Assembly (NCBI RefSeq): GCF_014899185.1 | Contig: NZ_CP045201.1 | Coordinates: forward strand, 1,906,501-1,970,500 | DNA length: 64,000 nt | DNA from: Pseudooceanicola spongiae | GTDB taxonomy: Bacteria; Pseudomonadota; Alphaproteobacteria; Rhodobacterales; Rhodobacteraceae | Direction: 5' to 3' | Part shown: piece by piece, positions 1 through 64,000 of the stretch | Numbering within the stretch: the stretch's first letter is position 1 | Layout: each line of letters starts with the position of its first letter | Notes under the pieces: model-generated | What the model was told of the DNA's origin: nothing | What the model saw: only the letters and a program-made list of their open reading frames with translations | Databases searched by the model: none | Position numbers and translations under genes: made by a program

Positions 1-1
1 C

Positions 2-220
2 CGCGACATCACCCTCACCGACACCGACGTCACCGTCGAGAGTTCCGCCGCGCATATCGTCATGGTGCAGGGCCATGGCTCGGCCTGCGTCACGGTGGTC
101 GGCGCCTCGATGACGCGCACCACGGTGCCGCTCGCGCGGCTCGCCAAATCGCCCTGGCTCCGCGTCACCGTGATGGACCATGCGGGCAAGAAAGCCTGGT
201 CGAACCCGCATCGCCGCTGA
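2..220 (+). CDS. C-terminal fragment of a PHP-domain metallohydrolase (CehA/McbA-like)
   Basis: The frame is open from the left edge of the window and stops with TGA at 218-220, giving the last 72 residues of a protein whose start lies outside. The tail ends in a WLRVTVMDHAGKKAWSNP stretch. This resembles the C-terminal end of PHP-domain phosphoesterases of the CehA/McbA type, where a similar 'VRVEVRDAAGRRAWSNPI' segment closes the fold. No catalytic residues are visible because the N-terminal part is missing. It is followed after 65 bases by the aidB-like gene on the same strand. The family call rests on this tail alone and is moderate. Confidence 0.5.
   Translation, partial: RDITLTDTDVTVESSAAHIVMVQGHGSACVTVVGASMTRTTVPLARLAKSPWLRVTVMDHAGKKAWSNPHRR
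27..61. other. Left edge context
   Basis: Part of the truncated PHP-type frame; no separate element is seen here. Confidence 0.1.
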
Positions 221-285
221 CCCCACCCCGCCTCTTTCCCCGACTCCGCAGGCCCACTAGGCTGACCGGGGAAGGAGGCCCGACC

Positions 286-1917
286 ATGAGCCAAGCGCAA
301 AGCCACCTCGCCACGCACGAGGTCACCAACCAGCCCAGCCCCCGCGGCGACATCGACCTCTGGCAGAGCGACCTGCCGCTGCGCGAGGCGATCAGGCACA
401 ACCACGGCGACCCGACGGCCCTCGCGCCCTACGGCGCAGAGCTGGGCACGGCGCACACGCGTGAAGACGGCGCCCTTGCCAACCGACACACTCCGGACCT
501 GCACCTCTTTGATCGGGCCGGACGGCGGTTGGATGAGGTGCACTTTCACCCCAGCTACCACGCGATGATGCACAGGAGCACCGCCGCTGGCTACAGCGCC
601 ATCCCCTGGGTGCCGGGCACCACCGGCGGCCATGTCACCCACGCCGCCATGGTCTACCTCGCCTCGCAGGTCGAGCCGGGCCACTGCTGCCCCCTGACGA
701 TGAGCTATGCCGCCACTCCCGCGCTTGCCGCCAACCCCGACCTCGCCGCGCTCTGGCAGCCCAAATTGCACGCCCGCGTCTACGACCCCTCGATCCGCCC
801 CGTGGCAAAGAAGGACGGCGCCACCCTCGGCATGGCGATGACCGAGAAACAGGGCGGCTCGGACGTGCGCGCCAATGCAACCACCGCCACCCGCGACGGC
901 GAGACCTACCGCCTGACCGGGCACAAGTGGTTCTGCTCTGCCCCGATGTCCGACGGCTTTCTGACGCTGGCGCAGGCACCTGAGGGGCTGACCTGCTTCC
1001 TCGTGCCCCGCTGGTTGGAGGGGGCGCGCAACACCCTCCGCATCCAGCGCCTGAAGGACAAGCTCGGCAATCGCTCCAATGCCTCGGCCGAGATCGAGTT
1101 CGACCAGACCTTCGCCCAGCGGCTCGGGGACGAGGGGCGCGGCGTGCAGACCATCATCCAGATGGTGCACCACACCCGCCTCGACACGGCGATGGCCCCC
1201 GCCGGCCTGATGCGCGCGGCGTTGGCCGAGGCGCACCACTGGGCGAGTCACCGCAGCGCCTTCCAGAAACGCCTGATCGACCAGCCGCTGATGCGCGCCG
1301 TCCTCGCCGACCTCGCGCTAGATGTCGAAGCCGCCCTCGCCCTCGGCCTGCGCACCGCCCGCGCCTTTGATGGCACGACCGAGGCGGACCGCGCCTTCGC
1401 CCGCATTGCCGTGGCGCTGGCGAAATTCCACAATAACAAGCGCGCGCCTGTGGTCACCTACGAGGCGATGGAAGCCCTCGGCGGCATGGGATATGTCGAG
1501 GACACGCCGATGCCCCTGCTCTACCGTGAAGCCCCGCTGAACGGCATATGGGAGGGCTCGGGCAACGTCATCTGCCTCGACATCCTGCGCACCCTTGCGC
1601 GGGATCCACTTGCCGCCGAAACCCTGCGCGCTGAACTCACCGCAGCCCTCGGCACCGATCCCCGCTATGACGCCGCGCTCAAGGCCCACAGCGCCCGCTG
1701 GCCCGGCCTGCCCCCCGAGGCCGAGGCCCGCTGGTTCGCCGAGCGCACGGCGCTGCTGCTGCAAGCCGCGCTGCTGATCCGCCACGCGCCGCCCGCCGTG
1801 TCGGATGCCTTCACGGCGACCCGCCTTGCGGGCGAAGCCGGTCGCATAACCGGCGCCATGGCAGGCAGCGACGTGACCGCGATCCTCGCCCGCATCGCGC
1901 CCGACGCGGCGGGCTGA
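286..1917 (+). CDS. aidB: Acyl-CoA dehydrogenase family protein, AidB-like (alkylation response)
   Basis: The 543-residue protein has the size and layout of E. coli AidB (541 aa), a flavoprotein of the acyl-CoA dehydrogenase superfamily induced in the Ada response and able to bind DNA. Visible landmarks are the N-terminal TNQPSPRGDIDLW block, the FAD-contacting TEKQGGSDVRAN segment, YRLTGHKWFCSAPMSD, and IWEGSGNV with the conserved Glu near residue 423. The ATG is preceded by a strong GAAGGAGG ribosome binding site ending 7 bases upstream. AidB's true substrate is unknown in the family; some members may act as ordinary acyl-CoA dehydrogenases. No ada-like gene is present nearby, so alkylation control cannot be read from the context. 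Confidence 0.9.
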   Translation: MSQAQSHLATHEVTNQPSPRGDIDLWQSDLPLREAIRHNHGDPTALAPYGAELGTAHTREDGALANRHTPDLHLFDRAGRRLDEVHFHPSYHAMMHRSTAAGYSAIPWVPGTTGGHVTHAAMVYLASQVEPGHCCPLTMSYAATPALAANPDLAALWQPKLHARVYDPSIRPVAKKDGATLGMAMTEKQGGSDVRANATTATRDGETYRLTGHKWFCSAPMSDGFLTLAQAPEGLTCFLVPRWLEGARNTLRIQRLKDKLGNRSNASAEIEFDQTFAQRLGDEGRGVQTIIQMVHHTRLDTAMAPAGLMRAALAEAHHWASHRSAFQKRLIDQPLMRAVLADLALDVEAALALGLRTARAFDGTTEADRAFARIAVALAKFHNNKRAPVVTYEAMEALGGMGYVEDTPMPLLYREAPLNGIWEGSGNVICLDILRTLARDPLAAETLRAELTAALGTDPRYDAALKAHSARWPGLPPEAEARWFAERTALLLQAALLIRHAPPAVSDAFTATRLAGEAGRITGAMAGSDVTAILARIAPDAAG

Positions 1918-1973
1918 CCCGCGGCGAGCGGCCCCGTTGCGGCCCCGGTCATCGGCCTGCAGGCCGAAAATGA

Positions 1974-2016
1974 CACCGTTCAGATACCGTTCAAATACCG
2001 ACGGGATACCGACATC
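1974..2016 (+). repeat. 43-bp dispersed repeat, copy 1
   Basis: This 43-base stretch is repeated without mismatch in inverted orientation at 9324-9366. Internally it is periodic at 11 bases: GTTCAGATACC, GTTCAAATACC, GACGGGATACC, then GACATC. The two copies bracket the phosphatase and phytase-like island. Confidence 0.85.
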
Positions 2017-2050
2017 GAAATCTGACCCCTTCCGGCCCCGTCCCGCCCAG

Positions 2051-2082
2051 AAACGAAAACGCGCCCGGCACTGCCGGACGCG
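2051..2082 (-). terminator. Intrinsic terminator of the phytase-like gene
   Basis: On the minus strand an 11-bp stem with one mismatch (CGCGTCCGGCA paired with TGCCGGGCGCG, one-base loop) is followed by GTTTTCGTTT. It lies about 26 bases past the stop codon of the phytase-like gene. Confidence 0.75.
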
Positions 2083-2107
2083 TCCTCAAAGCGCTCAGTG
2101 ATCGGTG

Positions 2108-4270
2108 TCAGATCTTGCCGATCGAGAAGAACATCGTCTCGCCCGAGTGGTCATCCACCCCGTCATTGTCGGTCGAGACATAGGCCGTCCCATCCTCCAT
2201 GATCGCCAGACCCTCAACCTTATCAAGCACATAGCCACCAGTCGACAGCAGGTCGGGGATCAGGTCGCGCACCTCTTCCTTCGAGACGACAGGCAGATCG
2301 TCGCCCAAGGGTGCCGGCACCATCTCCGAGGCGGGGATACGGTAGATCTTCTTGATCTGCGCCGCTTCGCCGATCTGGTTATCGCGTTCAATCACATAGA
2401 CATTTTCGCCATGCGCCACGATCTCAGACAGACCCGTCCAGCCTTTTTCCGGCTCGGCCTTCTCGTAAAGAACCGCGCCCCAGATTTTTTTCTCAGGGTT
2501 GTAAGCCATCAGTTTCACATGGTTTTTCGCGTCATCGCCCCATTCGCGCTGCACCGCCATCCACAGCGTATCGCCAATGCGCGTCACGCCTTCAAAGCCA
2601 AAGCGCGTCTGATTGGCCAGCAGCGCCTCAGGCAGCATGACCTCCTCGACAATCGCGCCAGTCGCATCCGTATGGTAGAGCGCATGCGCCACACCCTTCT
2701 CGGCATTGCCCTCAGACGCCAGCCAGAAGCCGCCCTGACCGTCCAGCGTTATGCCTTCCAGATCAAGACCTTCCGCCGGTTTGCCATCACGGCTGACACG
2801 AATGACCTGATCGATTTTCGCAGGTTTTTCAGCTGGGTTGATCCGCACAATCGTCGGCTGCGCGCTGTAAAAACTGTCGCTGACCGCCCAGATATGCGCC
2901 CCATCCGCCACCATGCCGGAGTTCGCACCCCAGCCCACCGGCTTGCCATCTTCCAGCAGACCGGCAGAGGTCAGCATCGGATAGCTCGCAGGACCCTCGG
3001 TATATTCAAAGATCATGACATGCGCGCGCACACCACCGTCCTCGACCAGATCGGCTTCGTTGGCCGAAACCAACAGGTTACGCGACGGGATGGCAATGTA
3101 GCCCTCCGGTGCAATCCCCGACGGCAGCAGCTGTTTCAGCACCGGCGCAGTGGGATCGGTCACGTCATAGACCCCCACAACCGAGGCGCGCTCGGCCCCG
3201 ACGAAGACCATCGGCGTGCCGCCAAAAGTGCCGACTTCGATGGATTCAGGCTCAACGCCCTTCTTGCCTGAGCGTTTGTCCGGATAGTGCCCGATCTCTG
3301 CAATCGCGTACTCGAAGGAGGTGCCGCTGTCATAGACCAGCTCGCCGGTCTTGGAGAAAATCGACCAGCCGCGCGTGCCACCGTCCATGTCCCCCTCGTT
3401 GGCCATGGCGAAGTGCTCGTCATCGATCCAGCCAATCGCATCCGGCTCGCGCGGAACATCGGTGATGCTGCCGGTGAAAGTGATCGCGCCGTCCTTCTCG
3501 GTATCGACACCGTCCAGCGACACCCGTCCAGCCGAGAAGTTCGACAGGATCTCGCCGTCCTTCGACACCACGACGATGTGGTTATTTTCCTGAAGCGTGA
3601 CAACGGTTTCGCCGAGAGAGTTGATGTCGACGAACTCGGGCTCAGGATCTTCGGGCGCGATCTCGGTCAGGCCGGTCAGAGCGACGTGCTTGATGCTGGC
3701 ACAATCGGCCATCGCATCGGCGACACCCAAGATCACCAGATCACCGGCGGGCATCTGCCCGACACGACCATCGCCGAGCTCCTCGTCCCGCTCGTTCTCG
3801 ATGGCGACCGAGATGAAGCTGCCGTCCTTGGCCACGGCGACACTGTCAGGCTGACCGCCTAGATCGCAGGTGGAAGTGATGGTCTTGGAGGCGATGTCGA
3901 CCGTCACCAGCTTGCCCGAGGGCTTGGTGTAGCTCTCCGACGTGTTGACGCCGACATAGGCCGTCTGGCCGATGATACCGACGCTGGTCGGCTCGCCACC
4001 CATGTCGATATTGCCCAAGGGCTTGGGCGCGCGCGGATCGGTGATGTCGACCAACCCGACAACGCCCAGCGGGCTGTCGGTATAGACCAGAGTCATACCG
4101 TCTTCGGTGGCATAAATGATCTCAGCCGAAGTGGGGCGGCTGGTGTCTTCGCCTTCCGCCATGTTCAGCGGCGTGGCAAAGCTGGCGATGCGATTGAAAT
4201 TCATCTCGGCGCTCGCCATGCCAGCCTGCAGGGCCAGAAGCGATGTCAGCGCGGTGGCGCGAATAATCAT
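2108..4270 (-). CDS. Secreted esterase-like activity of phytase family protein
   Basis: About 720 residues with an N-terminal signal peptide (MIIRATALTSLLALQAGMASA). The first half is a beta-propeller-like series of YVTN/LVIVP-type repeats (DITDPRAPKPLGNIDM, DVTDPTAPVLKQL). The second half is a phytase-like domain with EGITLDGQGGFWLASEG and VEGLAIMEDGTAYVSTDNDGVDD. Such proteins are periplasmic or extracellular and are linked to phosphoester hydrolysis, mostly by homology and Pho-regulon membership. I prefer the ATG at 4270 over the in-frame ATG 12 bases earlier because GGGGAA lies just before it. A weak Pho-box-like direct repeat lies upstream. It is transcribed alone, with a terminator behind it. 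Confidence 0.8.
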   Translation of the reverse strand: MIIRATALTSLLALQAGMASAEMNFNRIASFATPLNMAEGEDTSRPTSAEIIYATEDGMTLVYTDSPLGVVGLVDITDPRAPKPLGNIDMGGEPTSVGIIGQTAYVGVNTSESYTKPSGKLVTVDIASKTITSTCDLGGQPDSVAVAKDGSFISVAIENERDEELGDGRVGQMPAGDLVILGVADAMADCASIKHVALTGLTEIAPEDPEPEFVDINSLGETVVTLQENNHIVVVSKDGEILSNFSAGRVSLDGVDTEKDGAITFTGSITDVPREPDAIGWIDDEHFAMANEGDMDGGTRGWSIFSKTGELVYDSGTSFEYAIAEIGHYPDKRSGKKGVEPESIEVGTFGGTPMVFVGAERASVVGVYDVTDPTAPVLKQLLPSGIAPEGYIAIPSRNLLVSANEADLVEDGGVRAHVMIFEYTEGPASYPMLTSAGLLEDGKPVGWGANSGMVADGAHIWAVSDSFYSAQPTIVRINPAEKPAKIDQVIRVSRDGKPAEGLDLEGITLDGQGGFWLASEGNAEKGVAHALYHTDATGAIVEEVMLPEALLANQTRFGFEGVTRIGDTLWMAVQREWGDDAKNHVKLMAYNPEKKIWGAVLYEKAEPEKGWTGLSEIVAHGENVYVIERDNQIGEAAQIKKIYRIPASEMVPAPLGDDLPVVSKEEVRDLIPDLLSTGGYVLDKVEGLAIMEDGTAYVSTDNDGVDDHSGETMFFSIGKI

Positions 4271-4325
4271 GGTTTTCCCCATTTGGATCTATGGGGGACA
4301 GGTGCCGCACTCCTGCAACTCTAAT

Positions 4326-4343
4326 GTGACGAAGAGGGCACAG
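4326..4343 (-). promoter_or_regulatory. Possible weak Pho box upstream of the phytase-like gene
   Basis: On the minus strand the 7-mers CTGTGCC and TCGTCAC are spaced by 11 bases, as in PhoB-type boxes, but the match to CTGTCAT/C is imperfect. It lies about 56 bases upstream of the phytase-like start. It is only suggestive. Confidence 0.3.
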
Positions 4344-4370
4344 TTTTACGACAAGCGCCAGCGCAAGGCC

Positions 4371-4925
4371 TCAGATGGCCTCCTGCGTTGCGGCCTCGCC
4401 CAGCAGCGTGCCCTCAGCGTTCAGATCCGCCATGACGCCCATCAGTTTGGACAAAGTGCGATAGAGCGTGCGGCGCTCCGTGGCGGAGAGTTTCTCAAGC
4501 AGGAATTTCTGCCGCGCACGCCCCACGCGGATCACATCGCGGCCCACGTTCTGGCCTTCCTCGGTCAGCTCGAAAATCGCGCGACGGGCATCTTTGGGGT
4601 CATCGCCCTTGCAGATATAGCCCCGTTCGGCCAGCGCGGCGGCGGCCCGGCTGATCTGCGCCCCATCCAGCAACAGCGTCTCGCAGATCTCGCCGTAGGA
4701 TTGCGGACCACTGTTGACAAGACGCGCCAGCACCCGCCCTTCGGCCAGGGTCAGCCCGAAATGCCGAGAGAAATACTTGGAAATGTTGCGATTGAATTCG
4801 CCCGAAAGCATCCCGATCCGGTAGGTCAGATAGTCCTCGTGCGGCATGTCCTCGTAGGTGGAATCAGCCGCAGTATCGTCGAGGAAGGCAGGCATCTGCC
4901 AGTAGGGTTGGCTCTTGGGCGGCAT
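4371..4925 (-). CDS. MarR family transcriptional regulator
   Basis: The 184-residue protein carries a MarR-type winged helix: LTLAEGRVLARLV, then the recognition region SYGEICETLLLDGAQISRAAAALAERG (read in parts), then the wing with DDPKDARRAIFELTEEG. An N-terminal extension of about 30 residues precedes the domain. MarR proteins are homodimers that repress nearby or divergent genes and are relieved by small phenolic or oxidising ligands. A perfect 12-bp palindrome lies 49 bases upstream of its start and may be its own operator. The target genes cannot be told from the context; the phytase-like gene downstream is on the same strand but has its own upstream region. Confidence 0.85.
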   Translation of the reverse strand: MPPKSQPYWQMPAFLDDTAADSTYEDMPHEDYLTYRIGMLSGEFNRNISKYFSRHFGLTLAEGRVLARLVNSGPQSYGEICETLLLDGAQISRAAAALAERGYICKGDDPKDARRAIFELTEEGQNVGRDVIRVGRARQKFLLEKLSATERRTLYRTLSKLMGVMADLNAEGTLLGEAATQEAI

Positions 4926-4973
4926 CTGGGTCTTTTCCTTTGAACGGAACTGCCCAAGGCTATGGCGAAGTCA

Positions 4974-4985
4974 TTGACATGTCAA
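4974..4985. promoter_or_regulatory. Palindrome TTGACATGTCAA, candidate MarR operator
   Basis: A perfect 12-bp palindrome in the leader of the MarR gene. MarR proteins commonly bind palindromes of this size over their own promoters. The assignment is by position only. Confidence 0.45.
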
Positions 4986-5177
4986 ACAATCTTGACAATC
5001 CCTGACCCCGCCCCGCTGTCATTGCCCGCAGGGCGGGCAATCTCGCTTCGGCCGAGGGAGGGCCGTTGGCATCTGGGTGCTTTAAGCCTCTATTTGGCCT
5101 ACTCTTCATCCGGTTTCAAGCGGGATGACCCAATGTCGCAACCCTCGGCAAAGCGGCGTCGGTTTGCCTGCTTTGCC

Positions 5178-6515
5178 TCACGCCCGCAGCCGCGCCAGAA
5201 CCGGCAGGCGCAGCGCCGCCACGGCCGGCAGTAGCGCCAACACCATGGCGACCAGAACAAAGCCTGCGACCAGATTCAGCTCGGCCCAGCCAAAGGTCGC
5301 GGGCACGGCAATGCCGGTGCGCGCCGAGAGGATCCGGCTCAGCCCCCATGTCGCCAGTACGCCTCCGCCAAGGCCCAGCACCGCCCCGGCCCCCAGCAAG
5401 ACGCCCGAGAACGCCCAGACCACCGCCATCAGATAACGCCCCGGCGCCCCGAGCGCGCGCAGCAGGGCCAGATGGCGCGCGAACAGCCGGGTCAGGATGA
5501 ACAGGCCAACCAGCACGCTGGCCGCCACCAGCGCTTGCGAGACCAGCGCCATCAGCGACATCGCCGCGCGCAGATCCCCCATGATGCCGTAGAGCTGCGA
5601 CAGAACCGCGCCGGGAAAGAATGCCATCGTCTCGCGGTCGCGGGTGAACTGCGACCGCAGGGCATAGCTGGCAGCAAGGCTGTCGGCCTTGATCACAATG
5701 GCCGGCGTGCCGGGAAAATGCGCCGGATCGAACGGCGGGCCGAGCTTTTCAGGCCCGTGTTCGTGTTCGGCCTCATGCGCATGATCGTGGTCTGCGTCAT
5801 GGCCATCCGCCAGACCATGCACGCCCCAGACCGCCTCGATCGGGACGACAACGGCGTTGTCCCAGGGCGTTCCAGTCAGCGGCATGCGACCGACCACAAC
5901 GAAGTCCACATCATGGGCGTCGTGGTCCGCGCCATCGCCAACCCCATGCGCTGGCTCAAAAGTTTCACCAATGGCAAGTGGCACCAAGGCGCCGACCACG
6001 GCCTCATGCTCGGCCTCAAACATGTGCCCCTCTGGCGGACCTTTCGCAAGGTGCGTCACCAGATCCGCCGTCGTGCCCACCACAGGAGAGGCGCCGACAG
6101 AATCACCAAAGGCCAGCGGGGCCGCCAGCGCGACATGCGCGGCCCCCGCGACCGCAGCGTAGGTGGTGCCGTCCAGCAAGGGCGCGTCCGTCGGCTGCAG
6201 ATAGACCGAGGCGAGCATCATCGTCACCTCGCTGCCCGGTGCCGTCACCACGATGTCAAAGCCGTCCGCCGCGCGGGCCGTGCCGATGCGCAGGCCACGT
6301 TCCTGCGCGATCAGCCCGACCCCCATGGCGACCGAGACGGCAACCACAACGACAAAGATCGCGGCCGTCCAGCGAAACCGCCCCAGCATCGCGCCAACCA
6401 GCGACCAAGGTGCATAGCCGCGCAGCAGCACAGCGCCCAGCACGCCGATCGGCAAAAGCAGCGCGACGAAGATCAGCGCGTCCTGCGTGTTCGGTGTCAG
6501 ATCAGCCCAGCTCAC
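5178..6515 (-). CDS. FtsX-like ABC transporter permease with His-rich periplasmic loop
   Basis: About 445 residues with a MacB/FtsX topology: membrane helices near residues 13-32 and 50-70, a large extracytoplasmic domain, then three C-terminal helices. I chose the GTG at 6515 because AAGGGG sits 7 bases upstream and it overlaps the ATPase stop by 14 bases; the longer ATG frame has no such site. The large loop has two His/Asp clusters, near residues 190-201 and 233-253 (for example HDADHDHAHEAEHEHG), typical of metal-binding segments. It is the last gene of the phoA / DUF3299-like / ATPase / permease run. A role in metal (zinc) handling is inferred, not shown. Confidence 0.85.
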   Translation of the reverse strand: MSWADLTPNTQDALIFVALLLPIGVLGAVLLRGYAPWSLVGAMLGRFRWTAAIFVVVVAVSVAMGVGLIAQERGLRIGTARAADGFDIVVTAPGSEVTMMLASVYLQPTDAPLLDGTTYAAVAGAAHVALAAPLAFGDSVGASPVVGTTADLVTHLAKGPPEGHMFEAEHEAVVGALVPLAIGETFEPAHGVGDGADHDAHDVDFVVVGRMPLTGTPWDNAVVVPIEAVWGVHGLADGHDADHDHAHEAEHEHGPEKLGPPFDPAHFPGTPAIVIKADSLAASYALRSQFTRDRETMAFFPGAVLSQLYGIMGDLRAAMSLMALVSQALVAASVLVGLFILTRLFARHLALLRALGAPGRYLMAVVWAFSGVLLGAGAVLGLGGGVLATWGLSRILSARTGIAVPATFGWAELNLVAGFVLVAMVLALLPAVAALRLPVLARLRA

Positions 6516-7200
6516 GCGAAGTCCCCTTGAAATCATTGACCAAAGCGCCGTGCGCCATGGTGAGAACGCGGTCCATTCGGGCCAGCAGGTTCGGGTCATG
6601 ACTGACCACGATCAGCGTGCGCCCGGCATCGCGCGCCTCGGCCAGCAGCAGATCGGTCAGCCGCTCGGCATTGGCGCTGTCGAGGCTCGCCGTCGGCTCA
6701 TCCGCCAGCAGGATCGACGGGCGATGTGCCAGAGCACGGGCGACGGCGACGCGCTGACGCTCGCCTCCGGAGAAGTGGGACACGTCGCGGGCAGCCTCGG
6801 GCAGCGAGAGCGCAGAGAGACGGCGCGCCGCCTCAAGGCGCAGGGCGCGGCGTACCGCACGCGGGCGGAACCCGGCGACCACGGTGGCATTGGCCAGAGC
6901 GCCCAACTCTTCAAACAACAGATGATCCTGAAAAATCAGACCGATATGGCGGGCACGAAAGGCTGCACGCGCGGTGGCTGAAAGGCTCCCCAGATCGGTA
7001 TCGCCCCACAGGACCGACCCACGCATCTGCGGTGCCAGCCCGGCCAACGCGAACAGCAGAGAGGATTTGCCCGCGCCGCTCGGTCCGCTGAGGCCAATCG
7101 CTTCGCCGGGGGCGACGTCCAGCCGGGGCACGGCGGCCAGAACGGAACCGCTCTCGGACAGCACGGTGAGGTCGCGCAGCTTCAGGGCGCGCTTATCCAT
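6502..7200 (-). CDS. ABC transporter ATP-binding protein (LolD/MacB-like)
   Basis: The 232-residue ATPase has Walker A GPSGAGKSS at residues 39-47, the signature HFSGGERQR near 142-150 and Walker B ILLADEPT near 163-170, followed by the H-loop VVSHD. This is the LolD/MacB/FtsE subfamily that pairs with FtsX-type permeases and drives periplasmic work rather than classical import. The ATG at 7200 overlaps the stop of the DUF3299-like gene by 8 bases (ATGGATAA), so translation is probably coupled. Longer upstream reading in this frame is the shadow of the preceding gene. Confidence 0.9.
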   Translation of the reverse strand: MDKRALKLRDLTVLSESGSVLAAVPRLDVAPGEAIGLSGPSGAGKSSLLFALAGLAPQMRGSVLWGDTDLGSLSATARAAFRARHIGLIFQDHLLFEELGALANATVVAGFRPRAVRRALRLEAARRLSALSLPEAARDVSHFSGGERQRVAVARALAHRPSILLADEPTASLDSANAERLTDLLLAEARDAGRTLIVVSHDPNLLARMDRVLTMAHGALVNDFKGTSRELG

Positions 7201-7615
7201 AGGTGGCATCCACCACCCGCACCATGCTGAGAAAACCTGTCTCGGGATCAACGAAACGGCCCAGTTCAAGACGGCCCGTGGCCTCGATCCTGACGTTGAA
7301 GGGGTGCACGTCCAATCGACGCCGGATGTAGACTGCCAGAATGTCATCGGGCCACTCTGCCTCGCTCTCGCAGAACGGACAGACAGCCATAGGGCGTTGA
7401 GTCATCACGAAAAAAGCGGCGTCGGCTTTCAGCGGTGGGGCCATGAAACCCTCGAACCGCACCCGCTGACCATCGAGCGCGCGGGCCCGTTCAGTAAAGG
7501 CGCCGCCCTTTTCATAGAGGTCGCGCGGCTTCATCGCCTCGGCCCGTTCGGCCATCACGCGGCTTGCCAGCGGCACCGCCAGCGCGGCCAGAACCAGATT
7601 TCGACGTGTCAGCAT
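7193..7615 (-). CDS. DUF3299-like secreted protein with CPFC motif
   Basis: The 140-residue protein begins with a twin-arginine-like signal (TRRNLVLAALAVPLASRVMA) and continues with RVRFEGFMAPPLKADAAFF and a CPFC motif at residues 79-82. Small DUF3299-type proteins with this RFEGFM/CPFC layout are often encoded beside FtsX-type ABC transporters. Similar genes occur in zinc-responsive ABC clusters such as Vibrio zrg; I recall this comparison from the literature and it needs checking. Here it sits between phoA and the ABC genes in one operon. The cysteine pair could bind metal or a disulfide partner. Function is unknown. Confidence 0.7.
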   Translation of the reverse strand: MLTRRNLVLAALAVPLASRVMAERAEAMKPRDLYEKGGAFTERARALDGQRVRFEGFMAPPLKADAAFFVMTQRPMAVCPFCESEAEWPDDILAVYIRRRLDVHPFNVRIEATGRLELGRFVDPETGFLSMVRVVDATYG

Positions 7616-7691
7616 GACCGTTCTCCTGCCCAGTAGAACAGGCGAAGGGCCCCGGTGTCCGAGGCCCCTGCCCTTGGTTTTTCGCGGTGCC

Positions 7692-9182
7692 TTATTCGGC
7701 AGTGACGGCGTAATCCATCACGTGGAAGATGACGTTCTGCTCGATCGTGCCGTCGAACAGATGCGCCCAGGGGCCCTTGGCATAGAGCGCGACATCGACG
7801 CCCGAGTGGGTTTCCGAGGATTTGGGGATCAGAGATTGCTGAACGTAGTCAATGTCCTGCGCCTCTTCCTGGGTGATTTCCGGGCGCCCTTCGGGGGCAG
7901 TGAACTTGCCGTCCGCCTGTTCGACCATGACCGAGCCGACACCGTTCAGGTAGCCAACGACGGTGTAGGGTTTGCCGTCATCGCCCAGCACCAGATCGTC
8001 GGAGTGCATGATGCCGGTTTGCGCAACGTCATAGCACAGACCGTCGATCGGGGTGCCACGACCGCAGTAGCCGTTCATGGCAATCGCGTGCTCGTGGTCG
8101 GCAGTGACGATGATCAGCGTATCGGCATCATCAGTCAGCTCATCGGCCAGGGCGACGGCGTCCGAGAAGGCCTTGCCGTCGATCATGGCGCGCTTGGCGT
8201 TGGTGTCATGGTTGGCGTGATCGACCCGGCCCGCTTCGATCTCAAGGTAGAAACCGTTTTCATTTTGACCAAGGTAATCAATGGCTTTGCGTGTCATGTC
8301 GGCCAGCGAAGGCTCGGTCTCGGGGCGGTCGGCTTCGTAGGAGGCATGGCTGTCGGTCCACATGCCGAGGATCGGTTTGTCGTTGGTCGTGGCGTCGAGA
8401 CCGGCCTTGTCGGAGACGTACTGGATGCCGTTCGACTGGGCCATTTCGACTAGGTTCACGCCGTCGGGGCGATGACCTTCGCCGCCGTTCGGGGTCGCGG
8501 TGCCTTTGGGCACGAAGTAACGCGCGCCGCCGCCGAGGGCGATGTCGACGACGCCAGTTTCAAGCGCATTGACCAGCTGGCTGGCGATGTCGGTCTGGGC
8601 CGAGCAATCGGCGGGCACTTCGTCTTCCCAGTTGCGGTTGGCGGTCTTGGCGTAGACGGCGGCGGGCGTGGCGTGTGTCAGACGGGCGGTGGTGATCGCG
8701 CCGACGGACTTGCCCGCATCGCTCATCATCTCGGAGAACAGCGTCAACTCGTTGCCGGCGACGGTCGAGCAATCGTCGTGGATCGCGTTTTCGCCGAGGT
8801 TGATCAGGTTGAAGCGCTGCTTCACGCCGGTGTTCATCGCGCCGGCAGTCGGGGCGGAGTCGGGCGTTTGTGCGTTGATATTATAGGTTTTTACCAGCGC
8901 GAGGTTGGGGAAAGCCTCTTGCGGCTGAACGTAGTCGTCGCCCATGCCACCCTCTTGCTGACCGGCCCAGAGGCGGTTCATGTAGTTCGAGGCGACGCCG
9001 TTGCCGTCGGCGATGAACAGGATGACGTTCTTGGCGCGACCGGTGTTGGGCTGGCGGTTCAGCTTTTCCTGAAGCGCGGCCTGACCATCGGTGAACCACT
9101 GGCTGGAGGCCTGCGGAAGGTCTTGCGCGAAGGCGGCGGTGGCGCTGGCAAGCGCCAGAACGGATGCGGTGAGCAGTTTCAT
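7692..9182 (-). CDS. phoA: Alkaline phosphatase, secreted
   Basis: The 496-residue protein has a signal peptide (MKLLTASVLALASATAAFA) and the alkaline phosphatase core: NVILFIADGNG with metal-ligand Asp near residue 59, the nucleophile motif TPDSAPTAGAMNTG (Ser near 109), GRVDHANHD and TADHEHA. It hydrolyses phosphomonoesters in the periplasm using two zinc ions and a magnesium ion. I chose the ATG at 9182 because the signal peptide starts there; a longer in-frame start has no such feature. A three-repeat Pho box lies 58 bases upstream, so expression under phosphate starvation is expected. The DUF3299-like and ABC genes follow on the same strand after 76 bases. Confidence 0.93.
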   Translation of the reverse strand: MKLLTASVLALASATAAFAQDLPQASSQWFTDGQAALQEKLNRQPNTGRAKNVILFIADGNGVASNYMNRLWAGQQEGGMGDDYVQPQEAFPNLALVKTYNINAQTPDSAPTAGAMNTGVKQRFNLINLGENAIHDDCSTVAGNELTLFSEMMSDAGKSVGAITTARLTHATPAAVYAKTANRNWEDEVPADCSAQTDIASQLVNALETGVVDIALGGGARYFVPKGTATPNGGEGHRPDGVNLVEMAQSNGIQYVSDKAGLDATTNDKPILGMWTDSHASYEADRPETEPSLADMTRKAIDYLGQNENGFYLEIEAGRVDHANHDTNAKRAMIDGKAFSDAVALADELTDDADTLIIVTADHEHAIAMNGYCGRGTPIDGLCYDVAQTGIMHSDDLVLGDDGKPYTVVGYLNGVGSVMVEQADGKFTAPEGRPEITQEEAQDIDYVQQSLIPKSSETHSGVDVALYAKGPWAHLFDGTIEQNVIFHVMDYAVTAE

Positions 9183-9239
9183 GGGAATCCCCGGAGTTGT
9201 ATTTGCCTGTTGCGGATAGCCGGGCCGAAAAACGTATTC

Positions 9240-9268
9240 GTGACAGAGATGTGAAGCTATTGTGACAG
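9240..9268 (-). promoter_or_regulatory. Pho box (PhoB binding site)
   Basis: On the minus strand three 7-mers, CTGTCAC, GCTTCAC and CTGTCAC, follow each other at 11-base steps with AT-rich 4-base spacers. This is the classic PhoB box layout, here 58 bases upstream of the phoA start codon. Confidence 0.82.
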
Positions 9269-9323
9269 CCACTGATCCGGGGAAAGGGCGGCCTGCCAAG
9301 AGGCGCTAAAACCGCGAAATCGG

Positions 9324-9366
9324 GATGTCGGTATCCCGTCGGTATTTGAACGGTATCTGAACGGTG
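9324..9366 (-). repeat. 43-bp dispersed repeat, copy 2 (inverted)
   Basis: Exact reverse complement of 1974-2016, lying upstream of the phoA promoter region. The flanks of the two copies differ, so the identity is limited to the 43 bases. Confidence 0.85.
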
Positions 9367-9469
9367 CGAAATCGCGGCGCGGCGGTAGGCGCTTCCGGCG
9401 CGCTGGTGGCCCTGTGACGCCGCTCAGCGCATGTTTGCAAAGTTGCGGGTGTCTGTTTGCAAAGCCGCG

Positions 9470-10711
9470 CTACCAGTCGGTGGCGAGGGTCCCCTGCACC
9501 GGCGTGTTGCGCGCCACGACGCGGCCTTTGGACACCACGGCGAGGCGTGGGGGCCGGGTGCGGATCGCCTCGATCGGATCGGCAGCATCGACGACGATAA
9601 GGCTCGCGACGCGGCCCTTTTCCAGACCGTAGTCGAGGCCCATGATCGCGGCGCTGCTGGTCGTGACCATCTCGTAACAGCTGCGCATCTGGTCGGGGCT
9701 GGAGAGCTGGGCGACGTGCAGCCCCATGAAGGCCACGTCGAGCATGTCTCCGGTGCCCAGCGGGTACCACGGGTCGCGCATCGAATCCTGACCGAAGCCG
9801 ACGGGGATGCCATGGGCCAGCATCTCGGGGACGCGGGTCATGCCGCGGCGCTTGGGATAGGTCTCCATCCGGCCCTGCAGCATGATATTGGCCAGTGGGT
9901 TGGGAATGGCGGCCACCCCGGCCTCGGCAATCAGCGGCAGCAGCTTCGAGACGTAGTAATTGTCCATAGAGTGCATGGAGGTCAGGTGAGAGCCGGCGAC
10001 GCGCCCCTGCAGACCGCAGCGCAGGGTCTCGGCGGCCAGCGTCTCGATATGGCGCGACATCGGGTCGTCGGTCTCGTCACAGTGCAGATCGACCATCAGG
10101 CCGCGATCGGCCGCCAGCTCGCAGGCGGCGCGCACCGAGTCCGCCCCGGCCTGCATGGTGCGTTCAAAATGCGGGATACCGCCCACCACATCGACGCCCA
10201 TGTCGAGGGCGCGGATCAGGTTCGCCTCGGCCCCCGCACTGCGATACCAGCCGTCCTGCGGGAAGGCGACAAGCTGCAGGTCGATGACGTCTTTGACGCG
10301 CTCGCGCACCTCCAGCAGGCCCTGCACCCCGACAAGGCCCGCATGGGTGACATCGACATGAGAGCGGATCGCCAGCAGCCCCTTGGAGACGGCGAGCGAG
10401 CAGTATTGCAGCGCGCGCTCAACCACGGCATCGACCGTCAGCATCTCGCGCAGCTCGCCCCAGAGGGCGATGCCCTCCAACAAGGTGCCGGAGGCGTTGA
10501 TGCGGGGGATGCCATAGCTGAGGGTCGCGTCCATGTGAAAATGCGGATCGACGAAGGGGGTGGAGACGAGCTTGCCCGTGGCGTCGATCACCTCGCCCGC
10601 GTCGGCGGTGATATGGGGGGCGATGTCGGCGATGGTCTGGCCGGTGATGGCGATGTCGGTGACGCGGCCGTCGGGCAGCGTGCCGCCGCGGATGATCAGA
10701 TCAAAGCTCAT
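9470..10711 (-). CDS. Cytosine deaminase-like amidohydrolase
   Basis: The 413-residue protein is an amidohydrolase-superfamily TIM barrel close to cytosine deaminase CodA: VDPHFHMDATL (metal His pair), IRSHVDVTHAGL, VDLHCDETDDP, GSHLTSMHSMD and GFGQDSMRDPWYPLGTGDM (catalytic Asp region). CodA deaminates cytosine to uracil; related enzymes act on creatinine, isoguanine or other cyclic ureides. I started it at ATG 10711, where MSFDLIIRGGTLPDG begins. It diverges from the M24 peptidase and Asp/Glu racemase pair, suggesting shared use in nitrogen-compound catabolism, but the substrate cannot be fixed. Confidence 0.82.
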   Translation of the reverse strand: MSFDLIIRGGTLPDGRVTDIAITGQTIADIAPHITADAGEVIDATGKLVSTPFVDPHFHMDATLSYGIPRINASGTLLEGIALWGELREMLTVDAVVERALQYCSLAVSKGLLAIRSHVDVTHAGLVGVQGLLEVRERVKDVIDLQLVAFPQDGWYRSAGAEANLIRALDMGVDVVGGIPHFERTMQAGADSVRAACELAADRGLMVDLHCDETDDPMSRHIETLAAETLRCGLQGRVAGSHLTSMHSMDNYYVSKLLPLIAEAGVAAIPNPLANIMLQGRMETYPKRRGMTRVPEMLAHGIPVGFGQDSMRDPWYPLGTGDMLDVAFMGLHVAQLSSPDQMRSCYEMVTTSSAAIMGLDYGLEKGRVASLIVVDAADPIEAIRTRPPRLAVVSKGRVVARNTPVQGTLATDW

Positions 10712-10893
10712 GCGTGGTCTCCCTTGGATGTGTTCATCCTTGCGCGGGGCGGCGGGGAAAGCCACGTTTTTGTGCAGCGTTGTTTGGCACGCAGACCGGG
10801 GTATCCCGGAAACAGCGACAGAAAATGCGACGCGAAAGGGCGTCAGATGCTGGCATGGCTTGACGTGGCTTCGCTTCGGTGGTGGCTGGAGGG

Positions 10894-12063
10894 ATGAGCG
10901 AACATACGCCACCGCCGCCGCCGCGCGGTTTTCCCGAAGCTGAGTATCATGGCCGCCTGATGCGGGCGCAGGCGCTGATGGCGCGCGCCGGGCTGGCCGC
11001 GCTGCTGCTGAGCACCGAGGCCGAGGTGCGCTATTTCACCGGCTATCTGACGCGGTTTTGGGAAAGCCCGACGCGGGCGTGGTATCTGGTGTTGCCGGTG
11101 GACGGTGATCCGGTGGCCGTGATCCCCGAGATCGGCGCCCATCTGATGCGCCAGAGCTGGCTGAGCGACATTCGCACCTTTGCAGCCCCCGCCCCCGGCG
11201 CGCCCGGGCTGGATCTGCTGGCCGAGACCCTGGAAGAGCTGACCCCAAAGGGCAGCCGCATCGGCGTGCCCTCGGGGCCCGAGACGCAGCTGCGGATGCC
11301 GCTGGCGGACTGGGCGACGCTGCGCGGGCGGGTCGCACGGGCGTTTCGCGATGACGCCAATATCGTGGCGGTGCTGCGCCGGGTGAAATCCGCGCCCGAG
11401 ATCGCCAAGATCGCTCAGGCCTGCGCCATTGCCGGGCGCGCGTTCGACCGGGTGCCCGAGATGGCCCGCGCCGGTGTCCCGCTGGAGGAGGTGTTCCGCC
11501 GCTTTCAGATGCTGTGTCTTGAGGCGGGCGCGGACTGCGTGCCCTACATTGCGGGGGCGGCAGGTGCGGCAGGCTATGGCGATGTCATCTCGCCCGCGAC
11601 GGGGCTGCCGCTGGCGCGGGGTGATGTGCTGATGCTGGACACGGGGGCGGTTTTCGACGGCTATTTCTGTGATTTCGACCGCAATTTCAGTGTCGGGCCG
11701 CCGGAGGCTGCGGTTGCCAGCGCCCATGCCCGGCTGATCGAGGCGACGCAGGTGGGCTTTGCCGCCGCCCGCCCCGGTGCCACGCACGCCGATCTGTACC
11801 GCGCCATGGCGGGCGTGCTGGGTCAGCGACCTGCGGGGCGGCTGGGGCATGGCCTGGGGATGCAGCTGACCGAAGGCCCCTCCGTCGTGCCTTGGGAAGA
11901 TGCGCCGCTGGTGCCCGGCATGGTGCTGACGCTTGAGCCTTGCCTCGACCTCGGCTCCGGGCGCATCATGGTGCATGAGGAAGACATCGCTCTCACCGAG
12001 ACGGGGGCGGTCTGGCTGAGCCAGGCCAGCCCCGCCGAGATCCGCGTATTGGAGCCTGCATGA
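10894..12063 (+). CDS. M24 family metallopeptidase (Xaa-Pro / creatinase / ectoine hydrolase type)
   Basis: About 389 residues with the two-domain pita-bread layout. The metal ligands are visible in order: LDTGAVFDGYFCDFDRNF (two Asp), GHGLGMQLTEGPSV (His), LTLEPC (Glu) and MVHEEDIAL (Glu). M24 enzymes cleave X-Pro peptides or hydrolyse small molecules such as creatine or ectoine. The start is uncertain: ATG 10894 has GGAGGG directly adjacent, and a GTG 15 bases earlier is also in frame. Its stop overlaps the next start by 4 bases (ATGA), so it is translationally coupled to the racemase-family gene, a pairing also seen in ectoine-utilisation clusters (EutD/EutA). Confidence 0.85.
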   Translation: MSEHTPPPPPRGFPEAEYHGRLMRAQALMARAGLAALLLSTEAEVRYFTGYLTRFWESPTRAWYLVLPVDGDPVAVIPEIGAHLMRQSWLSDIRTFAAPAPGAPGLDLLAETLEELTPKGSRIGVPSGPETQLRMPLADWATLRGRVARAFRDDANIVAVLRRVKSAPEIAKIAQACAIAGRAFDRVPEMARAGVPLEEVFRRFQMLCLEAGADCVPYIAGAAGAAGYGDVISPATGLPLARGDVLMLDTGAVFDGYFCDFDRNFSVGPPEAAVASAHARLIEATQVGFAAARPGATHADLYRAMAGVLGQRPAGRLGHGLGMQLTEGPSVVPWEDAPLVPGMVLTLEPCLDLGSGRIMVHEEDIALTETGAVWLSQASPAEIRVLEPA

Positions 12064-12854
12064 CCCGCCTGCCCTATGATCTGACCATCGAGAAGCCGCG
12101 CAAGATCGGCCTGATCGTGCTGCAGGCGGATGAAACCATCGAGCTGGAGTTCCGCCGCATCTTTCCGCCCGAGGCCGAGCTGTTCGTCAGCCGCATCCCC
12201 TCTGGCGCGGATCTGACGCAGGAGAGCATTGGCGAGATGGCCCATGACCTCAGCGATGCGGCGCGGCTGCTGCCGCAACCGGCGACGATGCGGGGCGTGT
12301 ACTTTGGCCTCGACGCGATTGGCTATGGCTGCACCTCGGCCTCGGCGGTGCTGGGCACGGCGAACATCGGGCGGCTGATCCTGGACGGGGCGCTGACGCA
12401 ATATGTCACCGAACCGGTGTCGGCACTGATCACGGCCTGCCGGCGGATGGACGTGCAGCGCATGGGCATCCTGTCGCCCTATACCGCCGGAATCTCGGCC
12501 CGGTTGCGCAGTGTGCTGAGCGCCGCCGGGATCGAGACCCCGGCCTTTGGCTCGTTTGAGGAAACGAGCGAGGCGCGGGTGGCGCGGATCTCGGCCCAGT
12601 CGGTGTATGAGGGGGCGCTGGCGGTTGCGGCGCAGGCCCCGCAGGATGCGCCGCTGCAGGGGCTGTTCCTGTCCTGCACCAATCTGCGCACGCTGGATGT
12701 GATCCCGGCGCTGGAAGATCGCCTTGGTATTCCGGTGTTTTCGTCCAATCAGGTGCTGGCCTGGGATCTGCTGTGGCATACGCAGCGCAGTGGCGAACCG
12801 GCCACTTTCTCGATCCCCGGGCGTCTGGGCGAGACCTCGGCAACGCGCCCCTGA
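12060..12854 (+). CDS. Asp/Glu racemase family protein (maleate isomerase / EutA-like)
   Basis: The 264-residue protein has the two-cysteine active-site pattern of the aspartate/glutamate/hydantoin racemase superfamily: GYGCTSAS in the N-terminal half and LFLSCTNLRTLDVIP in the C-terminal half. Arylmalonate decarboxylase, maleate cis-trans isomerase and EutA belong here. It overlaps the M24 gene by 4 bases. No hydantoinase or eutBC/eutE genes are present in the window, so ectoine use is only a possibility. Confidence 0.82.
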   Translation: MTRLPYDLTIEKPRKIGLIVLQADETIELEFRRIFPPEAELFVSRIPSGADLTQESIGEMAHDLSDAARLLPQPATMRGVYFGLDAIGYGCTSASAVLGTANIGRLILDGALTQYVTEPVSALITACRRMDVQRMGILSPYTAGISARLRSVLSAAGIETPAFGSFEETSEARVARISAQSVYEGALAVAAQAPQDAPLQGLFLSCTNLRTLDVIPALEDRLGIPVFSSNQVLAWDLLWHTQRSGEPATFSIPGRLGETSATRP

Positions 12855-12962
12855 TCGCAGCAGCGGAAGCTGGCCGACGGGGGCCGCACGCGGGGCACGC
12901 CCCGGAACATCTGCCTGTTGCGGTTCGTTGGTCTTGAGGTTTCCGCAATGGAGGATGCGACA

Positions 12963-13259
12963 ATGACCCGGACGGACGATGACAAGACCATTATCCCCAC
13001 CGACGTGCAGCGGCGCGATGGCGGGACGATCAACCAGTCGGCGCAGCAGATCGACCCCGCAGGACGCCACCGCCAGGACGTCAACGCCAATGTGCAGGGC
13101 GAGCACAACACCAAGCAGCCCGGCAACCTTGGAGAGGACGACAAGAAGGTCCGCGACGCCGGACCGAAAGAGATGAGGAACCCACCCGGCAAGTGGGACA
13201 AGACCGACGAGGAAGGCGACGAATCCTTTCCCGCCAGTGATCCACCGGCGAACTACTGA
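12963..13259 (+). CDS. Small hydrophilic hypothetical protein
   Basis: The 98-residue protein is very charged and low in hydrophobic residues, with QDVNANVQGEHNTKQPG and the C-terminal DESFPASDPPANY. A DESFPASDPP-type tail recurs in small uncharacterised alphaproteobacterial proteins. I chose ATG 12963 because GGAGG lies 8 bases upstream; in-frame starts further upstream lack a site. It probably is intrinsically disordered. A good terminator follows it. No function is known to me. Confidence 0.65.
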   Translation: MTRTDDDKTIIPTDVQRRDGGTINQSAQQIDPAGRHRQDVNANVQGEHNTKQPGNLGEDDKKVRDAGPKEMRNPPGKWDKTDEEGDESFPASDPPANY

Positions 13260-13271
13260 CCTGCGTGCAGC

Positions 13272-13300
13272 AGAGGGGGCTTCGGCCTCCTCTTTCGTTT
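13272..13300 (+). terminator. Intrinsic terminator after the small hydrophilic gene
   Basis: AGAGGGGGC, a TTCG tetraloop and GCCTCCTCT form a 9-bp stem with one mismatch, followed by TTCGTTT. It lies 12 bases past the stop codon. Confidence 0.8.
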
Positions 13301-13337
13301 CGGAGCTTTAGGTGCAAGAGCGACCGCACTCACGCCG

Positions 13338-14348
13338 TCAGGGGCTGCGCGGCGGGGCGACACTGGCGCGTTTGATCAGCTCGACCTCGATCACCTCGGA
13401 GGGGCCGGAGAGGCTGTTGGCGGCGATCATGTCGATCAGCAGTTCCGCTGAGCGCAGGCCGATGATGGTGCGCGGCTGGCGGATCGTGGTCAGGCCCGGT
13501 GTCAGGTGCTGCGCCACCTCGATATTGTCGAAGCCGACGATCGAGACATCGCCGGGCACCGACAGCCCGGCGCGGTGCACGGCCCCCATGAAACCGATGG
13601 CCATCTCGTCCGAGGCGCAGAACAGCGCCGTGGGGCGATCTGGCAGCGCCATCCAGCGGCGGGCGGCGGCGGCCCCGGAGTCCATGGAAAAGTCGCCCTC
13701 CAGGATCCAGTCGGGCCGCGCGACAAGGCCGAGGTCGGCCAGCGCCGTGGTAAAGCCCGCCAGCCGTTCGCTGGTCAGCACGTTTTCGGGCGGCCCGGAG
13801 AGAAAGCCGATGGCGCGGTGTCCGGCCTGCGCCAGATGCCCCACGGCGAGGGCCGCGCCGTGGCGGTTGTCGACGGTGACGCTGGGCAGATCGTCCTCCA
13901 TCCACTCCGAGACCAGCAGCACAGGCGGGCGGCCCGGCACGTTCAGGCGGTCGCGTGAAAAGGTGCCGTCAAACAGGATCAGCCCGTCGGCATTGCCCGA
14001 GGTGAGGTGATAGCTGAGGCGCTCTTCGGGGTCGCTGCCGGTTTGCGTGTCGGCCACCAGCAGGCCCAGCCCCGCCTCGGTCAGCACCGCCGACATGCCC
14101 GCGAAGATCTGCGAGAAGAACGGGTTGGCAAGGTTCGGCACCAGCGCAATCACGCTGCCGGTGCGCTGACGGCGCAGATTCGCGGCCTGCGTGTTGATCC
14201 GGTATCCGGTGTCGGCCACGGCCTGCAAAACCGCGTCCCGCGTCGCGGGCGCAACCACTGAGGGTTTCGACAAGGTGCGGCTTACGGTTGCGGTTGAGAC
14301 CCCTGCGATGCGCGCAACATCTTGGATTGTCGCTATTTTTCGATCCAT
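13338..14348 (-). CDS. LacI family transcriptional regulator
   Basis: The 336-residue protein has the LacI helix-turn-helix at its N terminus (TIQDVARIAGVSTATVSRTL, hinge NLRRQRTG) and a periplasmic-binding-protein-like effector domain with VIALVPNLANPFFSQI, VSIVGFDNIEVAQHLTPGLTTIRQP. It is divergent to the carbohydrate operon starting at 14514, and two LacI-type operators lie in the shared 165-base leader. The likely role is repression of that operon until its sugar or a derivative binds. Confidence 0.92.
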   Translation of the reverse strand: MDRKIATIQDVARIAGVSTATVSRTLSKPSVVAPATRDAVLQAVADTGYRINTQAANLRRQRTGSVIALVPNLANPFFSQIFAGMSAVLTEAGLGLLVADTQTGSDPEERLSYHLTSGNADGLILFDGTFSRDRLNVPGRPPVLLVSEWMEDDLPSVTVDNRHGAALAVGHLAQAGHRAIGFLSGPPENVLTSERLAGFTTALADLGLVARPDWILEGDFSMDSGAAAARRWMALPDRPTALFCASDEMAIGFMGAVHRAGLSVPGDVSIVGFDNIEVAQHLTPGLTTIRQPRTIIGLRSAELLIDMIAANSLSGPSEVIEVELIKRASVAPPRSP

Positions 14349-14394
14349 TCAGGAGTCCCTTTTTGGCCGCACATTGCCCCGTGAGCTAACTGTT

Positions 14395-14406
14395 GTAAAC
14401 GATTGC
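14395..14406. promoter_or_regulatory. LacI-type operator, imperfect copy
   Basis: GTAAACGATTGC, an imperfect version of the palindrome 31 bases further on, in the leader between the LacI gene and the sugar operon. Confidence 0.55.
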
Positions 14407-14425
14407 ACCTTGTGTAGACTGCGAC

Positions 14426-14437
14426 GTAATCGATTAC
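14426..14437. promoter_or_regulatory. LacI-type operator, perfect palindrome
   Basis: GTAATCGATTAC is a perfect 12-bp palindrome with the central CG typical of LacI/GalR operators. Its position between divergent LacI and sugar genes fits dual control. Confidence 0.7.
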
Positions 14438-14513
14438 ACGGCGGATTTATGGGCAAGGCAAGCGCAGATCCATCCGCCGTTGCGTAGACTTGACGACGCA
14501 TGGGGGGGAAATC

Positions 14514-15572
14514 ATGCAGACTTTGAAGGGCCCAGCCCTGTTCCTGGCGCAATTCGCCGGGGACGCCGCTCCGTTTGACACCTGGGAGGGCATTTGCCGC
14601 TGGGCCGCCGATTGCGGCTATGCCGGTGTGCAGGTCCCGAGCTGGGAAGGACGGCTGTTCGATCTGGAGCGCGCGGCCTCCAGCAAGGGCTATTGCGACG
14701 ACTGGAAAGGTCAGGCGGCGGATTTGGGCATCGAGGTGACCGAGCTCGCCTGCCATTTGCAGGGTCAGCTGGTCGCGGTGCACCCGGCCTATGACGCGGC
14801 GTTCGACGGTTTCGCGGCGCCTGAGGTGCGCGGCAACCCGGCGGCGCGGCAGGCCTGGGCGGTGGATCAGGTGGAAAAGACCATCCGCGCCTCCGCCAAC
14901 CTCGGCCTGACGGCGGTGGGGACGTTTTCGGGCGCCCTCGCCTGGCCCTATATCTATCCTTGGCCGCAGCGCCCCGCCGGTCTGGTGGAAGCGGCGTTTG
15001 ACGAGTTGGCGAAACGCTGGCGTCCGCTGCTGGATCTGGCCGACGAGAACGGCATCGACCTCTGCTATGAGATCCACCCCGGCGAGGATCTGCACGACGG
15101 CATCAGCTTCGAGATGTTCCTCGATCGCGTCGACCAGCACGCCCGCGCCAAGATGCTCTATGACCCGAGCCATTATGTGCTGCAGTGCCTCGATTACCTC
15201 GACAACCTCGACATCTATGCCGAGCGGATCGGGATGTTCCACGTCAAGGATGCCGAGTTCAATCCGACAGGGCGTCAGGGGGTCTATGGCGGCTTCCAGT
15301 CCTGGGTCAATCGCGCCGGTCGGTTCCGCAGCCTTGGCGATGGTCAGGTGGATTTCGGGGCCGTCTTCTCCAAGCTGACGGCGATGGATTTCGGCGGTTG
15401 GGCCGTGGTCGAGTGGGAATGCGCGCTCAAGCACCCCGAGGATGGGGCACGCGAAGGGGCGGCCTTCGTGCGCGATCACATCATCCGCGTGACGCCGCAT
15501 GCCTTTGACGATTTCGCCGATGGGGGCACCGATGAGGCCGCCATTCGCAAGATGCTGGGGTTGGGGCAATGA
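14514..15572 (+). CDS. Sugar phosphate isomerase/epimerase family protein
   Basis: The 352-residue protein is a xylose-isomerase-like TIM barrel: CGYAGVQVPSWEGRLFDL, GTFSGALAWPYIYPWPQ, LCYEIHPGEDLHDG (Glu ligand), MLYDPSHYVLQCLDYLD and AVVEWECALKHPEDG (Glu ligand). Members isomerise or epimerise keto- or aldoses using a divalent metal. ATG 14514 follows GGGGGGAA by about 4 bases. The stop overlaps the next gene by 4 bases. The pairing with a Gfo/Idh/MocA dehydrogenase suggests oxidation and rearrangement of a sugar or cyclitol; the exact substrate is not evident. Confidence 0.87.
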   Translation: MQTLKGPALFLAQFAGDAAPFDTWEGICRWAADCGYAGVQVPSWEGRLFDLERAASSKGYCDDWKGQAADLGIEVTELACHLQGQLVAVHPAYDAAFDGFAAPEVRGNPAARQAWAVDQVEKTIRASANLGLTAVGTFSGALAWPYIYPWPQRPAGLVEAAFDELAKRWRPLLDLADENGIDLCYEIHPGEDLHDGISFEMFLDRVDQHARAKMLYDPSHYVLQCLDYLDNLDIYAERIGMFHVKDAEFNPTGRQGVYGGFQSWVNRAGRFRSLGDGQVDFGAVFSKLTAMDFGGWAVVEWECALKHPEDGAREGAAFVRDHIIRVTPHAFDDFADGGTDEAAIRKMLGLGQ

Positions 15573-16726
15573 GCCGGTTTGACGGGCGCAGCGGCCCCAT
15601 ACGCCTTGGTATGGTTGGCGGTGGTCAGGGCGCGATGATCGGGTCGGTGCACCGCATCGCCGCGCGGTTGGATGGCGACTATACGCTGGTGGCGGGGGCG
15701 CTGTCGTCGACCCCCGAACGGGCGCAGGCCTCGGGGCGGGAACTGGGCTTGGCGGAGGATCGGATCTATGACGATTTCACCGCCATGGCGATCCGCGAGG
15801 CGCGGCTGAAGGACGGGATCGAAGCCGTCGCGATTGTCACGCCGAACCACATGCACCTGCCCGCGGCGCGTGAATTCCTGAAACGCGGCATCCATGTGAT
15901 CTGCGACAAGCCGATGACCAGCACGCTGGCGGATGCCAAGAAACTGCAGGCAGCGGCCGAGAAATCCGACGCGCTGTTCGTGTTGACGCATACCTATTCC
16001 GGCTATCCGATGGTGCGCGAGGCGCAGGCCCGCATCAAGGCCGGAGAGCTGGGCGAGATCCGTCTGGTGCAGGTGGAGTATGCGCAGGACTGGCTGGCCG
16101 AGGCCCCTGCCCCCGACAACAAGCAGGCCGCTTGGCGCACTGATCCGGCGCGCAGCGGCGTCGGCGGCGCGACGGCGGATATCGGCACCCATGCCTGGCA
16201 TCTGGCGCGCTTCATGACCGGGCTGGTGCCGGAGAAAATCTCGGCCGATCTGCAGAGCTTTGTGCCGGGGCGTGCCCTGGACGACAACGCCCATGTGATG
16301 ATGCGGTTCGAGGGCGGCGCGCGTGGCACGCTCTGGTGCAGTCAGGTCGCGGCGGGGCAGGAGAATTCCCTGCGTATCCGTGTCTACGGCACCAAGGCCG
16401 GGCTGGAGTGGGAACAGGAGCATCCCAACCATCTTGCGATCACGCCGCTGGGCGGGGCGCGCACGATCCTAAGCCGGGGGCTGGCGCAGAACGGTGCGGC
16501 GGCGTCGCGGATGACGCGGGTGCCACCGGGCCATCCGGAGGGGTACTTCGAGGCCTTCGCCAACCTCTACCGTGAGGCGGCGACGGCGATCCGGGCGCAT
16601 CGCACCGGGGCCGAGGTGCCGGGCGACGTGATCTTCCCCTCCATCGCCGACGGGGTCGAGGGGGTCGCCTTTGTCGAGGCCTGCGTGCGCTCGTCCTCGC
16701 GGGATGGAAAATGGGTGAGCTTGTGA
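15569..16726 (+). CDS. Gfo/Idh/MocA family oxidoreductase
   Basis: The 385-residue enzyme has an N-terminal NAD(P)-binding Rossmann fold (IRLGMVGGGQGAMIGSVHR), the family EKP-type motif here as CDKPMTSTLADA near residue 112, and a C-terminal alpha/beta domain with GGATADIGTHAWHLARFM containing the conserved Asp and His. These enzymes oxidise sugars or inositols with NAD(P). It overlaps the isomerase upstream by 4 bases and the ABC ATPase downstream, so the operon is tight. Confidence 0.9.
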   Translation: MSRFDGRSGPIRLGMVGGGQGAMIGSVHRIAARLDGDYTLVAGALSSTPERAQASGRELGLAEDRIYDDFTAMAIREARLKDGIEAVAIVTPNHMHLPAAREFLKRGIHVICDKPMTSTLADAKKLQAAAEKSDALFVLTHTYSGYPMVREAQARIKAGELGEIRLVQVEYAQDWLAEAPAPDNKQAAWRTDPARSGVGGATADIGTHAWHLARFMTGLVPEKISADLQSFVPGRALDDNAHVMMRFEGGARGTLWCSQVAAGQENSLRIRVYGTKAGLEWEQEHPNHLAITPLGGARTILSRGLAQNGAAASRMTRVPPGHPEGYFEAFANLYREAATAIRAHRTGAEVPGDVIFPSIADGVEGVAFVEACVRSSSRDGKWVSL

Positions 16727-18224
16727 GCCCAGTTCTGGAAGGCCGTGGCATCATTCGCCGGTTCGGCCCGATTCAGGTGCTGCATGGCGTCGATTTTGCC
16801 CTGAATGCGGGCGAAGTTCATGCTCTGATCGGCGAGAATGGCGCGGGCAAATCGACGATGATGAAAATCCTCGGCGGCTACCTCGCGCCGTCGGAGGGCG
16901 AGTTGTTGCTGGACGGCACGCCGGTGCGCTTTGCCGATCAGCGGCAGGCCGAGGCGGCAGGCATCCTGATGATCCATCAGGAGTTCAATCTGGCGCTGCA
17001 GCTGAGCGTCGAGGAGAATATCTTTCTGGGGCGGGAGCTGCGGCGTGGCCCCTTCCTCGACAAGGCGGCGATGCAGGATGCGGCGCGCGATCTGCTGGCG
17101 CGGCTGGATTGCCATGTCGATCCGCGCACCCGCATCCGCGATCTGTCGGTGCCGAACCGGCAGATGGTGGAGATCGCCCGTGCGCTTGGTCGTCAGGCCC
17201 GCGTGCTGATCATGGACGAGCCGACGGCGGTGCTGACCAACCGCGAGACGGACACCCTGCTGACCCAGATCGACCGGCTGCGCGAGAGCGGCACGGCGAT
17301 CCTTTATACCTCGCACAAACTGGACGAGATCCGCCGCATTGCCGACCGGGTGACGGTGCTGCGCGATGGCACGCAGGTGCTGAGCCGGGAGGCCGAGGGC
17401 TTTAGCGAGGACCAGATGGCCGAGGCGATGGTGGGGCGCGAGCTGAGCGATCTGTTCCCCGCCAAGGCGATCCCTCAGGACGAGGTCGTGCTGGAGGTCG
17501 AGGGGCTGAGCGTGCCGGGACGGGTGCGCGATGCGTCCTTCACCCTGCGGCGCGGCGAGGTTCTGGGCTTTGCCGGGCTGGTCGGCGCGGGACGCACCGA
17601 GCTGATGGAGGGCATCGTCGGCCTGCGTGCCGCAACTGGTCAGGTGCGGGTGATGGGCAAGCCGCTCAAGCCCGGCTCGGTTCTGGCGGCGCGTGAGGCC
17701 GGGTTGGTGTACCTGACCGAGGATCGCAAGGAAAAGGGTCTGCTGCTGGGCAAGGACCTGACGCAGAACCTGACGCTGCTGGCGCTCGACAGGTTCGGGC
17801 GGCTGCGGATCGACAAGGCGGGAGAGGACCGCGCGCTGAGCACGGCGATCAAGGAGTTCGACATTCGCGTCAATGACCGTGCGATGCTGGCGGGCAGCCT
17901 GTCGGGGGCAACCAGCAAAAGCTACTGCTGGCCAAGACCATGCTGGCGGAGCCCGAGATCGTCATCATCGACGAGCCGACGCGCGGCATCGACATCGGCA
18001 CCAAACAACAGATTTACGAGTTCATCGCCGCCCTCGCCGCCGCTGGCAAGAGCGTGATCGTCGTGTCGTCCGAACTGCCCGAGGTCATCGGGCTGGCGTC
18101 ACGGGTCATCGTCATGGGGCGCGGCCATATCGCCGGGGAACTCTCCGGCGCCGAGATCACCGAAGATGCAATCCTGCGGCGCGCCATGGGCGTCGCCGAC
18201 GACAGGAAGGAAATATCCGCATGA
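16711..18224 (+). pseudogene. Sugar ABC transporter ATP-binding protein (RbsA/XylG-like), single-base frameshift
   Basis: This encodes a tandem two-ATPase protein of about 504 residues. The first half has Walker A GENGAGKST and Walker B VLIMDEPTAVL; the second half has FAGLVGAGRTELMEGI and VYLTEDRKEKG. At 17904-17908 a run of five G breaks the frame inside the second signature, which should read LSGGNQQK; adding one G would restore it and lead into LLAKTMLAEPEIVIIDEPTRG up to 18224. The start is ATG 16711 or GTG 16723, the latter overlapping the previous stop by 4 bases. Either a homopolymer sequencing error or a real recent mutation explains this. The rest of the operon is intact, which favours error or a very young lesion. 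Confidence 0.88.
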
Positions 18225-19222
18225 GCGACACTATACAGACCAAGGCCCCTGCCCCGCGCCGCCGGTTGAACCTGCATGTGCTGGGGCCGGTGCTGGCGCT
18301 GATCGCGCTGATCGCGCTCGGGGCGTCGCTGAACTCCAACTTCCTCAGCTATGGCAACGTGACCAACGTTCTGGCGCGGTCGTCCTTCATCGGGATCATC
18401 GCCGTGGGCATGACCTTTGTCATCACTGCCGGGGGGATTGACCTGTCGGTCGGCTCGATGGCGGCCTTTGTCGCCGGGGTGATGATCATGTCGATGAATG
18501 CGCTGGTGCCGGTGCTGGGCATCGGCGTGGCGCTGGTGCTGGCGGGCATGGGGGTGGCGCTGATTGCCGGCCTCGCCGCGGGGCTGCTGAACGGGGTGCT
18601 GATCGCCAAGGTCCGGATCGAGGCGTTTATCGTCACGCTGGGGGCCATGGGTGTCTATCGCAGCCTTGTCACCTGGCTGGCGGATGGCGGCACGCTGTCG
18701 CTGAACTTCGATGCGCGCAGCTTTTATCGCCCCGTGTATTACGACGGCATTCTGGGGGTCACATGGCCGATCATCGTCTTTGCCGTGGTCGCTATCCTCG
18801 GCGAGCTGGTGATGCGGCACACCCCGTTCGGGCGCCATTGCGCGGCACTTGGCGCCAATGAGCAGGTCGCGCGCTATTCCGCCATCAAGGTCGACCGGCT
18901 GCGCATGGCGACTTACGTGGTGCTCGGCGTCCTCGTCGGGCTTGCGACGATCATGTATGTGCCGCGCCTCGGTTCGGCGTCGGGGTCGACCGGCGTGCTG
19001 TGGGAGCTGGAGGCGATTGCGGCCGTGATCATCGGCGGCACCGTCCTGAAAGGCGGCTATGGCCGGGTCTGGGGCACCGTCGTGGGTGTGCTGATCCTGA
19101 GCCTCATCGACAATATTCTCAACCTCGCCTCGATCGTCTCGCCGTATCTGAACGGCGCGATCCAGGGCGTGATTGTGGTTCTTGCTGTCGTCTTGCAGCG
19201 AGAGGGAAAGTCCACCGACTAG
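18221..19222 (+). CDS. Sugar ABC transporter permease (RbsC/XylH family)
   Basis: The 333-residue protein has eight to ten hydrophobic segments and the family markers FVITAGGIDLSVGS, a long loop near GGTLSLNFDARSFYRP, and ALGANEQVARYSAIKVDRL (coupling region) with GTVLKGGYGRVWGT near the end. It forms the membrane channel for a monosaccharide importer with the ATPase upstream (4-base overlap, ATGA) and the binding protein downstream. Confidence 0.92.
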   Translation: MSDTIQTKAPAPRRRLNLHVLGPVLALIALIALGASLNSNFLSYGNVTNVLARSSFIGIIAVGMTFVITAGGIDLSVGSMAAFVAGVMIMSMNALVPVLGIGVALVLAGMGVALIAGLAAGLLNGVLIAKVRIEAFIVTLGAMGVYRSLVTWLADGGTLSLNFDARSFYRPVYYDGILGVTWPIIVFAVVAILGELVMRHTPFGRHCAALGANEQVARYSAIKVDRLRMATYVVLGVLVGLATIMYVPRLGSASGSTGVLWELEAIAAVIIGGTVLKGGYGRVWGTVVGVLILSLIDNILNLASIVSPYLNGAIQGVIVVLAVVLQREGKSTD

Positions 19223-19245
19223 GTGGCAATAGGGAGGAAGACCAA

Positions 19246-20199
19246 ATGAAACGCAGAGATATCTTCAAGGGTGCGGCTGTTGTGGTGGCGCTGGCGGCCA
19301 CTCCGGCGCTGGCGCAGGACGAAAGCTATACCATCGGGGTCGCGATCCCCTCGGCCACCCACGGCTTCATGGGCGGGCTGAACTATCACGCGCAGGCCGC
19401 GATCGAGCGGCTGGAGGCGACCTATCCGCAGCTCGACTTCGTTCTGGCGACGGCGGGCGACGCGGGCAAGATGGTCAACGACATCGAGGATATGGTGGCG
19501 ACGCGCGACATCGACGCGCTGGTCGTGCTGCCGTTTGAATCCGAGCCGCTGACTGCCCCGGTGCAGGCCGTCAAGGAAGCCGGGATTTGGGTGACGGTCG
19601 TCGACCGTGGCCTGTCGGTGCCGGGGATCGAGGATCTCTATGTCTCGGGCGACAACACCGGCTTTGGCAAGGTTGCGGGCGAATACTTTGCCAGCCACCT
19701 GAACGAGGGCGACAATATCGTCGTGCTGCGCGGCATTCCGACAACGCTGGACAACGAGCGCGTGGATGCCTTCAACGCCGCCATTGAGGGCTCGGGCATC
19801 AACGTGCTGGACATGCAGCACGGCAACTGGAACCGCGACGACGCCTTCAACGTGATGCAGGATTTCCTGTCCAAGTATGACGATATCGACGCCGTCTGGT
19901 CCGCCGATGACGACATGTCCATCGGCGTGCTGGAAGCGATTGCGCAGGCCGGTCGTGAGGACGAGATGTGGGTGGTCGGCGGTGCCGGCATGAAGGAGAT
20001 CATCAAGCGCATCATGGACGGTGATCCGCAGCTTCCCGTCGATGTCACCTACCCGCCGGCACAGATCGCCAGCGCCATCGAGATGACGGCCCTCGGCCTC
20101 GTGTCGCAAACCCCGGTGTCGGGCCGCTTCATCATCGGCAGCCAGATGGTGACCCCGGAAAACGCCGCGCAGTTCTACTTCCCCGACAGCCCGTTCTGA
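19246..20199 (+). CDS. Sugar ABC transporter substrate-binding protein (RbsB-like)
   Basis: The 317-residue periplasmic protein has a signal peptide (MKRRDIFKGAAVVVALAATPALA) and a type I periplasmic-binding fold: VAIPSATHGFMGGLNYHAQ, LVVLPFESEPLTAPVQAVKEAG, VVDRGLSVPG, DNTGFGKVAGEY and AVWSADDDMSIGVLEA. AGGGAGGAAG lies just before the ATG. The order ATPase, permease, binding protein, with the binding protein last, is a common variant in these operons. A strong hairpin follows the gene. The ligand is a sugar or cyclitol, not determinable here. Confidence 0.92.
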   Translation: MKRRDIFKGAAVVVALAATPALAQDESYTIGVAIPSATHGFMGGLNYHAQAAIERLEATYPQLDFVLATAGDAGKMVNDIEDMVATRDIDALVVLPFESEPLTAPVQAVKEAGIWVTVVDRGLSVPGIEDLYVSGDNTGFGKVAGEYFASHLNEGDNIVVLRGIPTTLDNERVDAFNAAIEGSGINVLDMQHGNWNRDDAFNVMQDFLSKYDDIDAVWSADDDMSIGVLEAIAQAGREDEMWVVGGAGMKEIIKRIMDGDPQLPVDVTYPPAQIASAIEMTALGLVSQTPVSGRFIIGSQMVTPENAAQFYFPDSPF

Positions 20200-20234
20200 G
20201 GCCGTCGCAGGTGACTGCACCGCTATGAAGACCC

Positions 20235-20272
20235 CCGGCCCGCGGCACTGTCCGCGGGCCGGACGCATTTTG
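20235..20272 (+). terminator. Terminator-like hairpin after the sugar operon
   Basis: A perfect 11-bp stem, CCGGCCCGCGG and CCGCGGGCCGG, with a six-base loop is followed by ACGCATTTTG. It lies 36 bases past the stop codon of the binding protein. Confidence 0.7.
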
Positions 20273-20532
20273 CGGCAGGCACGGGCGGGGTTTTGCGCGA
20301 TCTGCCCCTTTTCTGGCCGCTGCGCCACGCCAGAGACGTCACGGGGCAAGTGATTCCGCTGACGTAGCGTTACCCATGCAACCGAGAGTAAAAACGCCGT
20401 ACAGGGCGATGATAATTTTACCTCACCGATTGCTATTCGTGCACAGTCTGCAAAGATCATGTGGCGGTGTGTACAGGCGAGCTGTTGTTCCTTCGCCACT
20501 GGTCCCCGCTGTTGGCGTGATACGGAGTTTAC
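20273..20532. other. Intergenic leader before the MHYT gene
   Basis: The 333 bases between the sugar operon and the c-di-GMP gene hold the hairpin above and an AT-richer stretch near 20400-20450 that may contain the promoter. I see no ORF, RNA gene or convincing operator in it. Confidence 0.5.
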
Positions 20533-22599
20533 ATGTTTTCCCTCCTGTCCTTTGTCGCTCATGCGCATAACGTCTGGCTGGTGCTGACGGCGGCTCTGAT
20601 CTGCCTGTCGGGGTCCTGGGTCACGGCGCAGCTGTTTCAGCGCGCGGGGCGGACCTCTGGCGCGCTGCGGATCGGCTGGCAGTTTCTGACCGCACTGGCC
20701 GCAGGGGCCGCCATCTGGTGTACCCATTTCGTTGCCATGCTGGGTTTTGAGGCCGGGGTGCCGGTGGGCTTTGATCCGACGCTGACGATCCTGTCGCTGC
20801 TGACGGCAGTGCTGGGCAGCACCATCGGTTTCGCCATCGCCGAGAGCCGCCTGTCGCGCTTTGCCCCCGTCGTGGGTGGCGCGGTCGTCGGCCTGTCGAT
20901 CGGGGCGATGCATTATATCGGGATGTCGGGCTACCGGGTGCAGGGCACGATTTTCTGGAATCAGGGCTTTCTGATCGCCTCTCTGGTGATCGGCGTCGTG
21001 CTGTCGGCGCTTGCGCTGCATATCGGCACCCGCAAGCGGGCGCATTCGGGCGACTGGATGGCGGCCGCGCTGGCCAGTGCCATCATCGGCATGCATTTCA
21101 CCGGCATGGCGGCCTTTGGCGTCGCGCCGGCCGATATCGACGGGTCGTTCTCCGATCCCGATGCGCTGCAGGCGCTGGCACTGGCGGTGTCGTGCATTGC
21201 GGCGCTGATCCTTGCCGCGGGTCTGGCCAGCCATCTGATCGACGACAGGATGAGCACCAACAACCTTGAAATGATGCAGCGCATCGCCACCACAGACGCC
21301 TTGACGGGACTGCCGAACCGCGCCGGATTCGACGCGCGGCTGGAGCTTGAGCTGTCGCGTGCCGAAACAAGGCAGACCCGGATGGCGCTGATCGGCATCG
21401 ACCTGGACCGCTTCAAGGAGATCAACGATCTGCGTGGGCACAAGGTCGGCGATGGCGTGCTGCGCGTGCTGGGCCAGCGCATCAACGAGCTGCTGAAACC
21501 CGACGGCGGAGAGTTCGTGGCCCGCATCGGTGGCGATGAATTCGCAGCGCTTTTCCGCATCGGCGAGCAAAACGATCTCACCGCGTTTCTGGAGCGTCTG
21601 GAAAGCGCCCTGACCAAGCCGATCCGGCTGGAGGGCAATGACATCCTGCCCAAGGCCAGTCTGGGCGTCTCGGTCTATCCCGATGATGCGGCGGATCGTG
21701 AAGACCTGATCTCCAATGCCAATCTGGCGATGTACCGGGCCAAGACCGATATCACCCGCTCGATCTGCTTTTACGAAAAGGACATGGATGCGCGGGTCAA
21801 GGCCCGGCGCGCGATGTCTGCGGATCTGCGCGACGCCATCGCCCATGGCCAGCTGTCGGTCGCCTATCAGGTGCAGACGCTGGTTTCGACGGGCGAGCGG
21901 CTGGGCTATGAGGCGCTGCTGCGCTGGGATCATCCGCGCCACGGCTTCATCCCGCCGGATCAGTTCATACCGCTGGCCGAGGAAACCGGCCTGATCCTGG
22001 ACATTGGCGAATGGGTGCTGCGCACCGCCTGCGAGGATGCCGCGACCTGGAGCCAGCCGCTGACCGTGGCTGTGAACCTGTCGGCGGTGCAGTTCATCCA
22101 CTCCGATCTGCCGAAACTGGTGCGCGACGTGCTGGCGGAAACCGGGCTCAACCCGCGCCGGCTGGAGCTGGAGCTGACCGAGACGGCGGTGTTTTCGGAT
22201 GCCGAACGCGCCCGCCATCTGCTGCAGGAGATCAAGGCGACCGGGGTCAAGGTGGCGCTGGATGACTTCGGCACCGGTTATTCCTCGCTCGATACCTTGC
22301 TGAGCTTTCCCTTCGACAAGATCAAGATCGACAAGTCCTTCATCCAGGAAGCCCACGTCAACCCGCAGACCATCGCCATCATCCGCGCCGTGGTCGCCCT
22401 TGGGCGCAGTCTGGGGCTGTCGGTGCTGGCCGAGGGCATCGAATCCGCTGAGCAGCTGCATATGCTGGACATGGAGGGCTGCAACGAGGGGCAAGGCTAT
22501 CTGCTCGGCCGCCCTGCTCCGCTCAAGCAGCTGGTGGCGGATGGAGCGATCACCCTGAACCCGCAGGCTCCGGCGCATGGGCCGATGGCGACGGTCTGA
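20533..22599 (+). CDS. MHYT-GGDEF-EAL c-di-GMP signalling protein
   Basis: The 688-residue membrane protein starts with an MHYT sensor of about seven helices carrying the three signature motifs CTHFVAM, AMHYIGM and GMHFTGM, thought to bind copper or gases such as O2, CO or NO. A GGDEF domain follows (DALTGLPNR; intact GGDEF at residues 333-337), then an EAL domain (YEALLRW at about 459-465, NLSAVQF, ELTETAVF, DDFGTGYSSL, IKIDKSFI, EGIE). Both active-site motifs are intact, so it could make or break cyclic di-GMP, controlling motility or biofilm. It is monocistronic. Confidence 0.93.
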   Translation: MFSLLSFVAHAHNVWLVLTAALICLSGSWVTAQLFQRAGRTSGALRIGWQFLTALAAGAAIWCTHFVAMLGFEAGVPVGFDPTLTILSLLTAVLGSTIGFAIAESRLSRFAPVVGGAVVGLSIGAMHYIGMSGYRVQGTIFWNQGFLIASLVIGVVLSALALHIGTRKRAHSGDWMAAALASAIIGMHFTGMAAFGVAPADIDGSFSDPDALQALALAVSCIAALILAAGLASHLIDDRMSTNNLEMMQRIATTDALTGLPNRAGFDARLELELSRAETRQTRMALIGIDLDRFKEINDLRGHKVGDGVLRVLGQRINELLKPDGGEFVARIGGDEFAALFRIGEQNDLTAFLERLESALTKPIRLEGNDILPKASLGVSVYPDDAADREDLISNANLAMYRAKTDITRSICFYEKDMDARVKARRAMSADLRDAIAHGQLSVAYQVQTLVSTGERLGYEALLRWDHPRHGFIPPDQFIPLAEETGLILDIGEWVLRTACEDAATWSQPLTVAVNLSAVQFIHSDLPKLVRDVLAETGLNPRRLELELTETAVFSDAERARHLLQEIKATGVKVALDDFGTGYSSLDTLLSFPFDKIKIDKSFIQEAHVNPQTIAIIRAVVALGRSLGLSVLAEGIESAEQLHMLDMEGCNEGQGYLLGRPAPLKQLVADGAITLNPQAPAHGPMATV

Positions 22600-22606
22600 G
22601 GCCGCT

Positions 22607-23026
22607 CAGGCGAGCTCGGCCAGCAGCATCTCGACAAATCTGCGGCCGGGGGCGACATGCTGCGGCCGCGCCGCGTGATGATCGAAAAGAACTGATCCAA
22701 GACGCAGTCGTTCATCACGATGGTGATATTGGGATATGCGCCCTTGTAGCGGCGCACCACGTTGGGCAGCAGCGCGATGCCGGTGGCAGGGGTGGCACCG
22801 ATGCGCACCGTGCCACGCTCCAGCACTTTCAGCTCGCTGACGGCCGTATCCAGTGCGTCGACGTCGGCCAGGATCTGCTCGACAATGCCGATCATCTGCT
22901 CGACCGCCTGCGTCGGCGAGAGGGCACGGGTCGTGCGATCAAACAGGCGCGTGTCCATCGCCGCTTCGGCCTGCCCCAGCAGCACGCTGACGGCGGACTG
23001 GCTGACGTTGAGGCGAATACGACACC
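22607..23026 (-). pseudogene. LysR family regulator remnant
   Basis: On the minus strand RLNVSQSAVS, FDRTTRALSPTQAVEQMIGI and GTVRIGATPATGIALLPNVVRRYKGAYPNITIVMNDC are typical LysR sequence. The N-terminal part before the recognition helix is missing, and after the first strand of the effector domain the frame jumps to GRRFVEMLLAELA with most of the domain deleted. The gene is therefore truncated at the front and internally deleted. It abuts the TAXI remnant head to head. Confidence 0.75.
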
Positions 23027-23440
23027 CCGCCGATGACCAATATGCGTGTGCTGGCCCGTCTCTGGCCGCTGCGTCATGCCTTTGCGGTGCGCGCCGACAG
23101 CGGCATGACCGAGGTCAGTGACCTTGCAGGCAAACGGGTGGTGACGGCGCTGTCGTCGCAGGCGGCGACGGGCCGGGGCAACGAGGCGATGCTGACCGCC
23201 GGAGGGCTGGCGACAGACGCGGTGCAGGGGGTCACGGTGTCGGGGCTGTCGCAGGGTATGGACGGGCTGACCGAAGGCACGCTGGACGCCAATGGCATTA
23301 CCGTCGGCATTCCGCTGCCCCAGCAGGCCAATGCCACCATCCCCGGCGGCATCCGCTATCTGTCGATCACCGGAGCGGCGGCGACGGATGCGGCCATCAC
23401 CTCCTACACCGCAGCGAGCATTGCGCAGTCGGACATTTGA
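23027..23440 (+). pseudogene. TAXI family TRAP substrate-binding protein remnant
   Basis: The frame reads MRVLARLWPLRHAFAVRADSG, VSDLAGKRVVTALSSQAATGR and LTEGTLDANGITVGIP, which matches the middle of TAXI-type TRAP solute receptors. The N-terminal half, including the signal peptide, is absent, and the C-terminal part stops early at TGA 23438-23440. The next remnant continues in the same reading frame right after this stop. Confidence 0.7.
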
Positions 23441-23682
23441 GCGACCGGGCTGATCAGCATCAAGCTGGCGCTGACCGCATATCTTCTGGCCTTCGTCTTT
23501 GCGATGAACCCGGCGCAGCTGATGGACGGGACATGGCCCGAGATCGCGGTGTCCTGCCTGACCATCCTCGTCTCGGGCTATCTGCTGGCCGAAGTGCTGG
23601 TCTATGGCGGTGGCGTGATGCGGATCGTGGCGCGGATCGCCCTGTTCATCGGCGCCAGCACCGTCTTTCTGCCCCCTGCGTC
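23441..23682 (+). pseudogene. TRAP transporter fused permease remnant (C-terminal end)
   Basis: Directly after the TAXI stop and in the same frame comes KLALTAYLLAFVFAMNPAQL and a following helix pair, which matches the last membrane segments of fused 4TM-12TM TRAP permeases. More than 500 residues of the usual permease are missing. The frame runs without a break into amidohydrolase sequence near 23683. Confidence 0.6.
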
Positions 23683-24208
23683 AGCGCCCGGTATTGCGGT
23701 GGCGCTGTCCTCGCCCGGGGTGCAGATTTTTGAGGCGCAACAGGCCAGTGCGCTGGCCCGCAGCGCCAATGACCAGCTGGCCGAGGGCATTGCCGCCAAC
23801 CCCGATCGCACCGTCGGCCTTGCCGCTTTCACCCCGCTCGACATCGGCGGCGCCGAGCAGGAGCTGGAGCGCGGCGTCACCAAGCTGGGTCTGCGCGGTG
23901 GCATCCTGAATTCGCACACCCTTGGCACCTAACTGGATGACGGGCGCTATCCGGATGTCAGACCACTGCAGCGGCGGACCTGGGATTACCTGATCGACAA
24001 CTTCTACTACACCTCCAGCGGCGTCGGCTGGGCCCCGCCCATCGCATACGTCCGCAAGGTGATCAGCCCGGAGCGGATGCTTTATGCGATGGATTACCCC
24101 TGGCAGTTCGTGCCCGAAGAGGTCGGCGCGCTGGACGCCATGGGGATCGGTGAGAAAGGCCTGAAGCAGGTCTTCGAGGGCAATGCCCGGCGGTTGTTCA
24201 AGATCTGA
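23683..24208 (+). pseudogene. Amidohydrolase (ACMSD / gamma-resorcylate decarboxylase family) remnant
   Basis: The frame continues as LSSPGVQIFEAQQASALARS, ANDQLAEGIAANPDR, AFTPLDIGG and LGLRGGILNSHTLG, a good match to the N-terminal half of this decarboxylase/hydrolase family. A TAA at about 23931-23933 replaces what should be a Tyr codon before LDDGRYPD. After about 13 more residues it jumps to WDYLIDNFYYTSSG and ERMLYAMDYPWQF, the C-terminal end, so an internal deletion removed the middle. It ends at TGA 24206-24208. Confidence 0.68.
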
Positions 24209-24214
24209 CCAAAA

Positions 24215-24246
24215 CGACAGGGGCCTACGCGTGCCGGCCCCTGTCG
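24215..24246. terminator. Strong hairpin after the decayed locus
   Basis: A perfect 11-bp stem, CGACAGGGGCC and GGCCCCTGTCG, with a ten-base loop. On the minus strand it is followed by TTTT, so it could terminate in that direction; on the plus strand there is no T-run. Confidence 0.55.
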
Positions 24247-24360
24247 CACCGCGCCAGTCTTGAGCGGGCGGGCGCACAAAAATCAGTCGCAAGCTTGACT
24301 TCCACGGGGCCTCGGGCCAGCACCGGGCAGAGTTTTACGTCCCCGTAAGAAGGCCGCCCC

Positions 24361-26208
24361 ATGTTCGCCTGGTTTGAGCGTCGCATAGATCCCTATCCCG
24401 ATCAGCCCCCCGCGATGCCGCCGCGCTCGCTGGTGCGTTTCGTGCTGCACTACAGCCGGGGCGTGCTGCCGTGGCTGGTGCTTCTGGCCATCGGCTCGGG
24501 CCTGATCGCGCTGATCGAGGTCGCCCTGTTCGGCTGGCTGGGGCAGCTGATCGACCGCCTGTCCGATACCCCGAAAGAGGTGTTCTGGGCACAGGAGGGC
24601 GGGCGCATAGCCCTGATGGCCGTGGTGCTGGTGATCGTGATGCCACTGCTGAACACCGTCACCTCGCTGGTGCTGCACCAGTCGCTGATGGGCAACTTCC
24701 CGCAACGTATCCGCTGGCAGGCACACCGCTATCTGTTGCGCCAGTCAGTGGGCTATTTCCAGGACGAATTCGCCGGGCGCATCGCGCAGCGGCTGATGCA
24801 GACCGCGCTGGCCGTGCGCGAAGTGGCGATGAAGGTGATGGACGTGGGCAGCTATGTGCTGATCTACTTTATCGGGGCGATGGTGCTGGCGGCCAGTCAG
24901 GACTGGCGGCTGGCGATTCCCTTCGTGCTCTGGGCGGTGGCTTACGGCGCGATGCTCTGGCACATCGTGCCGCGTCTGGGGCGCGTGGCGCAGGAACAGG
25001 CCGACGCGCGCAGTGGTATGACGGGGCGCATCGTCGACAGCTACACCAATATCGCAACGGTCAAACTGTTCTCGCACTCCGACCGCGAGGAGCGCTGGAT
25101 GCGCGATGGCATGGACCGCTTTCTGGGCACCGTGCATGCGCAGATGCGCCTGTCGAGCCTGCAGGACATCGTGCTGAACCTGATCAACGTCTGGCTGGTC
25201 GTCTCGGTCGCCGGGCTGGGGTTGTGGCTGTGGTCGGTGGGCGAGGTTGCCGTGGGCTCTGTCGCCGTTGCCGTGCCGCTGGCGCTGCGTCTGAACAATA
25301 TGGCGCATTGGATCATGTGGGAATTCGCGGCGCTGTTTGAAAACATCGGCACCGTGCGCGACGGCATCACCAGCCTCGCCCTGCCGCGCGAGGTGCGCGA
25401 TGCTCCGACCGCAACGCCGCTGATCAAGGGGCCGGGCGAGGTACGCTTTGACCACGTCACATTCCGCTACGCCGGGATGGAAGGCGCGCGCCCGATGGCG
25501 GTGCTGGAGGATCTGTCGCTGCACCTGCGCCCGGGTGAGCGGGTCGGCCTTGTCGGCCGATCCGGTGCAGGAAAATCGACGCTGATCAACCTGCTGCTGC
25601 GCTTTCACGATATCGAGGAAGGCGCGATCACCATCGACGGCCAGCGCATCGACGGCGTGACGCAGGACAGCCTGCGCGCGGCGATCGGTGTGGTGACGCA
25701 GGACAGCTCCCTCCTGCACCGCTCGGTGCGCGAAAACATCGCCTATGGTCGGCCTGATGCGTCAGAGGCGCAAATCATCGACGCACTGCGCATGGCCGAG
25801 GCCGACGGCTTTGTCCCCGACCTGTCCGACAGCGTGGGCCGGAGGGGTCTGGACGCCCATGTCGGCGAGCGCGGCGTCAAGCTGTCCGGGGGTCAGCGCC
25901 AGCGGATCGCGATTGCGCGGGTTGCCCTGAAGGACGCGCCGATCCTGATCCTGGACGAGGCGACAAGTGCGCTCGACAGCGAAGTCGAGGCCGCGATCCA
26001 GTCGCGTCTTGAGGTGCTGATGCAAGGCAAGACCGTCATCGCCATTGCGCACCGCCTGTCGACCATCGCCGCGATGGACCGGCTGATCGTCATGGACAAG
26101 GGCCGCATCATCGAACAGGGCAGCCACGGCGAGCTGCTGTCGCAGGGCGGGCTTTATGCGCGGCTCTGGCAGCGCCAGTCGGGCGGGTTTCTGGCCGCAG
26201 ACGAATAG
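24361..26208 (+). CDS. ABC transporter, fused permease and ATP-binding protein (exporter type)
   Basis: The 615-residue half-transporter has an N-terminal six-helix ABC exporter domain (residues about 30-330) and a C-terminal ATPase with Walker A GRSGAGKST near 399, Q-loop GVVTQDSSLLHRSV, signature LSGGQRQR near 508 and Walker B ILILDEATSALD, then AHRLSTIA. It acts as a homodimer or heterodimer pumping lipids, peptides or drugs out of the cytoplasm. No second half-transporter is next to it, so a homodimer is likely. The start ATG at 24361 follows the decayed locus; the AraC gene downstream is convergent. Confidence 0.9.
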   Translation: MFAWFERRIDPYPDQPPAMPPRSLVRFVLHYSRGVLPWLVLLAIGSGLIALIEVALFGWLGQLIDRLSDTPKEVFWAQEGGRIALMAVVLVIVMPLLNTVTSLVLHQSLMGNFPQRIRWQAHRYLLRQSVGYFQDEFAGRIAQRLMQTALAVREVAMKVMDVGSYVLIYFIGAMVLAASQDWRLAIPFVLWAVAYGAMLWHIVPRLGRVAQEQADARSGMTGRIVDSYTNIATVKLFSHSDREERWMRDGMDRFLGTVHAQMRLSSLQDIVLNLINVWLVVSVAGLGLWLWSVGEVAVGSVAVAVPLALRLNNMAHWIMWEFAALFENIGTVRDGITSLALPREVRDAPTATPLIKGPGEVRFDHVTFRYAGMEGARPMAVLEDLSLHLRPGERVGLVGRSGAGKSTLINLLLRFHDIEEGAITIDGQRIDGVTQDSLRAAIGVVTQDSSLLHRSVRENIAYGRPDASEAQIIDALRMAEADGFVPDLSDSVGRRGLDAHVGERGVKLSGGQRQRIAIARVALKDAPILILDEATSALDSEVEAAIQSRLEVLMQGKTVIAIAHRLSTIAAMDRLIVMDKGRIIEQGSHGELLSQGGLYARLWQRQSGGFLAADE

Positions 26209-26244
26209 CGGCAGTCCACAGCAAAAACCGGCTATCTTGAGGGG

Positions 26245-27078
26245 TTATTGCGTCAGTGCCCTGCGATAGCCGGTCGGCGTCATGCCGGTCTGAGCTCTGA
26301 AGGCGCGGGTGAAATGGCTCTGGCTGGAAAAGCCGGTGGCGACGGCAATCTCGATCAGCGGGCAGGCAGTGCGCAGCATGGCTGTGGCACGCCCGATCCT
26401 TTTGCGCAGGATCCAGGCGTGGGGCGCCATGCCTCTGGAGGCGCGGAACATCCTGTGCAGATGAAACGGCGACAGATCCGCAACGGCCGCCAGATCCGCC
26501 AGACTGAGGTTCGCATCCAGATGGCTGTCGATCCAGTCATCAATGCGGCGCAGGACACGCGGGGAAAGCCCGCCGCTGAGAGGCACCGGACGCAGGCCAA
26601 GATGCGCAACGAGGTCGGCAACGGCGGCCTCAGCCTTAAGAACATCCTCTGCGCAGGCGGCCTGCGCCAGCGCCGTCAGGGGCGCAGCCAGCAAGGGTCT
26701 CTCGGCGAAGGTCGCGGGGCTCAGATCCAGCAGCCGGGAATCGCGATCATGAATGTCGGCAAAAGCCGCCCGCAGTGGTGCGTCGGGGATATAGAGGTGC
26801 ACAAAGCGGAAGGGCGTGGTGATTTCCCAGTCCGACCCCTGCCCCTCTGGCAGGATGCAGACCGTGCCGGGGCGTCCCGTTTCCGGCCCCGCATCAAGGC
26901 GGCGCGTGCCGGTGCCGCCTTTCAGATACAGGCTGAAGGCGTGCCCCTCGGGGGCATCGTAGCGGATGCGGTCATGCGCGTTCTCCCAGATCGTGACCGA
27001 GCGGCCTGCGCCAAGGTCGAGACCGGCGACAGCACGAGCGGAGGGCGAGCCCTCAAGGAAATCACGAACAGAGGTCAT
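26245..27078 (-). CDS. AraC family transcriptional regulator
   Basis: The 277-residue protein has an N-terminal sensing domain (WENAHDRIRYDAPEGHAFSLYL) and a C-terminal pair of AraC helix-turn-helix motifs: ANLSLADLAAVADLSPFHLH with RMFRASRGMAPHAWILRKRI, then IEIAVATGFSSQSHFTRAFR and GMTPTGYRR. ATG 27078 is chosen because the upstream extension is proline-rich shadow sequence. It is divergent from the DMT permease at 27195, which may be its target. On the minus strand a long-loop hairpin ending in TTTTT overlaps its stop region (26227-26274). Confidence 0.9.
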   Translation of the reverse strand: MTSVRDFLEGSPSARAVAGLDLGAGRSVTIWENAHDRIRYDAPEGHAFSLYLKGGTGTRRLDAGPETGRPGTVCILPEGQGSDWEITTPFRFVHLYIPDAPLRAAFADIHDRDSRLLDLSPATFAERPLLAAPLTALAQAACAEDVLKAEAAVADLVAHLGLRPVPLSGGLSPRVLRRIDDWIDSHLDANLSLADLAAVADLSPFHLHRMFRASRGMAPHAWILRKRIGRATAMLRTACPLIEIAVATGFSSQSHFTRAFRAQTGMTPTGYRRALTQ

Positions 27079-27194
27079 GGAGCCCTTTAATCCTGCCCCG
27101 CGCCGCATGGGAATGCCTCTGAACACGATAACCGCAAGATTATGCAAGGGCGGCGGCGTGCAATGCGGTATGCGCAGCGTCAAAGGAGCCGTCC

Positions 27195-28058
27195 ATGAGC
27201 ACACCCATCCTGTTTATCGCTACCGTCTTCATCTGGGGCACGACCTGGATCGCGATCACCGCCCAGATCGGCGCAGTGCCGATCGCCGTTTCGGTTTTCT
27301 ACCGCTTCGCGCTGGCGGGGATTTTGCTGCTGGCGGGCCTCGCCCTGACAGGCAGGCTGCGCCGCCCGCCGGTCTGGCGATTTGTCGTGCTGCAGGCGCT
27401 GTGCCTGTTCTGCTTCAACTTCCTCTGCCTTTATACGGCGGCCACCTCGATCCCCTCGGGGCTGGTGTCGGTGATCTTCTCGCTGGCCTCCATCCTGAAC
27501 GCGATCAACGCGCGGATTTTCTTTGGCGAGCGCATGAGCCGTCAGGCCCTTTTCGCCGGTATTCTCGGGGTGTCGGGCCTCGTGCTGATGTTCTGGCACG
27601 ATCTGGCGGTCGAGATTGATCCGGCGGCACTGCGCGGGATCGGCTGGGCGGTGCTTGGCACGACCTTCTTTTCCTGGGGCAACATGGCGTCGCGTCGCAA
27701 CAGCGCGCTCGGCATCGCGCCGTTGACGGCGAATGCCTGGGGGATGGGGATTGGCGCGCTGGCGCTTCTGACCCTGCTGGGAGTGACGGGTCAGCCGCTG
27801 GTGCTGCCACAGGGCGCGGCCTACTGGACGGCTCTGCTCTATCTGTCGGTCATCGGCTCGATCATCGGGTTCACGACATACCTCATGCTGGTGGCGCGTC
27901 TGGGGTCGGCCGCGGCGGGCTATGCGACAGTGCTGTTTCCCATCGTCGCGCTGACCGCATCGACCCTGTTCGAGAACTATCAATGGAGCGTGACGGCCAT
28001 TTTGGGCGTCGTGCTGGCGGCCTTGGGCAATGTCGTCATGTTTCGCCGTCGCAGCTAA
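27195..28058 (+). CDS. DMT family transporter (EamA domain)
   Basis: The 287-residue protein has ten predicted membrane helices in two EamA repeats (TVFIWGTTWIAITAQIG; later TFFSWGNMASRRNS and a C-terminal helix VTAILGVVLAALGNVVMF). EamA proteins export amino acids or other metabolites. GGAGC lies 8 bases before ATG 27195. Its stop region overlaps the end of the convergent methyltransferase by 4 bases. Confidence 0.9.
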   Translation: MSTPILFIATVFIWGTTWIAITAQIGAVPIAVSVFYRFALAGILLLAGLALTGRLRRPPVWRFVVLQALCLFCFNFLCLYTAATSIPSGLVSVIFSLASILNAINARIFFGERMSRQALFAGILGVSGLVLMFWHDLAVEIDPAALRGIGWAVLGTTFFSWGNMASRRNSALGIAPLTANAWGMGIGALALLTLLGVTGQPLVLPQGAAYWTALLYLSVIGSIIGFTTYLMLVARLGSAAAGYATVLFPIVALTASTLFENYQWSVTAILGVVLAALGNVVMFRRRS

Positions 28059-28702
28059 CGAAACCGGACCATCCACTGATTGCGCGGATGAGCGATGTCG
28101 CTGATCTGCGCAACCTGCCAGCCGGTGTCGCGGGCCATGTCGGCGATCTGCTGGCGGGAATAGTGATAGGGGTCGCGAAAATGCCAGCTCGCGATGCCGT
28201 CCTTTTGCAGCTGCGGCTGTGAGACATCCGTGTTCTCGCTCAGGAAAACCGTGGCGCAGAGCGGGCCGTTCAGTTTGTGCCGCAGGTTGCTCAGGCAGAG
28301 GCGGATCTTGTTCTGCGTCAGATGCGTGAACAGCGAAAAGGCGATGGCAAAGTCGAAGGCGGGCCCGTCGAAATTGAAATCGAAGGTATCGCTGACGCGA
28401 AAGCTGTCTGGCCCGAGCCTGTCGCGCTGCGCCGCGGTCAGCTCGCGCTCGCGCCCCGCCTCGATCAGGGCGGCGTTGATGTCGGTCCCGAAATAGTGGA
28501 ACGGATCGAGATAGTCGATGAAGCGCACCCCGCCGCGCAGGGACCCGCAACCGATATCCAGCAGGCGATGGGACGGGCGCAGCCCCTGTCCCACCAGATC
28601 GTCGAATTGCAGGGCGCCAAGATCCTCCCACATGCCGCCGACATAGCTGCGGTGGCTGGCGTCGGCAAAATCAGAGCGTTTGGCTTCGTAGTGGCTGTCC
28701 AT
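28055..28702 (-). CDS. SAM-dependent class I methyltransferase
   Basis: The 215-residue protein contains the SAM-binding motif I LLDIGCGSLRGG, motif II FGTDIN and AFDFAIAFSLFTHL. This fits small methyltransferases found beside surface polysaccharide genes, and the next gene on this strand also begins with a methyltransferase domain. The substrate is unknown. The two minus-strand genes are separated by 242 bases containing a terminator. Confidence 0.83.
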   Translation of the reverse strand: MDSHYEAKRSDFADASHRSYVGGMWEDLGALQFDDLVGQGLRPSHRLLDIGCGSLRGGVRFIDYLDPFHYFGTDINAALIEAGRERELTAAQRDRLGPDSFRVSDTFDFNFDGPAFDFAIAFSLFTHLTQNKIRLCLSNLRHKLNGPLCATVFLSENTDVSQPQLQKDGIASWHFRDPYHYSRQQIADMARDTGWQVAQISDIAHPRNQWMVRFR

Positions 28703-28842
28703 GGCGGGCGTCCTCTCGCGTGACGCTGCAAGGTTTGGCGCGGCATGGTTTCTGTTTGGTTAAGATCGCCGGGACTGTGCAGAGGGCTGAGGCCATCCCG
28801 CAGGATACGACACTCCGCGATGACAGATGGGGGCTTCTTGAA

Positions 28843-28873
28843 GGAAAACGGCGCTGCGATTGTCGCAGCGCCG
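28843..28873 (-). terminator. Intrinsic terminator of the large glycan gene
   Basis: On the minus strand a perfect 10-bp stem, CGGCGCTGCG with CGCAGCGCCG and a five-base loop, is followed by TTTTCCTT. It lies about 72 bases past the stop of the methyltransferase-WbsX-RgpF gene. Confidence 0.75.
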
Positions 28874-28944
28874 CTCTGTGCAGTGTCTGTCTGGGTCAGC
28901 AGATGCGGCGGTCGCCTTGCCGCGTGGTGCCTGCCCCCCGTGTC

Positions 28945-31900
28945 CTAGAGGGTCTGGACCGAGAACCCGCGCGCCTCGGTCACCGTGGCGAAAAGGCGTT
29001 CAATTGCATGTGCCCTCGTGCCGTCGGCAAGCCCCCGTTCAACGTCAAAGCTGCGAATGTTCAACGCGGTGAGAGGCGCGATGGCTTGCGGAGAGGCCCA
29101 GAACATAGTCCCCGCCGGAAAGCGCCCCATCCGGAACGGAATCCCGATTTCCGCTGAGATCGCATCGACCAGAGCCTGATCGAAATTCATGTTCTGCGCG
29201 TTATGAGCAATCATGGAAGATTCCGCCGCCACCAGCCCAAGACCGTGGTCCTGTTCGAACATCTCGATCACCGAAGGTTTGAGAAGGGTGCTGGTTAGCT
29301 GCTGACGCAACGTGTCGCCATCGGTGCGATAGGCCGACTTTTTCCCATGAACCTTGCAAACGGCTTTGTAGTTCAGATGCGCCAGCCGCTGCATTGTCAT
29401 CAGAAAGGGGCGGACGTCGCGGCCACGGTTATCGACGATCTCGACAATCGCGCGAGGCATGTTGTCCGCGATGAACTGCGCCGTCTCCAGCGTGGTCGTT
29501 GTGACATAGACGTCGACCCCGGGCAGCGACTCGATCGCGGCCTGCAGTTCAAGCCATGTCTGCGCATAATGCACATGGGCAATCACGGCGTAGCGGGCCT
29601 CGGTCGTTTCCGGGATGGCGGGGCGCTGGAACGGACCGGCTGCACCGTCATAATTCGCCAGAACCTTGCGGGTTGCATCGAGGTAGCCATAGCCATGCGC
29701 GGAGTCGGGCTCCAGATGCGTGCCCTCGGCCCATTCGTTCCAGGCGTTGATAAAGACGATGCGTTCATCGGCTGATCGCGTCTCGTCCTTTGCCGCAGTT
29801 TCGAGATTGGCGGCCAGCCATTGGCCATAGCGGGTGAGGCTGAAATCCGTGAAGACATGAGATTTTTTCCCGCGTCTGGCCGTATTGTCCCAGGACAGAA
29901 ACGAGGTGCGGAAGAGCCGATAATCCGGGTCCGGCTTTATCACCTCATTCCCGACGAGAGCGCTATAGTCATAAATTTGGCCAGAGAAATCCTCAGCCAG
30001 ACCAGGAACCTTGTCAGTGACTTCGGTCGCGTTGATATTGTGGGGCGGGAATTCCATCACCGCATCGAGCCCACTTCCCTCGGAGGGATGAAAGCCGAAG
30101 GTCTGTGCGGAAACCACATAGAGCCCATCAAACCCCTTCTGGCGCGCTTCTTTCTGCCAGAGCGCCACCGTTTCCTCGAAATCCGGAATGAGGATCGAAT
30201 GATAAATGATGAGCAGCGGTTTGCCGTCGATCCGAATGTAGCGAGGATCCATCATGAATTTGAACAGGTACTCGATCATTGCGCGGGAATCATCGAACGA
30301 GTGATCCTGAGCGATGAGCACTTCGTGGTCAGCGCCATCCCAGCGTCGCGTCCAGTTCTCGTTTGCCCAGATCATGCAGAACGGAATATCGACCTCAGGA
30401 TCTTCGAGCATTTTCTCCAATGGAGATTGCATCAGAAGTTTTCCGGCAAACCAATAGAAATAGTATGCGAAACCGGAGATGCCGTAATTTCGCGCTAGCC
30501 GTGCCTGTTCGCGCATGATCTCGGCAACACGCAGATCATAATAGCCCAAATGGATCGGGCAGTGCGGCTGGTGATGCCCGGGAAAGAGGGGCTTCGCCTT
30601 GCCGACATTTGTCCACTCGGTAAATCCTTTTCCCCACCAGGCATCATTTTCCGCAAAGGGATGAAACTGAGGCAAATAGAATGCAATGGCACGGACATCC
30701 GGATTTAGAAAAGGCTCATGTGCTGTGTAGGGAACAAAGCCTTCGTCGATATCCGAATAGGGCACGATCGGAACATCTGGAACATCGACAACACTGCGGC
30801 CGAACGGAGCCGGGACCCCTGAGAGGGGCGTGTAAGTGAGCCATTCCTCCTGATGCCGTTCGGGGGTATGCGATTCCACAAGCTGTTGTGGTGTCTCGTC
30901 GTGATGAAAGACTGGTTCTTGTGGGCGTGGCAAGGCCGACGGGCGCTCGGTCACAGCGCTGAGTTGAGGCATCTCGACACGGGTCGGCCAGTATTTTTTG
31001 GGCTGTCCCCGCCGCTTTCGCAAACTGTTGGTCCAGCGACGAAAGACACGGGACCGACGCCACCATTTACTTGTAAGGACCGAGTTGGTGATGCCAACAA
31101 CGGTGTTCAGGTGGCCCTCGGCCTCAGCGGCGCGGGCCTGGTATTGCGCACCCCAAATCTCAAGCGCCTCTGACTGTCTGGCCCAAAGTTCAACCTCGGC
31201 ACGATGCGCTGCCAGGTGCTGCTCAAGCTCGACATGACGCGATGCAAGTTGCTGTTCCAACTCGACATGATGCGCTGCCAGGTGCTGCTCCAACTCGGCA
31301 TGACGCGCTGCAAGTTGCTGCTCCAGATTGGCGACTCGTGCCTCTGCCTGCTGCGCCTTTTCGCCCAGTTCCCGCACTTGTGCCGAGATCTGATCTCGTG
31401 TGGTGATGAGGCCCGCAATCTGTTCCTCGGCTGAGGCCCGGTAAGCCTCGGACGAGGCGCGATAGGCTTCCGCGACATAGGGCTGCAACGTGCTTTGCGG
31501 TATTTCATAGGCTGAATGCGGGAAATCCGGCAAATCGTCATCTGATGCCAAAATCAGATCATAGCGGGCCTCGGGGACGCCCGGTTGGGACTCGTTGCCC
31601 GCAAAGACGAAAAACGGGGCGCTGTCGGTATCATTGGCAATGAGAGAGGCCGCACTGAGACGCTGGCCAAAATGCTTGGAATTCCTGAAATGACGGCCAA
31701 CCAATTCAATGAACTCTTCAGTGTAGAGTTCGCGAACATGGAACGGGTTCGAATAGCCCGGCTTATCCGAATATTCGAGTTTGCTCGGGCTGGAAATCAG
31801 CAGAACTCCGCCAGGGCGCAGGACACGTTTAAGCTCCAGAAGCATCTCCTCGTGTTCGACGAGGTGTTCAATGGTCTCGAACGATACGATCATATCCACC

Positions 31901-32202
31901 GCATCATCTGAGACGGGAATATGTTTTGCGCCACCCACGCGGAATGAAACGTTTGGGTCCGGATAATGAAAGGCAGCGTGTTCGACGGCTGCTGCACTAA
32001 TGTCGACGCCAATGACAGACTTGGCGGCCCCCATCAAAATCTTTGTGCCGTACCCCTCGCCACAGGCAATATCGAGTACGTCCAGACCTGCGGCGATTCT
32101 TCTGGCCAGCTGGTAGCGATGAAGGTGCTCCAATTCTATCGTACCAGCGAATTGCGGCAGATATCTTTCTCCGTCCGGCAGAAGCTCAGGAGGTTTTTTC
32201 AT
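28945..32202 (-). CDS. Three-domain glycan protein: methyltransferase, coiled coil, WbsX/GH99-like, RgpF-like
   Basis: About 1085 residues. Residues ~1-200: class I methyltransferase (VLDIACGEGYG, VIGVDIS, VSFETIEHLVEH). Residues ~240-360: a charged coiled coil including four 11-residue repeats. Residues ~500-855: a WbsX/GH99-like domain (AIAFYLPQFHPFAENDAWWG, GFTEWTNVGKAKPLFPGHHQ, CMIWANENWTRRWDG, NAWNEWAEGTHLEPD). Residues ~868-1085: rhamnan-synthesis protein F-like (YAVIAHVHYAQTW, VDNRGRDVRPFL, KVHGKKS). Such multidomain proteins build or modify O-antigen or capsule. ATG 32202 is preferred; a GTG nine bases earlier is in frame. The gene's base composition is slightly more AT-rich than its neighbours. 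Confidence 0.87.
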   Translation of the reverse strand: MKKPPELLPDGERYLPQFAGTIELEHLHRYQLARRIAAGLDVLDIACGEGYGTKILMGAAKSVIGVDISAAAVEHAAFHYPDPNVSFRVGGAKHIPVSDDAVDMIVSFETIEHLVEHEEMLLELKRVLRPGGVLLISSPSKLEYSDKPGYSNPFHVRELYTEEFIELVGRHFRNSKHFGQRLSAASLIANDTDSAPFFVFAGNESQPGVPEARYDLILASDDDLPDFPHSAYEIPQSTLQPYVAEAYRASSEAYRASAEEQIAGLITTRDQISAQVRELGEKAQQAEARVANLEQQLAARHAELEQHLAAHHVELEQQLASRHVELEQHLAAHRAEVELWARQSEALEIWGAQYQARAAEAEGHLNTVVGITNSVLTSKWWRRSRVFRRWTNSLRKRRGQPKKYWPTRVEMPQLSAVTERPSALPRPQEPVFHHDETPQQLVESHTPERHQEEWLTYTPLSGVPAPFGRSVVDVPDVPIVPYSDIDEGFVPYTAHEPFLNPDVRAIAFYLPQFHPFAENDAWWGKGFTEWTNVGKAKPLFPGHHQPHCPIHLGYYDLRVAEIMREQARLARNYGISGFAYYFYWFAGKLLMQSPLEKMLEDPEVDIPFCMIWANENWTRRWDGADHEVLIAQDHSFDDSRAMIEYLFKFMMDPRYIRIDGKPLLIIYHSILIPDFEETVALWQKEARQKGFDGLYVVSAQTFGFHPSEGSGLDAVMEFPPHNINATEVTDKVPGLAEDFSGQIYDYSALVGNEVIKPDPDYRLFRTSFLSWDNTARRGKKSHVFTDFSLTRYGQWLAANLETAAKDETRSADERIVFINAWNEWAEGTHLEPDSAHGYGYLDATRKVLANYDGAAGPFQRPAIPETTEARYAVIAHVHYAQTWLELQAAIESLPGVDVYVTTTTLETAQFIADNMPRAIVEIVDNRGRDVRPFLMTMQRLAHLNYKAVCKVHGKKSAYRTDGDTLRQQLTSTLLKPSVIEMFEQDHGLGLVAAESSMIAHNAQNMNFDQALVDAISAEIGIPFRMGRFPAGTMFWASPQAIAPLTALNIRSFDVERGLADGTRAHAIERLFATVTEARGFSVQTL
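31195..31326 (-). repeat. Four tandem 33-bp repeats encoding a hendecad coiled coil
   Basis: Within the glycan gene four consecutive 11-residue units read LEQQLAARHAE, LEQHLAAHHVE, LEQQLASRHVE and LEQHLAAHRAE. An 11-residue period is typical of a hendecad coiled coil. Alternating unit types suggest a 66-bp duplication of a pair. Confidence 0.85.
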
Positions 32203-32442
32203 TTTTCTCACTTTGATGAATTTATTTCCGACCAGAGGTCAGCGCAGGATTTACGCGACTTTAATGGGCTGAATTAAACAAAGCAAGAAACTCCCTGCTC
32301 GGTCCCGCCAGGGCGCGTGAAACCGCAGAGGCCTTTGGCAGCGGAGGCAAATTTTGCGGAAACGTCAAATCCGTTCGGGATCAAAGCGGGCCGGCGCCCT
32401 GATACCGTCAGGTCAGAGCGCCAGAATAAGCTTGGTGCGCGA

Positions 32443-34479
32443 TCAGAGGTCCTTCACGAGCCGGAGCGCGTCGTAAATCGCCGCATGGGTGTTGCGACTG
32501 GCCACGGCATCGCCGATGCGGAACAGCCGGAACGCCCCATCGGGGTTGGTGGCGACAGTCTGTGCATGCCCCGCGATCAGCGCCTGGTAGTCCACTTCGC
32601 CGAGGTTGAGGCTCTGCGGTTTCAGCGCGAAATAGAGATCATCGAGCGGACGGGTACCGTGGTTGACCACCACCTGATCGACCAGACGCACCCGCACCGC
32701 GTCGCCATAATCGCTGCCGACGGTGGCTTCGAGCTGATTGCCCGAGACGGCCACCGATTTCAGCCGCCAGGTCACGGTGAAGGTCGTTTCGCGCCCCTGA
32801 AGGCTGCGCATGTAGGGCACGAGGTTCATCGCCATGACCTCGGGTGCAAAGCTGCGATCGGGCGTCATGATCTCAACCTTCGCGCCAGTCGCCGAGATCA
32901 GATCAGCCGCCTGAATGCCCGCATTGTCACCCGCATCATCATAGACCAGAACATTGGTGCCCGGTTTGACATCGCCCGCCAGAATATCCCAGGCGGAGAC
33001 GACATGTTCGTTTCCAGCCTCCAGAACCTCGGTATGGGGAAGGCCCCCCGTGGCGATGATCACCTCGTCAGGCCGGGTCGCGAGGATATCGTCTTCGTTG
33101 GCGAAGGTGTTGAAATGAAAGGTGACATCGTGCTTGGCGCATTGCATCATCCGCCAGTCGATGATCGAGATCATCTCGCGGCGACGCTCCTGCAGGCTGG
33201 TCAGGCGAATTTGGCCGCCCGGCTTGGCGGCAGCCTCAAACACGGTCACGGCATGGCCACGCTCGGCCGCGACGCGGGCGGCTTCCAGACCGGCGGGACC
33301 GGCGCCGACGATGGTGATGCGCTTCTTGACCTCTGCCACAGGGATCGTCTGCGGCATCGTTTCCTCGCGCCCGGTCGCGGCATTGTGGATGCAGAAGGCC
33401 AGACCGCCCTGATAAATCCGGTCGAGACAGTAGTTGGCCCCGACGCAGGGGCGAATGTCATCTTCGCGCTTCTCGCGGATTTTGCGCACGATATGGGGAT
33501 CGGTCATATGGGCGCGGGTCATGCCGATCATGTCGACCTTGCCCGCGGCGATGGCATGGCGGGCGGTCGCCACGTCCTGAATCTTGGCGGCGTGGAAGGT
33601 GGGAAAGTTCGTCGCCTTTCGGATCTCGCCCGCGAAATCGAGATGCGGCGCGCTTTTCATGCCCTGGATCGGGATGACATCGGTCAGGCCCGCATCGGTG
33701 TCGATATGGCCCCGCACGACGTTGAGGAAATCGACAAGACCACTGTCCTTGAAAAGGCGTGAGGCCTCGAAGCCGTCTTTGGCGTCAAAGCCGCCTTTCA
33801 GCAGTTCGTCGCCAGTATAGCGCACACCGACCAGAAACGCCTCGCCGCAGCGGCGACGAATTTCCGCAAGCACCTCGAAGGTAAAGCGCAGGCGATTTTC
33901 CAGGCTGCCGCCATAGGGCCCGTCGAGGTCATTGGTCAGAGGCGACCAGAACTGGTCCATCAGATGCCCGTAGGCCTGAATTTCGATCCCGTCGAGCCCG
34001 GCAGCCTGCATCCGTTCGGCCGCATCGGCGTAGTCCCCGATGATCCGGGCGATATCCCAGTCCTCCAACTTCTTGGGAAAGGATCTGTGCGCAGCCTCAC
34101 GTTCATGACTGGGCGAGACGACGGGCAACCAATCCGCCTTGTCCCATCTGGTGCGCCGCCCAAGGTGCGTCAGCTGGATCATCACCGCGCAGCCCTCGTC
34201 GTGGCAGGCATCCGAGAGCTTTTTCATGTGGCCGACGACTTCGTCTTTCCAGGCCAGAATATTGTTGAACACCGGTGGGCTGTCGCGCGCAACCGAAGCC
34301 GAGCCGGCGGTCATGGTCAGGGCGACACCCGCACGGGCGCGCTCCAGATGGTAGTTCAGATAGCGCTCCTTCGGCATGCCGTCCTCGGGATAGGCCGGCT
34401 CATGACTCGTGATCATGATGCGGTTTTTCAAGGTCAGGTGCTTGAGCTGAAAGGGCTGAAGAAGCGGATCGGTCGACAT
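32443..34479 (-). CDS. NADH:flavin oxidoreductase with Fe-S cluster (OYE/trimethylamine dehydrogenase family)
   Basis: The 678-residue enzyme has an N-terminal OYE-type FMN barrel (LLQPFQLKHLTLKNRIM, GIEIQAYGHLMDQFWSP), a Fe-S segment with CVGANYC and a later FCIHNAATGRE, and a C-terminal FAD/NAD-binding half (ITIVGAGPAGLEAARVAAERGH). Relatives include 2,4-dienoyl-CoA reductase, trimethylamine dehydrogenase and N-methylproline demethylase; the size and CVGANYC pattern are closest to the last, from memory. The second Cys of the usual CxxC pair is Ala here. ATG 34479 is chosen; the longer GTG start adds ten non-conserved residues. It diverges from a TetR gene, with a palindrome between. Confidence 0.85.
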   Translation of the reverse strand: MSTDPLLQPFQLKHLTLKNRIMITSHEPAYPEDGMPKERYLNYHLERARAGVALTMTAGSASVARDSPPVFNNILAWKDEVVGHMKKLSDACHDEGCAVMIQLTHLGRRTRWDKADWLPVVSPSHEREAAHRSFPKKLEDWDIARIIGDYADAAERMQAAGLDGIEIQAYGHLMDQFWSPLTNDLDGPYGGSLENRLRFTFEVLAEIRRRCGEAFLVGVRYTGDELLKGGFDAKDGFEASRLFKDSGLVDFLNVVRGHIDTDAGLTDVIPIQGMKSAPHLDFAGEIRKATNFPTFHAAKIQDVATARHAIAAGKVDMIGMTRAHMTDPHIVRKIREKREDDIRPCVGANYCLDRIYQGGLAFCIHNAATGREETMPQTIPVAEVKKRITIVGAGPAGLEAARVAAERGHAVTVFEAAAKPGGQIRLTSLQERRREMISIIDWRMMQCAKHDVTFHFNTFANEDDILATRPDEVIIATGGLPHTEVLEAGNEHVVSAWDILAGDVKPGTNVLVYDDAGDNAGIQAADLISATGAKVEIMTPDRSFAPEVMAMNLVPYMRSLQGRETTFTVTWRLKSVAVSGNQLEATVGSDYGDAVRVRLVDQVVVNHGTRPLDDLYFALKPQSLNLGEVDYQALIAGHAQTVATNPDGAFRLFRIGDAVASRNTHAAIYDALRLVKDL

Positions 34480-34585
34480 GTCAGATGCATTCCCAAAGTC
34501 TGCCACCACTGGCGATTGCCAGCAGATTTCTGAAAATGTTCACACCTGTCAATATAAAGTTCATTGATGTCTATTTATGCCATCT

Positions 34586-34597
34586 CAGACGTCTGAA
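34586..34597. promoter_or_regulatory. Palindrome TCAGACGTCTGA, candidate TetR operator
   Basis: A perfect 12-bp palindrome between the divergent OYE-type oxidoreductase and the TetR gene, 107 bases from the oxidoreductase start. TetR proteins usually bind such sites between divergent genes. Confidence 0.5.
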
Positions 34598-34785
34598 TGG
34601 CGGGCGGTCGCCTTTCGCCAAAGACAGCGTATCATTCTAATGGCTTGGCCTGCGTCGTTGCGCATTTGCCCTCGGACCTTTCGATGCGGGGCACGGAGAA
34701 CGCCGTACAGGGAATGGACATCAACGCACATTTTACAGACAGTGCCTGAGGCGTGCGACCCTGCACCCGCGACGCGGAGATGAAG

Positions 34786-35427
34786 ATGACGCAAGACACG
34801 GTGCAGGATCGCGGCTGGCGCGGCTCTCGGGAGCTTTGGCTGGATGCGGCCTATGACGTGCTTGTCGAGAAAGGTATCGATGCGGTGAAGATCATGCCGC
34901 TCGCCTCTGCGCTGAAGTTGTCGCGCACCAGTTTCTACTGGTTCTTCAAGGATCGCAAACAGCTTCTGGACGGCCTGCTGCAGCGATGGGAAACCACGAC
35001 CACCCATCATCTTGTGCGCGCCACCACCGAGTTTGCGGCGACCGAAACTGAGGCGATGCTGAACGTGATCTCGTCCTTCCTGTCGGATACGGATTTCGAT
35101 TCACGGCTAGAGTTGGCGGTGCGCAGCTGGGCCCAGCAGGACCCCGAGGTGCAGGACCGCCTGCAACGTGCGGATGGCGAGCGTCTGACGGCGCTTCGGG
35201 CCCTGCTGGAGACATGGGGACATTCCCCCATCGATGCGGATGTGCGGGCGCGGGCGATCTATCTGGTGCAGCTGGGTTATATCTCGACCCGCGTGCGCGA
35301 GGATATCGACGAGCGGCTGGCGCGTTTTCCGCATTATGTCGAGATCTATACCGGCAAGCGCCCCCCTGAGCATGAGATGGCCCGCTTCAAGGCCAAGATT
35401 GGTTACACGGCTGCGAAACCGGGCTGA
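34786..35427 (+). CDS. TetR/AcrR family transcriptional regulator
   Basis: The 213-residue protein has the N-terminal TetR helix-turn-helix (WLDAAYDVLVEKGIDAVKIM, LKLSRTSFYWFFKDRKQLL) and an all-helical ligand domain. ATG 34786 follows GGAGATGAAG; another in-frame ATG lies six bases earlier. It is divergent from the OYE-type oxidoreductase and may repress it. A hairpin follows the stop. Confidence 0.87.
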   Translation: MTQDTVQDRGWRGSRELWLDAAYDVLVEKGIDAVKIMPLASALKLSRTSFYWFFKDRKQLLDGLLQRWETTTTHHLVRATTEFAATETEAMLNVISSFLSDTDFDSRLELAVRSWAQQDPEVQDRLQRADGERLTALRALLETWGHSPIDADVRARAIYLVQLGYISTRVREDIDERLARFPHYVEIYTGKRPPEHEMARFKAKIGYTAAKPG

Positions 35428-35433
35428 GCTGAT

Positions 35434-35468
35434 GCCCGTCCCGACGGGGCAACCGGGTCGGGACGGGC
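35434..35468. terminator. Hairpin between convergent TetR and FAH genes
   Basis: A 12-bp perfect stem, GCCCGTCCCGAC with GTCGGGACGGGC, lies between the two convergent stop codons. No T-run follows on either side, so it may act as a bidirectional terminator or RNA-stabilising stem. Confidence 0.6.
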
Positions 35469-35475
35469 GCGCTCC

Positions 35476-36327
35476 TCAGGACTGATCGCGGATCGGGTTC
35501 GACAGGATGCCGATGCCCGAAATTTCGACCTCGATCAGATCACCGTCGGCCATGAACAGCTTGGGGTCGCGGAACAGGCCGACGCCGCTGGGTGTGCCCG
35601 TGGCAATGATGTCGCCCGGCAAAAGCTCGGTCACGATCGAGAGGTAGGCGATCAGTTCGGGGATCGAGAATGCCAGATCGCTGATCGGGGTCGATTGCAC
35701 CACCTGGCCATTGAGACGGGTTTCCATCGTCTGTGCCGCCGGGTCCGTCATCTCGTCCACAGTGACCAGCCAGGGGCCCATGGCGCCGCTGTCGACAAAG
35801 TTCTTCCCCGCCCAGAACTGCGAGGTGTGCCGCTGGTAATCGCGCACCGAGCCGTCGTTGAAGCAGCTGTAGCCCGCGACGTGGTCCATCGCGTCCGCTT
35901 CGGAAATGTCGCGGCCCCGGGTGCCGATGATGACCGCCAGTTCGCCTTCGAAATCGAACCAGTCCGAGGCGCGCGGGCGGATCATCGGGACGTCGTGGCC
36001 GACGATGGAGGACGGATAGCGGGTGAAGATCGACGGCTTGGCCGGTTTGTCGCGCCCGGTTTCCTTGATGTGGGTCATGTAGTTCAGGCCGATGCAGATG
36101 ATCTTGTCGGGGTTCGGTACCGGCGAGACCAGCGTGACATCGGACAGGGCGATCGCTTCGCCGGACTGCGCCGCCGTTGCGACCTCGGACAGGGCGCCGG
36201 CCGCGAGGACCGCGCGCAGATCGGGATATTTGCCGCGCAGCGCTGCGCCGGCATCGTGCAGCTGGCCCGCGTGCACGACCCCGTACGAGGCTGTTCCGTC
36301 TGAGGTGATGTAGGAGGATATCCGCAT
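35476..36327 (-). CDS. Fumarylacetoacetate hydrolase family protein
   Basis: The 283-residue enzyme carries the FAH C-terminal fold: KIICIGLNYMTHIKETG, KPSIFTRYPSS, DWFDFEGELAVIIG (acidic metal ligands), GYSCFNDGSVRDYQ, KNFVDSGAMGPW and GDIIATGTPSGVG. FAH-family enzymes hydrolyse or decarboxylate diketo acids formed by aromatic ring cleavage, or hydrate 2-hydroxypenta-2,4-dienoate-type intermediates. Here it is the likely downstream step after the extradiol dioxygenase. ATG 36327 follows AGGATCACAACC. One of the five IclR-type boxes lies 76 bases upstream. Confidence 0.9.
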   Translation of the reverse strand: MRISSYITSDGTASYGVVHAGQLHDAGAALRGKYPDLRAVLAAGALSEVATAAQSGEAIALSDVTLVSPVPNPDKIICIGLNYMTHIKETGRDKPAKPSIFTRYPSSIVGHDVPMIRPRASDWFDFEGELAVIIGTRGRDISEADAMDHVAGYSCFNDGSVRDYQRHTSQFWAGKNFVDSGAMGPWLVTVDEMTDPAAQTMETRLNGQVVQSTPISDLAFSIPELIAYLSIVTELLPGDIIATGTPSGVGLFRDPKLFMADGDLIEVEISGIGILSNPIRDQS

Positions 36328-36402
36328 GGTTGTGATCCTGTTACTGCGTTTCGTCACCGTGATAGGTGTGCTGTCAGGCCGGGGCCTCTGCTGCGTGGCG
36401 CA

Positions 36403-36419
36403 TGTCCACTAGATGGACA
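36403..36419. promoter_or_regulatory. IclR-type box 1, TGTCC-N7-GGACA
   Basis: TGTCC ACTAGAT GGACA, an inverted repeat 76 bases upstream of the FAH-family gene. Four similar boxes precede the other units of this island. Confidence 0.75.
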
Positions 36420-36425
36420 GTGGCG

Positions 36426-37448
36426 TCAGGAAGCGACCGCGAGGACGATCTTGCCGATGTGGCGCCCCTCCTCCATCTGGCGGTGCGCCGCTGCGGCTTG
36501 TTCCAGCGGGAAGGTCGCGGCGAGGTGCGGGCGCACCCGGGTGCCCAGCAGGGGCAAGACATCGCGGCGCAGCATCTGCGCCACCTTGGCCTTGCGCGAC
36601 AACGCCAGAGGGCGCAGCAGGGACCCGGTGATCCTGATGCGCTTGGCCATCAGCGCCTTCAGAGGGACATTCAGCGTGGCGCCGCCACCACCGGAGAGGT
36701 GGGCGATACAGCCATCGGGTGCCATCATGGCCAGATCAGCCGCCAGATGCGCCCCGGCAGAGACGTCGAGCAAGGCTGAGATCCCGACGTCGCCCGTGGC
36801 CTTCAGCACCTTTTGCGCCAGATCCGGGTCGTTATAATGGAAGGCGTCAAGGGCGCCAAAGCGCCGGGCCGCTTCGATCTTGTCGGCACTGCCAGCCGTG
36901 GCAATCACCCTGTAGCCAAGCGCTGACATGGCCTGAAGAGCCAGATGGCCGACGCCGCTGGTGCCACCATGGATCAGAGCGACGCCCGAAGTCTTCAGCT
37001 CCATCAGGGCGAAGAAGTTCCACCAGGCGGTGAACAGCGCCTCTGGCACGGCGGCGGCGTGCAGCATGTCCAGACCTTCGGGTACCGGCATCGTGACGGC
37101 GGCCTCGGCCAGAGCGAAGGGCGCATAGCCACCGCCCTGAAGCAACGCCATCACCGCATCCCCGATGCCGAACTGCGTCACACCGGCCCCGAGGGCGGCG
37201 ACATGGCCCGCCGCCTCAAGCCCCGGAACCGGCTGACCATCATGGTGAATACCCGCGGCGCGCTGGAGGCAGTCGTGGCGGTTGATCCCTGCGGCAGCGA
37301 CCCGGATCAGGATCTGGCCGGGCCCCGGCGCCGGGACGGCGACCGTGGCGGGGTGCAGAACCTCTGGCCCCCCGGCCCCGGTGATCACGATGGCGGTCTG
37401 TTCGGTTGGCAGTTTGTGGGAAATGGTCATCGGGCTATGGGCGATCAT
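36426..37448 (-). CDS. Quinone oxidoreductase-like (zinc-type alcohol dehydrogenase superfamily)
   Basis: The 340-residue medium-chain dehydrogenase lacks the catalytic zinc cysteines and matches NADPH:quinone oxidoreductase (QorA/TP53I3-like): ILIRVAAAGINRHDCLQRAG-type start, GLEAAGHVAALG, ALIHGGTSGVGHLALQAM (nucleotide binding) and HRQMEEGRHIGKIVL. It reduces quinones or enones with NADPH. AGGAGGGGGG precedes the ATG. It lies 51 bases behind the extradiol dioxygenase on the same strand and probably shares its transcript. Confidence 0.88.
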   Translation of the reverse strand: MIAHSPMTISHKLPTEQTAIVITGAGGPEVLHPATVAVPAPGPGQILIRVAAAGINRHDCLQRAAGIHHDGQPVPGLEAAGHVAALGAGVTQFGIGDAVMALLQGGGYAPFALAEAAVTMPVPEGLDMLHAAAVPEALFTAWWNFFALMELKTSGVALIHGGTSGVGHLALQAMSALGYRVIATAGSADKIEAARRFGALDAFHYNDPDLAQKVLKATGDVGISALLDVSAGAHLAADLAMMAPDGCIAHLSGGGGATLNVPLKALMAKRIRITGSLLRPLALSRKAKVAQMLRRDVLPLLGTRVRPHLAATFPLEQAAAAHRQMEEGRHIGKIVLAVAS

Positions 37449-37499
37449 GGATCCCCCCTCCTGTCAGTTTGGCGTAAATGAAGATCGCGTGGGCGGGCG

Positions 37500-38477
37500 C
37501 TATTCGCGGCGCACGACACTGTCCAACCAGGCGCAATCGGGGACCGGGTCGCCCGCGCGCCTGCCCCGTCGTGCCGCATCCATGCGCATCTCGCGCAGGC
37601 TGTCGCGTGCCGGGTCGCCTTCGGGCAGATAGAGCCGGTCATGGCCCCAGTAGCTGGGTCCGTCCGTGGTCTCATGCGGCTGCCAAGTGTCGGGATCGAT
37701 GACCCGCGCACCCCAGCCGTATTCGACGAAAAAGCCCGAGGGGCTGGTGGCGTAAAAGCTCATCATGTGGTCGTTGGAGTGACGGCCCAGCGTATAGGCG
37801 ACATTGCCGTCGGCCTGCGCCAGATCATAGCCCTGCCCGACATCATCCAGCGACTGCAGCTCAACCATGAAATGGTGCAGGCCCTTGCGACCGCTGCCCA
37901 CCATCGCAAAGCTGTGGTGGCGTCCGTTCAGGTGAAAGAAGTAGAGCTGATAGGGCTGCATGCCATAGTCGGTCACGCTGAAGCCCAGCAGATCGCGATA
38001 AAACGGCAGCAGAGCCTGCGCATCCGTGACGTGCAGGACCGCATGGCCCATCCCCAGAGTGCCGGTCTTGAAGCCCGAAATCGGACGCGCCGGCACGAAG
38101 GGGTCGGTGGCGATATGCGGCGCGCAGAACACCTCGATGTGGTTGCCATCCGGGTCGCTGAACGAGATCAGAGACCCCACCAGCCGCTGGTCGGCCAGCG
38201 CGGCGCTTTCGAGCCGCACCGCCACGCCCGCGTTTTCAAGCCGCGTGGCGAGACGATCCAGCTCGGCGGGGCTGTCGACTTCCCAGCCCATGAAGTCCAG
38301 CCCTTCGCTGCCGACATCCGTGACCATGAGGCGTTGCTTGCGGTCATCCATGCGAAAGGCGGCAGACCCCGCACCACGGTCGACCTGCTGCATGCCCAGA
38401 AGCTGCGTCGCAAAGCCGCCCCACTCCTCGGTCCGGGAGGAGCGGATGCCGATATAGCCGAGGGATTTGAGTGCCAT
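37500..38477 (-). CDS. VOC family extradiol ring-cleavage dioxygenase (BphC-like)
   Basis: The 325-residue protein has two vicinal-oxygen-chelate modules like 2,3-dihydroxybiphenyl 1,2-dioxygenase. The second module carries the iron ligands: GHAVLHVTD (His145), GLHHFMVEL (His near 201-202) and GFFVEYGWG (Glu near 252). It should open a catechol ring next to its hydroxyls (meta cleavage) with non-haem Fe(II). The ATG at 38477 is fixed by the family N terminus (MALKSLGYIGIRSSR). The IclR gene diverges from it, with a TGTCC-N7-GGACA box in between. The catechol substrate is unknown. Confidence 0.88.
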   Translation of the reverse strand: MALKSLGYIGIRSSRTEEWGGFATQLLGMQQVDRGAGSAAFRMDDRKQRLMVTDVGSEGLDFMGWEVDSPAELDRLATRLENAGVAVRLESAALADQRLVGSLISFSDPDGNHIEVFCAPHIATDPFVPARPISGFKTGTLGMGHAVLHVTDAQALLPFYRDLLGFSVTDYGMQPYQLYFFHLNGRHHSFAMVGSGRKGLHHFMVELQSLDDVGQGYDLAQADGNVAYTLGRHSNDHMMSFYATSPSGFFVEYGWGARVIDPDTWQPHETTDGPSYWGHDRLYLPEGDPARDSLREMRMDAARRGRRAGDPVPDCAWLDSVVRRE

Positions 38478-38572
38478 CAGTCGATCTCCTGCGCGGTAAG
38501 GAGGCGCGCGAGCGCCCCTGTCCCGGCATGGGTAGCGCCCTGCTGGCCCCGAGGCGCGGCCAGCGCCGCAGC

Positions 38573-38589
38573 TGTCCGCCCTATGGACA
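38573..38589. promoter_or_regulatory. IclR-type box 2, TGTCC-N7-GGACA
   Basis: TGTCC GCCCTAT GGACA lies in the divergent leader between the dioxygenase (96 bases from its start) and the IclR gene, so it could also serve autoregulation. Confidence 0.78.
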
Positions 38590-38677
38590 GACCCGAGGCG
38601 CAGAAGCCCGCAAGCCTTGTCCGGGTGCAGCATGGCCGATACCACCAGAGCAGGTGAGGCATGCGGAGGAGAAGGCC

Positions 38678-39445
38678 ATGGCGGGTTTCGGATCAGTCAG
38701 ATCGCTTGAGCGCGGCTTGCAGGTGCTGCAGGTGGTCAATCAACGCAATGGCCTGAAGGCGGCGGAAGTGGCGGCAGAAACCGGGATTCCGCGTCCGACC
38801 GTCTATCGTCTGCTGGAAACGCTGGAGGGGCTGGGTTTTGTCGGGCGCGATCATTCCTCCGACAAGTGGCGCCCGACACTGCAGACGAAATCGCTGAGCT
38901 CGGGCTTTCGCGACGAGGACTGGGTGTCACAAAGTGCCGTGCCGGAAATGGTGCGGCTGGGACGGGAAATCCTGTGGCCGCTGGATCTGGTGATCTTCAA
39001 CGACCACCGCATGGAAATCCGGGAATCGACTCATAACATCAGCCCGTATTCGATCGATCACGGCATGGTCGGTTTGATGCTGCCGGTGCTGGAGACGGCG
39101 GGCGGACGGGCTTACCTCGCGTTTTCGCAGGAAGAGGAAAGTGCCCAGACGATCCGCGGCTTGCTGGCCAAAGAGAGACAGACGCACCCGGTCATGCTGA
39201 GCGACGGGCCGCTGGAGTACGTCCTTGAGCAGTCTCGAAAGCTCGGCGTCGGTTTCCGCAGAGAAGGCTATCGACTGGCCACCCAAAGCATCTCTGCCCC
39301 GATCTTTCGCGACACACGGGTCATTGCCTGCCTGACGATCATCTGGACCGGAAGTGCCCTGTCTTTCGACAGCGCGGTCGAGCGGTATCGCGACAAGCTG
39401 GTGGCGACGGCGCGGCGGATTTCGCTGGCCCTGGAGCAGGTCTAG
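38678..39445 (+). CDS. IclR family transcriptional regulator
   Basis: The 255-residue protein has a winged helix (SLERGLQVLQVVNQRNGLKA, AAEVAAETGIPRPTVYRLLE) and an IclR effector domain (PLDLVIFNDHRMEIRESTH, MLPVLETAGGRAYLAF, GYRLATQSISAPIF). Catabolic IclR proteins such as PcaR, PobR and MhpR bind aromatic acids and switch on degradative operons. CGGAGGAGAAGG precedes ATG 38678. It is the only IclR gene in the window and sits in the middle of five inverted-repeat boxes, so it is the best candidate to read them. Confidence 0.92.
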   Translation: MAGFGSVRSLERGLQVLQVVNQRNGLKAAEVAAETGIPRPTVYRLLETLEGLGFVGRDHSSDKWRPTLQTKSLSSGFRDEDWVSQSAVPEMVRLGREILWPLDLVIFNDHRMEIRESTHNISPYSIDHGMVGLMLPVLETAGGRAYLAFSQEEESAQTIRGLLAKERQTHPVMLSDGPLEYVLEQSRKLGVGFRREGYRLATQSISAPIFRDTRVIACLTIIWTGSALSFDSAVERYRDKLVATARRISLALEQV

Positions 39446-39494
39446 CACCACGGCCGGCAGGCGCGAGCGGCAAAGCCCGCGCCCTGTCGTCAGC

Positions 39495-40505
39495 TCATTG
39501 CGCGGTGCCGGCCTTGGCGAGCGCGGCCTTGAAGGCATCGTAGATCTGCTGGCCGTTCTCTGTGTCTGCGATCCAGTCTGTCGTCGCGACCGAGACCGCA
39601 TCCTGCCACTGCGCCGCGAGGGCCGCATCCGGCGCAACAAGGTCGATGTCGTATTTACCGAGGATGCGGGCACGGGCTTCGGCCACGTTCTCATCAAAGG
39701 ATGCCCCGAAGCGCTGCGAGAAGGCCGCGCCGGAATTGGCGTCTATCGCCGCGCGGGCCGTGTCGGAGAGGCTGTCGTATTTTGCCTTGTTCATCACGAT
39801 CAGCATCGGCGTCGCGCCCAGCGGCAAATCGACATAGGTCTTGATCACCTCATCGACGCGGAAGGTCTCGATCGCGCCGAACTGCACGAACGTGCCGTCG
39901 ATCAGCCCGCGATTGATCGCTTCGGCCATGGTTGGGCCGGTGATCCCGCCGACAGGCACCGCATCCAGAGCACTGATCGCCGACAGCATGACCGGCCCCG
40001 GCGCACGCACGTTCAGGCCCTTTAGATCGCCGGGCGCCGTAATGCTGGCAGTGCTGGCAAAGCCGTTCGGAGAGGACGTCATGATGCCGATCATCTTGAA
40101 GTTCGCATAATCGCCGCTCAGCACGCCCTGTTCGTAGAGATCCCACATGGCGTCCGACCCGATGGTGGCACTCGGCACCAGAAACGGCAGTTCGGCCACG
40201 GTGCCCTCGTTGAAGCGGCCGGGCGTATAGCCCGGAATGACCCAAGCGATATCCGCGACGCCATCCTCGACCAGCTTCAGCTGTTGCGCGGGATTGCGCC
40301 CCAGAGTGCCGCCTGGAAAGATCTGGATGTCCAGTTCTCCGCCCGAGGCCGCGTTCACATCCGCCGCCCAGGGCGTGAGGATGTTCTTTGTCACATGCGC
40401 AACCGGCGGCTCGAAGCTGGACAGGCGCAGAATTTCTGCGTTGGCGCCGCTGGCCACCGTGACGATGGCAAGCGACGCGGCAAGTCCGATCCCTTTGAGT
40501 GTCAT
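39495..40505 (-). CDS. dctP: TRAP transporter substrate-binding protein (DctP family)
   Basis: The 336-residue periplasmic protein has a signal peptide (MTLKGIGLAASLAIVTVASGANA) and the DctP fold (LRLSSFEPPVAHVTKNILTP, VNAASGGELDIQIFPGGTLG, GLNVRAPGPVMLSAISALDA, the conserved Arg here). It captures an organic acid for the DctQM permease. Its gene lies after dctM with its own box, so it may be made more abundantly than the permease. The convergent IclR gene ends 49 bases away. Confidence 0.9.
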   Translation of the reverse strand: MTLKGIGLAASLAIVTVASGANAEILRLSSFEPPVAHVTKNILTPWAADVNAASGGELDIQIFPGGTLGRNPAQQLKLVEDGVADIAWVIPGYTPGRFNEGTVAELPFLVPSATIGSDAMWDLYEQGVLSGDYANFKMIGIMTSSPNGFASTASITAPGDLKGLNVRAPGPVMLSAISALDAVPVGGITGPTMAEAINRGLIDGTFVQFGAIETFRVDEVIKTYVDLPLGATPMLIVMNKAKYDSLSDTARAAIDANSGAAFSQRFGASFDENVAEARARILGKYDIDLVAPDAALAAQWQDAVSVATTDWIADTENGQQIYDAFKAALAKAGTAQ

Positions 40506-40583
40506 GATTCCCTCCCTTTTAAACGATGTATTGAGCAACACTGTGTCTGGCTTGGCGGATCCGCTCGACCGGGCTGCTCGGGG

Positions 40584-40600
40584 TGTCCACCTGCTGAACA
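40584..40600. promoter_or_regulatory. IclR-type box 3, TGTCC-N7-GAACA
   Basis: TGTCC ACCTGCT GAACA lies 79 bases upstream of dctP and 6 bases past the dctM stop. One base departs from the consensus. Confidence 0.65.
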
Positions 40601-40606
40601 GATCCC

Positions 40607-41911
40607 TCACCCCAGCACCGATGGCAGCCAGAGTGTCAGCGACGGGAACAGCACCAGCACCGTGAGGCGCACCAGATCGGCGATCAGGAAGGGCACGATG
40701 CCGCGATAGATCGTGGTGATCGGGATGTCGCGATGCATGGAGTTCAGCAGCATGACGTTGATCCCGATGGGCGGAGAGATCATGCCGATACCGATCACCA
40801 CCACGTTGATGATGCCCCACCACACGAGATCGTAGCCCATGCCCTGGATCACCGGGATGACAAAGGGCAGCGTGATGACCATGGCCGCCACCTCGTCAAA
40901 AAACGCGCCGAGCAGAATATAGAGCAGCAGGATCCCGAAGATGACCACAAGGGGATGCAGCCCCGCGCCCGAGATGGCACCGACCAGAAAGGACGCCCCC
41001 CCCGTGACGGAAATGAAGTAGGAAAAGATCGTCGCGCCAAAGACCATGATGTAGATCATCGCGGTGGAGCCGCTCGCCTCGGCCATCACCCGCAGGAAGG
41101 TCGCGCGGCTCAGCCGGCGGCGCAACAGGGCGAAGATGAAGGCGATGACGACGCCAATGGCCGCGGCTTCGTTGACCGTGAAGATGCCCGAGTAGATGCC
41201 GCCCAGCACCACGACTGCCAGCAGGATCACGCCCCAGGCCCGACCGATGGCGGCGAGCCGGTCGCGCAGCGGCATCTTGTCCGACCTTGGTGCATGGTCG
41301 GGGTGGCGGATCGCGGTGATCTGCACGGCGATGGCGTAGAACACCACGGCAAGGAGCGCTGGAATGATCGCGGCCGTGAACAGACTGAGCACGGATTGTT
41401 CGGTCAGCACGGAATAGAGGATCATCATCGCCGAGGGTGGCACGATGATCCCCAGCGTCCCACCCGCCGCAATCGCTCCGGAGGCGAGGCTGGGGTGATA
41501 GCCGCGCGACAGCATCTCCGGCATTGCGACGCGCCCGAAGGTCGCCGTCGTGGCCACGCCGGACCCGCAGATCGCCCCAAAGCCCGCACTGGCCAGAACG
41601 GTCGTCGTCGCCAGCCCGCCGCGCCGGTGACCGAACAGCGCGCCGGCCATGTCATAGACGTCCGTCGCCAGCCCGCTGGCGGCCGCAAGGCTGCCCATCA
41701 GCATGAACAGCGGGATCACCGCCAGATCGAGCGAGCCCATGGCCGAGGCAGGCTCGCTTGCCATCAGCGACAGCGCCGGGCCCCAGCCGACCACCTGGGC
41801 AAAGCCGGTCATGCCGACCAGCGCCATCGAAATGCCGATGGGCACATGCAGAACGATCAGCAGCATCATTGCGCAGCAGCCCAGCAGGGCGAGAATAAGC
41901 GGGTCCATCAT
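40607..41911 (-). CDS. dctM: TRAP transporter large permease (DctM family)
   Basis: The 434-residue membrane protein has about a dozen helices and the DctM markers MGSLAAASGLATDVYDM, GAICGSGVATTATFGRVAMPEM (read in parts), GGTLGIIVPPSAMMILY, FFDEVAAMVITLPFVIPV and MISPPIGINVMLLN. It carries the substrate with sodium. Two adjacent ATG codons start it; the first is used here. It lies 24 bases behind dctQ. Confidence 0.92.
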   Translation of the reverse strand: MMDPLILALLGCCAMMLLIVLHVPIGISMALVGMTGFAQVVGWGPALSLMASEPASAMGSLDLAVIPLFMLMGSLAAASGLATDVYDMAGALFGHRRGGLATTTVLASAGFGAICGSGVATTATFGRVAMPEMLSRGYHPSLASGAIAAGGTLGIIVPPSAMMILYSVLTEQSVLSLFTAAIIPALLAVVFYAIAVQITAIRHPDHAPRSDKMPLRDRLAAIGRAWGVILLAVVVLGGIYSGIFTVNEAAAIGVVIAFIFALLRRRLSRATFLRVMAEASGSTAMIYIMVFGATIFSYFISVTGGASFLVGAISGAGLHPLVVIFGILLLYILLGAFFDEVAAMVITLPFVIPVIQGMGYDLVWWGIINVVVIGIGMISPPIGINVMLLNSMHRDIPITTIYRGIVPFLIADLVRLTVLVLFPSLTLWLPSVLG

Positions 41912-41935
41912 CGTGTCCTTGATCCTGAGCGCATT

Positions 41936-42493
41936 TCAGAGCGGGGTGCCGGTATCGTCCGGCGCGACCGCGACAGCGTCGGTGTCTAGACCAAGACCGC
42001 TGGCCCTGCCCCGCACCAGCGCGGCAAGGTCGAAGACAAAGACCATCGCCTGCACGAAAGCAGCGAGCCACATCATCAGGGCGGCGACGCTCCACCACGG
42101 CCAGACCGGCCATCCCAGAACCCAGGTCCGATCACCATTCGCCTGCAGCGAGGCGGCATAGGGTACGAACTCCCAGGCGATCAGCAGGATGAACAGCAGG
42201 GTCAGCGCACTGGAGAGCGCCTCGAGCAGGCGATGCAGTGTCTTGCCGCCAAGCGAGCCGAAGACCTCGACCCGGATGTTCTGTTTCATGGCCAGATTGG
42301 CGGGGATGCAGGCGGCGATCACCACCGCCATCACCACCGAGCTGACATCGTTGACGCCCTGTATCGGGGCCTTAAAGAGCCAGCGCATCAGAACATCCGT
42401 CGTCGTCATCAGCGCCAGAATCAGCAGGCCTGTGAAACCCAGCAGGGCCAGCCCGCGGGCCAGCAGATGGGACCGGGTCCAGATCATCTTCAT
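41936..42493 (-). CDS. dctQ: TRAP transporter small permease (DctQ family)
   Basis: The 185-residue protein has four membrane helices and the DctQ signature region (MTTTDVLMRWLFKAPIQGVND, CIPANLAMKQNIRVEVF). It forms the membrane complex with DctM. Its start lies 43 bases behind the hydroxylase stop and its stop 24 bases before dctM, so hydroxylase, dctQ and dctM are probably one transcript from the box at 44233. Confidence 0.9.
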   Translation of the reverse strand: MKMIWTRSHLLARGLALLGFTGLLILALMTTTDVLMRWLFKAPIQGVNDVSSVVMAVVIAACIPANLAMKQNIRVEVFGSLGGKTLHRLLEALSSALTLLFILLIAWEFVPYAASLQANGDRTWVLGWPVWPWWSVAALMMWLAAFVQAMVFVFDLAALVRGRASGLGLDTDAVAVAPDDTGTPL

Positions 42494-42536
42494 TGTCGTC
42501 CTCCCTCACTCTCACGCGACCCGCAAGGCCGCCTCG

Positions 42537-44135
42537 TCACGCCAGCGGAGCACGGCCCTGCGGGTGATCACCGTCGTCGCGCAGTAGTCCGCCATAGCGC
42601 GCCAGCCCCTCCTCCAGCGCGTCGGGGAACATCGCGGCGGCGCAGTAGCGGTCCGGGCGCACCAGAAGGATCTGGTCGCGATGGGTCAGGAAAGGCCGGG
42701 CAATCGCGCTGTCCTCGGGGATCAGCCCCGTGCCAGTCCCCATGGTCGAGAGGCAGACGCGCGAGAGAGGCAGGCCCAACAGGCTGTCCTGGTCCAACCC
42801 TTCCAGCGCTGCGGTTGCCAAGGGCCCCTGCGCGATCAGCGCGAAGCCCGCGCCAAGCGCGCTGTCCAGCCGCCCGAGGTCACGGATCCAGGGCTGCGGG
42901 ATCATTTCGCCCACCAGCGAGGCTTCGAACAACGGCGCCTCAAGATCCAGGAAAAGGCCCTGTCCATAGCGCGGCTTGGGCTTGAAGCGCATCTGGATCA
43001 AGTAGTCGCGGACATTGGGAAACGGCGCCAGCGCCTTCAGCAGCAGATCACGAAACACGATCTGGTCGCGCCCTGATGGCATGACAATACTGCCCATGGC
43101 GACGGCCAGCTGGATCATGTCCCAGGCGGGCTTGCGCCGTTCGTCATCGTAGCTGTCCATGATCTGCGGCGCGACACCGCCCCTGACGATGGCTGCGATC
43201 TTCCAGGCGACGTTGTGGGCATCGCGCAGCCCGGCGTTCATGCCCTGCCCGGCAAAAGGCGGTGTCAGATGCGCGGCGTCCCCCAGCAGCAGGCAGCGCC
43301 CGGCACGGAACTGTTCGGCCATGCGGGCATGAAAGGTGTAGACCGTCTTGCGGATGATATCTTCGCGCTTGAAGGGGCGCAGCGGCGCCATCACCTCGGC
43401 CAGGAAGCTGTCGGTCAGGACGTCTTCGCGGGTTTCGCCGGGCAACAGCATGAATTCGTAGCGCCGCCCGCCATGAGGGGCGGGTACGCTGACGGCCGGG
43501 CGCACATCGCTGCAAAAGAACTTTGAATGCAGGCTCTTGTCGGGATCATTGCGGGTGTCGACAACGATCCAGTCTTCCTCATAGGTGTTGCCCGACATCG
43601 CGATGCCCAACCGTTCCCGGATCGGGCTGCGGCCCCCATCACAGGCCAGCACCCACTGCGTGCGGATGCTATGGCTATGGCCCGCAGCATCCCTAACGCT
43701 GACGAGGGCATGATCGCCGCTCTCCGCGATATCTCTGACCTCAGCCCCGAAGCGCAGAGCACCGGGGGCAAGCTGTTCGAGGCGTGCGCGCAGAGCGGCC
43801 TCCAGCTCGGGCTGAAAGATGAACTGACGCTTGGCAAAGCCGAAGTTGCTGGGGCCGCGTCCGGTCTCGGCAAAGCAGTTCCCGTCATCGTCGTAATAGC
43901 GCGATCCGTCGCCCGCCAATGTGTCACGGAGATAGGTCTGATCAAGGCCGAAGACCTGCAGCGTGCGCGCGCCCTCATCGTCGATCACGATCGCGCGGGG
44001 CAAGTTCATCGGGCCAATGTCGCGCTCCAGCACCACGAACTCCACGCCGAGCGTCGCCAGAAGACAGGCTGCTGTCAGACCCGTCGGGCCTGCGCCCACG
44101 ATCACCACTGGCACCTCTTTCGGGTATGAGGACAT
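42537..44135 (-). CDS. FAD-dependent aromatic hydroxylase (MhpA/PheA-like)
   Basis: The 532-residue flavoprotein has the FAD motif VVIVGAGPTGLTAACLL near residue 10, the DG motif VLACDGGRSPIRERLG, and the second FAD motif RCLLLGDAAHLTPPFAGQGM with NAGLRDAHNVAWK. The closest family I recognise is 3-(3-hydroxyphenyl)propionate hydroxylase (MhpA), which adds a second hydroxyl next to a phenol to make a catechol. That fits the extradiol dioxygenase further down. The ATG at 44135 is chosen for the family N terminus. A box with two departures from consensus lies 98 bases upstream. Confidence 0.88.
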   Translation of the reverse strand: MSSYPKEVPVVIVGAGPTGLTAACLLATLGVEFVVLERDIGPMNLPRAIVIDDEGARTLQVFGLDQTYLRDTLAGDGSRYYDDDGNCFAETGRGPSNFGFAKRQFIFQPELEAALRARLEQLAPGALRFGAEVRDIAESGDHALVSVRDAAGHSHSIRTQWVLACDGGRSPIRERLGIAMSGNTYEEDWIVVDTRNDPDKSLHSKFFCSDVRPAVSVPAPHGGRRYEFMLLPGETREDVLTDSFLAEVMAPLRPFKREDIIRKTVYTFHARMAEQFRAGRCLLLGDAAHLTPPFAGQGMNAGLRDAHNVAWKIAAIVRGGVAPQIMDSYDDERRKPAWDMIQLAVAMGSIVMPSGRDQIVFRDLLLKALAPFPNVRDYLIQMRFKPKPRYGQGLFLDLEAPLFEASLVGEMIPQPWIRDLGRLDSALGAGFALIAQGPLATAALEGLDQDSLLGLPLSRVCLSTMGTGTGLIPEDSAIARPFLTHRDQILLVRPDRYCAAAMFPDALEEGLARYGGLLRDDGDHPQGRAPLA

Positions 44136-44232
44136 TGCTGCTACCTTTTCCTGAGTTGCCCTGAGAGGGCCTGTCATGCGTCTGCCACTTGTCCGCTGCC
44201 GGTCGGTCCCGCGTCCATCTGCGGACCGGAAG

Positions 44233-44249
44233 TGTTCACACAGTGGACG
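44233..44249. promoter_or_regulatory. IclR-type box 4, TGTTC-N7-GGACG
   Basis: TGTTC ACACAGT GGACG, two bases away from consensus, 98 bases upstream of the hydroxylase-dctQM unit. Confidence 0.55.
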
Positions 44250-44254
44250 CGCGA

Positions 44255-45916
44255 TCAGTCCTGTGGACGCCGGATCGGGGCGGTCCGGCCGCGATAGGCG
44301 ACGATCAGATCCTGCGCGGTCTCGGTTTCGTCGAAGACGCCGAGGACAACGCCACGCCGCCGCAGGCTGTGACGCAAATCGACCAGCTCCGCCTCGGTCC
44401 GGGTGGTGCGTTGCGACACGCGCCGGGTCCAGCGGAACAGCTTGTCGTACATCGCGGCGACCACCTGAGCATGCTGCGGGTCGGCGCCCAGATCGATCAG
44501 CTCATCAGGGTCGTTTTGCAGATCAAACAGGATGGGAGGGAAGCCACCCTCGACGTGGATCAGCTTCCAGCGGGTATCTGCGACCATGAACATCACGGCA
44601 TCGCGCACCGACAGCCCCAACTTTTCCGCGAGAGGCGTCGCGGAGAAATCGTATTCGCAGATCACCCGATCACGCGTCCACGTCGCCTCCCCGCGCAGCA
44701 GCGGCAAAAGCGAATGGCCTTCAAGGATATGCTCTGGCACCTCCCCGCCCGCGACATCGACGAAGGTCGGCGCAAGGTCGATCGCCTCGACAAGCGCATC
44801 ACAGACGGTGCCGCGCGTCACGTCCGCGGCTTCCGAGGGATCATAGATGATCAGAGGCACCTTGACGGCCGCGTCGTGGAAAAAGGTTTTCTCCCCCATC
44901 CAGTGATCACCCAGAAAATCTCCGTGATCAGAGGTCAGGACAATCATCGTGTCCTGCATCCGCCCTGTCCCCTCAAGCCAATCTAGCAACACGCCCAGCT
45001 GGTCGTCACATTGCTTGATCAGGCCCATGTAGGCCGGGATCACCGCCTGTCGCACGTCATCGCGGCTGAAGGCCTGCCCCACCGGGGTGGTCATGAAGGC
45101 CTTGAGCACCGGATGCGCCGCCGCATACTCCGCATCCGAACGCACGGGGGCAAGGACATGCTCCGGGCCGTACATGGTGTTGTAGGGCGCAGGCACGATA
45201 TAGGGCCAGTGCGGCTTGATATAACTGAGATGACAGAGCCATGGCGTGTCGTTCCGGCTGGCGATGAACGCCATGCCGCGCCGGGTCAGATAGGGTGTTT
45301 CGCTGTCGGCTTCCTCGATATTGGCGGCCTCGGGTGCGTGGCGCATGAACCAGCCCGACAGCACGTTTCCCTGCGCATCGACGCCAGAATTCGCGTGGTC
45401 GTGCCAGGGGTTGTCGCCATCGTATCCGCGCGCCCTGAGGTAGGCGTCATAAGCTGTGCCGCCCGGTTCGCTCAGCGGGCCATCGGGGCCGACAGCGCGC
45501 ATGCCGTCTTCGCGTTCAAAGACGTCAAAGCCGCATTCCGCGACACGGGCGCCGATCAGGCTGTCCGGTTCCAGCCCCAGCCGGGCCATGCCTTCGGCGT
45601 CGGCGGCCATGTGGGTCTTGCCGACGAGCCAGCAGTCCATCCCCGCGCGCCGAAGGTGATCACCCATGGTCATTTCGCCGACCTTCAGCGGAGTGGCATT
45701 CCAGCTGGCGCCGTGACTTTGCACATAGCGGCCCGTATAGGTCGACATCCGCGAAGGCCCACAAAGCGGCGCCTGCACATAGGCCCGGGAAAAGCGCACC
45801 CCCATGGCCGCCAGCCGGTCCATATGCGGCGTCTCCAGATGCGGATGGCCATAGCAACTGAGGTAGTCCCAGCGCAGCTGGTCGAACATGACGAACAGGA
45901 TGTTTCTGGCTTTCAT
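44255..45916 (-). CDS. Sulfatase family hydrolase (formylglycine type)
   Basis: The 553-residue protein has the type I sulfatase layout: NILFVMFDQLRWDYLSCYG with a metal Asp near residue 12, the LCGPSRMSTYTGR motif with Cys52 to be converted to formylglycine (CxPxR), KTHMA, and LTSDHGDFLGDH plus KVPLIIYDP. It has no signal peptide, so it should act in the cytoplasm after uptake. Phosphonate monoester hydrolases share this fold, so the ester cleaved is not certain. In this context a sulfate ester of a phenol is plausible. The box 78 bases upstream ties it to the same regulon. Confidence 0.87.
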   Translation of the reverse strand: MKARNILFVMFDQLRWDYLSCYGHPHLETPHMDRLAAMGVRFSRAYVQAPLCGPSRMSTYTGRYVQSHGASWNATPLKVGEMTMGDHLRRAGMDCWLVGKTHMAADAEGMARLGLEPDSLIGARVAECGFDVFEREDGMRAVGPDGPLSEPGGTAYDAYLRARGYDGDNPWHDHANSGVDAQGNVLSGWFMRHAPEAANIEEADSETPYLTRRGMAFIASRNDTPWLCHLSYIKPHWPYIVPAPYNTMYGPEHVLAPVRSDAEYAAAHPVLKAFMTTPVGQAFSRDDVRQAVIPAYMGLIKQCDDQLGVLLDWLEGTGRMQDTMIVLTSDHGDFLGDHWMGEKTFFHDAAVKVPLIIYDPSEAADVTRGTVCDALVEAIDLAPTFVDVAGGEVPEHILEGHSLLPLLRGEATWTRDRVICEYDFSATPLAEKLGLSVRDAVMFMVADTRWKLIHVEGGFPPILFDLQNDPDELIDLGADPQHAQVVAAMYDKLFRWTRRVSQRTTRTEAELVDLRHSLRRRGVVLGVFDETETAQDLIVAYRGRTAPIRRPQD

Positions 45917-45993
45917 CGCAGCGTCCCCTCTGGTCAGGTCCTGCGCCCTGTCTGAGACCAGAGCCCGCTGAGACAAAGGGCCGCAAAAGCCCT

Positions 45994-46010
45994 GTCCAAC
46001 TGACGGACAC
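45994..46010. promoter_or_regulatory. IclR-type box 5, TGTCC-N7-GGACA
   Basis: TGTCC AACTGAC GGACA, a perfect inverted repeat 78 bases upstream of the sulfatase gene. Confidence 0.75.
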
Positions 46011-46340
46011 ACGCCACTAGGAAGATTTCACGTCAGGCAGAGGGGCTGGTGTTATCCGTCTGAGGGTCGAAGCTGTTTCGTCAGCTCGCGCCTATCGCGG
46101 ACACATTCTGTAATATCAGGGGGGGATTTTGGGGTGCTGTCGAAAAATACGAGCCTTTCAGTCGAGGCCCAATATGAGCGGCGCCCACGCCGCGGATCAA
46201 GGGGCTAACCTTCCATCTATGGACAGGCACATTTGGGTTGCCCATGAGACGCACAGTCGTGACCAGCCCGGCGTTGAGGAGCGCCACAGGTCCGCTTTCA
46301 AACGGACCTGTGGGCCTGACAGACAGAGAGGGAATCGCCC
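46011..46340. other. Intergenic region with strong hairpin
   Basis: No gene is recognised in these 330 bases. At 46284-46313 CCACAGGTCCG and CGGACCTGTGG form a perfect 11-bp stem with an eight-base loop, 28 bases past the stop of the SDR gene; no T-run follows. Short reading frames across 46100-46280 do not match anything I know. Confidence 0.5.
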
Positions 46341-47015
46341 TCAGTTCGCTGGCATAACGAAGATTTCCCGGACGCTGGCGCGGGGATCGGCCTCCAGCGC
46401 GAACAGGACGGAGTTGGCGATATCTTCGGGCTTCAGCTTGTCCGGCTTGGCCTCGTCGAAAAAGGGCGTGTCCACCATACCGGGCGCAATGACCGTCACG
46501 CGGGCCCCCCACTCCTTGAACTCTTCGGCGAGGTTGCCAGCGTATCCGTGCACGAACCACTTGGTCGCCGAATAGACCGACCCCTTGATATGCGTGCGCC
46601 CGGCCGCAGAGCCGGTGAGAACGAGATGCCCGCGATTCTTCTGGAAATACGGCGCAACAGCCTTCGCCGTCCACAGCACCCCCATTACGTTCAGGTTCAC
46701 CATGGATTGCCAGTCTTCCGCATCGCCCTCTAGGGTTCCGGAGGCGGATGCACCACGGCCGGCGTTGGCGAAAGCGGCTGTCACATCGCCGAAATGCGCG
46801 GCAAGCGTCTCGACAGCAGCCTGCTGCTCCGACACCTGGGTGGCATCACCGGGCAAGGCCAGAGCCTTGTCGCCAAGCTCCTCGACCAGCGACTCAAGTT
46901 TGTCGGCGCTGCGTGCAAACAGCCCGACATTCCAGCCCTTCGCGACGGCCTGTCGTGCCGTTTCAGCACCAATTCCCGAGGATGCGCCTGTGATGAAAAG
47001 TGTCTTCTCTGCCAT
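46341..47015 (-). CDS. Short-chain dehydrogenase/reductase (SDR) family protein
   Basis: The 224-residue protein has the SDR cofactor motif TGASSGIG near residue 9, the NAG motif (AFANAGRG), NLNVMGVLWTAKAV, and the catalytic Ser ... YSATK (Tyr-x-x-x-Lys) with WFVHGYAGNLAEEF. It reduces or oxidises alcohols or ketones with NAD(P). The short loop and PGMVDTPFFD tail are typical of classical SDRs. No box of the IclR type precedes it, so it is probably not part of the aromatic regulon. Confidence 0.88.
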   Translation of the reverse strand: MAEKTLFITGASSGIGAETARQAVAKGWNVGLFARSADKLESLVEELGDKALALPGDATQVSEQQAAVETLAAHFGDVTAAFANAGRGASASGTLEGDAEDWQSMVNLNVMGVLWTAKAVAPYFQKNRGHLVLTGSAAGRTHIKGSVYSATKWFVHGYAGNLAEEFKEWGARVTVIAPGMVDTPFFDEAKPDKLKPEDIANSVLFALEADPRASVREIFVMPAN

Positions 47016-47274
47016 GATGATGGCTCCTTCCGGCTTCGGTGTTTCCAGACATATGGAGCGCTGAGAGGTCGGGACAACAGGGCGCTACTTTTCGCCGTCC
47101 ATCGTACGAAGACGGCCGCGCAACAGTGTTGACACCGAGGCTTTGCGCGCACCACGCCCCCCCAGTTCAGTGGTGCTTAGCCCCAGCGAGCACAGCAATC
47201 TCTTGACCGAAACGACCAAAACGCGGCCTCGTTTCGCCCCCCGGAACCTGCAGCTATACCCTTGAAAAACCGCT

Positions 47275-47312
47275 GAAATAAAAAACTCCCGCAACCATCA
47301 GGCAACGGGAGT
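47275..47312 (-). terminator. Intrinsic terminator of rpsU
   Basis: On the minus strand AACTCCCG and CGGGAGTT with a 14-base loop are followed by TTTTATTT, about 30 bases past the rpsU stop. Confidence 0.88.
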
Positions 47313-47340
47313 TCTGACTTTCAAACTGAAGAAGGGAAAC

Positions 47341-47544
47341 TCAGCCCCCTTCACGTTCCAGTTTCTTGCGTGCGAGCTTACGGGCGCGGCGAACCGCTTC
47401 CGCTTTCTGGCGCGCGTTTTTCTCGGAGGGCTTTTCGAAATGTTGCTTGAGCTTCATTTCACGAAAAACACCTTCCTTCTGGAGTTTTTTCTTAAGGACC
47501 CGGAGGGCCTGATCGACATTGTTGTCGCGAACACTGACCTGCAT
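47341..47544 (-). CDS. rpsU: 30S ribosomal protein S21
   Basis: The 67-residue basic protein matches S21 ([50 protein letters not shown]). It binds the 3' end region of 16S rRNA and helps base pairing at initiation. The full length fits alphaproteobacterial S21. It is monocistronic and ends in a clear terminator. It is the only housekeeping gene in this accessory part of the window. Confidence 0.97.
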
Positions 47545-48433
47545 GTGGTTGACACCACCTCTTTAGCTTAAAGTTGCGAAGATACTCAGACGTTAGGCGA
47601 ATAGAAAACCTGTCCTAGCTTACACTGTATAACAGTTGCAAGTTGAACAGAAGTGATATCGTGATGCACCCAGCCATTGCCCGCTATGCTGAGTGGCAAG
47701 AAAGTCGCGGGCAGAGCGAAGCGTTTGGGGCGAAAATACAGACGCGGAGCACCGTTGCAAGAGACAATTGCACCGGCAAGCTGCTGAATTTGATAGCCCG
47801 CTTCAACATCGGAGTGCTTGAGATGAAGGACACCCTCAGCTCGCACCCAGCTGCAGGACCGCATGCGGTGTCGTTCAGCATAGCACCTTCGTCGCAAAAC
47901 CCAGCGGATCGTCCACCCACCAAGTCACAGCACGCATCTTTGCGTTCGCCCCAAGATCGTAGTAACTTCCTTAAGTTCGATAGAGTTCGCGCCGGTGACA
48001 ACCCGTGTCGCAGGACTGGGGACTGCCCCAAAGGCGGCGCTATTGCGAGCAGATCAAGCAGTGTATGTCTGAACACTTGCATCTTGGGGACACGTTTCAT
48101 TAGGCCTTTCAGAGCCTGCAACGATCGTATCAACCTGTGCAACGAAGACATGATCGTTGACCAAGCGCAATGCTGCCTCAGGTCTTTCGAGACACTGCGT
48201 TCTTAAGTCAGCAGTGTAGGCGTGAATGTCCTATGAGGCTTGGCCCCGTACCCTTCACGCACGCGCTAAAGATGTTCGGAATGGGTCGTCCACGTCGACC
48301 AGTCCTGCCATTCGGGCGAAACGTCGCCGCGCCGCCGCATGGTCAGGCCTGAGCCATCTTCGCCGGATGCTGCGAGGTCCATGAATGGCGGCTTTTGTGA
48401 CCTGGCTTTAAGCGACTGAAGTGTTGGTGAACG
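47545..48433. other. 889-base region without a recognised gene
   Basis: Between rpsU and azlD I recognise no gene, RNA or mobile element. Several overlapping frames are open (about 100-190 codons), but none has a site before its start, family motifs or a convincing composition. The base composition is lower in GC than the catabolic islands. It may be decayed or recently acquired DNA. Confidence 0.4.
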
Positions 48434-48730
48434 TCATATCCCGATCATTGCGAGTCCGGCAAAGACCAGGACGCCAACAGTCATCGTCGCAATGACATGA
48501 TTGGTGAAGACCGCCACCCCCAATGCCGCGCCGGCAGCAATCCACGTCTGCAAGGGTTGACCCGCCAATGATGACGTAACCAGACAAATGATAATCAGGC
48601 CGGGAAGTTCATCCAGAACCCACGCATGACGCGAGGCGCGGATACGTCCGCCAGCGATCAATCCAACAACACGGATAGAGAACGCCGCAATGGCCAAAAC
48701 GCCAATCACAGCCCAGTGCGCGCCGGTCAT
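48434..48730 (-). CDS. azlD: AzlD family branched-chain amino acid exporter, small subunit
   Basis: The 98-residue protein has three to four membrane helices and the AzlD motifs FSIRVVGLIAGGRI and VFTNHVIATM. AzlD with AzlC forms an exporter for branched-chain amino acids or analogues. It overlaps azlC by 4 bases and is co-transcribed. Confidence 0.87.
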   Translation of the reverse strand: MTGAHWAVIGVLAIAAFSIRVVGLIAGGRIRASRHAWVLDELPGLIIICLVTSSLAGQPLQTWIAAGAALGVAVFTNHVIATMTVGVLVFAGLAMIGI

Positions 48731-49407
48731 GGCTTCACCCTTTCAAATCGACGACGTGACGCTAAAAACACCAGCCCGCCCAATGTTCCGGCGACGATCG
48801 CATAGGCTTGGGGGACGCCGAGCGATACGCTGGAAATGGTCATTGCGGCTGCAACGAGCCAAGGCAGCATTTGCGACTGTCCGCGCCAAAGCCCTCGCGC
48901 CATCGCGATAAACGCCGCCGTGAAAGCAAATCCCAGACCAAATCGTTCAAGATCGGGCAATACCGCGCCAACCAAGGCTCCCGCCGTGGTCGAAGCTGTC
49001 CAGACGCTGATCATCACCAAACCCGATCCCAACAGGAAGTCAGACCCAACGTCAGGAGATTTTGCGCGTTCTGCCATTGTCAGCGCCCAGTTTTCGTCCC
49101 CTGTGATGTGGATCGCCAAGAGCTTGGTGCGCAAGGGCAGCCCTGCGAGCACGTCTGACAGGGACGCGACGATGCCGATGTATCGCAAATTCAGCGCCGC
49201 CCCCGCCAAAGCAGCGCCAAGCACTGTCTGCGTGCTGGCGAATTGTTCCACCGCGACGATTTGTGAAGATCCGGCATGGACAGAGGCGCTCATCAGCCCG
49301 ACTCCCCACCATGGAAAACCAACTTGAGCGGCAAGCAGACCGAAAGCAAAGCCGTAGATGGCTGCTCCAAGAGCGAGGGGAAGAATAGCAAATGCACCGT
49401 GTTTCAT
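48727..49407 (-). CDS. azlC: AzlC family ABC-type branched-chain amino acid exporter, large subunit
   Basis: The 226-residue membrane protein has the AzlC features: AAIYGFAFGLLAAQVGFPWW, SASVHAGSSQIVAVEQF, LNLRYIGIVASLSDVL and HITGDENWAL. It forms the exporter core with AzlD. It diverges from the Lrp gene across a 94-base AT-rich leader, so it is the probable Lrp target. Confidence 0.9.
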   Translation of the reverse strand: MKHGAFAILPLALGAAIYGFAFGLLAAQVGFPWWGVGLMSASVHAGSSQIVAVEQFASTQTVLGAALAGAALNLRYIGIVASLSDVLAGLPLRTKLLAIHITGDENWALTMAERAKSPDVGSDFLLGSGLVMISVWTASTTAGALVGAVLPDLERFGLGFAFTAAFIAMARGLWRGQSQMLPWLVAAAMTISSVSLGVPQAYAIVAGTLGGLVFLASRRRFERVKP

Positions 49408-49501
49408 ATCAATTTTAATAGATTATGGACTTGATGCAAGATACATTGAACACTGCGATAAAGTGATCGTTTCGCATCACTAATTTAAGTAAAGTAGGGT
49501 T

Positions 49502-49963
49502 ATGACGATCATGGATAAGACAGATCGCAAACTTCTCGACCACCTTCAGAAGAATTCAAGGACCCCTGTTCAAGCGCTCGCGGATGCCACTGGCGTCTCG
49601 ACCGCTTCCGTCCAAAGACGTATGCGCTCCTTGCGCGACGCTGGCGTGATCAAACGCGAAGTGGCCATCCTTGACCCGAAACCCTTGGGATTGGGCATCA
49701 CCGCCATCGTGACGGTCGAGTTGGAACGGGACCGGCTTGATCAGATTGACGCATTTAAACGCAAAGCGCGTGACGATCGGCAGGTGACGCATTTCTATTG
49801 CATCGCTGGCGCATCCGACTTCATCCTTGTGGTTATGGCAGAAGATATCGCAGCCTACGAGGCCTTCACGCATCGGTTTTTCTTTGCCGATAAAACCGTC
49901 CGAAAATTCTCTACATCCATCGTGATTTCAACCGAGAAGGCCACATCGGAACTACCGATCTGA
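49502..49963 (+). CDS. Lrp/AsnC family transcriptional regulator
   Basis: The 153-residue protein has an N-terminal helix-turn-helix (DRKLLDHLQKNSRTPVQALA, TGVSTASVQRRMRSLRDAGV) and an AsnC/RAM ligand domain with TVELERDRL, YCIAGASDFILVVMAED. Lrp-type regulators next to azlCD often sense leucine or related amino acids and control the exporter. ATG 49502 is used; an in-frame ATG nine bases later is possible. Confidence 0.9.
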   Translation: MTIMDKTDRKLLDHLQKNSRTPVQALADATGVSTASVQRRMRSLRDAGVIKREVAILDPKPLGLGITAIVTVELERDRLDQIDAFKRKARDDRQVTHFYCIAGASDFILVVMAEDIAAYEAFTHRFFFADKTVRKFSTSIVISTEKATSELPI

Positions 49964-50061
49964 CAACAGCCATTGGCGCGACAGCAGTGAAGGCTCATGA
50001 CCTGCTTCCCTGAAAAGTCCTCGATTTGGGGTGAGTCTTTTCCTTGTAAAGGAGACGGACG

Positions 50062-50328
50062 ATGAAGCGATCACGGTTCACGGAAGAACAGATCATTGGC
50101 ATTTTGAAGGAGCACCAGGCCGGGCTTGGGGCGAAGGATCTGTGTCGCAAGCACGGTGTCAGCGATGCGACCTTTTATAAATGGCGTGCCCGGTTTGGCG
50201 GCATGGAAGTGTCGGATGCGAAGAAGCTGAAGGCGCTGGAGGCTGAGAACGCGAAGCTCAAGAAGCTGCTGGCCGAACAGATGATGGATGTCTCGACGCT
50301 GAAGGAAATGCTGGGAAAAAACTTCTAA
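50062..50328 (+). CDS. IS3-family transposase OrfA
   Basis: The 88-residue protein is the IS3 OrfA (helix-turn-helix RFTEEQIIGILKEHQAGLG, KHGVSDATFYKWRARFGGM, then a leucine-zipper KLKALEAENAKLKKLLAEQM). Near its end the sequence A AAA AAC at 50316-50322 is a typical -1 slippery site, from which translation could enter orfB as KKLLRPGVWRRAVDWAM. GGAGACGGACG precedes the ATG. Confidence 0.92.
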   Translation: MKRSRFTEEQIIGILKEHQAGLGAKDLCRKHGVSDATFYKWRARFGGMEVSDAKKLKALEAENAKLKKLLAEQMMDVSTLKEMLGKNF

Positions 50329-50514
50329 GGCCCGGTGTGTGGCGAAGAGCTGTGGATTGGGCCATGACACAGAAGGGATATCGACAGCGGCGGGCCTGCG
50401 CTTTGGTCGGGATTGATCCGCGTGTGTATCGACGACCGCCAACGCGATCGGAAGGACACTGAATTACGGGCCCGACTGAAGGATCTGTCGTCGGAACGGC
50501 GACGCTTCGGGTAT

Positions 50515-50557
50515 CCACCGCCCGACAGGGCATTGCGCGGCAATGTCCCGAGAGGGG
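50515..50557 (+). repeat. Palindromic mini-element PA-1 (type A) inside OrfB
   Basis: Inserted after RRFGY; it reads CCGCCCGACAGGG, a hairpin core CATTGC-GCG-GCAATG, then TCCCGAGAGGGG. After it the expected transposase sequence resumes with RLHLLLRREGW. Confidence 0.85.
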
Positions 50558-50654
50558 GCGGCTCCATCTTCTGCTGCGACGTGAGGGCTGGTCCGTGAAC
50601 TGGAAGAAGCTGTATCGCATCTACAAGGAGGAAGGCCTCACAGTGCGCAAACGC

Positions 50655-50694
50655 TCCTTTCGGGCATTGCTTCGCAATACCCTGTCGGGCAAGG
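50655..50694 (-). repeat. Palindromic mini-element PA-2 (type A, reverse) inside OrfB
   Basis: Forty bases; in reverse orientation GCCCGACAGGG, core TATTGC-GAA-GCAATG, CCCGAAAGG. Removing exactly 50655-50694 joins CGCAAACGC to GGTGGCCGA and restores the transposase frame [10 protein letters not shown]. Confidence 0.88.
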
Positions 50695-51273
50695 GGTGGC
50701 CGAAAGCGTGCCCTTGGCACCAGAGCGCCTATGGCCATTCCGCAGGGGCCGAACCAGCGCTGGAGTCTGGACTTCGTGTCCGACAGCCTGTCCTGCGGCC
50801 GTCGGTTCCGGATATTGAACGTGATCGATGACTTCAGCCGTGAGTGCTTGGCGGCCATTGTCGACACCTCTCTGTCGGGCATCCGCGTCGCCCGCGAGTT
50901 GGACCGGATCGCTGAGATGCGGGGTTACCCCTGCATGGTGGTCAGCGACAACGGGACGGAGCTAATCAGCAACGCGATCCTGAAGTGGCAAGAGGATCGG
51001 AAGGTTGAGTGGCACTACATCGCCCCGGGCAAGCCCATGCAAAACGGGTTCGTTGACTCTTTCAATGGCCGGATGCGCGATGAATTACTGAACGAGCACC
51101 TCTTCGACACCTTGCGCCATGCCCGCTATTTAGTGGCGGCATGGCGCGATGACTTCAACTACCACCGCCCGCATTCAAGCCTCGCTGGCCTGACAAAGCG
51201 GGAATATGCTAACCGGTCAAACGAAGACCAAAACCTGAACAGAGCTAACTCATAAACGAGGACTCTCTGGGGA

Positions 51274-51504
51274 GCAGCTCACTCACTTTGTCTGCACTTC
51301 AGACAGTCGACATCGAAAAATGCTGCTCAATGGACGAATGGCCGGTTCGGTGAAGCTGCGTCGCGGCATAGCCGGAACCAACCACGTTCAGCTTTGGGCC
51401 GAGGCTGTGTGGAAACTCTGCGTCGAGATTGATCTGCAACGGTTGGTGCGCGCGGCTGCATTGCCAGGTCCTTCTCGTGAGCGCGATGAAGCTGGCCGCA
51501 CCAC
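51274..51504. other. Region between IS3 right end and the IS1182 fragment
   Basis: No gene is recognised. It is probably the 3' non-coding end of the IS1182-family element. Confidence 0.35.
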
Positions 51505-51985
51505 TCAGCCTGGAAACGCCGCCATCAGCCCCCGAATTTCGATCAGCGAGATCATCCGCTTGATATTGTAAGCCAGAACGTTCAGCGCCATTTCCGTGCG
51601 GACGTTTCTCAGCCGCCGGGTCAGGACGTTGGTCGTGCCCATCCAGGCCTTGATTGTTCCGAAGGGATGCTCGACCGTGGAGCGCCGCTCAGCCACGCGG
51701 TCGGGATCCCGCCCCAGCTGTCCGCGCATCTCGTCGTCCAGGTGTTCATGGTCCCATCTGGTCATCCGTCGTTCTTTGCCACCGGTGCAGCAGTATCGCA
51801 GCGCGCAGTGCCGACAGGCGTTGGTCCAGGTGCGGCCGACCTGCCGGCCGTCGCCTTCCCGCGTGTAGCGGTAGGTCACTTGATTTCCGGCAGGGCAGAG
51901 ATAGACGTCGCGTTCCGGGAGGTCGAGGAAATCGGCCTTCACGAACATGCCCTTGCTGCGGTTGCCAGAGGTTGTTCCCCGGCAT
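51505..51985 (-). pseudogene. IS1182-family transposase, C-terminal fragment
   Basis: The frame reads SGNRSKGMFVKADFLDLPER, DVYLCPAGNQVTYRYTREG, then STVEHPFGTIKAWMG and MALNVLAYNIKRMISLI, the typical C-terminal domain of IS1182 transposases. Sequence homology can be followed upstream to about 51985, where it breaks off into AT-rich unrelated DNA, so the N-terminal two thirds are missing. Remnant of a decayed element. Confidence 0.85.
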
Positions 51986-52232
51986 CCCTATGGAATTTAT
52001 GGGCGCTTAATTCATAAAAATATCCATAACTGCAATCCTGCCAGGTTTGGTATATCGAGGCACGACGCATCGACTGAGCAGCGATCTGTTCATCCTCTGC
52101 GATATCCCGTCGCAGATCGCGGCCGCCCCTGCTCGCGCTGCTGCGCACAATGGCGCAGGCCGTCCAGCAGAGGACTATCTCTGGCTGAACGCTTCGGTGA
52201 AAATCGCACCCGAAACCTGATCAAAGCACAGG
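51986..52232. other. 247-base junction region
   Basis: No gene is recognised. It holds the truncation point of the IS1182 fragment and AT-rich sequence, then GC-rich sequence up to the peptide ABC operon. Confidence 0.35.
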
Positions 52233-53189
52233 CTACAACGGGTGATGGCAGGCCGCGAGGTGATCGGTGCCGCCAACCGGCGCCAGCGGAGGCACCTCAC
52301 GCCCGCATATCTCACTCGCCTTCGGGCAGCGCGCCTTGAACGCGCAGCCCTGTGGCGGGTTCAGCGGATCGGGCAACTCGCTCTCGCGTCCCTCAGGGGC
52401 GCTCAGCGGGCGGCCGACCACGGGCGCGGACTGTGCCAGAAGCCGGGTGTAGGGGTGGCGCGGCGCGGCAAAAACCTGCTCGGCAGGGCCGACCTCGACC
52501 ACGGAACCGAAGTAAAGCACCGCCACGCGATCCGACACCGCCTCGACCACCGCCAGGTCGTGGCTGATGAACAGGTAGGTCAGCCCCAGCCGCACCTTGA
52601 GGTCCGCCAGCAGGTTCAGCACCTGCGCCTGAACCGAGACATCCAGCGCCGAAACAGGCTCATCCAAAATCAGGATCTTCGCCTCTGCCGCCAACGCTCG
52701 CGCGATGCCGATGCGCTGCGCCTGCCCGCCCGAAAACTCATGCGGGTAGCGATCCAGAAACTCCTCGCGCAGGTTCACACTGGCAAAGATTTCCGAGATA
52801 CGCTGCGTGCGCGTCGCGCGGTCAATGTGATGCAACCGCTTCAGCGGCGCGTCCATGATCTGCCGTATGGTCTTGCGTGGATTGAGCGAGCTGATGGGAT
52901 CCTGAAAGACGTACTGGATCTTCTTGCCGAACTCCGATGGGTCGGCATTGTCCAGTGGCGCGCCATTGATCTCGATCCGCCCAGACGTGGCGGGAAGCAA
53001 GCCGACCAGCATCCGCGCCAGCGTGGACTTGCCACAGCCGCTCTCGCCCACAATGCCCAGCGTCTCGCCCTGCTGGACGACCAGATCAACCGGGCGCACC
53101 GCGTGGACCATGCCCCTGGGGCCGCCGAACAGACGCTTGCCGACGGCAAAGCTTTTCGCCAGTCCGTCGAGTTTCAGAACCTCGCTCAT
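52233..53189 (-). CDS. Peptide ABC transporter ATP-binding protein (OppF/DppF-like)
   Basis: The 318-residue ATPase has Walker A GESGCGKST, Q-loop YVFQDPISSLNPR, signature FSGGQAQRIGIARAL and Walker B ILILDEPVSALDVSVQAQ, plus the Opp-type C-terminal cysteine cluster GCAFKARCPKASEIC. ATG 53189 overlaps the upstream gene by 4 bases. It pairs with the ATPase half of the fused protein upstream to form the two different nucleotide-binding subunits of a Dpp/Opp importer. Confidence 0.92.
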   Translation of the reverse strand: MSEVLKLDGLAKSFAVGKRLFGGPRGMVHAVRPVDLVVQQGETLGIVGESGCGKSTLARMLVGLLPATSGRIEINGAPLDNADPSEFGKKIQYVFQDPISSLNPRKTIRQIMDAPLKRLHHIDRATRTQRISEIFASVNLREEFLDRYPHEFSGGQAQRIGIARALAAEAKILILDEPVSALDVSVQAQVLNLLADLKVRLGLTYLFISHDLAVVEAVSDRVAVLYFGSVVEVGPAEQVFAAPRHPYTRLLAQSAPVVGRPLSAPEGRESELPDPLNPPQGCAFKARCPKASEICGREVPPLAPVGGTDHLAACHHPL

Positions 53190-55075
53190 ACGCTCTGCTC
53201 CAGCCTGATGTCGGTTTCGGGAAACAGGCAGCGCACGACGCGCGCGCCCTCTTCGGCCAGCGCGATATCGCCCTGCTTGCAGACCGCCTGCGCCTTCAAA
53301 CAGCGCGGCGCAAAGGCGCAGCCGGGGTCGAGGCGATCCACCGCAGGCGGCAGGCCGGGTATCGCCTCCAGCTTGCGCCGGCCCTCGCCCAGCTCCGGCA
53401 CGCAGGCGATCAGGCGGCGGGTGTAGGGATGCGCGGGGGCAGCAAGAACGGCCTCGGTCGGGCCCTGCTCGACGATGCGCCCGGCATACATCACCGCCAC
53501 GCGGTCGCACAGTTGCGCGACAACGCCGAAGTCATGGGTGATGAAGACGATGGCCAGCCCGCGTTCGCGGCGCAACTCGTTCAGCAGCGACAGGATTTGC
53601 GCCTGCACCGTGACATCCAGCGCCGTCGTCGGCTCGTCCGCGATGATGACGTCAGGATTGTTGGCCATCGCCATGGCAATGCCGACCCGCTGACGCATGC
53701 CACCCGACATTTCGTGCGGGAAACTGGTGGCGCGACTTTCGGGGTTGGGGATACGCACCTGTTTCAGCAGTTCGACCGCGCGGGCCCAGGCCTCGGACTT
53801 GCTGAGCGGGCGGTGGCTGCGGATTGCTTCGACCAGCTGATCGCCCACTCGGTAAAGCGGATGCAGCGTCGCCTGCGGGTCCTGAAAGATATAGGCGATG
53901 CGATTGCCCCTGAGATGGCGCAGCGTCTCATACGGGGCGCCGATCAGGTCCGCACCGTCATAACGCGCCGCCCCGGCAGTGATCACCCCGGGGGGCGAGG
54001 CGACCAGCCCCATGACGCTGAGGGCGGTGACCGACTTGCCCGACCCGCTTTCGCCGATGAGGCCAAGGCATTCGCCCGGCTTCACTTGCAGACTGACGCC
54101 GCCGACCGCCTTGTAAACGCGGTCCTTGACGTGGAACTGGGTCTCGAGGCCCTGCAGGGCAAGTACAGCGCCCGCATCCTCGTTCTGCGGCACTGGCGCC
54201 CTTCGCGCCACCCGCGTCGCCGCCATGGGCCGTGCCAGCGCACCAGACCGCAGGCGCGGGTCCAGCGCGTCGCGGACCCCGTCCCCCAGCAGGTTGATGC
54301 CCATCACGATCACGAGGATCATCGCCCCCGGCACGACCGAGGTCAGCGGATGCGTGATCAGCGCGCCGCGCGCCTCGCCCAGCATGCTGCCAAGGTCGGC
54401 TTGGGGCGGTTGCGAGCCGAGGCCGAGAAAGCTCAGCCCCGCCGTTTCGAGGATCATCCAACCGATGGTCGTCGACATGGCAATGACGATGACCGGCACG
54501 ACATTGGGCAGGATCTCGGAGAAGATGATGCGGGTGTGACCCAGCCCGGCCAGCCGCGCGGCATCGATGAATTCCTTGTGCGCCAGCCCGACGGTGACGC
54601 CGCGGATGTTGCGCGCGAAAAAGGGGACGTTCACCGCCGCCACGGCGATCAGCGCGTTGACCAGCCCGGGGCCGAGGGCCGCGACGATGGCCAGCGCCAG
54701 CAGGATATAGGGAAAGGCCATAAGCATGTCGACGCCGCGCATGATCAGGTTGTCCGTGCGCCCACCGAAGTAGCCAGCGATGATACCGATCGCCGCACCG
54801 ATCGAGGCGGCGAAGACCGCAGCGGCGATCCCGACGGCCAAGCTCAGCCGGGTGCCCCAGAGCAGGCGGCTCAGCTGATCGCGACCCAGGTGGTCGGTGC
54901 CCAGCAGATGTCCTGCGCTCAGAACCGGCTGAAAGCGGTTGGCGGTGTCGGTGGCATCGGGATTGGCCAGCGGCAGCACCGGCGTCAGCAGGGCCAGCGC
55001 CAGAACGATCAGCAGCACGACGCCGCCAGCAGCCGCCAGACGGTTGCGCAGAAGCAGGGTCAGGAACTGGCTCAT
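53186..55075 (-). CDS. Fused peptide ABC permease-ATPase (DppC-DppD fusion)
   Basis: The 629-residue protein joins two usually separate subunits. Residues ~1-285 are a DppC-type permease ([68 protein letters not shown]). After a linker of about 25 residues an OppD-type ATPase follows (Walker [10 protein letters not shown], signature [16 protein letters not shown], Walker [13 protein letters not shown]-terminal GCAFAPRC). Such fusions are known in alphaproteobacteria but are a minority form. It overlaps both neighbours by 4 bases. Confidence 0.9.
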
Positions 55076-56019
55076 GTCTTGATCCTCGGGTCCAGAAGGC
55101 TTTGGGCGACATCGACCGCGATGTTGAACAGCACGTAGCAGGCGGCGACGAAGACCACCCCGCCCTGCACCAGCAGGATGTCGCGTTTCAGGATGGCATC
55201 GACCAGCATCCGCCCCACGCCGGGCCATTGGAACACCATCTCGATATAGACCGCCCCGGACAGCACGAAGCCGGCCTGAATGCCCAGCACCGGGATGATG
55301 CTGACCATGGCAGAACGCAGCGCATGCCCCCAGATCACCCGCCCCTCGCTCACGCCCTTGGCGCGAGCGGTACGGATGTAGTCCTGGCGCAGCACCTCGA
55401 GCATTGCGCCCCGCGACAGCCGCGCGACGACACCGGTGGCCACCACCGACAGCGCCAACGCCGGCATCACCAAATGGTTAGCCACATCGGCAAACCCGCC
55501 GCCGCCGTAGGCCATCTTCATCCCCGACACCGGGAACCAGCGCAGATCGACGGCGAAGATCAGGATCATCATCATGCCCAGAAAGAAGCTCGGGATCGAG
55601 ATGCCCAGCAGCACGACGAAGGTGATCGCCTTGTCCGCCAGCCCGAACTGGCGCGCCGCGCTGACCACGCCCGCCGCGATGCCGAGGACCGCGCAGAGCA
55701 CGAAGGACACGCCCGCCAGCAGCAGCGTCGCTCCGAACCGCTCCAGCACCTCGTCCAGTACGGGCCGGTTGAGCGCGAAGCTCTGCCCGAAGTCGCCCTG
55801 CAGCATGTTGCCCAGCCAGATGAAGTACCGCGTGACCAGCGGCGCATCCAGGCCGAGGTCCCGGTTCAGCTTGGCGACGTTTTCAGGGGTGGCGTAGCTG
55901 CCAAGGATCGCCAACGCCGGATCGCCCGGGATCAGCGCCATGATCAGGAAGACGATCACCGTGATCCCCAGCAGCACCGGGATGGCCGAGAGCAGGCGTT
56001 TCAGGATGTAGCCGGTCAT
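55072..56019 (-). CDS. Peptide ABC transporter permease (DppB-like)
   Basis: The 315-residue permease has the DppB N terminus (TGYILKRLLSAIPVLLGITV), GDFGQSFALNRPVLDEVLERF, the coupling region QDYIRTARAKGVSEGRVIWGHALRSA (read in parts) and six helices. ATG 56019 is chosen because MTGYILK is the family start. It forms the heterodimeric channel with the permease half of the fusion. Confidence 0.9.
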   Translation of the reverse strand: MTGYILKRLLSAIPVLLGITVIVFLIMALIPGDPALAILGSYATPENVAKLNRDLGLDAPLVTRYFIWLGNMLQGDFGQSFALNRPVLDEVLERFGATLLLAGVSFVLCAVLGIAAGVVSAARQFGLADKAITFVVLLGISIPSFFLGMMMILIFAVDLRWFPVSGMKMAYGGGGFADVANHLVMPALALSVVATGVVARLSRGAMLEVLRQDYIRTARAKGVSEGRVIWGHALRSAMVSIIPVLGIQAGFVLSGAVYIEMVFQWPGVGRMLVDAILKRDILLVQGGVVFVAACYVLFNIAVDVAQSLLDPRIKT

Positions 56020-56105
56020 ACGGGCACTTTCTGGCTGGGGCCGCACGGGGCCGCTCAGGTCTGCGAAAGGTCGCCCGCACGTTCAGGGCGCGGGCGACCC
56101 ATGGC

Positions 56106-57689
56106 TCAGTTCTTTACGACGTCCTTCAGCAACAGGAAGAACGACGGCTCAAGCGCGAAGTTTTCGACCTTGTCGCTGGCGACGGCGTTCTGCTTCCAGT
56201 TGGCGACGAACAGCCAGGGCGCGTCGTCATGCACGATTGCCTGCATCTGCTTGTAGAGCGTGGCGCGTTCGGACTGGTCGGTGGCGACACGGGCCTTCTC
56301 CAACAGGCTGTCGACCTCAGGGTTGGAATAGTAGCCCGAGTTGAAACCGCCCTTGTCCGGCCAAGCATCGCTGCGCAGCGCAAGGTAGGGCAAGGTGTCG
56401 GGATCGTTGGTCATCCAGGCCATCTCGGCCATGTCCGCCTTGCCCTCGAGTCCGGGGTTCACCTCACCGAGGAAGGTATTCCACTCATAGGTTTCGATCT
56501 TGACGTCGAAACCGACGGCCTTGAGGTCGGCTTGGATCGCGGTGCCCATGGCGATCGGGTCCAGCATGCCCGAGCCGCCCTCGGTCACGAAGAAGGTCAC
56601 CTCGGGGTGTTCCTGCCCGGCCTCGGCCAGCAAGGCCCGTGCCTTGTCAGGATCATAGGCATAGGGCTGCACGTCCTCGTTATAGGCCCAGGCAAAGGCT
56701 GGCGGGGTCGGCCCGGCAGCAACCTCGGCAGTGCCCTCAAGCACGTTGTCGACAAGGGCTGCCTTGTTGACCGCATAGTTCGCCGCCTGACGCACCAGCT
56801 TGTCGGCAAAGGGGCCTTCCTTGGCGTTCAGGATCGCGAACCAGACGTGCGGGCCAGCCTGCTCGAACACCTGATACGGATCGCCTTCAAACTCAGACAG
56901 CGCGACGGGAGGCACCTCGACCATCAGGTCGATGCCGCCTGCCAGCATCTCGGCGGTGCGGGTGTTGGCGTCGGTGATCGGGCGGAACACCAGGGTTTCC
57001 GTGGCCGGCGCGCCGTCCCAGTAGTCGGGATTGGCGTTCAGGATCACATGCTCGTTCGACTTCCACTCGGCAAAGGAAAACGGCCCCGTGCCACTGGGAT
57101 TGCGGCCGAAGTCCGCGCCGAATTTCTCAACCGCAGCAGGCGAGACGATCAGACCTGTCGGATAGGCGAGGTTCGACAGGAACGGGGCATAGGGCGCGCT
57201 CAGCTTGAATTCGACCGTCAACGGGTCGGCCACCGTCACCTCCTCGACCGAGGAGAAGAAGAAGGACAGCGGAAAGGGCCCCGTGTCGTGGAAGGGGTGA
57301 TCTTCCTTCAGCATCCGGTCGAAGTTGAACTTCACCGCCTCGGCGTCGAAATCCGATCCGTCGTGGAACGTCACGCCTTCACGCAGATGGAAGGTATAGA
57401 GCGTGCCATCCTCGTTGATGTCCCAGCTTGAGGCCAGCGCCGGTTCAACCTCCAGCGTGCCGGACTTGTAGCGCACCAGCCCGTCATAGACGTTCATCAG
57501 GATACGGAAGTCGTTGACGGCCGTGACCGCCGCCGGGTCGAGCGCCTTCGGCTCGGCGATCTGCCCAACGATCAGAACCCCGGGCGGGGTTTGCGCCATC
57601 GCAGGGGAAAGGGCGCCAAGAGCCAGCGACATCGCCACCCCTGCCCCCAGCACGCTGCGGCGCGTCCATGTGCTGAAATTCTGTGTCAT
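56106..57689 (-). CDS. Peptide ABC transporter substrate-binding protein (DppA/OppA family 5)
   Basis: The 527-residue protein has a twin-arginine-like signal peptide (STWTRRSVLGAGVAMSLALG) and the family 5 solute-binding fold (LREGVTFHDGSDFDAEAVKF, NPSGTGPFSFAEWKSNEHV, NANPDYWDGAPATETL). AGGAGTGGCCG precedes ATG 57689. It delivers peptides, opines or glutathione-like ligands to the permease. Two GntR-type sites lie just upstream. First gene of a four-gene operon running to 52233. Confidence 0.9.
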   Translation of the reverse strand: MTQNFSTWTRRSVLGAGVAMSLALGALSPAMAQTPPGVLIVGQIAEPKALDPAAVTAVNDFRILMNVYDGLVRYKSGTLEVEPALASSWDINEDGTLYTFHLREGVTFHDGSDFDAEAVKFNFDRMLKEDHPFHDTGPFPLSFFFSSVEEVTVADPLTVEFKLSAPYAPFLSNLAYPTGLIVSPAAVEKFGADFGRNPSGTGPFSFAEWKSNEHVILNANPDYWDGAPATETLVFRPITDANTRTAEMLAGGIDLMVEVPPVALSEFEGDPYQVFEQAGPHVWFAILNAKEGPFADKLVRQAANYAVNKAALVDNVLEGTAEVAAGPTPPAFAWAYNEDVQPYAYDPDKARALLAEAGQEHPEVTFFVTEGGSGMLDPIAMGTAIQADLKAVGFDVKIETYEWNTFLGEVNPGLEGKADMAEMAWMTNDPDTLPYLALRSDAWPDKGGFNSGYYSNPEVDSLLEKARVATDQSERATLYKQMQAIVHDDAPWLFVANWKQNAVASDKVENFALEPSFFLLLKDVVKN

Positions 57690-57723
57690 CGGCCACTCCT
57701 GTCTCGCGATTGTCATTTATTGA

Positions 57724-57735
57724 TCATGATAAATT
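57724..57735. promoter_or_regulatory. GntR-type site 1, TCATGATAAATT
   Basis: TCATGATAAATT in the divergent leader between the peptide ABC operon and the DUF1028 gene. The same motif recurs at 57752 and in the GntR gene's own leader. Confidence 0.68.
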
Positions 57736-57751
57736 GAAGTCACGCAAATTT

Positions 57752-57763
57752 TCATGATAAATT
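57752..57763. promoter_or_regulatory. GntR-type site 2, TCATGATAAATT
   Basis: Second identical TCATGATAAATT, 28 bases from the first and in the same orientation. Confidence 0.68.
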
Positions 57764-57791
57764 CAAGAGGCAAGTAATCTGGAGGTTGCCC

Positions 57792-58499
57792 ATGACGTTT
57801 TCCATTCTCGCCCGTGACGCCGAAACAGGCATGCTCGGCGGTGCGGCGGCGACCGGATCGCTTTGTGTCGGGGGCTGGGTACTGCGCGGCCGGGTCGAGG
57901 CGGGGCTTTCGGCCAGCCAGGGCACCGCGCCATCGACGTTGTGGGGCGAGGCCACGCTGGATGAAATGCAATCGGGGGCCTCAGCGGCGCAGGCCGTGTC
58001 GCGGGTCACCACGCCGGACACGGGGCGCGCACACCGCCAGTTGGCCGCGCTGGACACTCACGGCGGCACGGCAGCCTTTACCGGCGACGCCTCGGTGCCG
58101 GCCTGCGCCAGCCGCAGCGCCGAAAGGGTCATCGTCACTGGCAACATGCTGACCAGCGAATCGGTTCTGGACGCCACGCTTGAGGCCTACGTCTCGGCCA
58201 CCGGCTCGATGGCGGAACGGCTGCTGCAGGCACTGCAGGCGGGCGAAGCCGCAGGCAGCGACAGCCGCGGGCTGATGTCCGCCGCGCTGCTTTGCCTCGG
58301 CCCCGACATGCCGCCGCTAAGCCTGCGTATCGATTATTCCGAAACCCCGCTGCGCGACCTCACCGCGCTGTACGCACGCGCCACCGCCCGCCCCTACGCG
58401 GACTGGTCGCAACTGGTTCCGACGCGTCAGGCTCCGTTCCGGGCCCCATCCGAGCAGGACCTGCAACGGCTCGGGGCGGCGACCCCAACGACCGATTAG
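57792..58499 (+). CDS. DUF1028 family protein (Ntn-hydrolase-like)
   Basis: The 235-residue protein has the DUF1028 N terminus (TFSILARDAETGMLGGAAAT), SASQGTAP, VTGNMLTSESVL, ERLLQALQAGEAAGSDSRG and PLRDL near the end. The family resembles N-terminal nucleophile hydrolases and is frequently encoded next to peptide or opine ABC transporters, suggesting a role in processing the imported compound. GGAGG lies six bases before ATG 57792. It diverges from the ABC operon under two GntR-type sites. Confidence 0.88.
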   Translation: MTFSILARDAETGMLGGAAATGSLCVGGWVLRGRVEAGLSASQGTAPSTLWGEATLDEMQSGASAAQAVSRVTTPDTGRAHRQLAALDTHGGTAAFTGDASVPACASRSAERVIVTGNMLTSESVLDATLEAYVSATGSMAERLLQALQAGEAAGSDSRGLMSAALLCLGPDMPPLSLRIDYSETPLRDLTALYARATARPYADWSQLVPTRQAPFRAPSEQDLQRLGAATPTTD

Positions 58500-58515
58500 G
58501 CGAGGCGGGTCACGC

Positions 58516-59289
58516 TCAAGGCGTCAGGAACCGCTTCAGCATCAGCGCCTCCTGCCCCTCCATCAGGCTCTCGGCGGTCGCCATGTGGTCGGCCATGACC
58601 TGCCGCGCGCGATCCGCATCGCCCATGCGCAGCGCCTCGACCAGCTCCAGCTGAAATGCCCGCCCGCGCTGCCACAGCTCGCGGTTGGGCGGAGCGTAAA
58701 GATGGCGATAGACCGTCAGGTCGCTGAGGATCTGTGCCATGAAGCCGATGACGAACCCCAGCAGTTCGTTGCGCGCAAAACCCGCCAGCAGCTGGTGAAA
58801 CCGCAACGAGGCGACGTGCTGTTCGCGCTCCTCATCGACTGTCACCGATGGCGCGTCGTAGCTGGCGATCACCGTCTCGAGCTCGGCCAGTTGCTCGGCC
58901 GTCAGCGTCCCGGCGAGCGAGGCGACAAGCTCCGGCTCAAGCAGGCGGCGCATCTGGTAGATGTCCTTCAGCGTCAGATCGCGGAAGTAAAAGTAGTTGC
59001 CCAGCAGAGCGCGCGCGCGCTCGCCCGAGACTTCGTGGACGAAACTGCCGCCACCCGGGCCGGTACGCGTCTTGACCAACCCCTGCGCCTCGAGAATGCG
59101 CATCGCCTCGCGTATTGTGCCTTTTGACATGGCAAAACGTGCGATCAGCTCGGCCTCGCTGGGCAGACGGTCGCCCATGCGTAGCCCCTGCTCGACCACC
59201 CAATCCTTGATCTGGTCGGCCACCTGAACGGGACGCGACCTCCGCGCAGGGGCGGCCTTGTCACCGTCGAATATCTCGCGATTTTTCAT
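58516..59289 (-). CDS. GntR/FadR family transcriptional regulator
   Basis: The 257-residue protein has a GntR winged helix (VQVADQIKDWVVEQGLRMGD, RLPSEAELIARFAMSKGTIRE) and a FadR-type FCD ligand domain with the metal-binding His pattern (LRFHQLLAGFARN). ATG 59289 is chosen since the upstream in-frame extension is non-conserved. The site TCATGATAATTT overlaps its start, matching the two sites in the peptide ABC / DUF1028 leader, so it is the probable regulator of that cassette and of itself. Confidence 0.9.
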   Translation of the reverse strand: MKNREIFDGDKAAPARRSRPVQVADQIKDWVVEQGLRMGDRLPSEAELIARFAMSKGTIREAMRILEAQGLVKTRTGPGGGSFVHEVSGERARALLGNYFYFRDLTLKDIYQMRRLLEPELVASLAGTLTAEQLAELETVIASYDAPSVTVDEEREQHVASLRFHQLLAGFARNELLGFVIGFMAQILSDLTVYRHLYAPPNRELWQRGRAFQLELVEALRMGDADRARQVMADHMATAESLMEGQEALMLKRFLTP

Positions 59290-59297
59290 GATAATTT
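59286..59297. promoter_or_regulatory. GntR-type site 3, TCATGATAATTT
   Basis: Overlaps the GntR start region and differs from the other two copies by one base. This position fits autorepression. Confidence 0.6.
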
Positions 59298-59380
59298 TCT
59301 GACAGCAAAAGGACCGGTGCGCAATGCCTAGGCCTTTCGATTTGAAGCACGGCAGCTTCGTGGCGTCCGTCCGAGCCATA

Positions 59381-59800
59381 ATGGCCATCTTTAAATATGA
59401 GACTGCTAAACTTGATTATTCCCTAGCAACTTCAACCTTCGATGCCGCTCTGCTCAGTTTTCTCGAAGCCAACCTGCTTCTGATCCGTAGCGACTATGTC
59501 CATGAACGCAAAATCTTCGTTACCTGCGAACTGAACCACGAACTTGAACGGCTGAGGCTGCGCCCCCCGAACCAGTTCGCAAGCGCCTTCTACCAGCTCC
59601 AGGAAGACCTGATGCCGGTCATGGAAGAGCGTGTGATCCGCGCGTGGCACTGTACCAGGATGACAGGCGGAGAAATCGCTGACATGCTTCGCGACGGTAT
59701 CCAGATATCAAGACCCGAGACGCTTTCCTGCCAGCGCGCGTATCGGCTGCGCCATGGAAACAAGGGGTCAGAGGCGGGCCAGATCACAAACAGATTTTTT
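59381..59800 (+). pseudogene. Hypothetical gene truncated by IS481-type insertion
   Basis: From MAIFKYETAKLDYSLATSTF to about EIADMLRDGIQISRPETLSC the sequence looks like a genuine protein; a segment VIRAWHCTRMTGGEIADMLRDGI resembles a conserved hypothetical family (HYTR...DGI pattern). The frame then runs into the left flank of the IS481-type element and on to 60019 without natural meaning. I know no function for it. Confidence 0.5.
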
Positions 59801-59952
59801 CAACAACATAGGCGCATTCCAGACCCTAGTTGTTTGATCCCACGGTTTGATGGTGCGATCCTTTCTCAGGCTTGGAAGGAAGCATTATGGGACAAGTTCG
59901 TCACGGGAGCGCCACGACAACGCACTCCGTCAGAGCTGCAATACAGCGATCC

Positions 59953-59993
59953 GCTGCCCGGCAGGGTCATGCGCAGCATGATCCCGAGAGGGG
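59953..59993 (+). repeat. Palindromic mini-element P1 (type A)
   Basis: GCTGCCCGGCAGGG, hairpin core TCATGC-GCA-GCATGA, TCCCGAGAGGGG, inserted between transposase codons for IQR-S and QASLAQ. Confidence 0.85.
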
Positions 59994-60030
59994 CAAGCTT
60001 CGCTCGCGCAGTTAAGTAAGGAGCTGGGCA

Positions 60031-60072
60031 GTGAGGAGGATCAGAAAACGATCCGGTGAATCGTTTTCCCGA
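60031..60072 (+). repeat. Palindromic mini-element P2 (type B)
   Basis: GTGAGGAGGATCAG, core AAAACGAT-ccggtga-ATCGTTTT, CCCGACG, inserted between ELG and NPKTVAKW. Confidence 0.85.
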
Positions 60073-60257
60073 CGAACCCCAAGACCGTTGCGAAGTGGCG
60101 AAAGCGCGCGACTGTCGAATACTTGAAGACCGGGCCAAAGGAGCCGCGTTCAACCGTTCTCACTGAAGCTGAGGAGGCAATGGTCGTCGCATTTCGACGA
60201 CACACGCTGCTGCCGCTGGATGATTGCCTCTATGCTCTTCAGCCATCGCTTCCGCAT

Positions 60258-60300
60258 CCGCCGACCGACAGGGTATTTCCGCAGGAAATGTCCCGAGAGG
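60258..60300 (+). repeat. Palindromic mini-element P3 (type A)
   Basis: Forty-three bases: CCGCCGACCGACAGGG, core ATTTCC-GCA-GGAAAT, TCCCGAGAGG. Exact removal restores SLPH-LTRSALH. Confidence 0.88.
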
Positions 60301-60322
60301 TTGACCCGGTCGGCATTGCATC

Positions 60323-60370
60323 TTGCGTCGGGGAAAACGATCCCCCGGATCGTTTTCTGACTCTCCTCAC
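60323..60370 (-). repeat. Palindromic mini-element P4 (type B, reverse)
   Basis: In reverse orientation GTGAGGAGAGTCAG, an 11-bp stem GAAAACGATCC-GGG-GGATCGTTTTC, CCCGACGCAA; lies between ALH and LQRHGISRLP. Confidence 0.85.
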
Positions 60371-60451
60371 CTTCAGCGGCACGGGATCTCTCGCTTGCCG
60401 GATGTCGAGGGCGACAAGCCTAAGCGCCAGAAGTTCAAGCGTTACCCGATC

Positions 60452-60488
60452 CACTGCCCGGCAGGCGATGCTGGGATCGCCGAGAGGG
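60452..60488 (+). repeat. Palindromic mini-element P5 (type A)
   Basis: Thirty-seven bases: CACTGCCCGGCA, core GGCGAT-gctggg-ATCGCC, GAGAGGG. Exact removal restores RYPI-GFFHI. Confidence 0.85.
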
Positions 60489-60503
60489 GGCTTCTTTCAT
60501 ATC

Positions 60504-60540
60504 CGCTGCCCGTCAGTGTATGTTTCCATGCACGAGTGGG
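60504..60540 (+). repeat. Palindromic mini-element P6 (type A, diverged)
   Basis: Thirty-seven bases: CGCTGCCCGTCAG, core TGTATG-tttc-CATGCA, CGAGTGGG. Exact removal restores FFHI-DIAEVQ. It lies only 15 bases after P5. Confidence 0.78.
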
Positions 60541-60711
60541 GATATCGCGGAAGTTCAGACGGTCGAGGGCAAGCTCTATCTCTTTGTTGGTATTGACCGG
60601 ACCAGCAAGTTTGCAGTCACACAACTCGTGGATAAGGCAGACCGCAAGACCGCCTGGGAATTCCTCGAGCGTCTGCTCAAGGCAGTCCCCTATCGCATCC
60701 ACACGATCCTG

Positions 60712-60753
60712 CCCCCCTTCTCGGGATCATGCTGCGCATGACCCTGCCGGGCG
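60712..60753 (-). repeat. Palindromic mini-element P7 (type A, reverse)
   Basis: Forty-two bases; in reverse orientation GCCCGGCAGGG, core TCATGC-GCA-GCATGA, TCCCGAGAAGGGG. Core and flanks are nearly identical to P1. Removal restores IHTIL-TDNGIQF. Confidence 0.87.
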
Positions 60754-60885
60754 ACGGATAACGGCATCCAATTCGCCGAGCAGCCCCGCAACCGGAACAC
60801 AGCATACTCGCGGCAAATGCGCTTCGACATGATCTGCGAAGCAAATGGGATCGAACACCGACGGACCAAGCCAAACCATCCTTGG

Positions 60886-60932
60886 AGCCGTGAGGATAAG
60901 AAAACAGTCCGGGGGACTGTTTTTCCGAGGGG
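60886..60932 (+). repeat. Palindromic mini-element P8 (type B)
   Basis: GTGAGGATAAG, core AAAACAGTCC-GGG-GGACTGTTTT (10-bp stem), CCGAGGGG; lies between NHPW and GQVERM. Boundaries are approximate. Confidence 0.8.
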
Positions 60933-60968
60933 CGGCCAGGTCGAGCGGATGAACCGAACCATCGAGGA

Positions 60969-61010
60969 GGGTGAGGCCGCAAGCCGATCCGGGGGATCGG
61001 CGACGGCGGA
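60969..61010 (+). repeat. Palindromic mini-element P9 (type B)
   Basis: GGTGAGGCCGCAA, core GCCGATCC-GGG-GGATCGGC (8-bp stem), GACGGCGG; lies between MNRTIEE and VKRYHYDSH. Boundaries are approximate. Confidence 0.8.
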
Positions 61011-61072
61011 ACGTGAAACGATACCATTACGACAGCCATGATCAGCTGCGCACGCACCTCGCCGACTTCATC

Positions 61073-61120
61073 TTGCGTCGGGGCCAACAGTCCGCAGGAC
61101 TGTCGGCTTCTCCCTCCTCA
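61073..61120 (-). repeat. Palindromic mini-element P10 (type B, reverse)
   Basis: In reverse orientation GTGAGGAGGGAGAAG, core CCGACAGTCC-TGC-GGACTGTTGG, CCCCGACGCAA; lies between LADFI and YNVARRL. It shares the CATCTTGCGTCGGGG border with P4. Confidence 0.83.
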
Positions 61121-61281
61121 CCTACAACGTCGCACGCAGGCTAAAGACCCTGAACGGCCTAACACCCTACGAATACATCTGCAAATCTGGACTTCAGAGC
61201 CAGATCGATTCATCATAAACCCGATCCACCAGATGCCGGGACTGAACACCTAGTTGCACGAGGTGCCAAAGTCTGGAAGGC

Positions 61282-61455
61282 GCAGATACTGTTGAAAAAC
61301 TCGCCGGTGAGTCTGCGCGGCTGTGTTGGAAGGAACAACGTTCCCTTTTCTGAAGGTGGAGGCCGGAGATGAGCCCCGGTTCAGTATCGATAGGAACAAA
61401 GTTCCAACTTTAGACTACTGCTGAGAAGTAGCAGGAGTTTTTCAACAGTATCCGC
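61282..61455. mobile_element. 174-bp element with 21-bp terminal inverted repeats (MITE-like)
   Basis: GCAGATACTGTTGAAAAACT on the left and its inverse on the right form 21-base ends with one mismatch. The interior has no gene but two small GGAAC-GTTCC hairpins (near 61332 and 61393). It looks like a non-autonomous transposon remnant or the two ends of a deleted IS. Confidence 0.6.
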
Positions 61456-61678
61456 AGAAAGCGGACTGTGCAAAGGCGGCCCTCTGACGAAATAGTGCGA
61501 CGCTTCATGTTGCGATGTCGCGCGCAGAAGCCGCCGTTCGCTGCAGGTGCATCATTCAGGCACACCTGATCGGCAGCAAAGCGGACAAAACCGCCCTCGG
61601 TTCCTGCCAGCCCGCAATGTAAAACGATCATCTTACCTTCATATTCAAGGACGCCAAAGGAGGTTCCCATGTTTCGAC
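61456..61678. other. Region before the LysR gene without a clear gene
   Basis: A short minus-strand frame starting MGTSFGVLEYEGKMIVLHCG at about 61670 is open but resembles nothing I know and ends in the MITE-like element, so it is probably decayed sequence. Confidence 0.35.
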
Positions 61679-62590
61679 TTACGAGATCCTCGTGTCTCGC
61701 GGACGAGCTTTGATGAAATCCACGAAGGCTCGGAGAGGCGGGGGCATGTGGCGGCGGCTCGAATAATACAGGAATGGTCCCTCGAAGCTGGGCCACCAGT
61801 CTTCGAGCACCGGGGTCAGCCGACCGTCATCCATGGCGGGACGCAACCAGTCCTCGAACGTGGCGACGATTCCCCGCCCGCTGATCGCCGTTGCAATGGC
61901 AAATTCGGCAGCTTGCGTGCTGATCGATAGGGGGCCGCTCGGATTGATCGTCAGACTTTCGCCGCCTTTTTCGAACGCCCACTCGGTGAATGCCCCGCCC
62001 GGAAACCTTGTGCGAAGGCAGGCATGCGCCAGCAGATCGCGCGGATGGCCGGGTGTGCCGTGCCTGGCCAGATAGTCAGGAGAGGCCGCGGTGGCGGCCC
62101 GCTGGCTGCGCGGTCCGATCGGCACGCAGATCGCATCCTGCGCCAGGGTCTCTCCATAGCGAATGCCCGCATCTGCCCCCCTCGAAAGTATGTCGACAAG
62201 CCCGTCATCGACCGTGATGTCGAGACTGACTTCCGGGTAGGCCCGCAGAAAATCCGCCGCGATCGGAGGCAGGATCGTGCGCGTGACCGCCCCTGGCACA
62301 TTCAGCCGCAGGGTTCCCCGCAGGCCCTTTCCGAAACCAGCGACCGTCTCCAACGCGCTGTCGAGACCCGCGAGCACTGGGACGATCCGGTTCATCAGTT
62401 CCTCGCCTGCCACCGTCAGGGCCACGCTTCGCGTCGTCCTGTTCATGAGCCGCGTTCCGAGCTGGTCTTCCAGTCGTCTCACAGCTTCACTGACCGTCGA
62501 CGCTGGAACTGACGTGACCCGCGCCGCTCCACGAAAGCCACCATGATGTGCCGCAGCAATGAAGAGCCGCAGATCCCGAACTTGATCCAT
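61679..62590 (-). CDS. LysR family transcriptional regulator
   Basis: The 303-residue protein has the LysR N-terminal helix-turn-helix (DLRLFIAAAHHGGFRGAARV, TSVPASTVSEAVRRLEDQLG, RLMNRTTRSVALT) and the LysR substrate-binding domain (GTLRLNVPGAVTRTILPPIA, VSLDITVDDGLVDILSRGAD, AGIRYGETL). It belongs to the type often paired with oxidoreductases. It diverges from the aldo/keto reductase across 93 bases and is its likely regulator. Confidence 0.92.
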   Translation of the reverse strand: MDQVRDLRLFIAAAHHGGFRGAARVTSVPASTVSEAVRRLEDQLGTRLMNRTTRSVALTVAGEELMNRIVPVLAGLDSALETVAGFGKGLRGTLRLNVPGAVTRTILPPIAADFLRAYPEVSLDITVDDGLVDILSRGADAGIRYGETLAQDAICVPIGPRSQRAATAASPDYLARHGTPGHPRDLLAHACLRTRFPGGAFTEWAFEKGGESLTINPSGPLSISTQAAEFAIATAISGRGIVATFEDWLRPAMDDGRLTPVLEDWWPSFEGPFLYYSSRRHMPPPLRAFVDFIKARPRDTRIS

Positions 62591-62683
62591 TGTTCGCCTT
62601 TTCCGATCAGGCCGTCCGCCTTAAACGATCTTATCGAACAATGAGTTGGAGTCTAGTTTCAGGGCAGCAAAAGGAGCAATCGG

Positions 62684-63565
62684 ATGACAAAGAGCACTGA
62701 ACTTGGTGGCAGCTTCACCCTGCCCGGAACCGACATCACTTTAAACCGGATGGGCTATGGGGCCATGCAGCTTGCCGGCCCCCATGTCTTCGGCCCACCG
62801 AAGGATCACGACGCGGCCGTTGCCGTTTTGCGGGAAGCGATCAGGCAGGGCATAAATCACATCGACACCAGTGATTTTTATGGGCCGCACGTCACCAACC
62901 AGATCATCAGAGAGGCGCTTGCCCCATATCCGGACGACCTGACGATCGTGACGAAGATTGGCGCAGTGCGCGGCGCTGACGCATCATGGAATCCCGCGAT
63001 GTCGGCCGAGGCTCTGGAGCAGGCCGTAAACGACAACCTCGCCAACCTAGGACGCGACACGATCGATGTGGTTAATTTACGGATCATGTTCGGAGAGGGG
63101 CCGACCGAGGGCTCGATCAAGGAGCCCCTCTCTGCGCTGGCCAAACTGCAACAGGACGGGCGCGTTCGACATATCGGACTGAGCAACGTCACGGCCGCGC
63201 AGGTCGAGGAAGGGCGCGATATTGCGGATATCGTCTGCGTCCAGAACCTCTACAACCTTGCCCACCGCAGCGACGATGCGATGATCGACGCACTGGCAGC
63301 CGATGGGATTGCCTATGTGCCATTTTTCCCGCTCGGCGGCTTCTCTCCGCTGCAATCGGACGCCCTATCCGCCGTGGCGGCAGACCTCAGCGCCAGCCCT
63401 CTGCAGGTCGCGCTGGCCTGGCTTTTGCAACGCGCGCCGAACATTTTGCTCATACCCGGCACGTCGTCGGTCGCCCACCTGAAGGAAAACATCGCCGCGG
63501 CGTCGTTGGACCTGCCGGAAGAGGCATGCATGACGCTGGACGCTATCGGATCCACCGGACACTGA
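62684..63565 (+). CDS. Aldo/keto reductase family oxidoreductase
   Basis: The 293-residue barrel has the aldo/keto reductase landmarks: NRMGYGAMQLAGPHVFGPPK, HIDTSDFYGPHVTNQIIREA (catalytic Asp and Tyr), LTIVTKIG (catalytic Lys), VRHIGLSNVTAAQVEEG and ILLIPGTSSVAHLKENIAAA (NADPH binding). It reduces aldehydes or ketones with NADPH. It resembles the YdbC/general stress type of AKRs. Divergent LysR regulator upstream. Confidence 0.92.
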   Translation: MTKSTELGGSFTLPGTDITLNRMGYGAMQLAGPHVFGPPKDHDAAVAVLREAIRQGINHIDTSDFYGPHVTNQIIREALAPYPDDLTIVTKIGAVRGADASWNPAMSAEALEQAVNDNLANLGRDTIDVVNLRIMFGEGPTEGSIKEPLSALAKLQQDGRVRHIGLSNVTAAQVEEGRDIADIVCVQNLYNLAHRSDDAMIDALAADGIAYVPFFPLGGFSPLQSDALSAVAADLSASPLQVALAWLLQRAPNILLIPGTSSVAHLKENIAAASLDLPEEACMTLDAIGSTGH

Positions 63566-63763
63566 AGGACGCCGCCAACTCATACCCCCCATGATTGAAA
63601 AGTGGACGTTCAGATAAGACATCGAGCGTCCACAAAGCGGACGTTCCCGAATTGGAGAATGCTGCGCATAGCCTTCAGCGGCTGCGTTGGGAAAACAGCG
63701 ATGCACCAAAGCCTGATTGCAAGCACGGCAAGTCAGGGCCGGGCTTGGAGGTGACTTAACGAA
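63566..63763. other. Intergenic region
   Basis: No gene or strong structure is seen; short repeats of AAGCGGAC occur near 63600-63660. Confidence 0.35.
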
Positions 63764-64000
63764 TTACCCTTTGGCTCCGTCATTGGTCGCCTCCGAATCT
63801 GGGGCAAGGAGGCCTTCCGCGAGCATCCGGAAGGCCTCCTGCGCCTTCAACAGCATCGCCTCTGGGTTGTCACAGGACGCGACCCAGAGCGCTGCATTGA
63901 GAGCGGCGCCGTTCAGAAGGCGGGAGGCGGCCTCGATATCGACGGGCCTCAGCACGCCGTTGGCCAGAAGCTGCGTGACCGCCTCGCGGGTCGCGTCGAG
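63764..64000 (-). CDS. TetR family regulator, C-terminal part
   Basis: The frame is open to the right edge of the window and reads REAVTQLLANGVLRPVDIEA, ASRLLNGAALNAALWVAS, MLLKAQEAFRMLAEGLL, typical of the C-terminal helices of TetR regulators. The start and the DNA-binding domain lie outside the window. Confidence 0.7.
   Translation of the reverse strand, partial: LDATREAVTQLLANGVLRPVDIEAASRLLNGAALNAALWVASCDNPEAMLLKAQEAFRMLAEGLLAPDSEATNDGAKG

Follow-up and report, generated by a model that had tools for sequence, protein, structure and literature searches.

Ten hairpin-forming inserts interrupt a single IS481-family transposase gene of Pseudooceanicola spongiae, and elements of the same kinds recur at the same codons of other IS481 copies and in the transposase genes of many insertion sequence (IS) families of Rhodobacterales. 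We regard these inserts as probably being non-autonomous palindromic mini-elements of this order, akin to REPs and to the Rickettsia palindromic elements (RPE), which would depend on an enzyme acting in trans, be tolerated within IS copies and spread from one copy to the same site in another. The features on which this reading is based are the precise insertion of one of the two main types (type A), conserved ends, a covarying core, an RTC target, the transposase habitat and the recurrence at particular codons.

Most descriptions of palindromic repeats in bacteria place them between genes. Elements that are widespread and reside almost only within transposase genes would be a tractable natural system for element movement, a subject long open for CGTC-tagged REPs and RPE, on which precise empty sites and recurrent spread to the same site have a bearing. 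Such a set would also address whether tiny repeats limit IS activity, as has been asked for the RUP element. The elements have the look of parasites of other mobile DNA, or of its silencers.

The host IS481 copy and its ten inserts

Positions given below without further label refer to the window, i.e. the whole 64-kb stretch that was analysed, which corresponds to positions 1906501-1970500 of a genome consisting of a single contig of 4.37 Mb. An insertion sequence with ends TGTTTGATCC... and ...CTGAACA (taken from the sequence) occupies 59831-61248 on the plus strand; it is assigned to the IS481 family by an annotated homologue and is flanked on either side by the same six bases:

59825-59830: target duplication, left copy, CCTAGT, 6 bp
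61249-61254: target duplication, right copy, CCTAGT, 6 bp

An inverted repeat of 32 nt (81%; 59793-59824 and 61271-61302) brackets this IS481, which may thus lie inside another mobile element.

Positions 59887-61253 were aligned with an annotated, intact gene of Sulfitobacter indolifex (L265:1386-2345), which encodes a transposase of 319 aa and served as reference. Outside the inserts, 910 of 958 bases are identical (95%), and the differences amount to S 32 : N 16 with no stop codon; besides the inserts there is one 1-nt deletion, at reference base 888. These figures indicate that the window gene was intact until recently. Relative to this reference the gene holds ten insertions, five of type A and five of type B, each located by the alignment and, with the exception of insert 6 (alignment only), by a covariance model:

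59952-59992, plus strand: insert 1, type A, 41 nt, codon 22 (net +41)
60031-60074, plus strand: insert 2, type B, 44 nt replacing 2, codon 35 (net +42)
60259-60301, plus strand: insert 3, type A variant, 43 nt, codon 97 (net +43)
60326-60369, minus strand: insert 4, type B reversed, about 44 nt, codon 105 (net +43)
60452-60488, plus strand: insert 5, short type A, 37 nt, codon 133 (net +37)
60504-60540, plus strand: insert 6, short type A variant, 37 nt, codon 138, exact border (net +37)
60711-60752, minus strand: insert 7, type A reversed, 42 nt, codon 194 (net +42)
about 60887-60933, plus strand: insert 8, type B with a type A-like 3' end, 47 nt replacing 5, codon 240 (net +42)
about 60969-61008, plus strand: insert 9, short type B-like, codon 252, approximate borders (net +37)
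about 61072-61121, minus strand: insert 10, type B reversed, codon 274, approximate borders (net +44)

Within the gene, the type A model matches at 59951 (+), 60258 (+), 60451 (+) and 60713 (-), and the type B model at 60031 (+), 60326 (-), 60890 (+), 60971 (+) and 61076 (-), while insert 6 gives no match to the type A model at E <= 1. Rfam yielded no match at gathering score in 55000-64000.

The alignment bears out, with net lengths of +37 to +44, the ten hairpin inserts that a reading of the sequence alone (the sequence-only reading) had proposed, and empty sites in intact homologues agree with its view of them as nested palindromic mini-elements. It also gave at least four cases (P3, P5, P6, P7) in which exact excision restores the expected protein. 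All five type A inserts have a reference gap of 0, i.e. they are pure insertions, mostly placed behind 5'-RTC, without duplication or loss of target bases, so that exact excision yields uninterrupted sequence; at the five sites of type B about 2-7 target bases have been replaced, and removing the insert exactly would leave the gene unrestored there. A rule by which inserts keep the reading frame was rejected, being true at codons 35 and 240 and broken elsewhere (+41, +43, +37, +44).

Structure and target of type A and type B

Type A reads C-R-Y-T-GCCCGGCAGG, followed by a variable palindrome and by CCGAGAGGG(G). In its fold, CCC/GGG forms the lower stem and GGCA/GAGA an internal loop, above which the upper stem varies in sequence with its pairing kept. 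Type B consists of GTGAGGANNANNAG, an 11-bp stem with a 3-nt loop, and CCCGACG. In both types the pairing is marked by covariation: 22 cells are changed on both sides in type A and 15 in type B, against shuffle means of 8.0 and 5.0, respectively, and in neither case did any of 500 shuffles score as high; some other covariation measures were equalled by 7-52 of 500 shuffles. Hairpin energy on its own is weak evidence for the elements. Shuffled versions fold equally well or better in 0 to 89 of 200 cases, depending on which of the ten inserts is considered, and -15 kcal/mol is reached by 446 of 3000 pieces of 41 nt drawn at random from the GC-rich window.

Among 159 type A copies, the bases directly before the element are C/G, R (84%), T (73%) and C (81%), a preference read from the 5' side, as GGGG was a fixed part of the search pattern on the 3' side. 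The same 159 copies carry 115 distinct cores. Five non-palindromic sequences (L113, L150, L174, L193, L205) were left out of the target and site-cluster counts.

Recurrence at the same codons of other IS481 copies

The genome contains further IS481 copies at 1288250, 1092295 and 1227k (hereafter c1288, c1092 and c1227, with W for the window copy) as well as a fragment of 64 nt at 312378. Of the inserts of W, c1092 has no more than three, and empty sites thus occur within the same genome. Across Rhodobacterales IS481 copies, codon 22 is filled in 10 of the 32 rows with data and codon 240 in 7 of 32. The core is of the same type in 8 of the 10 copies inserted at codon 22, L217 and L262 carrying unrelated cores there, and nearly the same in all seven inserted at codon 240, where the insert is also in frame and open in 7/7. 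Two further kinds of insert occur in the sister copies, one at codon 84 and the other at codons 197, 108 and 223, and a fifth in IS21 (see below), so the two classes of the earlier account, found in both orientations by the covariance models, describe the window gene well and fall short of the variety in the IS copies of the genome.

Several other IS481 copies are free of inserts, and intact copies exist, some of them on plasmids; the notion that IS481 is always riddled was accordingly rejected, and the extra sequence is missing from other copies both here and in other genomes. An assembly artefact is unlikely since the same kinds of insert stand at the same codons in other genomes. As a separate observation, a search for IS481 relatives gave 42 matches in 26 of 380 genomes, none with an open frame longer than 252 aa, often owing to single stop codons.

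In a gene tree built from insert-free columns (read for its topology only), riddled and clean copies are intermixed, and W stands beside the clean S. indolifex copy and L269, grouping with uninserted copies. W has insert sites in common with c1288 and c1227; with c1288 it shares eight sites, yet only one exclusively shared derived base. Old differences between W and c1288 lie within 3-26 nt to the left (51 nt at one site) and 13-40 nt to the right of the eight shared inserts. Moreover, the inserts are less diverged than the genes that carry them, namely by 8.8% against 12.9% for W-c1288 (one c1288 site being mis-mapped), 9.6% against 13.6% for W-c1227, 4.4% against 9.4% for W-c1092 and 8.8% against 13.2% for W-L173. 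Shared sites across copies that are separated in the tree, together with this lower divergence, suggest lateral spread, and we infer from these comparisons that inserts moved sideways between IS481 copies by very short tracts. At type B sites the clean state is the older one, because the coding bases displaced by type B are still present in clean copies. The independent insertions assumed by the sequence-only reading are thus not borne out: the same kinds at the same codons elsewhere imply that many inserts are related by descent or lateral copying.

Repeated, independent strikes at hot spots, drawn from a pool of elements and involving no lateral copying, seem to us unlikely. The target preference of type A speaks for them, as do the unrelated cores found at several sites, both at codon 22 of IS481 and in clusters with five members, where one position of an IS gene can hold unrelated palindrome cores; this pattern suggests either core turnover or repeated insertion. 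Such strikes would, however, hardly produce site-specific cores at most IS481 sites (8/10 at codon 22, 7/7 at codon 240) from a pool as diverse as 115 cores in 159 copies, nor place the odd variants represented by inserts 3 and 6 in both W and c1288.

Ordinary homologous recombination between IS copies, e.g. through transformation or transfer by gene transfer agents (GTA), would render the elements passive markers whose habitat reflects relaxed selection. GTAs occur in Rhodobacterales, the IS copies are alike and coexist, and the shared inserts are younger than the copies. The recombination tracts, on the other hand, would need to be very short at no fewer than eight sites, and relaxed selection should have left elements in other non-coding DNA as well, whereas in 464 kb of the genome (the window plus 20 spaced stretches) types A and B are confined to the IS genes of the window and a single IS110 locus, if one additional match at E 0.9 is set aside. 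We therefore consider this explanation improbable.

Other riddled insertion sequences

Inserts are likewise found in other IS families. The type A covariance model detects two elements in the remnant of an IS3-family transposase gene in the window:

50515-50559, plus strand: type A element in the IS3-family remnant
50652-50695, minus strand: second type A element in the same remnant

An IS21 element of the genome holds 13 inserts of 24-43 nt, of which four are type A, one resembles the codon-197 kind and eight belong to the fifth kind, a palindrome of 24-30 nt. This riddled IS21 is present twice (L286 and L287; C1:964701-967598 and C1:4338187-4341083), the copies being 99.86% identical over 2898 bp, and an intact related IS21 without inserts resides in the same genome. 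Two transposase frames of other strains remain open through type A-like inserts, as is the case in RPE: an IS3-like frame of 417 aa in Sulfitobacter sp. CW3 (L206:3423-4673) and an IS1182-like frame of 473 aa (L116:799-2217).

The near-identity of the two riddled IS21 copies, the hosts that stay open through their inserts, and the absence of stops outside the inserts of W with its S 32 : N 16 would all be expected if inserts were removed from the RNA or skipped in translation, leaving a functional transposase. Several observations render this highly improbable. Both orientations occur in one gene, types B, C and D replace coding bases, and the private changes of other riddled copies look neutral (N46:S27 in c1288; N41:S20 and two stops in c1227), all of which argue against splicing or bypass; W in addition has its 1-nt deletion, and the riddled IS21 could move through its intact relative, acting in trans.

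Genomic distribution

A strict type A pattern matched 87 of 390 Rhodobacterales genomes, the reversed pattern giving none among the matches listed for the same 390. A scan of genome contigs for type A returned at least 119 stretches, mostly from Rhodobacterales; about 11 are labelled as lying outside the order, five of these being chance-like. Among plasmids, 81 records match, and 59 of the 60 matches listed have no annotated gene beneath them in a collection whose annotation omits pseudogenes, the remaining one belonging to a record without annotation; all six plasmid sites inspected fall in gaps between annotated genes. One type A sequence used as query found no match in phages.

In the own genome, 41 model matches were retained, namely 24 of type A (one weaker of 25 dropped) and 17 of type B (ten weaker, partial or reverse-strand rows of 27 dropped), each search having scored 150 of the first-look candidates. 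Transposase homology lies within 800 nt of 39 of them, against 1 of 240 background pieces, and the other two are near IS110-family genes. Across genomes, 109 of 164 type A elements are near transposases (92 of 147 without the query loci) against 9 of 178 background pieces, a bias that is partly ascertainment, as the query set and the models were built from IS-borne copies and the census is not unbiased. Single scans of 26 of the 55 unassigned elements revealed transposase domains for 13, so that 42 of the 164 have no transposase assignment, 29 of these being outside the single scans. Open reading frames (ORFs) running through an element number 25, of which 20 were scanned with Pfam; domains were found in 15, comprising 14 transposases (one match below the Pfam cut-off) and one tyrosine recombinase. 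The habitat is hence not genes in general and consists of transposase genes of many IS families.

According to a simple gene caller, 84 of 110 elements fall outside ORFs, as would be expected of decayed host genes and equally of spacers. Over 146 type A loci, 33 frames are open before and 34-42 after exact excision, with a random unexcised rate of 0.49 (a random-excision control, 0.72, is invalid as its two pieces overlap). A general restoration of the frame by excision was rejected on these counts, which imply that most host genes are decayed. Six palindromes of 31-34 nt that resemble type A are without a transposase assignment (L119, L125, L141, L175, L189, L223), and four of them have a AAATACTC-like stretch upstream; they are perhaps intergenic and of a different kind.

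Possible mode of movement

If the inserts are mini-elements, an enzyme acting in trans would recognise the hairpin with its internal loop and then insert the element. Insertions into host genes would be purged and those in IS copies tolerated; riddled IS would multiply, cross species boundaries and carry the elements along, and an element within one IS copy could reach the same place in others through very short recombination or copying events. The obvious candidate enzyme, the RAYT-type Y1 family (Y1_Tnp, PF01797), is absent from this genome (0 matches) and from three of six others tested, three of the seven genomes with type A having a match.

A bolder and more doubtful version of the mini-element reading, which we put forward tentatively, is that of a guild of hairpins specialised on mobile DNA. 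Its members would enter transposase genes of many IS families, persist in them and travel with them, and would home to the same codon of other copies, riddling and silencing whole IS families, either as hyperparasites of insertion sequences or as a brake on the side of the host.

Comparison with known repetitive elements

The known systems are characterised here after the available parts of the papers cited. Rickettsia palindromic elements, which the sequence-only reading named as the closest analogy, aptly as to kind, are 100-150 bp long (105-146 bp) and lie in frame in host genes (PMC3767692; PMC2229807). They are palindromic and intragenic, form several families with no known enzyme and occupy positions common to orthologues, as do the present elements (PMC3767692; PMC2229807). 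By contrast, the Rhodobacterales inserts measure 37-47 nt against the 100-150 bp of RPE (PMC3767692), reside in transposase genes and are mostly out of frame: codon 240 is in frame and open in 7/7, and other sites have +41, +43, +37 or +44.

The CGTC- and GTAG-tagged REPs are stem-loops of 20-40 bp with a tag at one end (PMC3733652). Those with CGTC are mostly alphaproteobacterial, sometimes intragenic and, in the portion of the source available, without a transposase found; their stems measure 8-9 bp and their loops 4-5 nt, a 3-nt tail follows, and these families are mostly intergenic and lack an association with transposase genes (PMC3733652). Type B, when reversed, starts with CGTC, but its stem of 11 bp and loop of 3 nt differ, and type A has neither tag; neither type combines the tag, an 8-9 bp stem, a 4-5 nt loop and a CCA-like tail.

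RUP of Streptococcus pneumoniae is reported to favour IS regions and to inactivate transposase genes in over six IS families, and is thereby a precedent for mini-elements in such genes (PMC2229807). Unlike the present elements, RUP is 107 bp long, has terminal repeats like those of IS630-Spn1 and duplicates a TA target; type A sites lack the target duplication of a MITE such as RUP. REPINs, finally, are non-autonomous hairpins for which movement in trans by RAYT transposases is assumed (PMC3116915). The elements described here are non-autonomous hairpins too, but single ones within transposase genes, whereas REPINs are mainly extragenic in the source available, and the lack of PF01797 in this genome sets them apart from RAYT-mobilised REPs and REPINs.

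The records returned by our literature search contained nothing on such elements in Rhodobacterales transposases. The inserts work like RPE and REPs, yet differ from them in size, frame or tag, and their surprising features are the nearly exclusive transposase habitat and the lateral spread to the same site.
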